From a virus, in IMG/VR virus record IMGVR_UViG_3300027906_000061, positions 1-36,832 of that record: a stretch of DNA of 36,832 nt; one strand, written 5' to 3'. Position numbers and translations under genes: made by a program. Within the stretch, counting starts at the first letter, position 1; every line of letters begins with the position of its first letter. The notes under the pieces are model-generated. The model was not told the DNA's origin. It worked only from the letters and a program-made list of their open reading frames with translations, and did not search any database. Shown piece by piece: positions 1-36,832 of this stretch.

Positions 1-1
1 A

Positions 2-487
2 GGTGGAATCCGTAATGCTGTTAAGTTAGCATACAATCCATCTAAAGCAGACAGAGACGAGCTTTATCAGAACAGGATCAATCCAATTGTTTCCGTTCCT
101 GGAAGTGGCATTACATTATTCGGTGATAAGACTGCTCTTGCTTCACCATCTGCATTTGATAGAATCAATGTTCGTCGTCTATTCCTTAACATTGAGGAGC
201 GTGTAGATAACCTCGCCAAAGGTGTTCTATTCGAACTTAACGATGAACTTACACGTTCAAACTTCAGTGCTGCTGTTAATTCTTACTTGGGTGAAGTTCA
301 ATCAAGACAAGGTTTAACTGACTTCTTAGTTGTTTGTGATACATCCAATAACACACCTGATGTTATTGATCGTAATGAGTTTGTTGCAGAACTATTCCTG
401 AAGCCAACTCGTTCAATCAACTACGTTACAGTAACCTTTACTGCGACACGTACTGGTGTTTCGTTCAGCGAAGTCGTCGGACGCTAA
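2..487 (+). CDS. 18: Tail sheath protein gp18, C-terminal part (5' end outside window)
   Basis: This is the C-terminal end of the contractile tail sheath subunit, which polymerises around the tail tube. The reading frame is open from base 2, so the gene starts before the window. The visible end contains a typical sheath C-terminal domain: the GNAVKLAYNPSK-like stretch, then VPGSGITLFGDKTAL, then NVRRLFLNIEE, and finally a beta-rich end with FTATRTGVSFSEVVGR. The phrase 'V.GSG...G.KT' followed by an R(R)L...IE helix is characteristic of gp18 family C-termini. It is followed by the tube gene gp19, as in T4. An ATG at 287 lies inside the frame and is not the true start. Confidence 0.93.
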   Translation, partial: GGIRNAVKLAYNPSKADRDELYQNRINPIVSVPGSGITLFGDKTALASPSAFDRINVRRLFLNIEERVDNLAKGVLFELNDELTRSNFSAAVNSYLGEVQSRQGLTDFLVVCDTSNNTPDVIDRNEFVAELFLKPTRSINYVTVTFTATRTGVSFSEVVGR

Positions 488-493
488 TTCGTT

Positions 494-507
494 ACTAAAT
501 ATAAACA
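494..507 (+). promoter_or_regulatory. Putative late promoter upstream of gp19
   Basis: ACTAAATA (494-501) runs straight into TATAAACA (500-507), 15 bases before the gp19 start. T4 late promoters have TATAAATA as their only conserved element, recognised by gp55. The same WATAAACA octamer precedes the core-protein, gp22 and gp23 genes. Which of the two overlapping octamers is used is unknown. Confidence 0.5.
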
Positions 508-522
508 CAGAGGACAAGACTA

Positions 523-1107
523 ATGGCAACGGTAAAAAGTAACGTGAAGAGTTTCCTATCAAAGGTTGCTCAGGGCGTTAAACCAAATATGTTCGAAGTT
601 GGGATTAATTTCCCAACTGATGTCGGCAGCGACGAAACGGGTATGACCAACACGTTATGTAAATCGGCAGCACTACCTGCTTCTAGTATTGGAACCATTG
701 AAGTTCCTTTCAGAGGTAGGACAGTTAAGATTGCTGGAGACAGGACGTTTGATAACTGGACTGCGACCTTCATTAATGACAAAGACATGAAGATTCGTGG
801 ATACTTTGAGAAGTGGTTGAACATAATGAATTCACACGAAGGAAACTCCGCAAGTGCTTTCAATCCATCTACATCAGATAAAGAAGGATACACAACTGCA
901 ATCTTGGTAACACAACTAGAGAAAGATTCTAGTGACAGTGGTACTGCAATTAGGCAGTATAAACTGCACCACGCTTTCCCTGCTAGTGTTTCTCAGATCG
1001 ACCTTGCTTATGACAGCAATGATCAGATCGAAGAATTCTCAGTTGAGTTCCAGTATTCATATTGGACTGTTGACGTAGCTGGTAGAGCAGGAATTGTTGT
1101 TCCATAA
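523..1107 (+). CDS. 19: Tail tube protein gp19
   Basis: This is the subunit of the inner tail tube through which DNA passes. The product is 194 aa, close to the T4 tube protein (about 163 aa) and typical for cyanophage versions. The mid-region ...AALPASSIGTIEVPFRGRTVKIAG... followed by DRTFDNWTATFINDKD is the hallmark of the gp19/T4-tube family. It lies directly between the sheath and portal genes. The ATG at 523 is preceded by AGAGGAC, a fair ribosome-binding site. A cytosolic structural protein with no signal or membrane segment. Confidence 0.93.
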   Translation: MATVKSNVKSFLSKVAQGVKPNMFEVGINFPTDVGSDETGMTNTLCKSAALPASSIGTIEVPFRGRTVKIAGDRTFDNWTATFINDKDMKIRGYFEKWLNIMNSHEGNSASAFNPSTSDKEGYTTAILVTQLEKDSSDSGTAIRQYKLHHAFPASVSQIDLAYDSNDQIEEFSVEFQYSYWTVDVAGRAGIVVP

Positions 1108-1124
1108 AGCACTTTTTGCTATCG

Positions 1125-1132
1125 TATAAATA
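1125..1132 (+). promoter_or_regulatory. Late promoter motif TATAAATA upstream of gp20
   Basis: An exact match to the T4 late -10 element TATAAATA in the gp19-gp20 gap, 26 bases before the portal ATG. There is no -35 hexamer, as expected for a gp55-type late promoter. Confidence 0.6.
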
Positions 1133-1158
1133 CTAACGGTAGTAAATTCTTTTTTATT

Positions 1159-2880
1159 ATGAGTCAGTTATTTGGCTTTCAAATTAATAGGAAGAAGGAA
1201 CTGAAGGGTCAATCTCCAGTTCCTCCTTCTGCTGACGAACCCGTTGCAGTAGCTGCAGGGGGTTATTTTGGTACTTATGTCGATATGGACAATAGTGCCA
1301 GAGATGAGTTTGAACTCATTCGTCGTTATAGAGACATGGCACTTCACCCTGAAGTGGATAGTGCTGTTGATGAGATTGTGAATGAATTTGTAGTCAATGA
1401 TACAAATGATAGTTGTGTAGAGATCAATTTAGATAACCTTGATGTTGGAAAGGGTGTCAAGAATAAGATCCGTGATGAGTTTGATCATATAAAACAACTA
1501 CTCAATTTTGAGAAGAGAGCACATGAGCTTATTCGAAATTGGTATGTAGATGGTAAACTAATTTACCACAAAGTAATAGACCTTGCTGCTCCAAAGAAGG
1601 GTATCTTAGAACTGAGATACATTGATCCCCTAAAGATTAAAAAGGTTAGACAAAAACTTTCAAGTAATACACAAACATTAACTCCAGAAGAAAAACAATC
1701 CGCTAAAGCATATGAGTGGGGAGAGTTTGTAGATTACTGGTTGTACAACCCAAGAGGATATTTAAGGGGTGGTGCAATGGGTCCTGTTGGAGACATGTCC
1801 AACAATCAAGGTATCAAGATGGCGGTAGACTCCATCACCTTTGTTAATTCTGGACTACAGGATTTAAACAAAAGACTTGTACTAAGTTTCTTACATAAAG
1901 CAATCAAATCCTTGAACCAATTAAGGATGATTGAGGATGCTCTTGTAATCTATAGATTATCACGTGCTCCAGAAAGAAGAATATTTTACATCGATGTAGG
2001 TAACCTTCCTAAAGTAAAAGCGGAACAATACCTTCGTGATGTAATGGCACGTTACCGTAACAAACTAGTCTACGATGCAAAGACTGGTGAGATACGTGAC
2101 GACAAAAAGCATATGAGTATGCTAGAAGATTTTTGGTTACCTCGTAGAGAGGGTGGTCGTGGAACTGAGATCACCACCTTACCTGGTGGACAGAATCTAG
2201 GAGAACTCAAAGATGTTGAGTACTTTAGGAAGAAGCTCTATAATTCTCTTAACCTTCCTCCTTCCCGTCTCACAGATGATAACAAGGGATTCAATCTTGG
2301 AAAGACCACTGAAGTCCTTAGAGACGAACTTAAGTTTACCAAATTCATCGGACGTTTACGTAAGAGATTTGGAGAGCTATTCCTCGATATACTCAAGACG
2401 CAACTCATTCTCAAGGGAGTAATTACTCCTGAAGATTGGGATGATATGCAGGAGCATATTCAGTGGGACTGGCTCTTTGATAATCATTTCAATGAGTTAA
2501 AAGAACTTGAGATGGTTACTCAGAGAATGGCAATGGTCACACAGATGGATCCATTTGTAGGTAAGTACTTCTCTGTTGAACATATCCGTAGACACATTCT
2601 GCAACAGAATGAAACAGAGTATAAGGAACTCGATAAGCAAATGAATGCAGAGATCGAACAGGGTCTCACTATGGATCCTATTGACGTTACTCATATGGAT
2701 ACATTGGAACGTCAGAACATTGCTTATCAACCAGAGATTGATGCTTCTTCACAAGACAATCAAGCTGTTTTAGATCAGGCAAGAGCAGATGATGATCACA
2801 AAAAAGAGTTGGAGAAAATCAAGGCTCAGCCTAAGCCAGCAGTGAAACCCGCATCTAAACCAGCGAAAACACCTAAATAA
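1159..2880 (+). CDS. 20: Portal vertex protein gp20
   Basis: This is the dodecameric portal at the single vertex where heads start, DNA enters and the tail joins. The product is 573 aa (T4 gp20 is 524). Recognisable gp20 stretches are MALHPEVDSAVDEIVNE near residue 70, ELRYIDPLKIKKVR, the RAPERRIFYIDVGNLPK block, YRNKLVYDAKTGEIRDD, LPRREGGRGTEITTLPGG and LNLPPSRL. The C-terminus is an acidic helix followed by a Lys/Pro/Ala tail (KAQPKPAVKPASKPAK). The start has no obvious Shine-Dalgarno sequence: the 20 bases before the ATG are T/A-rich, so initiation may rely on an unstructured leader. Confidence 0.97.
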   Translation: MSQLFGFQINRKKELKGQSPVPPSADEPVAVAAGGYFGTYVDMDNSARDEFELIRRYRDMALHPEVDSAVDEIVNEFVVNDTNDSCVEINLDNLDVGKGVKNKIRDEFDHIKQLLNFEKRAHELIRNWYVDGKLIYHKVIDLAAPKKGILELRYIDPLKIKKVRQKLSSNTQTLTPEEKQSAKAYEWGEFVDYWLYNPRGYLRGGAMGPVGDMSNNQGIKMAVDSITFVNSGLQDLNKRLVLSFLHKAIKSLNQLRMIEDALVIYRLSRAPERRIFYIDVGNLPKVKAEQYLRDVMARYRNKLVYDAKTGEIRDDKKHMSMLEDFWLPRREGGRGTEITTLPGGQNLGELKDVEYFRKKLYNSLNLPPSRLTDDNKGFNLGKTTEVLRDELKFTKFIGRLRKRFGELFLDILKTQLILKGVITPEDWDDMQEHIQWDWLFDNHFNELKELEMVTQRMAMVTQMDPFVGKYFSVEHIRRHILQQNETEYKELDKQMNAEIEQGLTMDPIDVTHMDTLERQNIAYQPEIDASSQDNQAVLDQARADDDHKKELEKIKAQPKPAVKPASKPAKTPK

Positions 2881-2886
2881 TAAACA
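2873..2886 (+). promoter_or_regulatory. Putative late promoter upstream of the core protein
   Basis: CTAAATAA (2873-2880, overlapping the gp20 stop) continues into AATAAACA (2879-2886), 15 bases before the next ATG. The arrangement matches that before gp19. Confidence 0.4.
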
Positions 2887-2901
2887 CACTATGTAATTAC
2901 T

Positions 2902-3120
2902 ATGGCAGATCCAGTGGAACAACCACCAGAGGCAGTACTTGATACAGCTGATTTGATATCGAATAATAAGAGAGCAGAAGCAATTGATGCAATACAAGAT
3001 TTATTGTATGCACGTGCCGCAGATGCTATGGGTTCATACAAGAAGACCGTAGCTAAAACATTTTTCGATGAACCAAAGGTAGAGGAACCATCTAATGAAA
3101 CTGATAACGGAAGCAATTGA
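2902..3120 (+). CDS. Probable prohead core protein (gp67/gp68 position)
   Basis: A 72-aa acidic protein between portal and prohead protease, where T4 carries the small prohead core proteins gp67 and gp68. The sequence has an acidic, proline-rich N-terminus, a helical middle (NNKRAEAIDAIQDLLYARA) and the segment DAMGSYKKTVAKTFF. The acidic tail EPKVEEPSNETDNGSN resembles core proteins trimmed by gp21. The assignment rests on position and composition; I did not see a decisive motif. The last 26 bases overlap the gp21 start, an unusually long overlap for this module. Confidence 0.6.
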   Translation: MADPVEQPPEAVLDTADLISNNKRAEAIDAIQDLLYARAADAMGSYKKTVAKTFFDEPKVEEPSNETDNGSN

Positions 3121-3739
3121 ACAAGTAGAGGTTATTACCGAAGAGAAGGACGGTAAGAAACAGTTATACATAGAGGGCGTTTTTCTTCAGTCTGAACTGA
3201 AGAACCGCAACGGTCGTGTATATCCGTTTGGAGTCCTTGAGAAAGAAGTATCCCGCTACAACGAAGAATATATTAAAACAAGTCGTGCTCTGGGTGAGTT
3301 GGGGCATCCTGATGGTCCTACTGTCAATCTCGACAGAGTATCACACAGAATCACAGAACTGCGAGCCGAAGGCACGAACTTCGTTGGGAAGGCTATGATC
3401 TTAGGTACACCTATGGGTCAAATTGCCAGTAATCTTTTAGGTGAAGGTGTCAGACTGGGTGTATCATCCAGAGGCATGGGTTCAATTGACAAGCGAGAGG
3501 ATGCAAACTATGTTTGTGACGACTTCATGCTTGCCACTGCTGCCGACATTGTTGCCGACCCTTCCGCACCAGACGCTTTCGTTAATGGAATCATGGAAGG
3601 TAAAGAGTGGGTCTGGGATAATGGCATACTTAAGGAGACTAAAGTTGCTAAATATAAGAGTTACATTGACGATGCTACTCGTCAAAACCTAGAGGAAAGA
3701 ACACTTAAAGTGTTCGACAACTTCCTACAAGGCTTGTAA
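3095..3739 (+). CDS. 21: Prohead core protease gp21
   Basis: This serine protease cleaves scaffold and capsid proteins during prohead maturation. The product is 214 aa, like T4 gp21 (212). The U9/S80-type protease pattern is visible: IEGVFLQSELKNRNGRVYP near the N-terminus, the catalytic His in GELGHPDGP (His71), then VRLGVSSRGMGSI with the candidate Ser at 124-125, and the later DIVADPSAPDAFVNGIME. The ATG at 3095 gives a full-length N-terminus and lies inside the end of the preceding core gene, so the two may be translationally coupled. Predicted targets are gp22, gp23 and the small core protein. Confidence 0.95.
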   Translation: MKLITEAIEQVEVITEEKDGKKQLYIEGVFLQSELKNRNGRVYPFGVLEKEVSRYNEEYIKTSRALGELGHPDGPTVNLDRVSHRITELRAEGTNFVGKAMILGTPMGQIASNLLGEGVRLGVSSRGMGSIDKREDANYVCDDFMLATAADIVADPSAPDAFVNGIMEGKEWVWDNGILKETKVAKYKSYIDDATRQNLEERTLKVFDNFLQGL

Positions 3740-3741
3740 TT

Positions 3742-3753
3742 AATAAATAAACA
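3742..3753 (+). promoter_or_regulatory. Putative late promoter upstream of gp22
   Basis: AATAAATA (3742-3749) overlaps AATAAACA (3746-3753) just after the gp21 stop and 28 bases before the gp22 ATG. It is one of four WATAAACA elements in front of virion genes. Confidence 0.45.
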
Positions 3754-3781
3754 TAGATAATTCAAATTTACGGGAAGACTA

Positions 3782-4945
3782 ATGTCAGACATGTTAAACG
3801 AAAAGTTTGAGGAATTCGCATCTGAGCAGAAGGATGTTCTCAAAGAATATCAAGATCCAATGCCTACAGTTACAGCAACTGTAATTCCAGGTACTGGAAG
3901 CGATCCAACTCAAGTTTCGGGTGATCCCCAACAGAAGGGTACAGGTACGGATGAACCATCAGGTTCTGATCCTAAGATTGACCCCAGTGTTGCAAGTGGT
4001 CAGTCCAGAAACGATCTAGGTGGATCATCTTCACCACCACTCCATGCCAAGAAGGAGAAAGGAGAAGAGAATCCTGGTGCTAAGGCAGCTGCTCCTATCT
4101 CTCAAGATAGTAGTGCAGCATCTCCATCTGGTAAGGGTGGCGACGAAGCTGGTGCTAATAGTCTTGGTGCTGACATTACACACGGAACTTCTAAAGGTCC
4201 AGATGTACAGTATCCAATCAAACCATCGTTTGAAGAAGTTGAATTATCTGACGACGTAAAAGCCCTCCTTGAGGGAACAGAACTCTCTGAAGAGTTTGCC
4301 GAGAAAGCCAAGACAATCTTTGAGGCTGCTGTTAAGGCAAAACTTGCAGAAGAGTACGACAAGCTTGTAGCACACTTTGCTAAAGAATCCGAAGAGAAAA
4401 TTGCTGCTATGAAGGCAGAACTCAATGAGGAAGTTAATGGCACAGTGAACTACGCCGTGAACCAATGGCTTGAAGAGAATCAATTAGCCGTTGATCGTGG
4501 CATCAGAAATGAGATTACTGAAGACTTTATTACAGGTCTGAAGAATCTCTTTGAAGAGCACTATATTTCTATCCCCGACGATAAGGTCGATGCGGTAGAA
4601 AGTATGGCTGCATCTATTCGTGAGATGGAAGAAAGACTAGACGAACAGGTCAAGTCTAATGTGAAACTTCAGAATCGTCTTAACGAGTCTGCAAAAAATG
4701 TTATTCTGAAACAAGTTTCAGAAGGATTGGCAGATACTCAAAAGGACAAACTATCAGCTCTCGCTGAGGGTGTTGAGTTTAAAAACGAGGAAGAGTATTC
4801 TAAGAAACTCACCACTATTAAAGAGTCATATTTCCCTAAGGAAAAGACTACAGTCAGCGAAGTATCTGACGAATCACCAGTTGAAGCAGAAGAGATAGCA
4901 CCAGCAATGGGTAGCTACATCGATGCTTTGAATCGCTGGAATTGA
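3782..4945 (+). CDS. 22: Prohead scaffold (core) protein gp22
   Basis: The major internal scaffold around which gp23 assembles; it is degraded by gp21 before DNA packaging. The product is 387 aa, longer than T4 gp22 (269) because of an N-terminal low-complexity extension. Residues about 20-140 are rich in Gly, Ser, Pro and Asp. From about residue 150 it becomes a charged Glu/Lys coiled coil (EELSEEFAEKAKTIFEAAVK, AAMKAELNEEV, MEERLDEQVKSNVKLQNRL), the typical gp22 part. The C-terminus APAMGSYIDALNRWN is the short conserved end expected to contact the capsid protein. Position between gp21 and gp23 confirms the call. Confidence 0.93.
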   Translation: MSDMLNEKFEEFASEQKDVLKEYQDPMPTVTATVIPGTGSDPTQVSGDPQQKGTGTDEPSGSDPKIDPSVASGQSRNDLGGSSSPPLHAKKEKGEENPGAKAAAPISQDSSAASPSGKGGDEAGANSLGADITHGTSKGPDVQYPIKPSFEEVELSDDVKALLEGTELSEEFAEKAKTIFEAAVKAKLAEEYDKLVAHFAKESEEKIAAMKAELNEEVNGTVNYAVNQWLEENQLAVDRGIRNEITEDFITGLKNLFEEHYISIPDDKVDAVESMAASIREMEERLDEQVKSNVKLQNRLNESAKNVILKQVSEGLADTQKDKLSALAEGVEFKNEEEYSKKLTTIKESYFPKEKTTVSEVSDESPVEAEEIAPAMGSYIDALNRWN

Positions 4946-4954
4946 ATTTAATAA

Positions 4955-4962
4955 TATAAACA
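4955..4962 (+). promoter_or_regulatory. Putative late promoter TATAAACA upstream of gp23
   Basis: TATAAACA lies 19 bases before the major capsid ATG and is identical to the octamer before gp19. It differs from the T4 late consensus by one base (C for T at position 7). Confidence 0.5.
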
Positions 4963-4981
4963 CTTTCTATAGAGTAAACAA

Positions 4982-6364
4982 ATGTTTAACGCTAAAGCTC
5001 TAACAGAAAAGTGGTCACCTGTTCTGGGTCATGAAGGGTCTGCTCCCATCAAAGACAATTATAGAAAGGCTGTAACTGCTGTACTGTTAGAAAACCAAGA
5101 GAAATTCCTACGTGAAGAGCGTGGAATGCTTAATGAGGTTGCAGTTAACTCTGCTGGAGCTATCGGCTCTAACGCCCTATCTGGTAGTGGACTCGACACC
5201 AAGACTGGTGGATTAGCAGGTTTCGACCCTGTTCTAATCAGCTTGATCCGTCGTGCTATGCCTAACCTAGTTGCATATGATATCTGCGGCGTACAGCCAA
5301 TGAGTGGTCCTACTGGACTTATCTTCGCAATGAAGGCGCATTACGAGACCAAAGCTGGCCCCGAAGCACTATTCAACGAGCCAGATTCAAACTTCTCTGC
5401 TGGATCAGACGCTAGTAAGGGTGCATATAACCCTGCTAACGATGCCACAGACGGTTCGAACCCTGCGCTTCTTAACGACGCATCACCTGGAACTTATGAG
5501 CGTGGTGTTAAGCCAATGGCTCGTAACGTTGCTGAAGAATTGGGTGAGACAACTCAGTTCCGTGAGATGGCATTCAGCATTGAGAAGACAGCGGTGACTG
5601 CACAGTCCCGTGCTTTGAAAGCTGAGTACACACTAGAACTAGCCCAAGACTTGAAAGCAATTCACGGTCTAGATGCAGAGCAAGAACTTGCTAACATTCT
5701 TTCTAGTGAGATCCTTGCTGAAATCAACCGTGAGGTTGTTCGTACTGTATACACCATCGCTAAGCCTGGTGCTGCTAACAACGTTGCTAACGCTGGTCGC
5801 TTTGACCTAGACGTTGACAGTAACGGTCGTTGGTCTGTTGAGAAATTTAAGGGACTTATGTTCCAAGTCGAGCGTGATGCTAACGCAATCGCACAAGAGA
5901 CTCGTCGTGGGAAGGGTAACTTCATCGTCACATCTGCTGACGTTGCTAGTGCTCTTGCTATGTCTGGTACTCTAGACTACTCTTCAGGTCTTACTGGTGC
6001 TGGTGGTCCTTCCATCGGTGAAGTAGATGACACTGGAAACCTACTTGTTGGAACCATGAATGGTCGCATCAAGGTATACGTTGATCCTTATTCTGCAAAC
6101 ATTGCTGACAAGCATTACTACGTTGTAGGATACAAAGGAACTTCTCCTTATGACGCTGGTCTGTTCTATTGCCCATATGTACCTCTCCAAATGGTCAGGT
6201 CTATTGGTCCAGATACCTTCCAACCCAAAATTGGATTCAAGACACGTTACGGCATGGTCGCTAACCCATTCGTAACTCAGGCTAATGGTACACCTGATGC
6301 AGAAACACTTACTGCTAACAGGAACCAGTACTACCGCCGTGTTCAGGTTGAGAACCTAATGTAA
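4982..6364 (+). CDS. 23: Major capsid protein gp23
   Basis: The main hexameric head protein. The product is 460 aa (T4 gp23 is 521, cyanophage forms are about 460-470). Diagnostic stretches are LIRRAMPNLVAYDICGVQPM near residue 90, FAMKAHYE, MAFSIEKTAVTAQSRALKAEYTLELAQDLKA, GNFIVTSADVASAL and PKIGFKTRYGMVANPF. The propeptide probably ends after LNE (residues 50-52), which fits the gp21 cleavage rule of hydrophobic-x-Glu. Codons are clearly richer in C-ending forms than in neighbouring early genes, as expected for a very highly expressed gene. No clear Shine-Dalgarno sequence precedes the ATG. A terminator follows directly. Confidence 0.98.
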   Translation: MFNAKALTEKWSPVLGHEGSAPIKDNYRKAVTAVLLENQEKFLREERGMLNEVAVNSAGAIGSNALSGSGLDTKTGGLAGFDPVLISLIRRAMPNLVAYDICGVQPMSGPTGLIFAMKAHYETKAGPEALFNEPDSNFSAGSDASKGAYNPANDATDGSNPALLNDASPGTYERGVKPMARNVAEELGETTQFREMAFSIEKTAVTAQSRALKAEYTLELAQDLKAIHGLDAEQELANILSSEILAEINREVVRTVYTIAKPGAANNVANAGRFDLDVDSNGRWSVEKFKGLMFQVERDANAIAQETRRGKGNFIVTSADVASALAMSGTLDYSSGLTGAGGPSIGEVDDTGNLLVGTMNGRIKVYVDPYSANIADKHYYVVGYKGTSPYDAGLFYCPYVPLQMVRSIGPDTFQPKIGFKTRYGMVANPFVTQANGTPDAETLTANRNQYYRRVQVENLM

Positions 6365-6388
6365 ATTTTGGTCACGAGATCAAGATGG

Positions 6389-6415
6389 AGGGGAACCTAA
6401 GGGTTCCCCTTTTTT
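6389..6415 (+). terminator. Rho-independent terminator after gp23
   Basis: Nine-base perfect stem AGGGGAACC (6389-6397) / GGTTCCCCT (6402-6410) with the four-base loop TAAG, running into six T residues (6410-6415). It closes the capsid transcription unit. Confidence 0.92.
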
Positions 6416-6452
6416 ATTAAATATAGTATAATATGATTATCACGAACTTGTT

Positions 6453-6617
6453 ATGAACGGTAGACTTACCAAAGTTGATATGACATCAAGACTTCTCAAG
6501 ATCAAGAGAGGTATTGCTGATAAACAGTGGTACCCTAGATGGTCTAACGAAGAAAGGATGGCAGCACAGCAAGCATTAAACGACGCATTGGACATTCTCG
6601 ATGAGTATCATTACTAA
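6453..6617 (+). CDS. Small hypothetical protein, 54 aa
   Basis: The first gene after the gp23 terminator. The ATG at 6453 opens a 54-aa frame with charged, helical content (LTKVDMTSRLLKIKRGIADK, then WSNEERMAAQQALNDALDIL). Three features support real coding: a coherent amphipathic composition, a 17-base overlap with the next ORF, and a conserved-looking position between gp23 and gp3. No function recognised. A TATAAT-like AT-rich stretch lies at 6427-6432 but lacks a convincing -35. Confidence 0.6.
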   Translation: MNGRLTKVDMTSRLLKIKRGIADKQWYPRWSNEERMAAQQALNDALDILDEYHY

Positions 6618-6834
6618 GAAAGCAAACGCAGTTATCCCAGAAGGAACTGTGTTAGACGAAACACAGTTAGCACTACGAGCATTTTTGCTTGGGTCATTCT
6701 GGCGTAACGGATTAGAGATCACAGAGAAATCGTATATATTCTGTGACGACTGGCTCAAGAATGAAGATCCAGATATTGCATCTAAAGCAGACGCAGACAA
6801 TATTATTAAACAAGCATATGAAACTTTTAAGTAG
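6601..6834 (+). CDS. Hypothetical protein, 77 aa
   Basis: Overlaps the end of the preceding small ORF by 17 bases and the next by 17. The sequence is mildly acidic with a hydrophobic centre (LALRAFLLGSFWRNGLEI) and a helical tail rich in Asp/Ala (DIASKADADNIIKQAYETF). No signal peptide, membrane segment or known motif. I do not recognise a family. The arrangement in a chain of overlapping small frames between gp23 and gp3 suggests real translation. Confidence 0.6.
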   Translation: MSIITKKANAVIPEGTVLDETQLALRAFLLGSFWRNGLEITEKSYIFCDDWLKNEDPDIASKADADNIIKQAYETFK

Positions 6835-7009
6835 CTACTTCAGCGAAGATGATGTCAGACATGCAAAAGTTTTTAGGATAGAGGATTTTGATCAGAGACC
6901 TTATCAGTGCAGAGTTTTCACTACTAATGATAAAGGTACTAGTACAAAAGACTTTATACATACAACAGAAGCAGAAGATTATGCTGAGGACTGGGTACTG
7001 AAAAAGTGA
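6818..7009 (+). CDS. Hypothetical protein, 63 aa
   Basis: I chose the ATG at 6818, which overlaps the preceding stop by 17 bases; an upstream in-frame ATG at 6743 would bury 75 bases in the previous gene and reads as out-of-frame sequence. The product (MKLLSSYFSEDDVRHAKVF...) has a compact alternating pattern: FRIEDFDQRPYQCRVFTTND, then FIHTTEAEDYAEDWVLKK. This could be a small beta-beta-alpha fold. No known family recognised. Confidence 0.55.
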   Translation: MKLLSSYFSEDDVRHAKVFRIEDFDQRPYQCRVFTTNDKGTSTKDFIHTTEAEDYAEDWVLKK

Positions 7010-7185
7010 ATCCAATTTATAAAGTATTAATGGGAGTAGGAATACCAGGAACAGTTGCTTCTGTGGTAATAATTTTTAATGCAATGAAAAAGAAAACCAC
7101 TAAGGTCACCTTTGATGATATTGAAGATGATGATGATGACTTTGGTGGACCTGGTGAAGGACCATATTGGTGGTACACTAAATAG
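7006..7185 (+). CDS. Small membrane protein with acidic tail, 59 aa (GTG start)
   Basis: The frame opens with GTG at 7006, overlapping the preceding TGA as GTGA; an internal ATG at 7030 is an alternative. The N-terminus has a hydrophobic segment of about 20 residues (VLMGVGIPGTVASVVIIFNA). A basic KKK follows, then an acidic run (DDIEDDDDDFGG) and a Trp-rich end (GPYWWYTK). A single-pass inner-membrane peptide with the acidic end in the cytoplasm is the simplest reading (KKK just after the segment fits positive-inside). Function unknown. Confidence 0.5.
   Translation: MNPIYKVLMGVGIPGTVASVVIIFNAMKKKTTKVTFDDIEDDDDDFGGPGEGPYWWYTK
7177..7184 (+). promoter_or_regulatory. Putative late promoter ACTAAATA upstream of gp3
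   Basis: ACTAAATA overlaps the stop of the preceding ORF, 22 bases before the gp3 ATG. The same octamer occurs at 494-501 before gp19. One mismatch to the T4-type NATAAATA late element. Confidence 0.4.
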
Positions 7186-7206
7186 TAAGTAGCTTGGGAA
7201 GTTGAC

Positions 7207-7719
7207 ATGGCTGCCGAATGGTATAAGGAGCAACCTACAAATAGAAACTATCTATCTCCAACTGGGTTTCAGTTCGATCTGGAACTCTTTTCAGGGGTAG
7301 ATTTCTTTTGTCAATCTGTAAATATCCCAGACATTACAATGCCTGTTGTTGAGGTACAGAGTGCTTTCAGGGGTATACCTATACCTGGAAGTGGTGGTGT
7401 GCAGTTTGGTGATCTTAATGTAAGCTTTCTAATCGATGAAGATCTTAAGAACTACATGTCAATCCAAAATTGGATTAGGGAGTTCGGACTCTCAGAAGGT
7501 CATGCATCTGGGTTGGATACAACTTCAAGAGCAACCTTGCAAGTCCTTACCTCTAATTTTAATGGGAATTTCTACGTCAACTTTGAAGAAATATTCCCAG
7601 TAGCATTAAGTGGTGTTAACTTCGATGCTACCCCTACAGACATTGATTATATAACAGCAACTGCAACATTCAAATTCACCAGATATAATATACAGACGGA
7701 ACAAGGCACTAATTTATGA
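7207..7719 (+). CDS. 3: Tail completion / sheath stabiliser protein gp3
   Basis: A 170-aa protein of the tail-tube superfamily (T4 gp3 is 176 aa), which caps the tube end before head joining. The support is: (a) tube-like features, with FQFDLELFSGVDFFCQSVNIPDI near residues 20-40 and DLNVSFLIDEDLKNYMSIQNWI near 75-95, which is how gp19-type proteins read; (b) the position between gp23 and uvsY, where T4-like cyanophages carry gene 3. It overlaps uvsY by 4 bases. A tube-initiator (gp54-like) role cannot be excluded from sequence alone. Confidence 0.75.
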   Translation: MAAEWYKEQPTNRNYLSPTGFQFDLELFSGVDFFCQSVNIPDITMPVVEVQSAFRGIPIPGSGGVQFGDLNVSFLIDEDLKNYMSIQNWIREFGLSEGHASGLDTTSRATLQVLTSNFNGNFYVNFEEIFPVALSGVNFDATPTDIDYITATATFKFTRYNIQTEQGTNL

Positions 7720-8189
7720 ATTTTGAATCTCTTCGTAATAAATTTGAACAACTGAAGATAGACTGGACAGAGGATAGTCATGTAGACTTCCAGTTCAAGA
7801 ACAAAAGTTACAGTGCTGATCTGGCACAGTTAGCTCTTGACATTCCGTTTTGTCATAATAAATACTTAAACCACTATACCGATATATCTCAGATTAAAAC
7901 CTCACTTGAATTTGAAGTTCGTAAACTTGTTAAGGAAAAGCGTGAGTACTATGGAGGCGAGGCTGACGCAAGAGTATATGCCGAAAAACCATTTGGCAAT
8001 AGTATTAAGACATCTGAAAAGATGAAAGTTTATCTAGAGTCTGATGATGAAGTCATCAACCTAGAAGCGAAAATTAAATACCTTGATCAAATGCTTTATT
8101 GGTTGGATCAGGTAATGAAACAGATATCAAATAGAGGGTTTCAAATCAAGAGTGCTATTGAGTGGGAGAAATTTATTAATGGACAGTAA
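7716..8189 (+). CDS. uvsY: Recombination mediator UvsY
   Basis: UvsY loads the UvsX recombinase on gp32-covered single-stranded DNA. The product is 157 aa (T4 UvsY is 137). It is highly charged and helical, with the family's central pattern FEVRKLVKEKREYYGGEAD, then INLEAKIKYLDQMLYWLDQVMKQISNRGFQIKSAIEWEKF at the end. Its location right before the UvsW helicase is the T4 arrangement. The stop codon shares one base with the uvsW start (TAATG), so the two are probably co-translated. Start ATG at 7716 overlaps gp3 by 4 bases. Confidence 0.9.
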   Translation: MNFESLRNKFEQLKIDWTEDSHVDFQFKNKSYSADLAQLALDIPFCHNKYLNHYTDISQIKTSLEFEVRKLVKEKREYYGGEADARVYAEKPFGNSIKTSEKMKVYLESDDEVINLEAKIKYLDQMLYWLDQVMKQISNRGFQIKSAIEWEKFINGQ

Positions 8190-9652
8190 TGACACACCTC
8201 TCAGTCAAGAAGAAGAATGAAGTCTACGTTACTATTGAATCTCCTGAGCAACATGTTCATCATGAATTAGCAGATTACTTTACGTTCGAAGTACCTGAAG
8301 CAAAATATTTAAAAAAGAATCCCAGATATAGACACTGGGATGGAACTATACGATTGTACTCTCCTGCTACTGGTGATTTGTATGCTGGATTGTATAGTCA
8401 TTTAAAGGGCTTTGCCTTTGAACGTAATTATAATTTAGAATTAAAAAAGGATGACTGGTATGGTCATCCTGAAGATGCAAATGATTTTGTATCACCAAAA
8501 GGTATCAAAGTCTTTATGGACAAGATAACTCACGTCCAACCTAGAGACTATCAATACGCAGCAGTTTATTCTGCTATTAAAAACAATCGTAAGTTACTAC
8601 TTTCTCCTACTGGATCGGGTAAGTCTCTTATGATCTATAGCCTCGTCAGATACTATTGCGCCACCGACAAGAAGATACTTATAGTCGTCCCTACCACATC
8701 CCTCGTCGAACAAATGGTCAACGACTTCTGTGATTATGGTTGGAATGCTGATGATCATATTCATAAGATATATGGTGGTAAGGATAAGGTCACTGATAAA
8801 AATATTATTATATCAACTTGGCAAAGTATCTACAAATTCCCTAAGAGATACTTCGATGATATAGATTGTGTTATAGGTGATGAGGCACATCTATTTAAGA
8901 GTAAATCCCTGACTGGCATTATGACAAAGTTACATAATGCAAAGTATCGGTTTGGTTTTACTGGAACACTCAATGGAACCAAGACTCATAAGTGGGTACT
9001 TGAAGGTCTCTTTGGATCATGTGATCAAGTAACTAAAACTGATGAACTCATTAAACGTGGTTACCTGTCTAAGTTTAGAATAAGAATCTTACTTTGTAAA
9101 CACCCCTCTCAGCATTTCGAAACATATCAAGATGAGATGGAATACTTAGTTAGTCATACTGGAAGAAATAACCTCATTAAAAATTTGGTTAAAGACTTAG
9201 ATGGAAACACCCTTGTTCTCTTTAATTATATCGAGAAGCATGGAGAACCTTTATTTGAATTGATAAATAATTCTATAGATCCTAATCGGAAACTATTCTT
9301 CGTTCACGGCGGCACTGAAGTGGAAGACCGTGAGGAAGTACGTCAACTTACAGAACAAGAAAACAATGCAATTATCATCGCTAGCTACGGCACTTTTAGT
9401 ACTGGGATTAACATTAAGCGGCTGCACAACATCGTCTTCGCCTCCCCCAGCAAGTCCAGAATTAGAAACCTCCAGTCCATCGGCAGAGTTCTTAGACGAG
9501 GTGAAGGAAAAAGTATAGCAACATTATATGATATAGCAGATGATATTGGGAGTATGAACTATACTCTCAGACATCTGAACGAGAGAGTAAACATCTATAA
9601 TGAAGAGAATTTCAAGTATGAAGTGATTAAAGTAAACTTAACAGCATCTTAA
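8189..9652 (+). CDS. uvsW: DNA helicase UvsW
   Basis: A superfamily 2 helicase that branch-migrates recombination intermediates and removes R-loops, shifting phage replication to the recombination-dependent mode. The product is 487 aa (T4 UvsW about 500). Motifs: Q-like PRDYQYAA (118-125), Walker A SPTGSGKS (139-146), DEAH box at 231-234, motif III GFTGT (256-260) and motif VI QSIGRVLRRG (429-438). The N-terminal 110 residues form the small DNA-binding domain. Around 9400-9490 codon choice becomes strongly C-ending and a lipoprotein-like frame is open in +1 (see findings). Confidence 0.97.
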   Translation: MTHLSVKKKNEVYVTIESPEQHVHHELADYFTFEVPEAKYLKKNPRYRHWDGTIRLYSPATGDLYAGLYSHLKGFAFERNYNLELKKDDWYGHPEDANDFVSPKGIKVFMDKITHVQPRDYQYAAVYSAIKNNRKLLLSPTGSGKSLMIYSLVRYYCATDKKILIVVPTTSLVEQMVNDFCDYGWNADDHIHKIYGGKDKVTDKNIIISTWQSIYKFPKRYFDDIDCVIGDEAHLFKSKSLTGIMTKLHNAKYRFGFTGTLNGTKTHKWVLEGLFGSCDQVTKTDELIKRGYLSKFRIRILLCKHPSQHFETYQDEMEYLVSHTGRNNLIKNLVKDLDGNTLVLFNYIEKHGEPLFELINNSIDPNRKLFFVHGGTEVEDREEVRQLTEQENNAIIIASYGTFSTGINIKRLHNIVFASPSKSRIRNLQSIGRVLRRGEGKSIATLYDIADDIGSMNYTLRHLNERVNIYNEENFKYEVIKVNLTAS

Positions 9653-10057
9653 ATGGAAGAAGAATTTTATGCTACTATAAAACTCGTCAATGGCGAAGAG
9701 ATCGTATCTAAGGTATCCTTTATGCCAGATGACGATAGTCTTGTATTGGAGAATCCTCTAGAGGTTGTGCCTGTACAACAGCAACGTAGTCAAGATGTTC
9801 AAGTTAATGGGTTTACTCTGGTAGAATGGATACGATCCACATTCGATCAAATGTTCGTGCTGCCCCGCCAGCATGTTCTCACCATGACAGAGACAGACAA
9901 AAAAATAGAGGTCTTCTATTTGAAGACACTCAAGAAAATGCATATGGGACTAGACAACAATAAGTTCACTAGACAGATGGGTAGGATAGGTTCTGTGAGT
10001 GAAACCAAAAAGTTCCTGGAGAAGATTTATAAGCTACAACCTCCCTTGAACCCTTGA
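9653..10057 (+). CDS. LSm-like hypothetical protein, 134 aa
   Basis: Begins on the base after the uvsW stop. The N-terminal half has an Sm-like alternation of strands: FYATIKLVNGEEIVSKVSF, DDSLVLENPLEVVPV, then W-I...FVLPRQHVLTM. The C-terminal helix (KKFLEKIYKLQPPLNP) completes it. The layout 'L.sGE.I ... NP ... P..HV' is shared with the 151-aa protein at 25199, so the two may be distant relatives. Sm folds often bind RNA; no function is shown. Fold assignment is inference from strand pattern only. Confidence 0.65.
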   Translation: MEEEFYATIKLVNGEEIVSKVSFMPDDDSLVLENPLEVVPVQQQRSQDVQVNGFTLVEWIRSTFDQMFVLPRQHVLTMTETDKKIEVFYLKTLKKMHMGLDNNKFTRQMGRIGSVSETKKFLEKIYKLQPPLNP

Positions 10058-10087
10058 CAGAGTTAGTCTATACCTTTTTTGTCACCT

Positions 10088-10106
10088 TGTCAACCCCCTG
10101 TTGACA
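10088..10106 (+). promoter_or_regulatory. Inverted repeat overlapping the gp55 -35 hexamer (operator candidate)
   Basis: TGTCAAC (10088-10094) and GTTGACA (10100-10106) are perfect inverted repeats around a 5-base CCCCT spacer. The right arm is the promoter's own TTGACA plus one base. No T-run follows, so it is not a terminator. A regulator bound here would cover the -35 box. Confidence 0.4.
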
Positions 10107-10129
10107 TTGCTTGGTATGAGTGGTATACT
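10101..10129 (+). promoter_or_regulatory. Sigma70-type promoter upstream of gp55
   Basis: TTGACA (10101-10106), 17-base spacer, TATACT (10124-10129), with an extended -10 TGG directly before it. Both hexamers are near consensus. The predicted transcription start near 10136 rules out the upstream ATG at 10120 and supports the gp55 start at 10165. Confidence 0.85.
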
Positions 10130-10164
10130 TGATAAGAGTAGAGTCAACTTCAGGCAATGACCCA

Positions 10165-10656
10165 ATGGCAAAAAAGAAAACAGAGTACTACGTAAACAAT
10201 AAGGAATTTCTAGAAGCGATCACAGTTTATCGTAACTCTGTTATTGCTGCAAGAGAATCTGATGCGACCCGTCCTCGTGTCCCGAATTATATTGGTGACT
10301 GCTTTCTAAAGATTGCTACACATCTATCATATAAACCAAATTTTGTCAACTACATGTTCCGAGAGGACATGATCTGTGATGGGATAGAGAACTGCTTACA
10401 GTACATAGATAATTTTGATCCAGAAAAATCTAAGAATCCTTTTGCCTACTTTACTCAGATTATATACTACGCATTCTTGAGACGGATTCAGAAAGAGAAA
10501 AAGCAGTTAGAAATCAAGAACAAAATTTTAGAACGGTCAGGATATGATGAAGTTATGCATACTGATACGTTTGAGGGTACAATGACTGGGATGAATCCAT
10601 CTCATTCTGATATGGGCAGCATAAAAGAGAACATCGAAACTAAAATGAACAGATGA
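10165..10656 (+). CDS. 55: Late-transcription sigma factor gp55
   Basis: A minimal sigma70-family factor that directs host RNA polymerase to TATAAATA-type late promoters, activated by the gp45 clamp. The product is 163 aa from the ATG at 10165 (T4 gp55 is 185). The central region KNPFAYFTQIIYYAFLRRIQKEKK is the sigma region-2-like core used for core polymerase and promoter binding, and the family start MAKKKTEYYVNNKEF is present. An in-frame ATG at 10120 lies inside the promoter and cannot be transcribed from it. Overlaps pyrE by 4 bases. Confidence 0.93.
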   Translation: MAKKKTEYYVNNKEFLEAITVYRNSVIAARESDATRPRVPNYIGDCFLKIATHLSYKPNFVNYMFREDMICDGIENCLQYIDNFDPEKSKNPFAYFTQIIYYAFLRRIQKEKKQLEIKNKILERSGYDEVMHTDTFEGTMTGMNPSHSDMGSIKENIETKMNR

Positions 10657-11231
10657 TGAACGAATACAACAACGCTATTTCTAATGAGGATAAGAGGCAT
10701 AGGGTAACATTACTACAGTTACTGAAAGAGCATGCTTACAGACATGGAAAATTTGTTTTGTCATCTGGTAAAGAGTCAGAACACTATGTCAATTGTAAGC
10801 CTGTCACACTATCATGTGAAGGTAATGCATTGTTATCAAAGCTTATGATTAAGTTGGTTGATCCTAAGGCAGTTGCAGTTGGTGGATTGACACTTGGTGC
10901 TGACCCATTAGTATGTGGTGTAGCACAGAGAGCATACTATGTTGCTTCTCATTCTGATTTGGATGCACTTATAGTACGTAAGAATACTAAAGGATATGGT
11001 ACAAGGGAACTCATTGAGGGACCGAAACCACGTAAAGGATCAGTGGTAACAGTATTAGAAGATGTCACAACAACAGGTAGCAGTGCGATGACAGCAGTCA
11101 GAGTACTACGTGATGCAGGTTATATTGTTAACCGTGTTGTCACTATTGTTGATAGGATGGATGACCATTCTACTTGGGATGATAATAATATTGAATTCCA
11201 CTCACTGTTTACACTAGATGATTTAACATGA
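10653..11231 (+). CDS. pyrE: Orotate phosphoribosyltransferase
   Basis: Joins orotate to PRPP to give OMP, the fifth step of pyrimidine synthesis. At 192 aa it is slightly shorter than bacterial PyrE (about 200-215) but complete. Seen: FVLSSGKESEHYVNCKP (the SGKxSxYY-like orotate/PRPP loop, residues 34-50), AVGGLTLGADPL (75-85), LIVRKNTKGYGT with the PRPP-binding lysines (106-117), and the PRPP motif TVLEDVTTTGSS (133-144). A likely auxiliary gene that raises pyrimidine supply during DNA synthesis. Two ATGs are adjacent at 10653 and 10656; the first overlaps the gp55 stop as ATGATGA. Downstream ORF overlaps by 4 bases. Confidence 0.92.
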   Translation: MMNEYNNAISNEDKRHRVTLLQLLKEHAYRHGKFVLSSGKESEHYVNCKPVTLSCEGNALLSKLMIKLVDPKAVAVGGLTLGADPLVCGVAQRAYYVASHSDLDALIVRKNTKGYGTRELIEGPKPRKGSVVTVLEDVTTTGSSAMTAVRVLRDAGYIVNRVVTIVDRMDDHSTWDDNNIEFHSLFTLDDLT

Positions 11232-11635
11232 CTGAACCATACAATGATACTGGTGTTCATACTAATGTACAGATCACAATTGATCTCAATGAATTAGTAT
11301 GGGCAAGAGGTGAATTCCTTAAGCAAGAGATGTCTGTTAATCAAGCAGAGTACCTTGCAGAGACTCTACGGAGAACTCTAACATGGGACACTTTGTATAG
11401 TATGATAGATCAAACTATACTTGAGTTCTTTGAGAACCATGAACACCCTGAGATTTGGGATCCTCACTATGGTGAGATACAACCTGAACCAGGTCGAGAG
11501 GATGAATTGAATAAATTAGAAAAGGCAGCAAAGGCAAGAGAGAAGGCAAGAGCACAGTTTGAAATGGTGGATTTAGTTGCACCAGCATGGACTATTAAAG
11601 TACCTCGGAGGATTAAGAACGATGGAGACGGATGA
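11228..11635 (+). CDS. Hypothetical protein, 135 aa
   Basis: Overlaps the pyrE stop by 4 bases (ATGA). The product has an N-terminal beta-like stretch (NVQITIDLNELVWARGEF), two helices (AEYLAETLRRTLTWDTLYSM; IDQTILEFFENHEHPEI) and a charged Lys/Ala/Glu helix (LNKLEKAAKAREKARAQFEM). It ends in a basic tail (WTIKVPRRIKNDGDG). No catalytic motif or membrane segment. I do not recognise a family; real coding is likely from its length and clean overlaps. Confidence 0.7.
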   Translation: MTEPYNDTGVHTNVQITIDLNELVWARGEFLKQEMSVNQAEYLAETLRRTLTWDTLYSMIDQTILEFFENHEHPEIWDPHYGEIQPEPGREDELNKLEKAAKAREKARAQFEMVDLVAPAWTIKVPRRIKNDGDG

Positions 11636-11789
11636 TCATTTGCCACCACATCTAAATGATCTATGGGAAGACATGGATCGACTTAATGCAATGTACGAAG
11701 AACTCATGTGGGATCACGAAGTTGCATTAGAGTTTATAGCAGACTATGAAAACAACCGTATTATAATCAAACCTTATGGCACTCCTTGA
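11622..11789 (+). CDS. Hypothetical protein, 55 aa
   Basis: The ATG at 11622 overlaps the previous gene by 14 bases and gives METDDHLPPHLNDLWEDM..., a strongly acidic helix (NDLWEDMDRLNAMYEELMWD) and a short strand-rich end (NRIIIKPYGTP). An upstream in-frame ATG at 11577 reads as out-of-frame sequence of the previous gene, so the shorter form is preferred. Function unknown. Confidence 0.55.
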   Translation: METDDHLPPHLNDLWEDMDRLNAMYEELMWDHEVALEFIADYENNRIIIKPYGTP

Positions 11790-11874
11790 AATACAATTAG
11801 CAGTAGTTAAGAAGTTGAGGGAGTTATATCCTGATACCAGAGCAGTATATAACATTAAGACACGAATGCTATGA
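11776..11874 (+). CDS. Micro-ORF, 32 aa
   Basis: ATG at 11776 overlaps the preceding stop by 14 bases, and its own stop overlaps the following ATG by 4 (ATGA). The peptide MALLEIQLAVVKKLRELYPD... is an amphipathic helix followed by TRAVYNIKTRML. Coding is supported by fitting exactly into the overlap chain from pyrE to gp47. No family recognised. Confidence 0.4.
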   Translation: MALLEIQLAVVKKLRELYPDTRAVYNIKTRML

Positions 11875-12032
11875 AGATTACTCAAAAGATTATAGATGAT
11901 CTCACAGTAGCATTGGCTCATACCAAGAAGGATGGTACTGAGAATTGGAAAGATGGTGACGAGATAGATGTATGTGTTGCTGGTACATTTGCAGCAGACA
12001 AGTTTATCAGCTTGATAAACAGATCTAAATGA
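11871..12032 (+). CDS. Hypothetical protein, 53 aa
   Basis: ATG at 11871 overlaps the preceding micro-ORF stop, and its TGA overlaps the gp47 ATG (ATGA at 12029). The sequence has helical parts (KIIDDLTVALAHTKK) and a short hydrophobic end (VCVAGTFAADKFISLINR). No motif recognised. The exact 4-base overlaps on both sides argue for a translated gene coupled to gp47. Confidence 0.5.
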   Translation: MKITQKIIDDLTVALAHTKKDGTENWKDGDEIDVCVAGTFAADKFISLINRSK

Positions 12033-13069
12033 AGATAGCAATTATTACAGACCAGCACCTAGATGGTCGTAAAGGATCCTTAGCATTCTGGAACTACTTT
12101 CAAAGGTTTTATAATGAAATATTTTTCCCAACACTTGAGAAACACGGTATCGATACCATCCTTGATCTTGGTGACACATTTGATAATCGAAAGTCTATGG
12201 ATTTTAGTACTCTTGCGAGGATTAAAACTGATTATTTCGACAGACTTAGAAAGTATGATGTACACATGATTCTGGGGAACCATTGTACCTATTATAAAAA
12301 TACCAATAGGATCAATTCCCCCGAACTATTACTAGAAGAATATAATAATATAACTATCTACTCTAATCCTGTTACGTTGGAACTAGGTGGTAAAGATTTT
12401 CTATTGTTACCATGGATTAATTCAGGTAATCGTAATGAAGCAGTGAAAGCTATAGAAGAATCTAATGCTCCTATCTGTGCAGGACATCTAGAGATAGATG
12501 GGTTTGAAGTAATGAGAGGACATAAGTTTAATGGTGGATTCAAGTCAGCAGATTTTAAAAAGTTTAATCGTGTATGGTCTGGACACTTTCATCACAAGTC
12601 TAAGCATGGTAACATCCAATACTTAGGTAACCCATACCAGATGTTCTGGAATGATTATGCAGATACTAGAGGGTTCCACATATATGATACAGATACTGAT
12701 AGACTGACATACATCAAAAATCCTTTTGATATGTTTGCTAAGATATACTATAATGATATTGAGCGTAACTATGATGAGTATGACACTACTGTTCACAAGG
12801 ACCAGTATGTTAAAGTTGTTGTAGAGGAGAAGCAGAAACCAAACGATTTTGAGAATTTAATTGACGGCTTGTATTATAATGGTGCTCATGATGTAAAAAT
12901 TATTGAGACACTGGTTGACACGGCTATAGATGATGATGTAGAATTGAACGTAAAGGATACTCTAACCCTATTGGGTGAGTACATAGATGAGGTGGATCTC
13001 CAAGTCGATAAATCCGACCTGAAGACCCTGATGCAATCTCTATACATAGAAGCGTGTGAAGTCTCATAA
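12029..13069 (+). CDS. 47: Recombination endonuclease subunit gp47 (SbcD/Mre11-like)
   Basis: The nuclease subunit of the gp46/47 complex, which resects DNA ends for recombination-dependent replication. The product is 346 aa (T4 gp47 is 339). All phosphodiesterase metal motifs are present in order: DQHLDG (D-x-H) at the N-terminus, LDLGDTFDNR, LGNHCTYY, then SGHFHHKSKHG. The C-terminal half (from about residue 225) is a capping/partner-binding part rich in Asp and Lys. Gp46 follows after a small DUF3110-like gene, so the pair is separated by one gene. Confidence 0.96.
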   Translation: MKIAIITDQHLDGRKGSLAFWNYFQRFYNEIFFPTLEKHGIDTILDLGDTFDNRKSMDFSTLARIKTDYFDRLRKYDVHMILGNHCTYYKNTNRINSPELLLEEYNNITIYSNPVTLELGGKDFLLLPWINSGNRNEAVKAIEESNAPICAGHLEIDGFEVMRGHKFNGGFKSADFKKFNRVWSGHFHHKSKHGNIQYLGNPYQMFWNDYADTRGFHIYDTDTDRLTYIKNPFDMFAKIYYNDIERNYDEYDTTVHKDQYVKVVVEEKQKPNDFENLIDGLYYNGAHDVKIIETLVDTAIDDDVELNVKDTLTLLGEYIDEVDLQVDKSDLKTLMQSLYIEACEVS

Positions 13070-13074
13070 ATTCT

Positions 13075-13383
13075 ATGTTCGTCATCACTATCAAAGATCA
13101 TCCACAGGGTGTATACTCTGTATTGGATGCGGATGACGACCGTATCATTCCTATTTTTGTGAATAAGAATGATGCAACTAGGTATGTTGATCTGATTGAT
13201 ATTACAGATGAGAACAATCCACCGCTAGAGGTGGTTGATGTTGTTTTCGAACAAATGATGCATGCTTGTTCTATGTCTGGTCAACGATATAGTATTATTA
13301 CAGAAGACGATTTTATAGTTCCACCTGATAGTTATGATTCACTTTCGCAAGATAAGATGGAAAAACCTCCTGAGCACGGGTAA
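13075..13383 (+). CDS. DUF3110-like protein, 102 aa
   Basis: Lies between gp47 and gp46. The pattern fits the small DUF3110 family, which as I recall it is typical of cyanobacteria and their phages: GVYSVLDADDDRIIPIFVNK, then DATRYVDLID (the 'F...DA.RYA.LL' signature), a PP-x-V-E strand-helix unit with a conserved Cys (MMHACSMSGQRY), and an end with DFIVPPDSY matching the family's '(L)..PP' finish. The function of that family is unknown. The last 50 bases overlap the gp46 start, so the stop-proximal tail (LSQDKMEKPPEHG) is dual-coded. Family assignment is from memory of the pattern and needs a profile search. Confidence 0.6.
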   Translation: MFVITIKDHPQGVYSVLDADDDRIIPIFVNKNDATRYVDLIDITDENNPPLEVVDVVFEQMMHACSMSGQRYSIITEDDFIVPPDSYDSLSQDKMEKPPEHG

Positions 13384-15079
13384 TACATTTAGCGAAGTAG
13401 ATTTATCTGCGACTCGTAATACCTTGATTGTTGGAGCTAATGGTTCTGGTAAGTCAACCATCTTAGATGCGTTGACCTTTTCTTTGTTTGGAAAACCATT
13501 CAGGAAGATTAGTAAAAATATGTTAATCAATAGTGTCAACGAGAAGGACACATTGGTTGAGATAGAGTTTGGTATTGGTAGTAAGGACTATAAGATTGTA
13601 CGTGGTATCAAACCTAATAAGTTTGAGATCCATTGCAATGGTGAGATGATGGATCAGGATGCAAAGGCAGTAGATCAACAAAAGAATCTAGAGCAGAATA
13701 TATTGAAGATGAACTTCAAGTCATTCACTCAGATTGTTGTGTTAGGATCAAGTACCTTTGTTCCTTTCATGCGTCTTCCTAGTGTACAACGAAGAGAGAT
13801 CATTGAAGATATTCTAGACATTCAAGTGTTCTCTGTAATGAATATTAGATTGAAGGATAGAGTAAAGGATAATGGTAATGAGATTAAGGATTTAGATTAT
13901 CAGATGCATCTTCTTTTAGAGAAGATTGAACTTCAGAAAAAGTATATGTTTGAGTTGGAGAAGAAGAACAAAGAAGAGATCGATAGAAAGAGAGAGAAGA
14001 TCACAGAGTCTGAGCAAGAAGAGTTAACTGCTAACGGAGAAATAAATTCTTTGGTGGAGCAAGTGAACTCTTTGAATACAGAGATGGAAGAATATGCAAA
14101 CTCTGTTGACAAGCTAGATAAACTCAACACAATTTTGATAAAGTTAAATCAGAAATTACAAACATGCAAGAAGGAACATAAGTTCTTTGAGGATAATGAT
14201 GAGTGTCCTACATGCCATCAGGATCTTGAGAAGAACTTTGTGTTTGCTATGACTGGTGCTTTAGAGACTAAGATCAAGGATATGGACACTGGTCATTCAG
14301 AACTTCAGACGGCTATTGAAGATGAGAAGAAAAGGAATGATAAGTTTGTCACTTTGTCAAAGAAGGTGACAGAGTTAAATGCATCAATAGCACAGGTGAA
14401 TTATCGTTTGGTATCTATACGTAAGACTATTAGTGATATTCATAGTGAGGTTCTAGAACTAGAAGGTTCCAACCCAGATAAGAAAGCAGAGTTTGTTAAG
14501 TTAGAATCATTGGTAGCAGAGAAGAAAGAGCTTAAGCAAACAACTATGGATTGTAAGAAGGATCGTGATGTTCTATCTGCTGCTATTGCATTATTAAAGG
14601 ACAGTGGTATAAAGACTAGAATCATCAAGACCTATCTTCCTACAATGAATAAACTGATCAATCAGTATCTTCAGAGTATGGATTTTTATGTTAACTTTAC
14701 TCTTGATGAGAATTTTGATGAAACTATCAAGTCTAGATACCGTGATGTCTTTACATATGAATCATTCAGTGAGGGTGAGAAAGCACGTATAGATATTGCT
14801 CTCTTGCTTACTTGGCGTTCTGTTGCTAAGCTTAAGAATAGTGTGGACACCAACCTTCTTATACTAGACGAAATATTTGACAGTTCACTTGACCAGTCTG
14901 GTGCTTCTGATCTTGGTTGGATCCTACGTAACTTCGATGACAACACTAATGTGTTTGTGATCAGTCATAAGGAGCAACTCAATGACAAGTTTGATAGGAC
15001 TGTCAATGTTGTCAAGGATAAGAATTATTCGACCATACAGGAGACAGTTCACGAAGTGACACACGCACTGGTTGGCTAA
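13334..15079 (+). CDS. 46: Recombination endonuclease subunit gp46 (SbcC/Rad50-like)
   Basis: The ABC-type ATPase partner of gp47. The product is 581 aa (T4 gp46 is 560). Seen: Walker A GANGSGKST (residues 34-42), a long coiled coil of about 160-480 broken by a zinc hook CPTC (residues 291-294), the ABC signature region SFSEGEKARIDIALLL, Walker B LLILDEIFDSSLD and the switch His in VISHKEQ. This is the full Rad50 layout in compact form. Start ATG at 13334 gives the expected N-terminus (MIHFRKIRWKNLLSTG) but lies 50 bases inside the previous gene. Confidence 0.96.
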   Translation: MIHFRKIRWKNLLSTGNTFSEVDLSATRNTLIVGANGSGKSTILDALTFSLFGKPFRKISKNMLINSVNEKDTLVEIEFGIGSKDYKIVRGIKPNKFEIHCNGEMMDQDAKAVDQQKNLEQNILKMNFKSFTQIVVLGSSTFVPFMRLPSVQRREIIEDILDIQVFSVMNIRLKDRVKDNGNEIKDLDYQMHLLLEKIELQKKYMFELEKKNKEEIDRKREKITESEQEELTANGEINSLVEQVNSLNTEMEEYANSVDKLDKLNTILIKLNQKLQTCKKEHKFFEDNDECPTCHQDLEKNFVFAMTGALETKIKDMDTGHSELQTAIEDEKKRNDKFVTLSKKVTELNASIAQVNYRLVSIRKTISDIHSEVLELEGSNPDKKAEFVKLESLVAEKKELKQTTMDCKKDRDVLSAAIALLKDSGIKTRIIKTYLPTMNKLINQYLQSMDFYVNFTLDENFDETIKSRYRDVFTYESFSEGEKARIDIALLLTWRSVAKLKNSVDTNLLILDEIFDSSLDQSGASDLGWILRNFDDNTNVFVISHKEQLNDKFDRTVNVVKDKNYSTIQETVHEVTHALVG

Positions 15080-15123
15080 CGTGGGTTTTATACTATGATA
15101 CGTGCATCAACAAAAAAAGAAGA

Positions 15124-17367
15124 ATGGCATTCGAGCATCAATCACGTCAGAGACAGGAGATCAAAGGTAATCTTGCAAAACTTCTTGCGACAGAGAACCT
15201 TATAGTAGAGCACAGGAATGATATTCCTACTGCTTCATTTGATGTAGATCGTAGAGTTCTTCAACTACCACAGTGGGATAAGGCAAGTGGTGTTGTGTAT
15301 GATATGCTTGTAGGTCATGAAGTTGGACATGCTTTATATACTCCTAATGAAGATTATACTGACTATGTACAATGTCCACAAGATTATGTGAACGTTGTAG
15401 AAGACGTACGTATTGAGAAATTCATGAAGCGTAAGTATCCTGGTCTACGCAAGAGTTTTGCTGGTGGATACAAAGAATTAAATGATCAAGATTTTTTTCA
15501 AATCGAAGGTGAGAATATTGCAGGACTTATATTGATTGATCGTATCAACCTACACTATAAGGTTGGTCCTACTGCATTGATTCCATTTTCAGATTCCGAA
15601 CTTGGTTTTGTTGCTCGTGTAGAACAGACAGAAACATTTGAAGAAGTATGTGCTCTAGCAGATGAGATCTATCAGTATACTAAAGCAGAGAACGAAAGGA
15701 AGCAGAAGGAAGCAGACGTACCTAATCTTAGTGGATTAGAATTGGATGGTGAATCTGAAGATGGTGAGCAGGAAGATTCTAAATTGGAACAACCATCACA
15801 ACCACCAGGTGAAGGTGAAGGAGATGAAGAAGATCCTAAAGTAGATCAAGATTATGAGACTAGTTCTGGTGGATCAACAACAGGTGGTTCTACTCCTGGA
15901 AATGAAGGTGGACAAGAAGGTGCAGAAGAATCTAAAACACAAAGATCATTTGATGGTTCTGCTTCTCAACTTTCTAGTTCTGGTGGGTACAATATTAAGT
16001 ACTTCGAGATTCCAGATTCTGTTGACTTAGATGATTATCTTGTTGACTGGGTAGAGGTTCATGATTGGATAGATTCCAGATTTGCTCAAGCACCAGAACC
16101 AAAGATTTCTATGGGTGAAGATGGTACAGTTTATTGGAAACAGACAGGGTTGGATGATGCAGATTCTGAGTATGCTTCTCATAGAAAAGAAGCACAGAAA
16201 GAAGTAAACTATCTTGTCAAAGAGTTTGAGTGTCGTAAGTCTGCTGATGCATATGCACGTGCTAGTACTGCTAAAACTGGTGTACTTGATTGCACCAAAC
16301 TTCATACCTATAAGTACAATGAAGATCTATTCAAGAAGGTAACTGTTGTACCTGATGGTAAGAATCATGGATTGATATTCTTACTAGACTGGTCTGGATC
16401 AATGGCAGATCAATTACATGCAACTTACAAACAACTTCTTAACCTTACTGCATTCTGTAAGAAGGTTCAGATTCCGTTTGAAGTATATGCTTTCACTAAT
16501 GAGTGGAGAATTGTTGATCTAATAAAGAGTAATGATCCAGAAGCACATTCTTATTATTATCATGATAGGAATACTGAACCACCAAAATTGGGTGAGTTCC
16601 ATCTTCCAAAAGGTGAATTGCATTTAATGAATATTCTTTCATCACGTAGTAACTCACGTGATTATGAAAGACAATGCAGAAACATCTGGAGAATAACATA
16701 TGCTTACCATATTAATCGTGGTGGGTGCTATCAGATTCCAGAAGGTATGAATCTTTCTGGTACTCCATTGAATGAAGCAGTTGTTATGCTTAACTATATC
16801 ATTCCCAAATTCAAACAAGCGAATGATCTTCAGAAAGTGAATGCAGTTATTCTTACTGATGGTGAAGCATGCTGTTCTGGTTATGGAAGACAGACTGATC
16901 CTGACAGAAGAGAACCAAGAGTTTATCCTAGCAAGATAGGTTATGGTAATGCCTTACGTGATCGCAAGACAGGTATCGTATACAAGCCATTAACCAATTC
17001 ATATGTTGGTTTGACTAATCAACTATTGAATCAAGTTCGGGATAGAAACACTGGAGTTAATGTTATAGGATTTAGAATCATGAGTGGTAGCAGACTCCAA
17101 GAGTTTGTTTGCAGATACTCCAAGCTTGGATCAAACTACAGTGAGATACAGTCTGAATGGAGAAAGCACAAGTCTGTTATTGTTCCAAATCCACTTGGGT
17201 ACACTGCTCTCTATGCCATACAACAAACCGCACTTGACAACACTACAGAGTTTGATGTAGAATCAGGATCTAAGAAGGCAGACATCTCCAGAGCATTTAA
17301 AAAAATGTTGAAGTCTAAGTCTTCCAACAAGAAGTTGTTGAATTCTTTTATAGGGTACGTTGCTTGA
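15124..17367 (+). CDS. CobT-like protein with metallopeptidase motif and VWA domain
   Basis: A 747-aa protein in three parts. Residues 1-200 hold a gluzincin-like zinc motif HEVGH (65-69) with NVVEDVRIE about 25 residues on, as expected for the third ligand. Residues about 205-280 are an acidic Gly/Pro/Ser linker (GEGEGDEEDPK, SSGGSTTGGS) like that of CobT. The C-terminal part is a von Willebrand A domain with an intact MIDAS: LLDWSGS (D422-x-S-x-S426), SGTPLNEAV and ILTDGEA. It pairs with the CobS-type AAA+ ATPase at 18043, as CobT pairs with CobS in cobalt chelatase. CobT itself is not known to me to keep HExxH, so a protease role is possible. No clear promoter; only a TATACT at 15089. Confidence 0.75.
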   Translation: MAFEHQSRQRQEIKGNLAKLLATENLIVEHRNDIPTASFDVDRRVLQLPQWDKASGVVYDMLVGHEVGHALYTPNEDYTDYVQCPQDYVNVVEDVRIEKFMKRKYPGLRKSFAGGYKELNDQDFFQIEGENIAGLILIDRINLHYKVGPTALIPFSDSELGFVARVEQTETFEEVCALADEIYQYTKAENERKQKEADVPNLSGLELDGESEDGEQEDSKLEQPSQPPGEGEGDEEDPKVDQDYETSSGGSTTGGSTPGNEGGQEGAEESKTQRSFDGSASQLSSSGGYNIKYFEIPDSVDLDDYLVDWVEVHDWIDSRFAQAPEPKISMGEDGTVYWKQTGLDDADSEYASHRKEAQKEVNYLVKEFECRKSADAYARASTAKTGVLDCTKLHTYKYNEDLFKKVTVVPDGKNHGLIFLLDWSGSMADQLHATYKQLLNLTAFCKKVQIPFEVYAFTNEWRIVDLIKSNDPEAHSYYYHDRNTEPPKLGEFHLPKGELHLMNILSSRSNSRDYERQCRNIWRITYAYHINRGGCYQIPEGMNLSGTPLNEAVVMLNYIIPKFKQANDLQKVNAVILTDGEACCSGYGRQTDPDRREPRVYPSKIGYGNALRDRKTGIVYKPLTNSYVGLTNQLLNQVRDRNTGVNVIGFRIMSGSRLQEFVCRYSKLGSNYSEIQSEWRKHKSVIVPNPLGYTALYAIQQTALDNTTEFDVESGSKKADISRAFKKMLKSKSSNKKLLNSFIGYVA

Positions 17368-17392
17368 CAATTACCCTTTACCATATTATACT
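17364..17392 (+). promoter_or_regulatory. Sigma70-type promoter upstream of the 184-aa protein
   Basis: TTGACA (17364-17369, overlapping the end of the VWA gene), 17-base spacer, TATACT (17387-17392). The hexamers and spacing are identical to those before gp55 and the gene at 25199. Gene start is 31 bases downstream of the -10. Confidence 0.82.
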
Positions 17393-17422
17393 ATACTAAA
17401 GTAGGCCAAATCTAACAAATCT

Positions 17423-17977
17423 ATGAGAAAACTCAAACAATTGTGTCCAGAATACAAACAGTACGAAAATTTCCATAACGATAAAATTTTCACTATGGCT
17501 CTAAAACGCCAGATCCATGAAAATCCAGAAGGAAGTCAGTTGAAGTTCACGAAGAAGTGTGCTAAGAGTTACTTCAGGGATAAGTACCCAAAGGTCTACA
17601 AGGAAATGACTGAGAAAGATTGGAACGATGTTTCCAAACGTTTGAGTGCCATCTTTCAAAAGAACAAGAACGTAGTCCCTGCTTTATATAAATTCCGACC
17701 CCACCTTCCTAACTTATTCCAGCAGAGTAAGCAGGTTCATCAAGGTAGTGTCAACTTCGGTGAAGATTTTGATCTATATGATGATCCTATAGTTGGTACT
17801 GAGGCTACACTTCCAGTAGAAGAAGACATTCCAATACAGGAGGTTCTTAATTTCGACACACCTGCACCTAAAGCACCACGTAGTGAAACTGGGGAATGGA
17901 TGGATAGGTACTTTGAGAAGTCATCTAGTGTCACACTGACGCTACCAGACAACACAAAGATCCAGTTCAACAAGTGA
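17423..17977 (+). CDS. Hypothetical protein, 184 aa
   Basis: Sits alone between a sigma70-type promoter and a strong terminator, so it has its own transcript, most likely early. The first 100 residues are basic and helical (LKQLCPEYKQYENFHNDKIF, FTKKCAKSYFRDKYPKVYKE, KDWNDVSKRLSAIFQKNK). Residues 115-160 are acidic and Pro-rich, and the end is a basic strand pair (SVTLTLPDNTKIQFNK). The basic helical half could bind DNA or RNA. No family recognised. Its place between the CobT-like and CobS-like genes suggests a possible link, but the separate promoter and terminator argue for independent control. Confidence 0.75.
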   Translation: MRKLKQLCPEYKQYENFHNDKIFTMALKRQIHENPEGSQLKFTKKCAKSYFRDKYPKVYKEMTEKDWNDVSKRLSAIFQKNKNVVPALYKFRPHLPNLFQQSKQVHQGSVNFGEDFDLYDDPIVGTEATLPVEEDIPIQEVLNFDTPAPKAPRSETGEWMDRYFEKSSSVTLTLPDNTKIQFNK

Positions 17978-17984
17978 CACACGA

Positions 17985-18007
17985 CCCCTCCACAAGGAGG
18001 GGTTTTT
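17985..18007 (+). terminator. Rho-independent terminator before cobS
   Basis: Seven-base perfect stem CCCCTCC (17985-17991) / GGAGGGG (17996-18002), loop ACAA, then five T (18003-18007). It separates the 184-aa gene from the CobS-like gene, which therefore needs its own promoter or read-through. Confidence 0.92.
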
Positions 18008-18042
18008 CATTATAATAAGTACATACAAACAAATTAGAAAAA

Positions 18043-19134
18043 ATGCCAGCAAAGTCTGATCTAACAACCACCCAACTTGTGAACTACCTATCTGACAAAC
18101 ATGGATCAGATATAAATGCAGATCATGTACGTGAGGCAGCGGCGCATTTTGGAGTCGGTTATGCAACTACAACAAAACGTTTACGTAGTTTTTATGTACA
18201 ACGTGGTACATGGAATATTGAGAAGGTTAAGGATCAACTTGAAAGACAGATCACTTCCCCTTCTGTTATCCCAGAAATTCAACAGAATTTGAAACCACAA
18301 AAGGATCCAAACTTTGTTCCCTTTGGAAACTTCTCTGATGTTAAGAAAATTATATCATCTAAACTATTCTATCCTACGTTCATCACTGGACTCTCAGGGA
18401 ATGGTAAGACACTTAGTGTAGAGCAAGCATGTGCTCAACTAAATAGGGAACTCATTCGTGTAAACATTACTATTGAAACTGACGAAGATGATCTTATTGG
18501 TGGGTTCCGTCTTGTTAATGGTGCAACTGCTTGGCACAACGGACCTGTTGTCGAGGCTTTGGAGAGGGGAGCTATACTCCTTTTAGATGAAGTTGATCTT
18601 GCCTCTAATAAGATCTTGTGTCTTCAATCTATCTTGGAAGGCAAGGGTGTATTCCTTAAGAAGATTGGTAAGTATGTTGATAGAAAACCAGGATTCAATG
18701 TCATTGCTACTGCCAATACTAAAGGTAAGGGTAGTGAGGATGGTAGGTTCATTGGTACTAATGTATTGAATGAAGCATTCCTAGAAAGATTTGCATTGAC
18801 ATTTGAGCAAGAGTATCCTTCTGTTAAGACTGAGCAAAAGATTCTTGAGAAAGTATCTGGTAACTTAGGTGTACTTGATGAAGCATTCTGTGCTAACCTT
18901 GCTAACTGGTCTGACATTATTCGCAGAACATTTAAGGATGGTGGTATCGATGAGGTTATTTCAACTCGTAGATTGGTACACATCATTCGTGCTTTTGCTA
19001 TCTGGCAGGATCGTTTGAAAGCAATTAAGTTATGTGTTAATCGTTTCGATGATGAAACAAAGCAGTCATTCTTAGATTTGTATGATAAGATTGATGCAGA
19101 CATTCAAGTCGATCCAGATGTATCAGATCTTTAA
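18043..19134 (+). CDS. cobS: CobS-like AAA+ ATPase (MoxR type)
   Basis: A 363-aa AAA+ ATPase like the CobS motor of aerobic cobaltochelatase, long known as an auxiliary gene in T4-like cyanophages. Seen: Walker A GLSGNGKT (116-123), the IETDEDDLIGGF pore-loop region (144-155), Walker B ILLLDEVD (178-185), the ATANT sensor-1 (222-226) and the ISTRRLVHIIRAF sensor-2 region near 315. The first 65 residues form a helix-turn-helix-like domain (TTQLVNYLSDKHG...ATTTKRLRSFY). Its partner is probably the VWA protein at 15124. Whether the pair inserts cobalt, inserts another metal, or remodels proteins as MoxR-VWA pairs do is open. Confidence 0.85.
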   Translation: MPAKSDLTTTQLVNYLSDKHGSDINADHVREAAAHFGVGYATTTKRLRSFYVQRGTWNIEKVKDQLERQITSPSVIPEIQQNLKPQKDPNFVPFGNFSDVKKIISSKLFYPTFITGLSGNGKTLSVEQACAQLNRELIRVNITIETDEDDLIGGFRLVNGATAWHNGPVVEALERGAILLLDEVDLASNKILCLQSILEGKGVFLKKIGKYVDRKPGFNVIATANTKGKGSEDGRFIGTNVLNEAFLERFALTFEQEYPSVKTEQKILEKVSGNLGVLDEAFCANLANWSDIIRRTFKDGGIDEVISTRRLVHIIRAFAIWQDRLKAIKLCVNRFDDETKQSFLDLYDKIDADIQVDPDVSDL

Positions 19135-19309
19135 TTACATAACTGCGTTCTTTTCTGTGGTGGTTGTGAACTGTGTTCATCCAGTCAATTGGGAGAATTG
19201 TTCACAACCATTAGACGAATGGTTCTATCCAGAAATAGCACGTGGTATTGAGATTCTAAAAAATCCAGACACATTGTACAAAACCGAAAGGGATTATCTA
19301 AATGATTAA
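19118..19309 (+). CDS. Small protein with N-terminal hydrophobic segment, 63 aa
   Basis: ATG at 19118 overlaps the cobS end by 17 bases; the in-frame ATG at 19082 reads as cobS out of frame. Residues about 3-18 are hydrophobic (IFNYITAFFSVVVVN) and act like a signal peptide or single membrane span. It is followed by two Cys (CVHPVNWENC) and an acidic helical end. Could be exported or anchored in the inner membrane. No family recognised. Confidence 0.5.
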   Translation: MYQIFNYITAFFSVVVVNCVHPVNWENCSQPLDEWFYPEIARGIEILKNPDTLYKTERDYLND

Positions 19310-19469
19310 ATCAGGAGATTGTAAGTTTATTGGTAGTGTCATCTCCCTTAAGGGTGGTGCCACTGCCAGAGTACTCAACGTTCGTGAGGATAAGATTTCT
19401 ATTTTAAATCTTGACGGTTCTCACAAAGAGTGCTATTATGAAGAGATTCAGTATGTATGGACACCTTGA
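19302..19469 (+). CDS. Small beta-rich protein, 55 aa
   Basis: ATG at 19302 overlaps the previous stop by 8 bases. The strand pattern CKFIGSVISLKGGATARVLNV / DKISILNLDGSHKECYYEEI suggests an SH3-like barrel, similar in style to the 70-aa protein at 35481. Its TGA shares a base with the next start (TGATG). Function unknown. Confidence 0.55.
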   Translation: MIKSGDCKFIGSVISLKGGATARVLNVREDKISILNLDGSHKECYYEEIQYVWTP

Positions 19470-19777
19470 TGAAATATAATGAAGATGAACTCCTCAAGGA
19501 GATTCACGATTATATTAGCAGTACCTATAGGGGTCATTACTCCGCAGGTAACGTGCAAACCCTTGACCTCATTGATTCGGTAGGAGATGCAGAAGCATTT
19601 TGCAGAAGCAATGTTCTCAAATATGCCTCACGTTATGATCGCAAAGGATCAGCACGTAAGGATATCATAAAGATCATTCACTATGGTCTATTACTCCTAC
19701 ACTTTAATGATAAGACTGCGAGAGCAGATTCTATGGCCAGTACCTCTACCACATTCACCGTTGATTATGACAAGTAA
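19469..19777 (+). CDS. DUF3310-like protein (possible nucleotide kinase type)
   Basis: 102 aa from ATG 19469 (an in-frame ATG at 19457 adds four residues; the TGATG overlap favours 19469). The pattern HY...G.V...D.I......AFCRSNVLKYASRYDRKG..RKDIIKIIHYG is the DUF3310 signature, found in many phage proteins including T7 gp1.7, which acts on thymidine nucleotides. Activity here is not shown by sequence. It overlaps gp45 by 11 bases, so it is translated together with the clamp. Confidence 0.75.
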   Translation: MKYNEDELLKEIHDYISSTYRGHYSAGNVQTLDLIDSVGDAEAFCRSNVLKYASRYDRKGSARKDIIKIIHYGLLLLHFNDKTARADSMASTSTTFTVDYDK

Positions 19778-20435
19778 AGTAAAATTATCCCAAAACACAA
19801 TAGATGTACTGGGAAACTATTGTTCAATCAATTCCAGTATTGTTTTTAGGAAAGGAAATGTTATCAGAACCATCAGTAACGCAGAGAACATCTTATCTAA
19901 GTATACCTGCGAGGAAAGCTTTCCAGATGACTTCGCTATATATGACCTTAGTCAGTTTCTGGTCGGTCTCGGTCTGTTTGACAGTCCTGAACTGGACTTC
20001 ATGGGTAGGGATTTTGTCACTATTCGTGGCGGTCGTCAGTCAGCTAAGTATTATTTTAGTGACCCTGAGATTACGCTCAAGTCTGCTCCAGAGAAAAATG
20101 TAAAATTTCCTGGTGGTAATATCGAGTTTGATGTTACTAGTTCTGATCTCTCAAATCTTGGTAAAGCATCTAGGTGCTATGATCTTCCAGATCTAACCTT
20201 TGATACAACCAAAGGAAATATCAGACTCATTCTTAGAGACAAAGAGAATGATACTACCAACACATTCGAACAGAATGTTGATGGTACATTTGATCAGGAG
20301 TATTCTCTTAACATTAAGTATGAGAATGTTAGATTGGTTCTTGGAGACTATCGTGTGAAAGTATCTGACCAATTGATTTCTGAATGGTCTCACAAGAATC
20401 TTGACCTGACCTATTACATTGCACTAGAGCCTTGA
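19767..20435 (+). CDS. 45: Sliding clamp gp45
   Basis: The trimeric DNA clamp that gives gp43 its processivity and activates gp55 late transcription. From the ATG at 19767 (MTSKVKLSQNTIDVLGNYC...) the product is 222 aa, like T4 gp45 (228). The family pattern is clear: the N-terminal LSQNTIDVLGNYCSINSSIVFRKG, YDLSQFLVGLGLFD with the conserved 'FL..L.L.....' helix, and the repeated clamp half near LRDKENDTTNTFEQN. An ATG at 19683 lies in the preceding gene and would add an unrelated N-terminus. The stop overlaps the next start (TTGA). Confidence 0.95.
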   Translation: MTSKVKLSQNTIDVLGNYCSINSSIVFRKGNVIRTISNAENILSKYTCEESFPDDFAIYDLSQFLVGLGLFDSPELDFMGRDFVTIRGGRQSAKYYFSDPEITLKSAPEKNVKFPGGNIEFDVTSSDLSNLGKASRCYDLPDLTFDTTKGNIRLILRDKENDTTNTFEQNVDGTFDQEYSLNIKYENVRLVLGDYRVKVSDQLISEWSHKNLDLTYYIALEP

Positions 20436-21007
20436 GTTTAAAGTATCCTCACCTTAAAGATTACATTTTTAAAGTGAATCTTCTACCAGAGGATCTGTGT
20501 GATAATGTAATCAAGAGATTGGAGAAGAAAGATAGGTGGGAAGATCATGGTTGGTACGATGCTAAAGATCAATCTTCATATAGTAAAGGTGACTTTTCTA
20601 CAGTAAAGAATGATAAGTGTCGTCAAAAGATCTTTCCATATATTAGAGACCTCTGTATACAATACAACAAAAAGTATTTTATTAAAGAGAATACCAATTC
20701 TGATATCTTTTGGTCAACTACAGGTGACATGAAGTTTAACAAATATAGTGTTGGTGAATCCATTGAACCACACCATGATCATATCCATGATATGTTTGAT
20801 GGTAAGATTCGTGGTATCCCTACCACTAGTTTGATTGGTGTACTAAACGATGATTATGAAGGTGGAGAACTTCTATTCTGGAATGAGCATCGGGTAGATT
20901 TGAAGAAGGGTGATGTTGTAGCGTTCCCTTCTGTGTTTTTATTTCCACATGAAGTCACGACAGTGACTAGTGGTATACGTTATTCTTGGGTTACTTGGTG
21001 CGTTTAA
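20432..21007 (+). CDS. 2OG-Fe(II) oxygenase, prolyl-4-hydroxylase-like (TTG start)
   Basis: A 191-aa dioxygenase that would use 2-oxoglutarate, O2 and Fe(II). The facial triad is visible: H114-x-D116 in EPHHDHIHD and the distal H173 in FPHEV, with the 2OG-binding R183 in SGIRYSWVTW. The double-stranded beta-helix runs from about 95 to 190 (LIGVLNDDYEGGELLFW is the typical centre). The start is a TTG at 20432 overlapping the gp45 stop (TTGA); the first ATG would remove about 100 residues including conserved N-terminal helices. Substrate unknown; P4H-like phage enzymes are widespread in cyanophages. Shares the last base with the gp44 start. Confidence 0.88.
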   Translation: MSLKYPHLKDYIFKVNLLPEDLCDNVIKRLEKKDRWEDHGWYDAKDQSSYSKGDFSTVKNDKCRQKIFPYIRDLCIQYNKKYFIKENTNSDIFWSTTGDMKFNKYSVGESIEPHHDHIHDMFDGKIRGIPTTSLIGVLNDDYEGGELLFWNEHRVDLKKGDVVAFPSVFLFPHEVTTVTSGIRYSWVTWCV

Positions 21008-21951
21008 TGAACAAAGATTTTTTATGGGTCGAGAAGTATCGACCAAAAGTGATTGAAGATTGTATCTTACCTGACAGTATCAAGGAAGTATTCAAGGGGT
21101 TTGTTTCTCAAGGTGAGTTGCCTAACCTTTTACTTACTGGATCTGCTGGTGTTGGTAAGACTACCATTGCAAAAGCTTTATGTGATGAGATAGGAGCATC
21201 CTATATCATGATCAATGGATCTGATGAGGGTAGGTTCCTTGACACTGTGAGGAATAGAATCAGGCAGTTTGCTTCTACTGTCTCACTCACCTCTGGAGCG
21301 TCCCACAAGGTTGTTATTATAGATGAAGCAGACAACACAACCAACGATGTTCAACTCTCACTCAGAACTGCTGTGGAGGAGTTTCATAATAATTGTAGGT
21401 TCATATTTACTTGCAACTTTATCAATAAGATTATTGAACCCTTACACTCTAGGTGTACAGTGGTTGATTTTCGTGTAAAGAATGGACAGTCTGTAGTAGT
21501 ACAGGGACAGTTCTTTGAAAGACTTAGAACTATATTAAAAAATGAAAAGGTTGAATTTGAAGACAAGGTTCTGGCGAAGCTTATTAAGCGTTATTATCCT
21601 GATTGGCGTAGGCTTATCAATGAGTGTCAACGGTATTCTTCTGCTGGATCCATTGACTCCGCTATTCTCGTTGATGTTGCTGACGTTAATTTTGATCATC
21701 TTCTTTCAGCATTGAAACAGAAAGACTTCAAGACTGTGAAGACTTGGGTGGTACAGCATATGGATAATGATCCTAGTATGGTAATGCGTAAGATTTATGA
21801 CAATCTATATGACGTATTAAAACCCAATTCGATCCCAGAAGCAGTGTTAGTTATCGCAAAGTACATGAGAGATATCTCCAATGTACCAGATCAAGAGATT
21901 AACATGCTTGCATGTCTGACTGAAATTATGATGACTTGCGAATTCCAATAA
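21007..21951 (+). CDS. 44: Clamp loader large subunit gp44
   Basis: The AAA+ ATPase that loads gp45 on primer ends together with gp62. From ATG 21007 the product is 314 aa (T4 gp44 is 319). Motifs: FLWVEKYRPKVIEDCILP (RFC box), Walker A GSAGVGKT (45-52), Walker B VVIIDEADN near 100, sensor-1 FIFTCNF and the SRC arginine finger in EPLHSRC. An ATG at 20986 lies inside the oxygenase gene and adds nothing conserved. Unlike T4, gp62 does not follow directly; a methylase and two tiny ORFs intervene. Confidence 0.96.
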   Translation: MNKDFLWVEKYRPKVIEDCILPDSIKEVFKGFVSQGELPNLLLTGSAGVGKTTIAKALCDEIGASYIMINGSDEGRFLDTVRNRIRQFASTVSLTSGASHKVVIIDEADNTTNDVQLSLRTAVEEFHNNCRFIFTCNFINKIIEPLHSRCTVVDFRVKNGQSVVVQGQFFERLRTILKNEKVEFEDKVLAKLIKRYYPDWRRLINECQRYSSAGSIDSAILVDVADVNFDHLLSALKQKDFKTVKTWVVQHMDNDPSMVMRKIYDNLYDVLKPNSIPEAVLVIAKYMRDISNVPDQEINMLACLTEIMMTCEFQ

Positions 21952-21964
21952 AGTGTGCTAAATT
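21936..21964 (+). promoter_or_regulatory. Possible promoter upstream of the Dam-like gene
   Basis: TTGCGA (21936-21941), 17-base spacer, TAAATT (21959-21964) with extended -10 TGC. Each hexamer matches only 4 of 6 bases, so this is weaker than the three TTGACA/TATACT promoters. It lies in a plausible place, 55 bases before the methylase. Confidence 0.35.
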
Positions 21965-22018
21965 ACTGTAGCAAGTGGAGTTTCCCCATGACTGAGTTAA
22001 AAAGACCCAATCCTTACA

Positions 22019-22870
22019 ATGCCAAGAACACAAAAATCACTGAAGACACCACTGCGTTATCCAGGAGGGAAGAGCAGAGCAGTAGTAAAGTTACTCCAGT
22101 ACCTCCCAGACCTTTCCCAGGTAAAAGAGTTTCGTGAACCATTTTTGGGTGGTGGATCAGTAGCTTTAGAAATTACAAAGAGGTATCCTAACTTAAAAAC
22201 CATATGGGTCAATGATCTATATGAACCTCTTTATAATTTTTGGAGTGAGTTGCAACATAGTGGTCATCAATTACAGGGTGCTATCTTTGATAAGAAAGAG
22301 GAGCACCCTGATAGAGAGACTGCGAGAACTTTATTTAATGAATCCAAACAACATATTAATGACAAAGAAAAATCTAACTTTGATCGTGCCGTCGCTTTTT
22401 ATATCGTTAATAAGTGTAGCTTCAGTGGCCTCACTGAGTCTTCATCATTTTCTCCACAAGCGTCAGAGTCCAACTTCTCCGTTGCAGGAATTGATCGCCT
22501 CCACGAGTATTCAGAACTTATCCAAGACTGGATCATTACGAATTTATCATACGAAAGACTGCTGACAGACGACTGGGACAATAGAGGAATCTTTACATAC
22601 ATGGACCCACCATATGATATCAAAGATAATCTGTATGGTAGAAAGGGTGGTATGCATAAGGGATTTGATCATGATGAGTTTGCTAAGAACTGTGACAGAT
22701 ACACAGCACCTATGCTGATCTCTTACAATTCTGATCAAATTGTTAAGGATCGTTTCAAGGAGTGGACAGTTGCTGAATTTGCACACACTTACACCATGCG
22801 GTCCGTGGGGTGCTATAATAAAGATCAAGCAACGAGGAAGGAACTAGTCCTATTAAATTATGAAATGTGA
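22019..22870 (+). CDS. dam: DNA adenine N6-methyltransferase (Dam/D12 class)
   Basis: Transfers a methyl group from S-adenosylmethionine to the N6 of adenine, probably protecting phage DNA from host nucleases or marking it. The product is 283 aa, the usual D12 length. Seen: LRYPGGKSR (12-20), the SAM motif EPFLGGGS (40-47), NDLYEPLYNFW (65-75), NKCSFSGL (131-138) and catalytic DPPY (196-199). Start ATG 22019 gives MPRTQKSLKTPLRYPGGK; an out-of-frame ATG at 21988 is not used. The gene splits the otherwise adjacent gp44-gp62 pair. Recognition site cannot be told from sequence; GATC is a guess. Confidence 0.93.
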   Translation: MPRTQKSLKTPLRYPGGKSRAVVKLLQYLPDLSQVKEFREPFLGGGSVALEITKRYPNLKTIWVNDLYEPLYNFWSELQHSGHQLQGAIFDKKEEHPDRETARTLFNESKQHINDKEKSNFDRAVAFYIVNKCSFSGLTESSSFSPQASESNFSVAGIDRLHEYSELIQDWIITNLSYERLLTDDWDNRGIFTYMDPPYDIKDNLYGRKGGMHKGFDHDEFAKNCDRYTAPMLISYNSDQIVKDRFKEWTVAEFAHTYTMRSVGCYNKDQATRKELVLLNYEM

Positions 22871-23003
22871 AGTGAAACTCTATGTTGCTGGCAGAGTCTA
22901 TAGTGAGTTTGTCGAAGCACGTAACTACCAAGAAGCAAAGGAAGTTGCTAAAGTACGCAACCCACATGCTAAGGTAATGTCTGTTAATGCTGTATTCAAA
23001 TGA
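22860..23003 (+). CDS. Small hypothetical protein, 47 aa
   Basis: ATG 22860 overlaps the methylase end by 11 bases; the stop overlaps the next ATG (ATGA). The pattern CEVKLYVAGRVYSEFVEARN / YQEAKEVAKVRNPHAKVMSV is a neat beta-beta-alpha-beta unit with an 'A.(N)..EA...A..RNP.A.V' core, which looks selected rather than random. Function unknown. Confidence 0.6.
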   Translation: MKCEVKLYVAGRVYSEFVEARNYQEAKEVAKVRNPHAKVMSVNAVFK

Positions 23004-23116
23004 GCAAAACTAATTTACAAGAGAAAATTGAGGTCGCTGAGAAGCGTATAGCAGAATTGCGTTTGTTAATTGATGCATGGAAATTGCAGGCTGACTGGCG
23101 TGAGGACAAAAAATAA
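23000..23116 (+). CDS. Micro-ORF, 38 aa
   Basis: ATG 23000 overlaps the previous stop, and its TAA shares a base with the gp62 ATG (TAATG). The peptide MSKTNLQEKIEVAEKRIAEL... is a single long amphipathic, coiled-coil-like helix ending in a basic KK tail. Plausibly a small helical partner or a translational coupler for gp62. Confidence 0.5.
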   Translation: MSKTNLQEKIEVAEKRIAELRLLIDAWKLQADWREDKK

Positions 23117-23511
23117 TGTATCAACTGAAAGATTATCTGTATTCCATCAATCAATCTAAAAAGAATTTGATGGATGGAGATCCTGATGCCGTTAAAAAAT
23201 ACTCACCCTATGTTGTTAATCGGTGTCTATCATCTTTCACAGATGCTATTCTGTATGTCAATGAAATGAATAAGTCTTCTCATCTTCCTAAGAAGATGCA
23301 GTATGACTTTTACATAAATAGTTTGAAGCCTAGAAAGCGTTTTTCGCCATGGGCACGAAAAGATTCTATTGATTATCTTGACGTAGTTAAAGAGTATTAT
23401 GGTTATAATGATGATAAAGCTCTCCAAGCACTCAGAATTCTCACAAAGGATCAACTTGAACATATTAAATATTCATTGAGAAAGGGTGGGAACAATGAGC
23501 GTCGAAACTGA
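23116..23511 (+). CDS. 62: Clamp loader small subunit gp62
   Basis: The non-ATPase subunit of the gp44/62 clamp loader. The product is 131 aa, shorter than T4 gp62 (187) but in line with cyanophage forms. Recognised by NRCLSSFTDAILYVNEMN, then HLPKKMQYDFYINSLKPRKRFSPWARK (T4 has a similar 'FNYLM...RGKRYGKWAK' stretch) and the LTKDQLEHIKYSLRKGG end. It is directly before regA, as in T4. Overlaps regA by 17 bases. Confidence 0.9.
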   Translation: MYQLKDYLYSINQSKKNLMDGDPDAVKKYSPYVVNRCLSSFTDAILYVNEMNKSSHLPKKMQYDFYINSLKPRKRFSPWARKDSIDYLDVVKEYYGYNDDKALQALRILTKDQLEHIKYSLRKGGNNERRN

Positions 23512-23920
23512 GATCCAGTGGAAACAATCAGACATGATTGAAGTCATGCTGAGTGAACCAGATGATTTTTTAAAAGTTAGAGAGACACTTACTAGGATAG
23601 GAGTAGCATCTCGTAAAGAAAAAAAGATTTATCAATCTTGCCACATTCTTCATAAGCAAGGGAAGTATTACATAGTTCATTTTAAGGAACTGTTTGCTCT
23701 TGATGGGAAGAAGACTAATTTATCAACAAATGATGTACAACGTCGTAATAGAATTGTGCAGTTACTATCTGATTGGGGATTGATTAAGATTGTTGACAGT
23801 GATTCTGTATCAGACTTAGCACCTCTTAATCAAATTAAAGTCTTGGCATTCAAAGAAAAGGGTGACTGGACACTTGAAAGCAAGTATAATATTGGTAGGA
23901 AGAAGACAGAAACTACATGA
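23495..23920 (+). CDS. regA: Translational repressor RegA
   Basis: Binds start regions of early phage mRNAs (in T4 including gp44, gp45 and its own) and blocks ribosomes. From ATG 23495 the product is 141 aa (T4 RegA is 122). The match to T4 is strong across the protein: MIEVMLSEPDDFLKVRETLTRIGVAS, YQSCHILHKQGKYYIVHFKELF, LLSDWGLIKIV and WTLESKYNIG. It has a nine-residue N-terminal extension (MSVETEIQWK). An upstream in-frame ATG at 23486 adds three residues. Overlaps gp62 and the following oxygenase gene. Confidence 0.96.
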   Translation: MSVETEIQWKQSDMIEVMLSEPDDFLKVRETLTRIGVASRKEKKIYQSCHILHKQGKYYIVHFKELFALDGKKTNLSTNDVQRRNRIVQLLSDWGLIKIVDSDSVSDLAPLNQIKVLAFKEKGDWTLESKYNIGRKKTETT

Positions 23921-24645
23921 TTTATGGTGATAGTATTAATGATCTTGTTATAAAAAAAGTAGAAGGCAAATTACATAGATGGAAAACGTGGGAACCAAAG
24001 ACACCATTTGCACCTAATGTAGATGCACATGTTTTTTGTGATGAGTATCCAGAGATACTTGCTAAGGAAATAAATTTAATAGCAAGTCAGGCTCGTTTGG
24101 GTCAGGTATCAGAAGCAAAATTTTTAACTGGTGCTGATTATAAATCTTTGTGGACCAAGTATAATGTTTTTGCTTGGGAACAAGTAGTATTCAAAGTAAT
24201 CAGAGATTTAATATACGATAGTTATGTTGAGTATTGTGAAACTCTTCACGTAGAAGTCTTAGACAGAAAAGATATTTGGGTCAGGGGATGGTTTGCTAGA
24301 TTAGAACATGGAGAGAGTATTGGAATGCACTCCCATGCTATACATGAGAATGCATTTGTTAGTGGTAACATGGCATTGAATACACTTATACCACCCACAA
24401 CTACAGATTATTGGATACCATTGTTTAGTTTATATCATGGATATTTCAAGGTAACTAACAAACCAGGTGCTATTACATTATTTCCTTCATGGTTACAGCA
24501 TAGGGTTGATTCAAATCCTAGTGTGAAGGTTCGGTATACCCTAGCTTTCGATCTTTTTAACGAATACAACTTCAAATATATCAGGAAAACCGAAACAACT
24601 GATACGGATCTTGCGAAAATAATCCTGTTGTCAACTAAGCTATAG
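23917..24645 (+). CDS. Putative 2OG-Fe(II) oxygenase (TIGR02466-like)
   Basis: A 242-aa protein with the shape of the TIGR02466-type oxygenases. Metal ligands are suggested by H138-S-H140 in GMHSHAIHEN, followed by the FVSGNMALNTLIPP strand ('SG..YL' equivalent), a wide insert, and PGAITLFPSWLQHRVDSN with distal H195 and the 2OG-binding R206 in VRYTLAFDLFN. The FPSWL-x-H-x-V phrase is characteristic. Substrate unknown. ATGA overlap with the regA stop; last gene before the hsp20 leader. The second oxygenase in the replication region, but from a different subfamily than that at 20432. Confidence 0.82.
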   Translation: MIYGDSINDLVIKKVEGKLHRWKTWEPKTPFAPNVDAHVFCDEYPEILAKEINLIASQARLGQVSEAKFLTGADYKSLWTKYNVFAWEQVVFKVIRDLIYDSYVEYCETLHVEVLDRKDIWVRGWFARLEHGESIGMHSHAIHENAFVSGNMALNTLIPPTTTDYWIPLFSLYHGYFKVTNKPGAITLFPSWLQHRVDSNPSVKVRYTLAFDLFNEYNFKYIRKTETTDTDLAKIILLSTKL

Positions 24646-24660
24646 TGTGATTAAATAGTA

Positions 24661-24679
24661 GTGTCGCCGCAAGGGACAC
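24661..24679 (+). promoter_or_regulatory. GNRA-capped hairpin in the hsp20 leader
   Basis: GTGTC-G-CC (24661-24668), tetraloop GCAA (24669-24672), GG-GACAC (24673-24679): a seven-pair stem with one bulged G and a GNRA loop. No T-run follows, so it is not a terminator. It lies about 30 bases before the hsp20 ATG and its strong AAGGAG site (24698-24703). Confidence 0.55.
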
Positions 24680-24710
24680 AAAACACACTCGCTTAATAAG
24701 GAGAACTATC

Positions 24711-25145
24711 ATGGGTAACCTACAAAGGTATACTGCTGGAGATATGCCAGCACTACTAGAAAGAATAAACAAGAACTCTATCGGGATGGATGACTTCCTC
24801 GATGGATTTTTTAATGTGCATGAAACAACATCTAATTATCCACCATACAATTTGATTCATGTAAACAATGTGGAGTCTCGTCTGGAGATTGCACTTGCTG
24901 GATTCAAGAAGAAAGAGGTTGCGGTTTACACAGAGTATGGTAAACTGTTTGTTGAAGGTCAGAAGGAAGATAAAGAAACTGACACAACCTACACCCATAA
25001 GGGACTAGCACAGAGATCCTTTACAAGGTCTTGGACTATCTCTGATGATGTTGAGATCAAGTCAGTTGTCTTCGAAGATGGTCTTCTCACTGTGAGTCTA
25101 GGTAAGATCGTTCCTGAGCATCATGCTAGGAAAGATTGGCTTTGA
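24711..25145 (+). CDS. hsp20: Small heat shock protein Hsp20
   Basis: An alpha-crystallin family chaperone, 144 aa, a standard cyanophage auxiliary gene that may keep phage or host proteins folded. The alpha-crystallin domain spans about 43-135: NNVESRLEIALAGFKKKEV, YGKLFVEGQKEDKE, the ...GLAQRSFTRSWTISDDVEI strand with the conserved R/F pattern, and FEDGLLTVSLGKIVPEH. The C-terminal I-x-I/V anchor is reduced to KIVPEH. The start has the clearest Shine-Dalgarno in the window (AAGGAGA, 8 bases before ATG) and a structured leader, suggesting separate, strong translation. Confidence 0.93.
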   Translation: MGNLQRYTAGDMPALLERINKNSIGMDDFLDGFFNVHETTSNYPPYNLIHVNNVESRLEIALAGFKKKEVAVYTEYGKLFVEGQKEDKETDTTYTHKGLAQRSFTRSWTISDDVEIKSVVFEDGLLTVSLGKIVPEHHARKDWL

Positions 25146-25146
25146 C

Positions 25147-25175
25147 TTGACAAGTGGTTAAATACCATGTATACT
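25147..25175 (+). promoter_or_regulatory. Sigma70-type promoter upstream of the polymerase block
   Basis: TTGACA (25147-25152), 17-base spacer, TATACT (25170-25175). It starts two bases after the hsp20 stop and leads into the gene at 25199, which is chained by overlaps to gp43. Same hexamers and spacing as at 10101 and 17364. Confidence 0.82.
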
Positions 25176-25198
25176 AATAAAACCGTAGACAATAAACT

Positions 25199-25654
25199 AT
25201 GACGGATTCCGCTGCTGGTGCAGCATCAGCACCAATTCAACACAATATTAGAATCGTTACACTAGCGTCAGGAGAGAACGTTATCTGCAACTTCTCTCAG
25301 GTTCGTGAGGATGATAAGTTTGTAGCATATCAAATGTTATATCCTTTGATCACAGAGCTTGAGGTAGAGGGTGTGGAAGGTACTCCTGAAGCTACGTATC
25401 GTGTGAACTATCGTCGTTGGAATGTCTTCACACCTTATGAAGATTTTAGATTAAATCCACAACATGTGGTCACTGCCATGCCTCCAAATAATGAGATCAT
25501 GACAAATTATGTACAAAAGTTGAAGGAAGCTGGAGTTGATCTAAGTTTCTTACCTAATAATGGAGAGGACATTTTAAATGGAGGAGCAGGAACAACAGGA
25601 GAATCGAGTACAGCTGCTGCTACTGAAGGACCAGTGGCTAGTAGCACGAGTTGA
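25199..25654 (+). CDS. LSm-like hypothetical protein, 151 aa
   Basis: First gene behind the promoter at 25147. N-terminal half is strand-rich with a Sm-like look: HNIRIVTLASGENVICNFSQV, DDKFVAYQMLYPLITEL, then RWNVFTPYEDFRLNPQHVVTAM and a helix (MTNYVQKLKEAG). The arrangement parallels the 134-aa protein after uvsW ('L.SGE.V ... P ... P.HV'). The C-terminus is a disordered Gly/Thr/Ser/Ala tail, dual-coded for 77 bases with the next gene. No activity can be named. Confidence 0.7.
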   Translation: MTDSAAGAASAPIQHNIRIVTLASGENVICNFSQVREDDKFVAYQMLYPLITELEVEGVEGTPEATYRVNYRRWNVFTPYEDFRLNPQHVVTAMPPNNEIMTNYVQKLKEAGVDLSFLPNNGEDILNGGAGTTGESSTAAATEGPVASSTS

Positions 25655-25847
25655 GGAACTCGGTGGTGTAGAGTTTGGTGACCCAGACTGTGTACTATAT
25701 CATGCTAAACAAGTGAAGGAAGATGGCGAATTGACACCTTGGCCTCCTCATTCTGAGGAGTCTGAGGTTGTTATTAGGTCATCTGATATATTAGTTTTAG
25801 TTAATCCAAGTAAGAAAACTCTTGCTCGTTATATTGAGACCGAATGA
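25578..25847 (+). CDS. Hypothetical protein, 89 aa, possible LSm-like
   Basis: ATG 25578 lies 77 bases inside the preceding gene; a shorter form is possible. After a Glu/Gln-rich start the sequence is compact and strand-rich: KDQWLVARVEELGGVEFGD, DCVLYHAKQV, then EVVIRSSDILVLVNPSKKTLARYIE. The 'DILVLVNPSK..LARYI' end resembles the closing strand and helix of its two longer LSm-like neighbours. It overlaps gp43 by 4 bases (ATGA), so translation is coupled to the polymerase. The start codon is uncertain. Confidence 0.6.
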   Translation: MEEQEQQENRVQLLLLKDQWLVARVEELGGVEFGDPDCVLYHAKQVKEDGELTPWPPHSEESEVVIRSSDILVLVNPSKKTLARYIETE

Positions 25848-28336
25848 AGTTCTACACCAACGTTGAACAAGCTGGCAATAGTTTGCTAGTTCGTGGTTAT
25901 GATGCAGGTAGTGCATTCTCATACAGGGTGAAATATAATCCCACCCTGTATGTGCCTACCAAAAATTATTCTGAATGGAAAACTCTTGAGGGTGACTGTG
26001 TAGAACCACTTCCTATGGGTTCTATTAAGTCTGCCAAAGAGTTTGTTAAAGAATATAAAGAAGTACCAGATTTTGATATCTATGGTAACACTAGGTATCT
26101 GTATCAATATATTCTCGGAGAACATCCAGAGGATCAGATTCAGTTTGATACTTCGAAGATTCGTATATTTAACATTGACATTGAAACTGCTGCTGAGAAT
26201 GGGTTTCCCGATATCGAATCAGCAGATCAAGAAATCTTAGCGATCAGTATTAAGGACTCTTACACTGGTCGCATTGTTGTCTTTGGTGCAAGACCATTTG
26301 ACAACAGTGACCCTGAAGTTGATTACATGCACTTCAGGACTGAAGAGTCTATGATGTCTGCTTTCTTACAGTACTGGAATGAAAATTGTCCTGACGTTAT
26401 TACGGGTTGGAACGTACAGTTGTTTGATATTCCCTATATCGCTAACCGTATTAGTAGGATACTCGGTGAGAAGTATACTAAGAGTCTTAGCCCATGGAAA
26501 CTTGTATCTTCTCGTGAAATTTACATCAGGGGCAGAAGACAAATCGCTTACGATTTACCAGGAATTGCTACTCTGGATTATCTCGAACTGTACAGGAAAT
26601 TTACTTACACAAACCAAGAAAGCTATAGGTTGGATCACATCTGTATGGTTGAACTTGGAGCGAGAAAGTTAGATCACTCTGAGTTTGATACATTCAAAGA
26701 GTTCTATGAGAAGGACTGGCAGAAGTTTATTGAGTACAACATCCATGACGTTAAGTTGGTAGATCAACTTGATGATAAGATGAAACTACTTGACCTTGCA
26801 TTCACTATGGCATATGATGCTAAGGTGAACTATGAGGATGTATTCTCACAGGTGAGGATGTGGGACAACTACATTTACTGCGAGTTAAATAAAAGGAAGA
26901 TTGCTATTCCGCCTAAGAAAGAGAGTGCAGTTAAATCAGAACAATATGCGGGGGCGTATGTCAAAGAACCGAAACCAGGAGGCTATGATTGGGTGGTCAA
27001 TTTTGACCTTAATAGCTTGTACCCTCATCTTATTATGCAGTACAATATCTCACCAGAGACCCTCAGGGAGACTAGACATCCCAGCACGAGCGTTGAACGG
27101 ATTCTAAACAAAGATGTTGAGATTGATGGCGAGTATGCTGTATGTGCTAATGGAGCACAGTACAGGAAGGATGTGCAGGGATTCCTGCCCTTGATGATGC
27201 AGAAGATGTATGACTCTAGGGTCATATTCAAGAAGAAGATGATCAAGGCTAAGAAGGAATATGAAAAGACACCAACTGTTAAGATTAAGAACGAGATTGC
27301 CAGATGTAATAACATCCAGATGGCTAAGAAGATATCTCTTAACAGTGCTTATGGTGCTATTGGTAACGAGCACTTCAGATATTATCGTCTCGCAAACGCA
27401 GAAGCAATCACCTTATCAGGACAAGTCTCTATCAGGTGGATAGAGAACAAGATGAATAGTTATCTAAATAAACTACTCTCTACAGATAAGGTTGATTACG
27501 TAATTGCATCTGACACTGACTCAATATATCTTAATCTCGGACCTGTTGTTGATAAATTTTTTGGTAATAAGTCTAGCGATAAGGTTCGGATCGTGGAACT
27601 ACTTGATAAGGTCTGCAAGGATCGGTTGGAACCGTTCATTGATGCCTCGTACCAGGAGCTTGCGACGTATGTTTCGGCGTATGATCAAAAGATGATCATG
27701 AAGAGGGAGAACATTGCCGAACGTGGTATATGGACTGCCAAGAAGCGATACATACTTAACGTATGGGACTCTGAAGGAGTCAGATACAAAGAACCCAAGA
27801 TGAAAATCATGGGTCTTGAGACCGCTAGGTCATCTACACCACAATTTTATAGGGACAAGTTATATGAAGCTTATAAGATCATTGTCAGCAAAACAAATGA
27901 TGAACTTATCACTTTTATCAATGATGTCCGAACAGAGACCAGAAACAGACCCTACGAGGAAATCGCATTCCCAAGAGGAGTCAACGGCCTTGAAAAATAT
28001 AAGCACAGAACTGACATCTATTGTAAAAGCACACCCATCCAGGTCAGAGGATCCCTCCTCTACAACTGGTACTTGAAAAAGCATACCATTGAGCATAAGC
28101 ATCAAAGGATACAAGAGGGTGAGAAAATAAAATACATCTATCTTAAGATGCCCAATCCAATACATGAAGATGCTATCAGTTTCTTCTCTGAGATTCCACA
28201 GGAGTTTGGGGTAGATCCATTTATAGACTATTCACGACAATTTGATAAGGGTTTCTTGAAACCTTTGGAAAAGGTGCTAGACTGTGTGGGTTGGGAAATT
28301 AAAAAAACAATAAAACTAGGAGCTTTTTTTGAATGA
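25844..28336 (+). CDS. 43: DNA polymerase gp43 (family B)
   Basis: The replicative polymerase with 3'-5' proofreading. The product is 830 aa (T4 gp43 is 898; cyanophage forms are about 830). Exonuclease Exo I is NIDIETAAENG with D112 and E114; Exo II lies in ITGWNVQLFDIPYI; Exo III in YNIHDVKLVD. Polymerase motif A is DLNSLYPHLI (D388), motif B KKISLNSAYGAIGNEHF, motif C ASDTDSIYLN (D557, D559), and the KKRYIL motif follows. The C-terminus ends in [11 protein letters not shown], a likely clamp-binding tail (hydrophobic-FF end). Complete, without introns, inteins or splits, which do occur in gene 43 of some relatives. Confidence 0.98.
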   Translation: MKFYTNVEQAGNSLLVRGYDAGSAFSYRVKYNPTLYVPTKNYSEWKTLEGDCVEPLPMGSIKSAKEFVKEYKEVPDFDIYGNTRYLYQYILGEHPEDQIQFDTSKIRIFNIDIETAAENGFPDIESADQEILAISIKDSYTGRIVVFGARPFDNSDPEVDYMHFRTEESMMSAFLQYWNENCPDVITGWNVQLFDIPYIANRISRILGEKYTKSLSPWKLVSSREIYIRGRRQIAYDLPGIATLDYLELYRKFTYTNQESYRLDHICMVELGARKLDHSEFDTFKEFYEKDWQKFIEYNIHDVKLVDQLDDKMKLLDLAFTMAYDAKVNYEDVFSQVRMWDNYIYCELNKRKIAIPPKKESAVKSEQYAGAYVKEPKPGGYDWVVNFDLNSLYPHLIMQYNISPETLRETRHPSTSVERILNKDVEIDGEYAVCANGAQYRKDVQGFLPLMMQKMYDSRVIFKKKMIKAKKEYEKTPTVKIKNEIARCNNIQMAKKISLNSAYGAIGNEHFRYYRLANAEAITLSGQVSIRWIENKMNSYLNKLLSTDKVDYVIASDTDSIYLNLGPVVDKFFGNKSSDKVRIVELLDKVCKDRLEPFIDASYQELATYVSAYDQKMIMKRENIAERGIWTAKKRYILNVWDSEGVRYKEPKMKIMGLETARSSTPQFYRDKLYEAYKIIVSKTNDELITFINDVRTETRNRPYEEIAFPRGVNGLEKYKHRTDIYCKSTPIQVRGSLLYNWYLKKHTIEHKHQRIQEGEKIKYIYLKMPNPIHEDAISFFSEIPQEFGVDPFIDYSRQFDKGFLKPLEKVLDCVGWEIKKTIKLGAFFE

Positions 28337-28509
28337 GTAAAACAGTATGGACTGTCACGTATCAAGATGCTCAAGTTGAAGCACTCGATGCAGATCAGAT
28401 TAAGGTTTTTGAGGAGCGTGATGCTGCAAGGTTTTATGCTCGACAATTATCAGAACAGTATGATTATGTTAACATGTACGAAAGTGAGGTAAGCAAATGG
28501 GGTTCCTAG
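28333..28509 (+). CDS. Small hypothetical protein, 58 aa
   Basis: Fits between gp43 and uvsX with ATGA overlap upstream and a 13-base overlap downstream. Sequence: a strand pair ([15 protein letters not shown]), then [30 protein letters not shown]. The 'F.ERDAA..YA..L' helix recalls the DUF3110-like gene at 13075, but it is too short to assign. Small proteins in this slot are usual in cyanophages. Confidence 0.6.
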
Positions 28510-29510
28510 ATAGTGTAATAAAAGATAGCGGCAATGAGTTTGCAAGTAGGGTCAGTGACGGCGTGGCTGCAGGAGACACATCCAGCTTTGTTGATACTGG
28601 CTCCTATATTTTTAACGCTGTCGTTAGTGGTTCTCTATTCGGTGGTATCCCCTCTAACAAGGTCACCGCACTCGCAGGAGAATCTTCAACAGGAAAAACG
28701 TTTTTTGCCCTTAGCGTTGTACGTAACTTTCTTGATAACAATAGCAACGGTGGCGTTATTTACTTTGAGTCTGAGTCTGCTCTCTCTAAGGATATCATTG
28801 AGTCTAGAGGGATTGATTCCAAACGTATGGTCATCTTCCCTGTTGCTACGATAGAAGAGTTCAGGACTCAAGCAACTAGGATCGTTGACAAGTATATGAA
28901 AGAACCAAAGGAGGAGCGTCAACCATTGATGTTCGTTCTTGATTCTCTTGGCATGCTTAGTACATCAAAAGAGATGGAAGACATCTCTAATGATAAGCAG
29001 GTCAGGGACATGACCAAATCACAGTTGATCAAGGGTGCTTTTAGAGTACTGACCTTGAAACTAGGACAGGCATGTATTCCTATGCTTGTGACCAACCACA
29101 CATATGATGTGATTGGGAGCTATGTGCCAATGAAAGAAATGGGCGGTGGGGCTGGACTAAAGTACGCTGCATCTACTATAATATACTTGTCCAAATCGAA
29201 AGAGAAGGATGGCACTGATGTGGTGGGTAACATCATTAAGTGTGAAGCAAAGAAATCACGATTCACTCAGGAGGGTTCCAAAGTTGCAACTAGATTATTT
29301 TTTGACGAACGTGGACTGGACAGGTACTATGGACTCCTTGAACTTGGAGAGAAGTATGGCGTATTCAAACGGGTGGGCAACCGTATCGCCGTGGGTGGTG
29401 GTAATGTTTATCCTAAGTCTATACTCAGTGATCCTGAAAAATACTTCACAGACGAAGTGATGGCAAAACTAGAGGAAGCAGCACGAACGGAGTATAGTTA
29501 TGGCAACTGA
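28497..29510 (+). CDS. uvsX: Recombinase UvsX (RecA-like)
   Basis: Forms filaments on single-stranded DNA and performs strand exchange to start recombination-dependent replication. The product is 337 aa (T4 UvsX is 391). Walker A GESSTGKT (61-68), Walker B in [11 protein letters not shown], and the [22 protein letters not shown] segment that corresponds to the DNA-binding loop L2 region of UvsX. The C-terminus is shorter than in T4 and lacks a long acidic tail. Overlaps gp41 by 11 bases, the usual T4 order uvsX-(40)-41 without gene 40. Confidence 0.96.
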
Positions 29511-30882
29511 AAGGATTGAGGAATCAATTTTACGTAACCTCATATTTACTGAGGAGTTCTATCGTAAGGTTGTTCCTTTCCTAAAGCCTGATTATTTTCA
29601 AGAACTTTCTGAAAGAGTTATCTTTGAGGAGATTGCTGACTTTGCAATTAAGTATGATAAACTACCTACTCAGGAAGTTATCATAATAAATTTACAAAAT
29701 CGTACAGATTTAACTGAAGATACATTCAATCAATCTGCTGCTGTAATACGTGGACTCACTGATGAATGGGTAGATTTTGATTGGATGGTCGATGCCACAG
29801 AAAAGTGGTGTCAAGACCGTGCTATATATCTTGCGCTCATGCAATCGATCAAGATTGCTGACGGTGGAGACAAGAAACTGAGTAAGGATGCCATCCCCAG
29901 TATCCTTCAAGATGCTTTGGCTGTCTCGTTTGATGAACACATTGGACATGATTACATTGAACAATCTAAAGATAGATATGAATTCTACCACAGAACAGAG
30001 GAGAAAATACCCTTTGATCTGGAGAAGTTTAACTATATTACCAAAGGTGGTCTCCCTAATAAGACTCTCAACATCGCTCTTGCTGGTACAGGTGTCGGGA
30101 AAAGTTTATTCATGTGCCACATGGCTAGTGCCTGTCTCACATCGGGGATCAACGTTCTCTACATTACATGTGAAATGGCAGAGGAGAAGATTGCTGAACG
30201 AATTGACGCAAATCTTCTAAATTGTAACATCAAAGATATACCTGAGTTACCAGAGGTATTATACAATTCTAAAGTCCAAGAGATTGCTAGAAAGACACAG
30301 GGTAAACTTATCATTAAAGAATATCCTACTGCTTCAGCACATGCTGGACACTTCAAGGCACTGTTGTCAGATTTGGCACTGAAAAAAGATTTCAGACCAC
30401 ACATAATCTTTATAGACTACCTAAACATCTGTGCTTCTGCCAGATATAAGGGTGCTGTTGTTAACTCTTACACTTATGTTAAAGCGATTGCTGAAGAGCT
30501 TCGGGGTCTTGCTGTGGAGCATAACGTACCGATTGTCAGTGCTACTCAAACTACTCGTGCTGGTTATGGGTCTAGCGATCCTGACCTTACCGACACATCT
30601 GAGTCTTTCGGACTCCCTGCTACTGCTGACCTTATGTTCGCTCTCATATCTACTGAGGAATTGGAATCTCAAAACAGATTGTTAGTTAAACAACTTAAGA
30701 ATCGTTATAATGATCCTACCTCAAATAAGAAATTCTTAATAGGTATTGACAGATCGAAGATGAGGCTGTATGATGTTGCAGAGGACACTTCTGTTCTTAA
30801 TTCTGATTCAGAAGAAGAAGAGATGCCTCAATTTTCAGAAACAAAAAATAGATTATCTAAATTCGCTGAATGGAATGTTTAA
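29500..30882 (+). CDS. 41: Replicative DNA helicase gp41 (DnaB-like)
   Basis: The hexameric 5'-3' helicase at the fork, loader of primase gp61. The product is 460 aa (T4 gp41 is 475). N-terminal helical domain 1-150, then the RecA-like motor: Walker A AGTGVGKS (195-202), [19 protein letters not shown], Walker [11 protein letters not shown], the [13 protein letters not shown] switch and [29 protein letters not shown] at the end. The C-terminal acidic stretch (DSEEEEM) is typical. No primase gp61 follows here; it must lie elsewhere. Confidence 0.97.
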
Positions 30883-30885
30883 ATT

Positions 30886-31296
30886 ATGACTAATCATGTT
30901 GACTTTGATAAGTACAGTCATTTCGTGGATGCTGTCACAAGCGATAGTAGTAAGGATTTTGTCTCTCTTGCTGACCGTCTGGGTCAACTTGACAGACAAG
31001 GTGCCAATATTGAACGTCTTACCACTGCTGGTGTTGGGCTTGCTGCTGAGTCTGGTGAATTCCTTGAGATCGTTAAGAAAATGGTATTCCAAGGCAAACC
31101 TTGGAATGACGACAACAGAGAGCATCTTATTATTGAGTTGGGTGACACTATGTGGTATGTGGCACAAGCTTGTATGGCTCTGGACGTATCTTTTGATGAT
31201 GTTATCAGACGTAACGTCAGCAAGTTGGAGAAACGTTATCCAGGCGGTTCATTCTCTGTAGAAAAATCTGAAGTACGTTCAAAAGGAGATCGTTAA
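30886..31296 (+). CDS. mazG: MazG-like nucleotide pyrophosphohydrolase
   Basis: A 136-aa all-helical NTP pyrophosphohydrolase, a well-known cyanophage auxiliary gene. The magnesium motif ExxE-(about 25)-ExxD is intact: E55-x-x-E58 in AAESGEFLEIVKK and E84-x-x-D87 in IIELGDTMWY. RRNVSKLEKRYPGGSFS near the end is the usual MazG closing helix. Early proposals linked it to ppGpp control; other nucleotides, including dNTPs derived from host DNA, are equally possible. Starts 4 bases after the gp41 stop, so it belongs to the replication operon. Confidence 0.92.
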   Translation: MTNHVDFDKYSHFVDAVTSDSSKDFVSLADRLGQLDRQGANIERLTTAGVGLAAESGEFLEIVKKMVFQGKPWNDDNREHLIIELGDTMWYVAQACMALDVSFDDVIRRNVSKLEKRYPGGSFSVEKSEVRSKGDR

Positions 31297-31382
31297 TGCA
31301 TCTAATTTTACCTATTATCTGTATCCTTCTTATCAGTTTAGCAATTGTTTATTCAGTAATACAACGTTATGACCCTCACTAA
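31296..31382 (+). CDS. Membrane micro-peptide, 28 aa
   Basis: ATG 31296 shares a base with the mazG TAA and has an AAAAGGAG site 9 bases upstream. The peptide MHLILPIICILLISLAIVYS... is almost entirely one membrane-spanning helix with a short polar tail (VIQRYDPH). Its stop overlaps the next ORF by 14 bases. The good ribosome-binding site and all-hydrophobic composition support real expression. Could be an inner-membrane effector; function unknown. Confidence 0.5.
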   Translation: MHLILPIICILLISLAIVYSVIQRYDPH

Positions 31383-31566
31383 AACAGTAGAAGAATCTCT
31401 ACGAGATGCTCAAGAAGATTTGCGTAATGCATTAGCATTTTCTGCAAGAAGTGAAAAACCTTATGTTTCTAAACATATCGCTAGCATGCTTGCAAATATA
31501 GACAACGTTATCGATTCAACAAAAATAATCGAAATGTTAGAGGAAGATTTCAAATCTAATGAGTGA
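31369..31566 (+). CDS. Small helical protein, 65 aa
   Basis: Overlaps the micro-peptide by 14 bases and the next gene by 8. Charged helices throughout (TVEESLRDAQEDLRNALAFSA; MLANIDNVIDSTKIIEMLEED). Resembles a small coiled-coil or helix-bundle protein. No family recognised. Confidence 0.6.
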   Translation: MTLTKTVEESLRDAQEDLRNALAFSARSEKPYVSKHIASMLANIDNVIDSTKIIEMLEEDFKSNE

Positions 31567-31837
31567 TGAATTTACCATAGATATCGATAAAGCATTAAAA
31601 AATGCTAAAGATAATGATCTAGCAGGATCATTTATTGATCGGTATCCTGATGGATTAGAATCTGTCCGTAAATCTGTTGATAACTGTGTCGCAATGGCAG
31701 GGTTAGATAAGAAAGTAATGGAAGATTTATTGAAGGGTGAATGGAGCGTATACGAAACATTAAATTCAGTGGGGAGATCATCTAAAATTATTAAAATTGA
31801 ATATGATATCCAACAAAGAGATCAAGGATCATCTTAA
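31559..31837 (+). CDS. Hypothetical protein, 92 aa
   Basis: ATG 31559, overlapping the previous stop by 8 bases. Acidic N-terminus (DEFTIDIDKALKNAKDND), a GSFIDRYPDGLESVRKSVDNC helix and a basic/strand end (SSKIIKIEYDIQQRD). No motif recognised. Its end overlaps the 45-aa basic ORF by 35 bases. Confidence 0.6.
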   Translation: MSDEFTIDIDKALKNAKDNDLAGSFIDRYPDGLESVRKSVDNCVAMAGLDKKVMEDLLKGEWSVYETLNSVGRSSKIIKIEYDIQQRDQGSS

Positions 31838-31940
31838 GAAACTTAAGCAGATCAAGAGAGATCTTAAACGACATCCAACTGGTACACCTTTACGCAAGAG
31901 GGACAGAATCGATGTCAAACACAAACCTTCCTCTAAATAA
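31803..31940 (+). CDS. Small basic protein, 45 aa
   Basis: ATG 31803. Very basic: MISNKEIKDHLKKLKQIKRD..., RHPTGTPLRKRDRIDVKHKPSSK. About one third of residues are Lys, Arg or His. It could bind nucleic acid. It overlaps the neighbours by 35 and 29 bases, more than usual here, so coding is less certain. Confidence 0.4.
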   Translation: MISNKEIKDHLKKLKQIKRDLKRHPTGTPLRKRDRIDVKHKPSSK

Positions 31941-33483
31941 CAGGGGAAGGTTTTCTAATAGAAACATGGCCAACAAGATGGCATTTGCTGAGTATGGTGA
32001 TATACGTGGTGGGCAAATGCGATTACAAGTTCTTATCGATATTATAGAAACTAGGAGAGCAGTTCAAGTACATGGTACTCCTGGTCCTACTGCTGTGATT
32101 ACATGTGAGCAGAAAGTTTTGCAAGACATGAAGGATTGTGTTGCTGGTAGTCTTGTTTTTGCTGATCCTGTTGGTAGTGGAGATTCATTCTCTAAAAGGT
32201 ATCAGAAATCAGGTAACGCTGGTAAAATATTAACAGCATTAAAAGTATCTGGTAACGAGACTAAAGAATATAAGATTTCACCTGCTGGTTTAATAAAAAC
32301 AGCAGAGTTTGGTAGTAGTGGAGGGTCTGGATCTGGTTCAGAGAACACTGATTTGTTTGAGGGTGCTGCCTGTTGGGTTGGTGCTTTTAGATATAGTTTG
32401 AATCAAGCAATACAAGATGATTATAGGTGTACTTTAGCTGATTTTCAGAGTGTTGCTAGACATGTTGAAACTAAAGAAAGCATGGAGGATATTCATCAAT
32501 ACTTGATGGACAATCCTGACTGGATGCAGTCTAGTATTCGTACTGCTAATGCATTACATGATGACCCAAGGTATAGAAATACTAGTTTTCATTGGTATCA
32601 TGGCAACGATTTTGTTAAAGCAATCAACGCACATTTTAAAGAGGTAAATGATAGAGAGGATAAACCTTTTGCTGACATTAACAAGTGGACTCCAGCAGAT
32701 ATATGGTTGTGTGACTGTGCTATATCATCACCTCTAACAACATTCGAAGAATACTTTGCTGGTTGGAATAATTTGTTAATGGAACTAGTAACTCAGAAGA
32801 AATTGATCGGTGTATCCTTGAAGAAAGTAACAGCAAATTCAGCAAGGATAGAAAGAACTAACATGGGTGAAGAAAGACCACGTAAAAATTTCATTTCTTG
32901 TGGTTCTAATAGTTTGTATGGTTCTATGGATACTTACTTTGATGGTAGTGGATTCAATATGCAGATGCGTGACACAAGTGGTAAAGGAAACACTTGGCAA
33001 GGTGAAATTCTAGGTGGATCTGCCTTCGGTGCTGGTGCTAAAGGTGGTAAAGTTGGTGGTGGTATACTAAATCGTATACTTGAGTCTGTATATGGTGAGG
33101 GTAATGGTTGTTTTAGAACCCATGATGTTGATAGTGCTAGAAGAGCAGCACATGGAAACAGTTTAGACAGAATGATTTTTGATCTTGCTACCAAAAACAA
33201 AGGTGCTGTACTGATGGGTGATAGAGGTAACCTTTATAAGCATAGAAACCCAAGTAGAAACAGAGTTACAGAAGAGATTGAACTTGATACGATTGCTAGT
33301 GCTGATGGTAGGAATGCACAACAGAAAATTCAGTGGAAATTCTCTAAATTTCTAGGATTGGAGGTAGTTGACATCGTAATTAATGGAACTTCTCAAGAAA
33401 GAAATGATGTATCTAGTAGACTGTATCAATATGCTGCATCTAGATCTGATAAGTCAGCACCATTCTTAAAGGTATCATCATAA
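31912..33483 (+). CDS. Putative restriction-endonuclease-fold protein, 523 aa
   Basis: No family recognised with certainty. The middle has the arrangement of PD-(D/E)xK-type restriction-like nucleases: FGSSGGSGSGSENTDLFEGA with E144 in the first helix, then KWTPADIWLCD with D263, and KLIGVSLKK (300-305) where S302-x-K304 would replace the usual ExK. The segment TFEEYFAGWNNLLMEL between the last two is the expected spacer helix. The C-terminal third is Gly-rich (GGSAFGAGAKGGKVGGGIL) and ends LYQYAASRSDKSAPFLKV. It is chained by TAATG overlap to a ligase-like gene, which fits DNA cutting or repair. A virion structural protein is the main alternative. Confidence 0.45.
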   Translation: MSNTNLPLNNRGRFSNRNMANKMAFAEYGDIRGGQMRLQVLIDIIETRRAVQVHGTPGPTAVITCEQKVLQDMKDCVAGSLVFADPVGSGDSFSKRYQKSGNAGKILTALKVSGNETKEYKISPAGLIKTAEFGSSGGSGSGSENTDLFEGAACWVGAFRYSLNQAIQDDYRCTLADFQSVARHVETKESMEDIHQYLMDNPDWMQSSIRTANALHDDPRYRNTSFHWYHGNDFVKAINAHFKEVNDREDKPFADINKWTPADIWLCDCAISSPLTTFEEYFAGWNNLLMELVTQKKLIGVSLKKVTANSARIERTNMGEERPRKNFISCGSNSLYGSMDTYFDGSGFNMQMRDTSGKGNTWQGEILGGSAFGAGAKGGKVGGGILNRILESVYGEGNGCFRTHDVDSARRAAHGNSLDRMIFDLATKNKGAVLMGDRGNLYKHRNPSRNRVTEEIELDTIASADGRNAQQKIQWKFSKFLGLEVVDIVINGTSQERNDVSSRLYQYAASRSDKSAPFLKVSS

Positions 33484-34700
33484 TGGCTAACATAAAACAA
33501 CTAAAACACTTAGAACACCTTGAGGATGAGATGCTCAACTATGGAGTTGAGGGATGCAAGGCTGCTGTTGCTTTCCTACAGGAATTGAGGAAAATGCTTG
33601 GTTGTGACAACAGTACAGGATATATGCAGACCAAATGGGATGGTGCTCCTTCAGTAGTATGTGGTAAGGATCCAGCAAACGGACTGTTTTTCGTTGGAAC
33701 TAAGTCTGTCTTCAATAAAACTGGTCCGAAGATATGTTACACAGAATCTGACGTAGACAAGTATGAATATACAGGAGACTTAGCAAACAAGTTGAAGATG
33801 TCTCTCAAATATTTCAGAAATATTGGTATAAAAGGTGTCATTCAGGGTGATTTGATGTTCACACCTGGTGATGTTAGGAAAGAAAAAGTACATGGTGAAA
33901 ACTTACTCACTTTCAAACCTAATACTATCACCTATGCTATCCCAGTAGATCATCCAATAGGTAAAAAGGTATCTCAAGCACAAATTGGGGTAGTATTCCA
34001 CACTCATTATATGGGTGAGAAAGATGGGTATAACTTGTCTACTATGACAGCGAAAGGTGGAGCAAACACAAAGTTCACTGAAGATACAAATGTTGTAGTA
34101 ATCGATAATGATACTCCAATGGACAGAGTTGGGTTGAATCATGCTGAAGAGGTCAAGTTTGATAAGCATGTGTCAACCATTGAAAAATTATGTGGAGACT
34201 GTGGGTATTTCCTTGATGAATTGGTAACAAATACAGGTACGACAGGTGATGAAAAGTGGCATGTTGCATCATATTTGAAGCAGTTTTTCAACGCAGAGAT
34301 AAAAGCAGCACGTTCCATTGGTAATGTCGATAATACTTTTGCTAGTCTTTATAATTTTTATTATGATAAGACTAAAAAGATGCTTGATGCTATAAAGACA
34401 CCTGCTAATAGGATTGTTAAGTCGGATCTTGTATACAGTAGTCAAAATTATCTGAGAGCTAACCAATCTAAGTTTAAATCATTGCTTGGTCTCTATAAAG
34501 AGTTGCAAACAGTGAAGCAGATGGTTATAGATAAGTTGGATAAACTTGAAACCTTTAGAACTTTTGTGCAAACAGAGAAAGGATACAAGGTAACTGGTCC
34601 AGAGGGATACGTTATGCATAGAAATGGAGACATGATCAAGTTTGTGAATCGTCTTGAGTTTTCATACAATAACTTCACGGTAGCAAAGTCATGGCGTTAA
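33483..34700 (+). CDS. Ligase-like covalent nucleotidyltransferase, 405 aa
   Basis: Motifs of the DNA/RNA ligase and capping-enzyme superfamily appear in order: motif I TKWDGAPSV with nucleophile candidate K51 (K-x-D-G), a motif Ia-like FFVGTKSVFNKTG (69-81), motif IIIa-like VIQGDLMF (119-126), motif IV PEGYVM (373-378) and motif V MIKFVNR with K386. The spacing of I and Ia resembles T4 Rnl2. Residues 180-365 are a large mostly helical insert. The protein would transfer AMP or GMP to itself and then to a nucleic acid end; substrate unknown. It overlaps the NMNAT-like gene by 10 bases. A structural role is possible if the motifs are coincidental. Confidence 0.6.
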   Translation: MANIKQLKHLEHLEDEMLNYGVEGCKAAVAFLQELRKMLGCDNSTGYMQTKWDGAPSVVCGKDPANGLFFVGTKSVFNKTGPKICYTESDVDKYEYTGDLANKLKMSLKYFRNIGIKGVIQGDLMFTPGDVRKEKVHGENLLTFKPNTITYAIPVDHPIGKKVSQAQIGVVFHTHYMGEKDGYNLSTMTAKGGANTKFTEDTNVVVIDNDTPMDRVGLNHAEEVKFDKHVSTIEKLCGDCGYFLDELVTNTGTTGDEKWHVASYLKQFFNAEIKAARSIGNVDNTFASLYNFYYDKTKKMLDAIKTPANRIVKSDLVYSSQNYLRANQSKFKSLLGLYKELQTVKQMVIDKLDKLETFRTFVQTEKGYKVTGPEGYVMHRNGDMIKFVNRLEFSYNNFTVAKSWR

Positions 34701-35254
34701 AGTGTAACAAGTGCTACTTCACATTTGGTAGGTTTCAACCACCTACTACAGGTCATAAGGAGAATTTTGGAGCAGTAAAACGTATTGCTGGTGGTGAAGA
34801 CTATCGCATCTATATTTCACACACTCATGACACCAAAGGTAGTAACCCATTGCCACGTGATAGAAAATTATTCTGGATGAACAAGATGTTTCCAGAGCAT
34901 AGGGGTAGAATATTCAGTCTTACTAAGGCAGATCCAGTAGCATGCTTACAAGACATAATGATGGCAGGATATGATGAGGTTGTTTTTCTTGTAGGATCTG
35001 ACAGGGTTGGAGCGATGCAGTGGGTGCATAAATATAATCATAAAGATTTTACTTTTCGTACTATCGAGATAAAATCTTCTGGAAGTAGAGATGCAGATGG
35101 TGATACATTTGCTATATCTGGTACAAAGATGAGACGAGCTGCATTTGCAGATGATTTCAAGACTTTTAAGCTAGGTATACCTACTCTAAGTGATAAAGAT
35201 GTACTCACTTTAATGAGTGAGATTAAGTTAAATTTACCGACAACTTTCAAATGA
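34691..35254 (+). CDS. NMN-adenylyltransferase-like nucleotidyltransferase
   Basis: A 187-aa protein of the HxGH/ISxTxxR nucleotidyltransferase family. GRFQPPTTGH (13-22) is the N-terminal ATP-binding motif, as in NadM/NadR-type enzymes (GRFQPxHxGH), with Thr in place of the first His of HxGH. ISGTKMR (142-148) is the second signature. VVFLVGSDRVG (97-107) is the nucleotide-recognition loop. Best guess is NMN plus ATP to NAD+, but related enzymes transfer AMP or CMP to other substrates. With a ligase-like gene upstream, NAD or an adenylated product could serve nucleic-acid repair. Confidence 0.82.
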   Translation: MALKCNKCYFTFGRFQPPTTGHKENFGAVKRIAGGEDYRIYISHTHDTKGSNPLPRDRKLFWMNKMFPEHRGRIFSLTKADPVACLQDIMMAGYDEVVFLVGSDRVGAMQWVHKYNHKDFTFRTIEIKSSGSRDADGDTFAISGTKMRRAAFADDFKTFKLGIPTLSDKDVLTLMSEIKLNLPTTFK

Positions 35255-35484
35255 CAGAAAAGAAAGTACTGCAAGAAATTGCTAACGATGATTGGTTCGA
35301 ACCCAGTTATAAGTACAATCCTCTAGATTCTATGCCAATTGCTACTGAGAATCCTAGACCAGAAGAGGACGCTTATGAACTCTGGAGGGGTGCCGATCCA
35401 GCAGAGTCATTGCATCAGAAAATGTACAATTTAGCAACAAAAAATGGTGGTTCTTGGTTAGGTGGATCTGAGAATCTACTATGA
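35251..35484 (+). CDS. Hypothetical protein, 77 aa
   Basis: ATGA overlaps on both sides (35251 and 35481). Acidic, Trp- and Pro-rich (DDWFEPSYKYNPLDSMPIA; DAYELWRGADPAESLHQKMYNLA), ending GGSWLGGSENLL. No fold or family recognised; tight coupling to the NMNAT-like gene suggests co-expression. Confidence 0.65.
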   Translation: MTEKKVLQEIANDDWFEPSYKYNPLDSMPIATENPRPEEDAYELWRGADPAESLHQKMYNLATKNGGSWLGGSENLL

Positions 35485-35693
35485 AAGATTTCAAGAAACT
35501 GAGAGAGCAGTCTATAAGGCAACAACATAGACATAATGAAGGATATTCTGTCGGTGACAGAGTAATGAATGCTATTTCAGGTGAGAAAGGAACCATCCAC
35601 AGGACAGGTGTTAACTACGTTATCTGTGTTACTGAGGGTGGTGAGATGTTTCGTGCATGGGTAAAGGATATTCGTACTATAAATAGATCATAG
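35481..35693 (+). CDS. Small SH3/KOW-like protein, 70 aa
   Basis: After a basic helix (MKDFKKLREQSIRQQHRHNE) comes a typical KOW/SH3-like barrel pattern: YSVGDRVMNAISGEKGTIHRTG, NYVICVTEGGEMFRAWVKDI. 'VGDRV....G.KGTI' is how such domains start. KOW-type folds often bind RNA or ribosomal partners; nothing more can be said. Contains a late promoter motif near its stop. Confidence 0.65.
   Translation: MKDFKKLREQSIRQQHRHNEGYSVGDRVMNAISGEKGTIHRTGVNYVICVTEGGEMFRAWVKDIRTINRS
35678..35685 (+). promoter_or_regulatory. Late promoter motif TATAAATA upstream of the zinc-knuckle gene
   Basis: Exact T4 late consensus TATAAATA within the end of the SH3-like gene, 28 bases before the ATG at 35714. It suggests late expression of the zinc-knuckle protein. 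Confidence 0.55.
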
Positions 35694-35713
35694 AAAACTC
35701 TTCAATTTTAGAC

Positions 35714-36430
35714 ATGGAAAAGCAGAAGACAGTTAACAGTCTCGCACATAACGACGACTTTTCTAAGGCTCTCATGGAGTCTTATTCTCGTTGGTCTGGT
35801 GGTGACGGTTTCCAAAACACTTCGATTGCTGAGGAAGAAATTCCTACAGGACAGAAGCAGGGTGGTACTGCTTTTGCTACATTTGACACACCAATAGGGA
35901 CAGTTCCTGCACCAGCATCTGATGCAGCAACATCTATTCCTACTATAGAGAAGCAGAAACCTGATGATGATTCATCAAAAGATCCTAAAGCAACATCTAA
36001 TGGCGGTGAACCTGCTGTTGCACTGAAGGGTTCCATGACTATGGGACAAGGATCTATGTCAGGTGGTGTTCCACAAACTAATGGTCAAGCACTTGCTTAC
36101 ACCAATGTGGTTGCTAAAGAAGGTAAAGAGTGCTGTAAGAAGTGTGGTTCATATGAGCACACTACAGAAGCATGTAAAGCAACTAAGGAAGAGATTGAAA
36201 ATTATCTTTGGGATGAGCATGCTAGAATCCTTACAGAACTTAGTGAGTTAACTAAGACAACATTTAAAGTAACAGGTGAGAAGTGGGAGACTGACGAAAA
36301 GCCTGTTATTGAAGAGCAACCTGCTGATACTCAAGTTATTGGTGCAGACGTTCCCGCTACTTTAAAGTCAGAAGAGTGGAACACTAAAGCCAAGGCTAAA
36401 GTTAAAAAGATTATGGGTTATACGAAATGA
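35714..36430 (+). CDS. Zinc-knuckle protein, 238 aa
   Basis: No family recognised. Residues 1-35 form a helix (NDDFSKALMESYSRW), 35-135 are disordered Gly/Pro/Ser/Thr-rich sequence, and a perfect CCHC zinc knuckle follows: C141-x2-C144-x4-H149-x4-C154 within ECCKKCGSYEHTTEAC. Then comes a helix (EEIENYLWDEHARILTEL) and a basic end (WNTKAKAKVKKIMGYTK). CCHC knuckles bind single-stranded nucleic acid, as in retroviral nucleocapsid. It is preceded by a TATAAATA late motif, so a virion or packaging-related role is possible. Overlaps the next gene by 4 bases. Confidence 0.75.
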   Translation: MEKQKTVNSLAHNDDFSKALMESYSRWSGGDGFQNTSIAEEEIPTGQKQGGTAFATFDTPIGTVPAPASDAATSIPTIEKQKPDDDSSKDPKATSNGGEPAVALKGSMTMGQGSMSGGVPQTNGQALAYTNVVAKEGKECCKKCGSYEHTTEACKATKEEIENYLWDEHARILTELSELTKTTFKVTGEKWETDEKPVIEEQPADTQVIGADVPATLKSEEWNTKAKAKVKKIMGYTK

Positions 36431-36591
36431 AGTCATACAGACAGTTTCTAGAGTATAGATTACCAGTTGGTGATACACTACCTGTTAACAAGAAAGGTAA
36501 AAAGAAAAGGAAAACTGTTGAAGTGATGCCAAAGGTTCCTGATGGACCTAGAGGTAACAATAACGACGCAGACAGAGACGATAGAAAGTAA
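36427..36591 (+). CDS. Small basic protein, 54 aa
   Basis: ATGA overlap with the zinc-knuckle gene. MKSYRQFLEYRLP... begins with the 'MK-aromatic-x-x-F-L-E' pattern seen in many T4-like cyanophage proteins, followed by a Lys/Arg run (NKKGKKKRKTVEVM) and a polar end (DADRDDRK). Probably disordered and nucleic-acid binding. Function unknown. Confidence 0.5.
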   Translation: MKSYRQFLEYRLPVGDTLPVNKKGKKKRKTVEVMPKVPDGPRGNNNDADRDDRK

Positions 36592-36618
36592 GCTACATAC
36601 TATAGTTACTTTTTTATA

Positions 36619-36832
36619 ATGACATTATCAAAGGAAGTTGTCTTGGAGGCACTACGGTGCTGTCGAGATGTATATCCTCACGACCAAGACTTTTTGGTCA
36701 GTAGGAAGATTGCAGGACATACTATTCTTGCAGTAGAAGGAACAAAGGAAACTACAGACTGGGTAACCAATCTAAAGTTTCTTATTAAACGTGACGATTG
36801 TCACAGAGGATTCAAGAACAATGCCAACAGGA
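36619..36832 (+). CDS. Class-3 lipase-like alpha/beta hydrolase, N-terminal part (runs off window)
   Basis: The frame is open from ATG 36619 to the window end (71 codons). The sequence matches the N-terminal part of class-3 lipases: HTILAVEGTKETTDWVTNLKF is the 'v..fRGT.s..DW..Nl' oxyanion-side motif and CHRGFKNNA the 'vH.GF...' that follows. The catalytic GxSxG would lie outside the window. The ATG overlaps a TATAAT and has no Shine-Dalgarno, like gp20. Substrate unknown; cyanophages often carry such lipases, possibly for membrane breakdown. Confidence 0.7.
   Translation, partial: MTLSKEVVLEALRCCRDVYPHDQDFLVSRKIAGHTILAVEGTKETTDWVTNLKFLIKRDDCHRGFKNNANR

Follow-up and report, generated by a model that had tools for sequence, protein, structure and literature searches.

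A probable ATP-dependent metalloprotease pair, distantly related to CobST, in T4-like cyanophages

The DNA analyzed here, a 36.8-kb window from a virus record, is a fragment of a T4-like cyanophage. Downstream of gp46 the gene order is VWA protein, small ORF, CobS-like ATPase, DUF3310 ORF, gp45, 2OG oxygenase, and gp44, with the VWA/CobS-like pair flanked by gp46/gp47 and gp45/gp44. The landmarks, in window positions, are as follows:

0.5-6.4 kb, tail tube, portal, gp21 protease, scaffold, and capsid
3095-3739, gp21-type head maturation protease
7.7-9.7 kb, UvsY and UvsW-like helicase
12.0-15.1 kb, gp47 and gp46
15124..17367, + strand, 747-aa VWA protein with a predicted N-terminal zincin domain (AF2 model), phrog_459 "peptidase" (E 5.9e-262)
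17423..17977, + strand, 184-aa ORF between the VWA and CobS-like genes, without a convincing family match
18043..19134, + strand, 363-aa CobS-like MoxR-type AAA+ ATPase, AAA_5 (E 1.3e-19), phrog_249 (E 7.7e-136)
25.8-30.9 kb, DNA polymerase, UvsX, and gp41

In all 74 of the 74 cyanophage loci with over 0.9 kb of contig left beyond the VWA gene, the AAA+ gene adjoins it; in the six loci without an AAA+ gene, the contig ends 0-876 bases past the VWA gene. The 17423-17977 ORF, considered as a third component, was rejected as accessory, being recognized in only 4 of 80 loci, and it probably lies outside the machine.

Two published views of such genes are in conflict. In the passages of PMC8651126 that deal with them, the cyanophage genes are treated as cobST and cobT is said to have been mistakenly annotated as a peptidase, the pair standing in for missing CobS and CobT, driving cobalt insertion by host CobN and raising B12. 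PMC7824862, in its passages on the subject, proposes that group 2.2 jumbo phages encode MoxR-vWA pairs whose predicted N-terminal metallopeptidase serves virion processing, and places cyanophages in group 2.1. The passages of both papers on these genes report no activity test, and PMC9983427 describes a role of cyanophage cobS in cobalamin synthesis as an open question. As PMC7824862 defines them in those passages, such systems consist of a MoxR gene beside a vWA protein with an N-terminal metallopeptidase, and this is the arrangement predicted in the window.

Within the VWA protein, the following features were located:

15157..15498, + strand, predicted zincin (metallopeptidase-fold) domain, residues about 12-125 (AF2 model of residues 1-200; structural matches mostly zincins)
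15316..15330, + strand, HEVGH, putative active-site motif, residues 65-69, conserved in cyanophages and lost in genuine CobT
15391..15417, + strand, NVVEDVRIE, residues 90-98, within helix 86-104 of the model
15715..15993, + strand, variable acidic/glycine-rich linker, residues 198-290 (low pLDDT; mean majority-residue fraction 0.33)
16150..16266, + strand, long helix ahead of the VWA core, residues 343-381 (AF2 model)
16351..17238, + strand, VWA domain, residues about 410-705 (MDN1-MIDAS Z 15.7, NorD VWA Z 15.3)
16387..16401, + strand, MIDAS DWSGS, residues 422-426, completed by T547 and D579
16762-16764, + strand, MIDAS T547
16858-16860, + strand, MIDAS D579

HEVGH (H65-H69), NVVEDVRIE (N90-E98), and D422-W-S-G-S426 lie exactly where an earlier, sequence-only reading had placed them. 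That reading had also named loss of HEVGH in close homologues as a finding that would speak against it. Among sequences selected independently of the motif (the window protein and 80 orthologues from IMG/VR), H65, E66, G68, H69, N90, E93, D94, R96, and E98 were identical in 81 of 81 and V67 was kept in 80, so the objection falls. Across 78 N-domains with identity down to 15%, rows that had been motif-filtered (a filter passed by 194 of 203 loci), the only invariant columns were P49, H65, E66, H69, T73, E93, D94, and G107; since the rows were filtered in this way, the tiny probability calculated for chance invariance of the catalytic residues was not used as a test. Of the nine loci that failed the filter, eight have a reading frame in which the N-terminal part of the protein is missing and the ninth has HEVGH, such that HExxH is present in 194-195 of the 195 loci having an N-domain. 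E93 and D94, both invariant, lie 24-25 residues past H69 on the next helix, and E93 is the putative third metal ligand of a gluzincin. The N-terminal domain is the best conserved part of the protein.

When residues 1-200 were modeled alone with AF2 (mean pLDDT 90.2, pTM 0.85), HEVGH fell on helix 56-72 and E93 on helix 86-104. Leading Foldseek matches in the PDB were ArdC (first), selecase, jannalysin, M61, and IrrE-like proteins (best E 0.023), and essentially all 50 rows returned by VIA-align were zincins: selecase (Z 6.4, the best, over 96 residues), ArdC (6.3), BlaR1 (6.1), ZMPSTE24 (5.8), IrrE (5.4), SPRTN (4.9), and Wss1 (4.4), modest values considering the aligner's warning that Z below 8 may reflect mere common arrangement. 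Each match is weak singly; it is because the list is coherent and HEVGH and E93 are so placed on their helices that the fold is persuasive, and the model thus predicts a zincin domain with HExxH on the active-site helix. Small zincins such as selecase, ArdC, IrrE/PprI, and SPRTN/Wss1 have the HExxH zincin fold in common with the phage N-domain but lack an AAA+/VWA partner in the same architecture, and their identity to it is low (7-16%). Among predicted viral structures, the same domain turned up in a Haloarcula tailed-virus protein and in others bearing the name CobT or VWFA.

The second half of the protein belongs to the VWA/MIDAS family, having both the DxSxS...T...D pattern and the VWA fold. 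The earlier claim of an intact MIDAS was borne out, since the full residue set (D422, S424, S426, T547, and D579) is present and invariant in 54 of 54 full-length orthologues with identity down to 42%. The closest VWA/MIDAS fold is that of midasin (Rea1/MDN1; Z 15.7), whose AAA+ domains are also related to the CobS-like protein; midasin, however, is a single giant polypeptide that acts in ribosome assembly. NorQ/NorD likewise combines a MoxR-type AAA+ ATPase with a VWA partner, and the NorD VWA domain is structurally close (Z 15.3), but that pair serves iron insertion in NO reductase, a peptidase is unmentioned in the literature covered, and the likeness is one of the VWA domain. For comparison of the N-domain, no recognizable NorD ORF was found in an unannotated 49-kb stretch of pSymA. 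Helix 343-381 is possibly the counterpart of part of the NorD finger.

The CobS-like protein carries two nucleotide-binding motifs:

18388..18411, + strand, Walker A GLSGNGKT, residues 116-123 (invariant except L117 in 72 sequences)
18577..18597, + strand, Walker B LLLDEVD, residues 179-185 (D182 and E183 in 70 of 70)

Judged by its sequence, with AAA_5 at 71.1 bits against a cut-off of 22 and with Walker A/B, sensor 1, and the arginine finger intact, it is a MoxR-type AAA+ ATPase. The best full-AAA+ PDB match was CobS (69.6 bits), the nearest solved relative of this kind and a point in favor of a cobalt-insertion role. Midasin was rejected as nearest relative, since its 164 bits are a sum over repeats and its best single domain scored 40.8. 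The protein does not reach the cut-off of the CobS equivalog TIGR01650 (63.4 vs. 558.55 bits). In an unrooted tree of AAA+ domains, from which NorQ and other MoxR groups were left out and in which several rows are long, chelatase CobS formed one clade (100/99), to which roseophage-type ATPases, with a partner that retains HExxH, were joined, whereas the cyanophage ATPases grouped with Pelagibacter-type and Ochrobactrum phage ATPases, apart from chelatase CobS, which speaks against their being a viral CobS.

The sequence-only reading had held HExxH to be unexpected in a true CobT, and comparison with 30 genuine alphaproteobacterial CobTs, taken from PF06213 matches, agreed with this. When these were aligned with the phage proteins, the H, E, and H of HExxH were absent in 30 of 30, with the phage segment GFLDHEVGHLLFTD aligned to RGFADAFALRLKLHD-like segments: the first H is replaced by A/S (or P, G, Q), the E by a non-acidic residue, and the second H by R/K or another residue. 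Most genuine CobTs do retain the later ExARxE motif, a simple pattern matching in 27 of the 30. A by-eye pairing of the HHDxxxH of genuine CobT with HEVGH was rejected, as the multiple alignment puts HHD downstream and shows the three catalytic places occupied by A/S, by a residue other than E, and by R/K or some further residue other than H. That a site invariant in cyanophage proteins is lost in real CobT argues against a viral CobST, as does the lack of any curated match: neither window protein reaches a curated CobT or CobS cut-off, and the Pfam CobT models PF06213 and PF11775 gave no match to the window VWA protein at E<=1. A direct profile comparison of the cyanophage protein with genuine CobT was weak (E 0.006, probability 6%). 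However, CobT-like proteins of phage-plasmids match PF06213 (E 2.6e-23) and carry HEVGH, and the cyanophage N-domain profile matches those of phage-plasmid proteins (E 3.5e-10) and plasmid VWA proteins (E 4.8e-10). Because of these intermediates and profile matches, the N-domains of the phage protein and CobT appear homologous, and sequence comparison supports the phage pair being a distant relative of CobST, and not unrelated to it. CobNST also pairs an AAA+ protein with a VWA/MIDAS protein and keeps an ExARxE-like motif, yet differs in that genuine CobT lacks the HExxH residues, the phages lack CobN (absent from 10 of 10 phage genomes checked), and the phage ATPase belongs to a different clade.

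The VWA protein was found in at least 463 phage records, almost all cyanophages and many already labeled "peptidase," and the CobS-like ATPase, at >=80% query coverage, in 461 records. Phages and phage-plasmids of E. coli, Klebsiella, and Acinetobacter, as well as Pelagibacter phages, have related pairs; these hosts are not known to possess an aerobic CobN, and such a distribution weighs against cobalt insertion as the function. Three relatives have lost HExxH and kept the pair: Pseudomonas phage hairong has SEIAK in its place, Stenotrophomonas phage ANB28 has REVST, and an A. baumannii plasmid has QEVAK, so AAA+/VWA function does not always depend on a live peptidase. Replication/recombination genes were detected within 5 kb of the pair in 41 of 43, 26 of 37, and 23 of 24 loci of three further phage groups, although T4-like groups inherit their gene order and hence are not independent observations of this proximity; in a roseophage-type group, such a gene (endonuclease V) was within 5 kb in 4 of 11 loci. 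DNA polymerase III alpha is encoded beside or close to the pair in SSU5, hairong, ANB28, and X66. No capsid, portal, gp21, or tail tube gene was matched within 5 kb of the pair, by queries that suit T4-like groups only.

Since the motifs are conserved, the N-domain is modeled as a zincin and the second half has a VWA fold, the AAA+ partner is adjacent, and the site is lost in CobT, we consider it likely that the two genes encode a MIDAS-dependent, ATP-dependent metalloprotease machine, a predicted zinc enzyme distantly related to CobST. The sequence-only proposal of a MoxR/VWA machine with a metallopeptidase therefore gains in silico support from the zincin fold, the invariant catalytic residues, the intact adjacent AAA+ partner, and the H/E/H loss in CobT; where it set such a protease system against CobST, it needs qualifying by the distant kinship seen through phage-plasmid proteins. 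In such a machine, the CobS-like protein would, like others of its family, form a MoxR-type AAA+ ring, on which the VWA protein might dock as NorD does on NorQ, considering the shared VWA fold and AAA+/VWA pairing. MIDAS may then grip an acidic group of the substrate or of the VWA protein's own linker, and the substrate would be presented to the zincin domain at the N terminus; there H65 and H69, with E93 as likely third ligand, would hold the metal and E66 would activate water to cut the peptide bond. Because the pair sits among replication/recombination genes, the DNA replication/recombination phase is the most probable time of action, and the most probable target is a protein engaged in DNA work, whether of the phage replisome or a host DNA-bound protein; the substrate is the least certain part of this proposal, the proximity being partly inherited synteny within T4-like phages and naming no substrate.

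The zincin domain might instead bind metal or substrate while the machine remodels its target uncut, as NorQD and RavA-ViaA do. In the literature covered, no proteolysis is described for NorQ/NorD or RavA/ViaA, and the loss of the motif in three phage/plasmid relatives also fits such a chaperone; yet E66, dispensable for mere metal binding, is invariant along with both histidines, and genuine CobT, whose histidines are gone, has lost the E too. We regard non-proteolytic remodeling as a credible but unlikely account. A machine that processes structural proteins in virion assembly, as proposed in the passages of PMC7824862 on group 2.2 jumbo phage pairs, is likewise improbable, although the architecture predicted there, a MoxR ATPase with a vWA protein bearing an N-terminal metallopeptidase, is identical, and MoxR-vWA systems in archaeal virus tail assembly are cited in the same passages. 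The jumbo phage proposal differs in that the cyanophage pair lies in a replication/recombination block, beside gp46/gp47 and gp45/gp44, with no head or tail genes detected adjacent in the T4-like loci tested. It is because of this location, the phage's own gp21-type head maturation protease (3095-3739), and what has been reported on virion proteins in the cyanophage core that virion processing seems less likely: among core proteins, only T4-GC 15 and 190 are reported as virion structural (PMC3037559), and the VWA protein is T4-GC 146. The late-promoter motif TATAAATA was not found upstream of the VWA gene or the CobS-like gene, which also disagrees with a virion role. Between PMC8651126 and PMC7824862, as far as their passages on these genes go, our data favor the peptidase, though not clearly the virion role.

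As a sub-case of the metalloprotease reading, the substrate could be a host defense or regulatory protein, with the machine serving counter-defense or host takeover. ArdC, an antirestriction zincin, came first in Foldseek and the genes lie outside the structural block; however, likeness to the ArdC fold is unspecific, the pair is a near-universal, syntenic core gene set and not patchy, and PADLOC returned no defense-system match for it, on which ground membership of a defense system was also rejected. Such a substrate is rather doubtful. As for a viral CobST, which the hosts' CobN (40 of the 41 Synechococcaceae genomes sampled gave matches, 31 of them above cut-off), the finding of CobT in 0 of these 41, and the pair's distant relationship to CobST would suit, we think it very unlikely, because CobN would have to accept a partner differing from CobT exactly at the peptidase site and ChlI/ChlD are the presumed partners of cyanobacterial CobN according to PMC9227772.

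What is new here is domain-level evidence, from sequences and a predicted structure, for a putative peptidase site conserved in cyanophages and lost in genuine CobT and some other phage lineages. Marine T4-like cyanophages have cobS among their core genes, and it is routinely listed with the B12 auxiliary metabolic genes; should the pair prove to be a protease, a very abundant gene has been misread in ecological terms. AAA+/VWA machines would also gain a catalytic output, cutting, beyond metal insertion, and an origin would be suggested for the N-domain of cobaltochelatase CobT. More tentatively, and with somewhat less than even confidence, CobST-type machines may ancestrally have been metalloproteases of mobile elements powered by an AAA+ motor, with the core "cobS" of cyanophages being such a protease motor and not a B12 gene, and CobT a member whose zincin domain has been dead since recruitment to metal insertion. 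Because the AAA+ tree has the limits given above in its root, its sampling, and its long rows, the protease-first direction is one that we only infer.

Scans of viral contigs with the OC and pTK9001 proteins gave no matches. Staphylococcus phage ATPases annotated under "porphyrin biosynthesis" were considered as further pairs and rejected, a VWA/zincin partner not being seen nearby. Cellular relatives in genome contigs amounted to eight matches only, several of them in MAGs and apparently phage contigs, and the one Synechococcaceae genome of 41 with a CobS-like match also has a phage contig with the VWA protein.

Among distant relatives of the VWA protein, the HExxH motif was found to be replaced while the AAA+/VWA pair, i.e., a CobS-like ATPase and its VWA partner, was retained (coordinates count within each stretch compared):

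L257, 3489-5567, CobT-like protein of phage hairong: SEIAK in place of HExxH, pair retained.
L258, 3486-5471, CobT-like protein of phage ANB28: REVST in place of HExxH, pair retained.
L261, 3989-5911, CobT-like protein of an A. baumannii plasmid: QEVAK in place of HExxH, pair retained.

Judging from these sequences, peptidase activity may have been lost repeatedly among the CobT-like proteins of hairong, ANB28 and the A. baumannii plasmid. A further plasmid, pTK9001, carries the following set:

L094, 136-4690: AAA ATPase, DUF3150 and VWA protein with HEVSH; toprim gene adjoining.

This set is a plasmid counterpart of the same machine type as the cyanophage pair. No VWA/zincin neighbor was seen for a Staphylococcus phage ATPase (L086, 3815-4933) of the group annotated "porphyrin biosynthesis", and its B12 label looks unfounded. 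The cyanophage gene was also present in genome bins labeled Gammaproteobacteria, Chloroflexi, Phycisphaerae, Flavobacteriales and Parcubacteria (L101, L103, L104, L106 and L107), probably on phage contigs binned there.

Within the window, a terminator-like hairpin with a T tail (17983-18004) lies shortly 5' of the CobS-like gene and overlaps a promoter-like site (17989-18016); counts across this region were close to chance. The T4 late-promoter-like TATAAATA, its overall count equal to chance expectation, occurs at 1125-1132 and 35678-35685, 26-28 bases 5' of the portal (1159) and ORF 35714 starts. A DUF3310 ORF (19457-19777) consistently occupies the position between the CobS-like gene and gp45 across related loci. 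The 2OG-Fe(II) oxygenase (20432-21007), flanked by gp45 and gp44, was recognized at that position in only 2 of the 80 related loci. Two ORFs (523-1107 and 7207-7719) matched phrog_45, a tail tube family.
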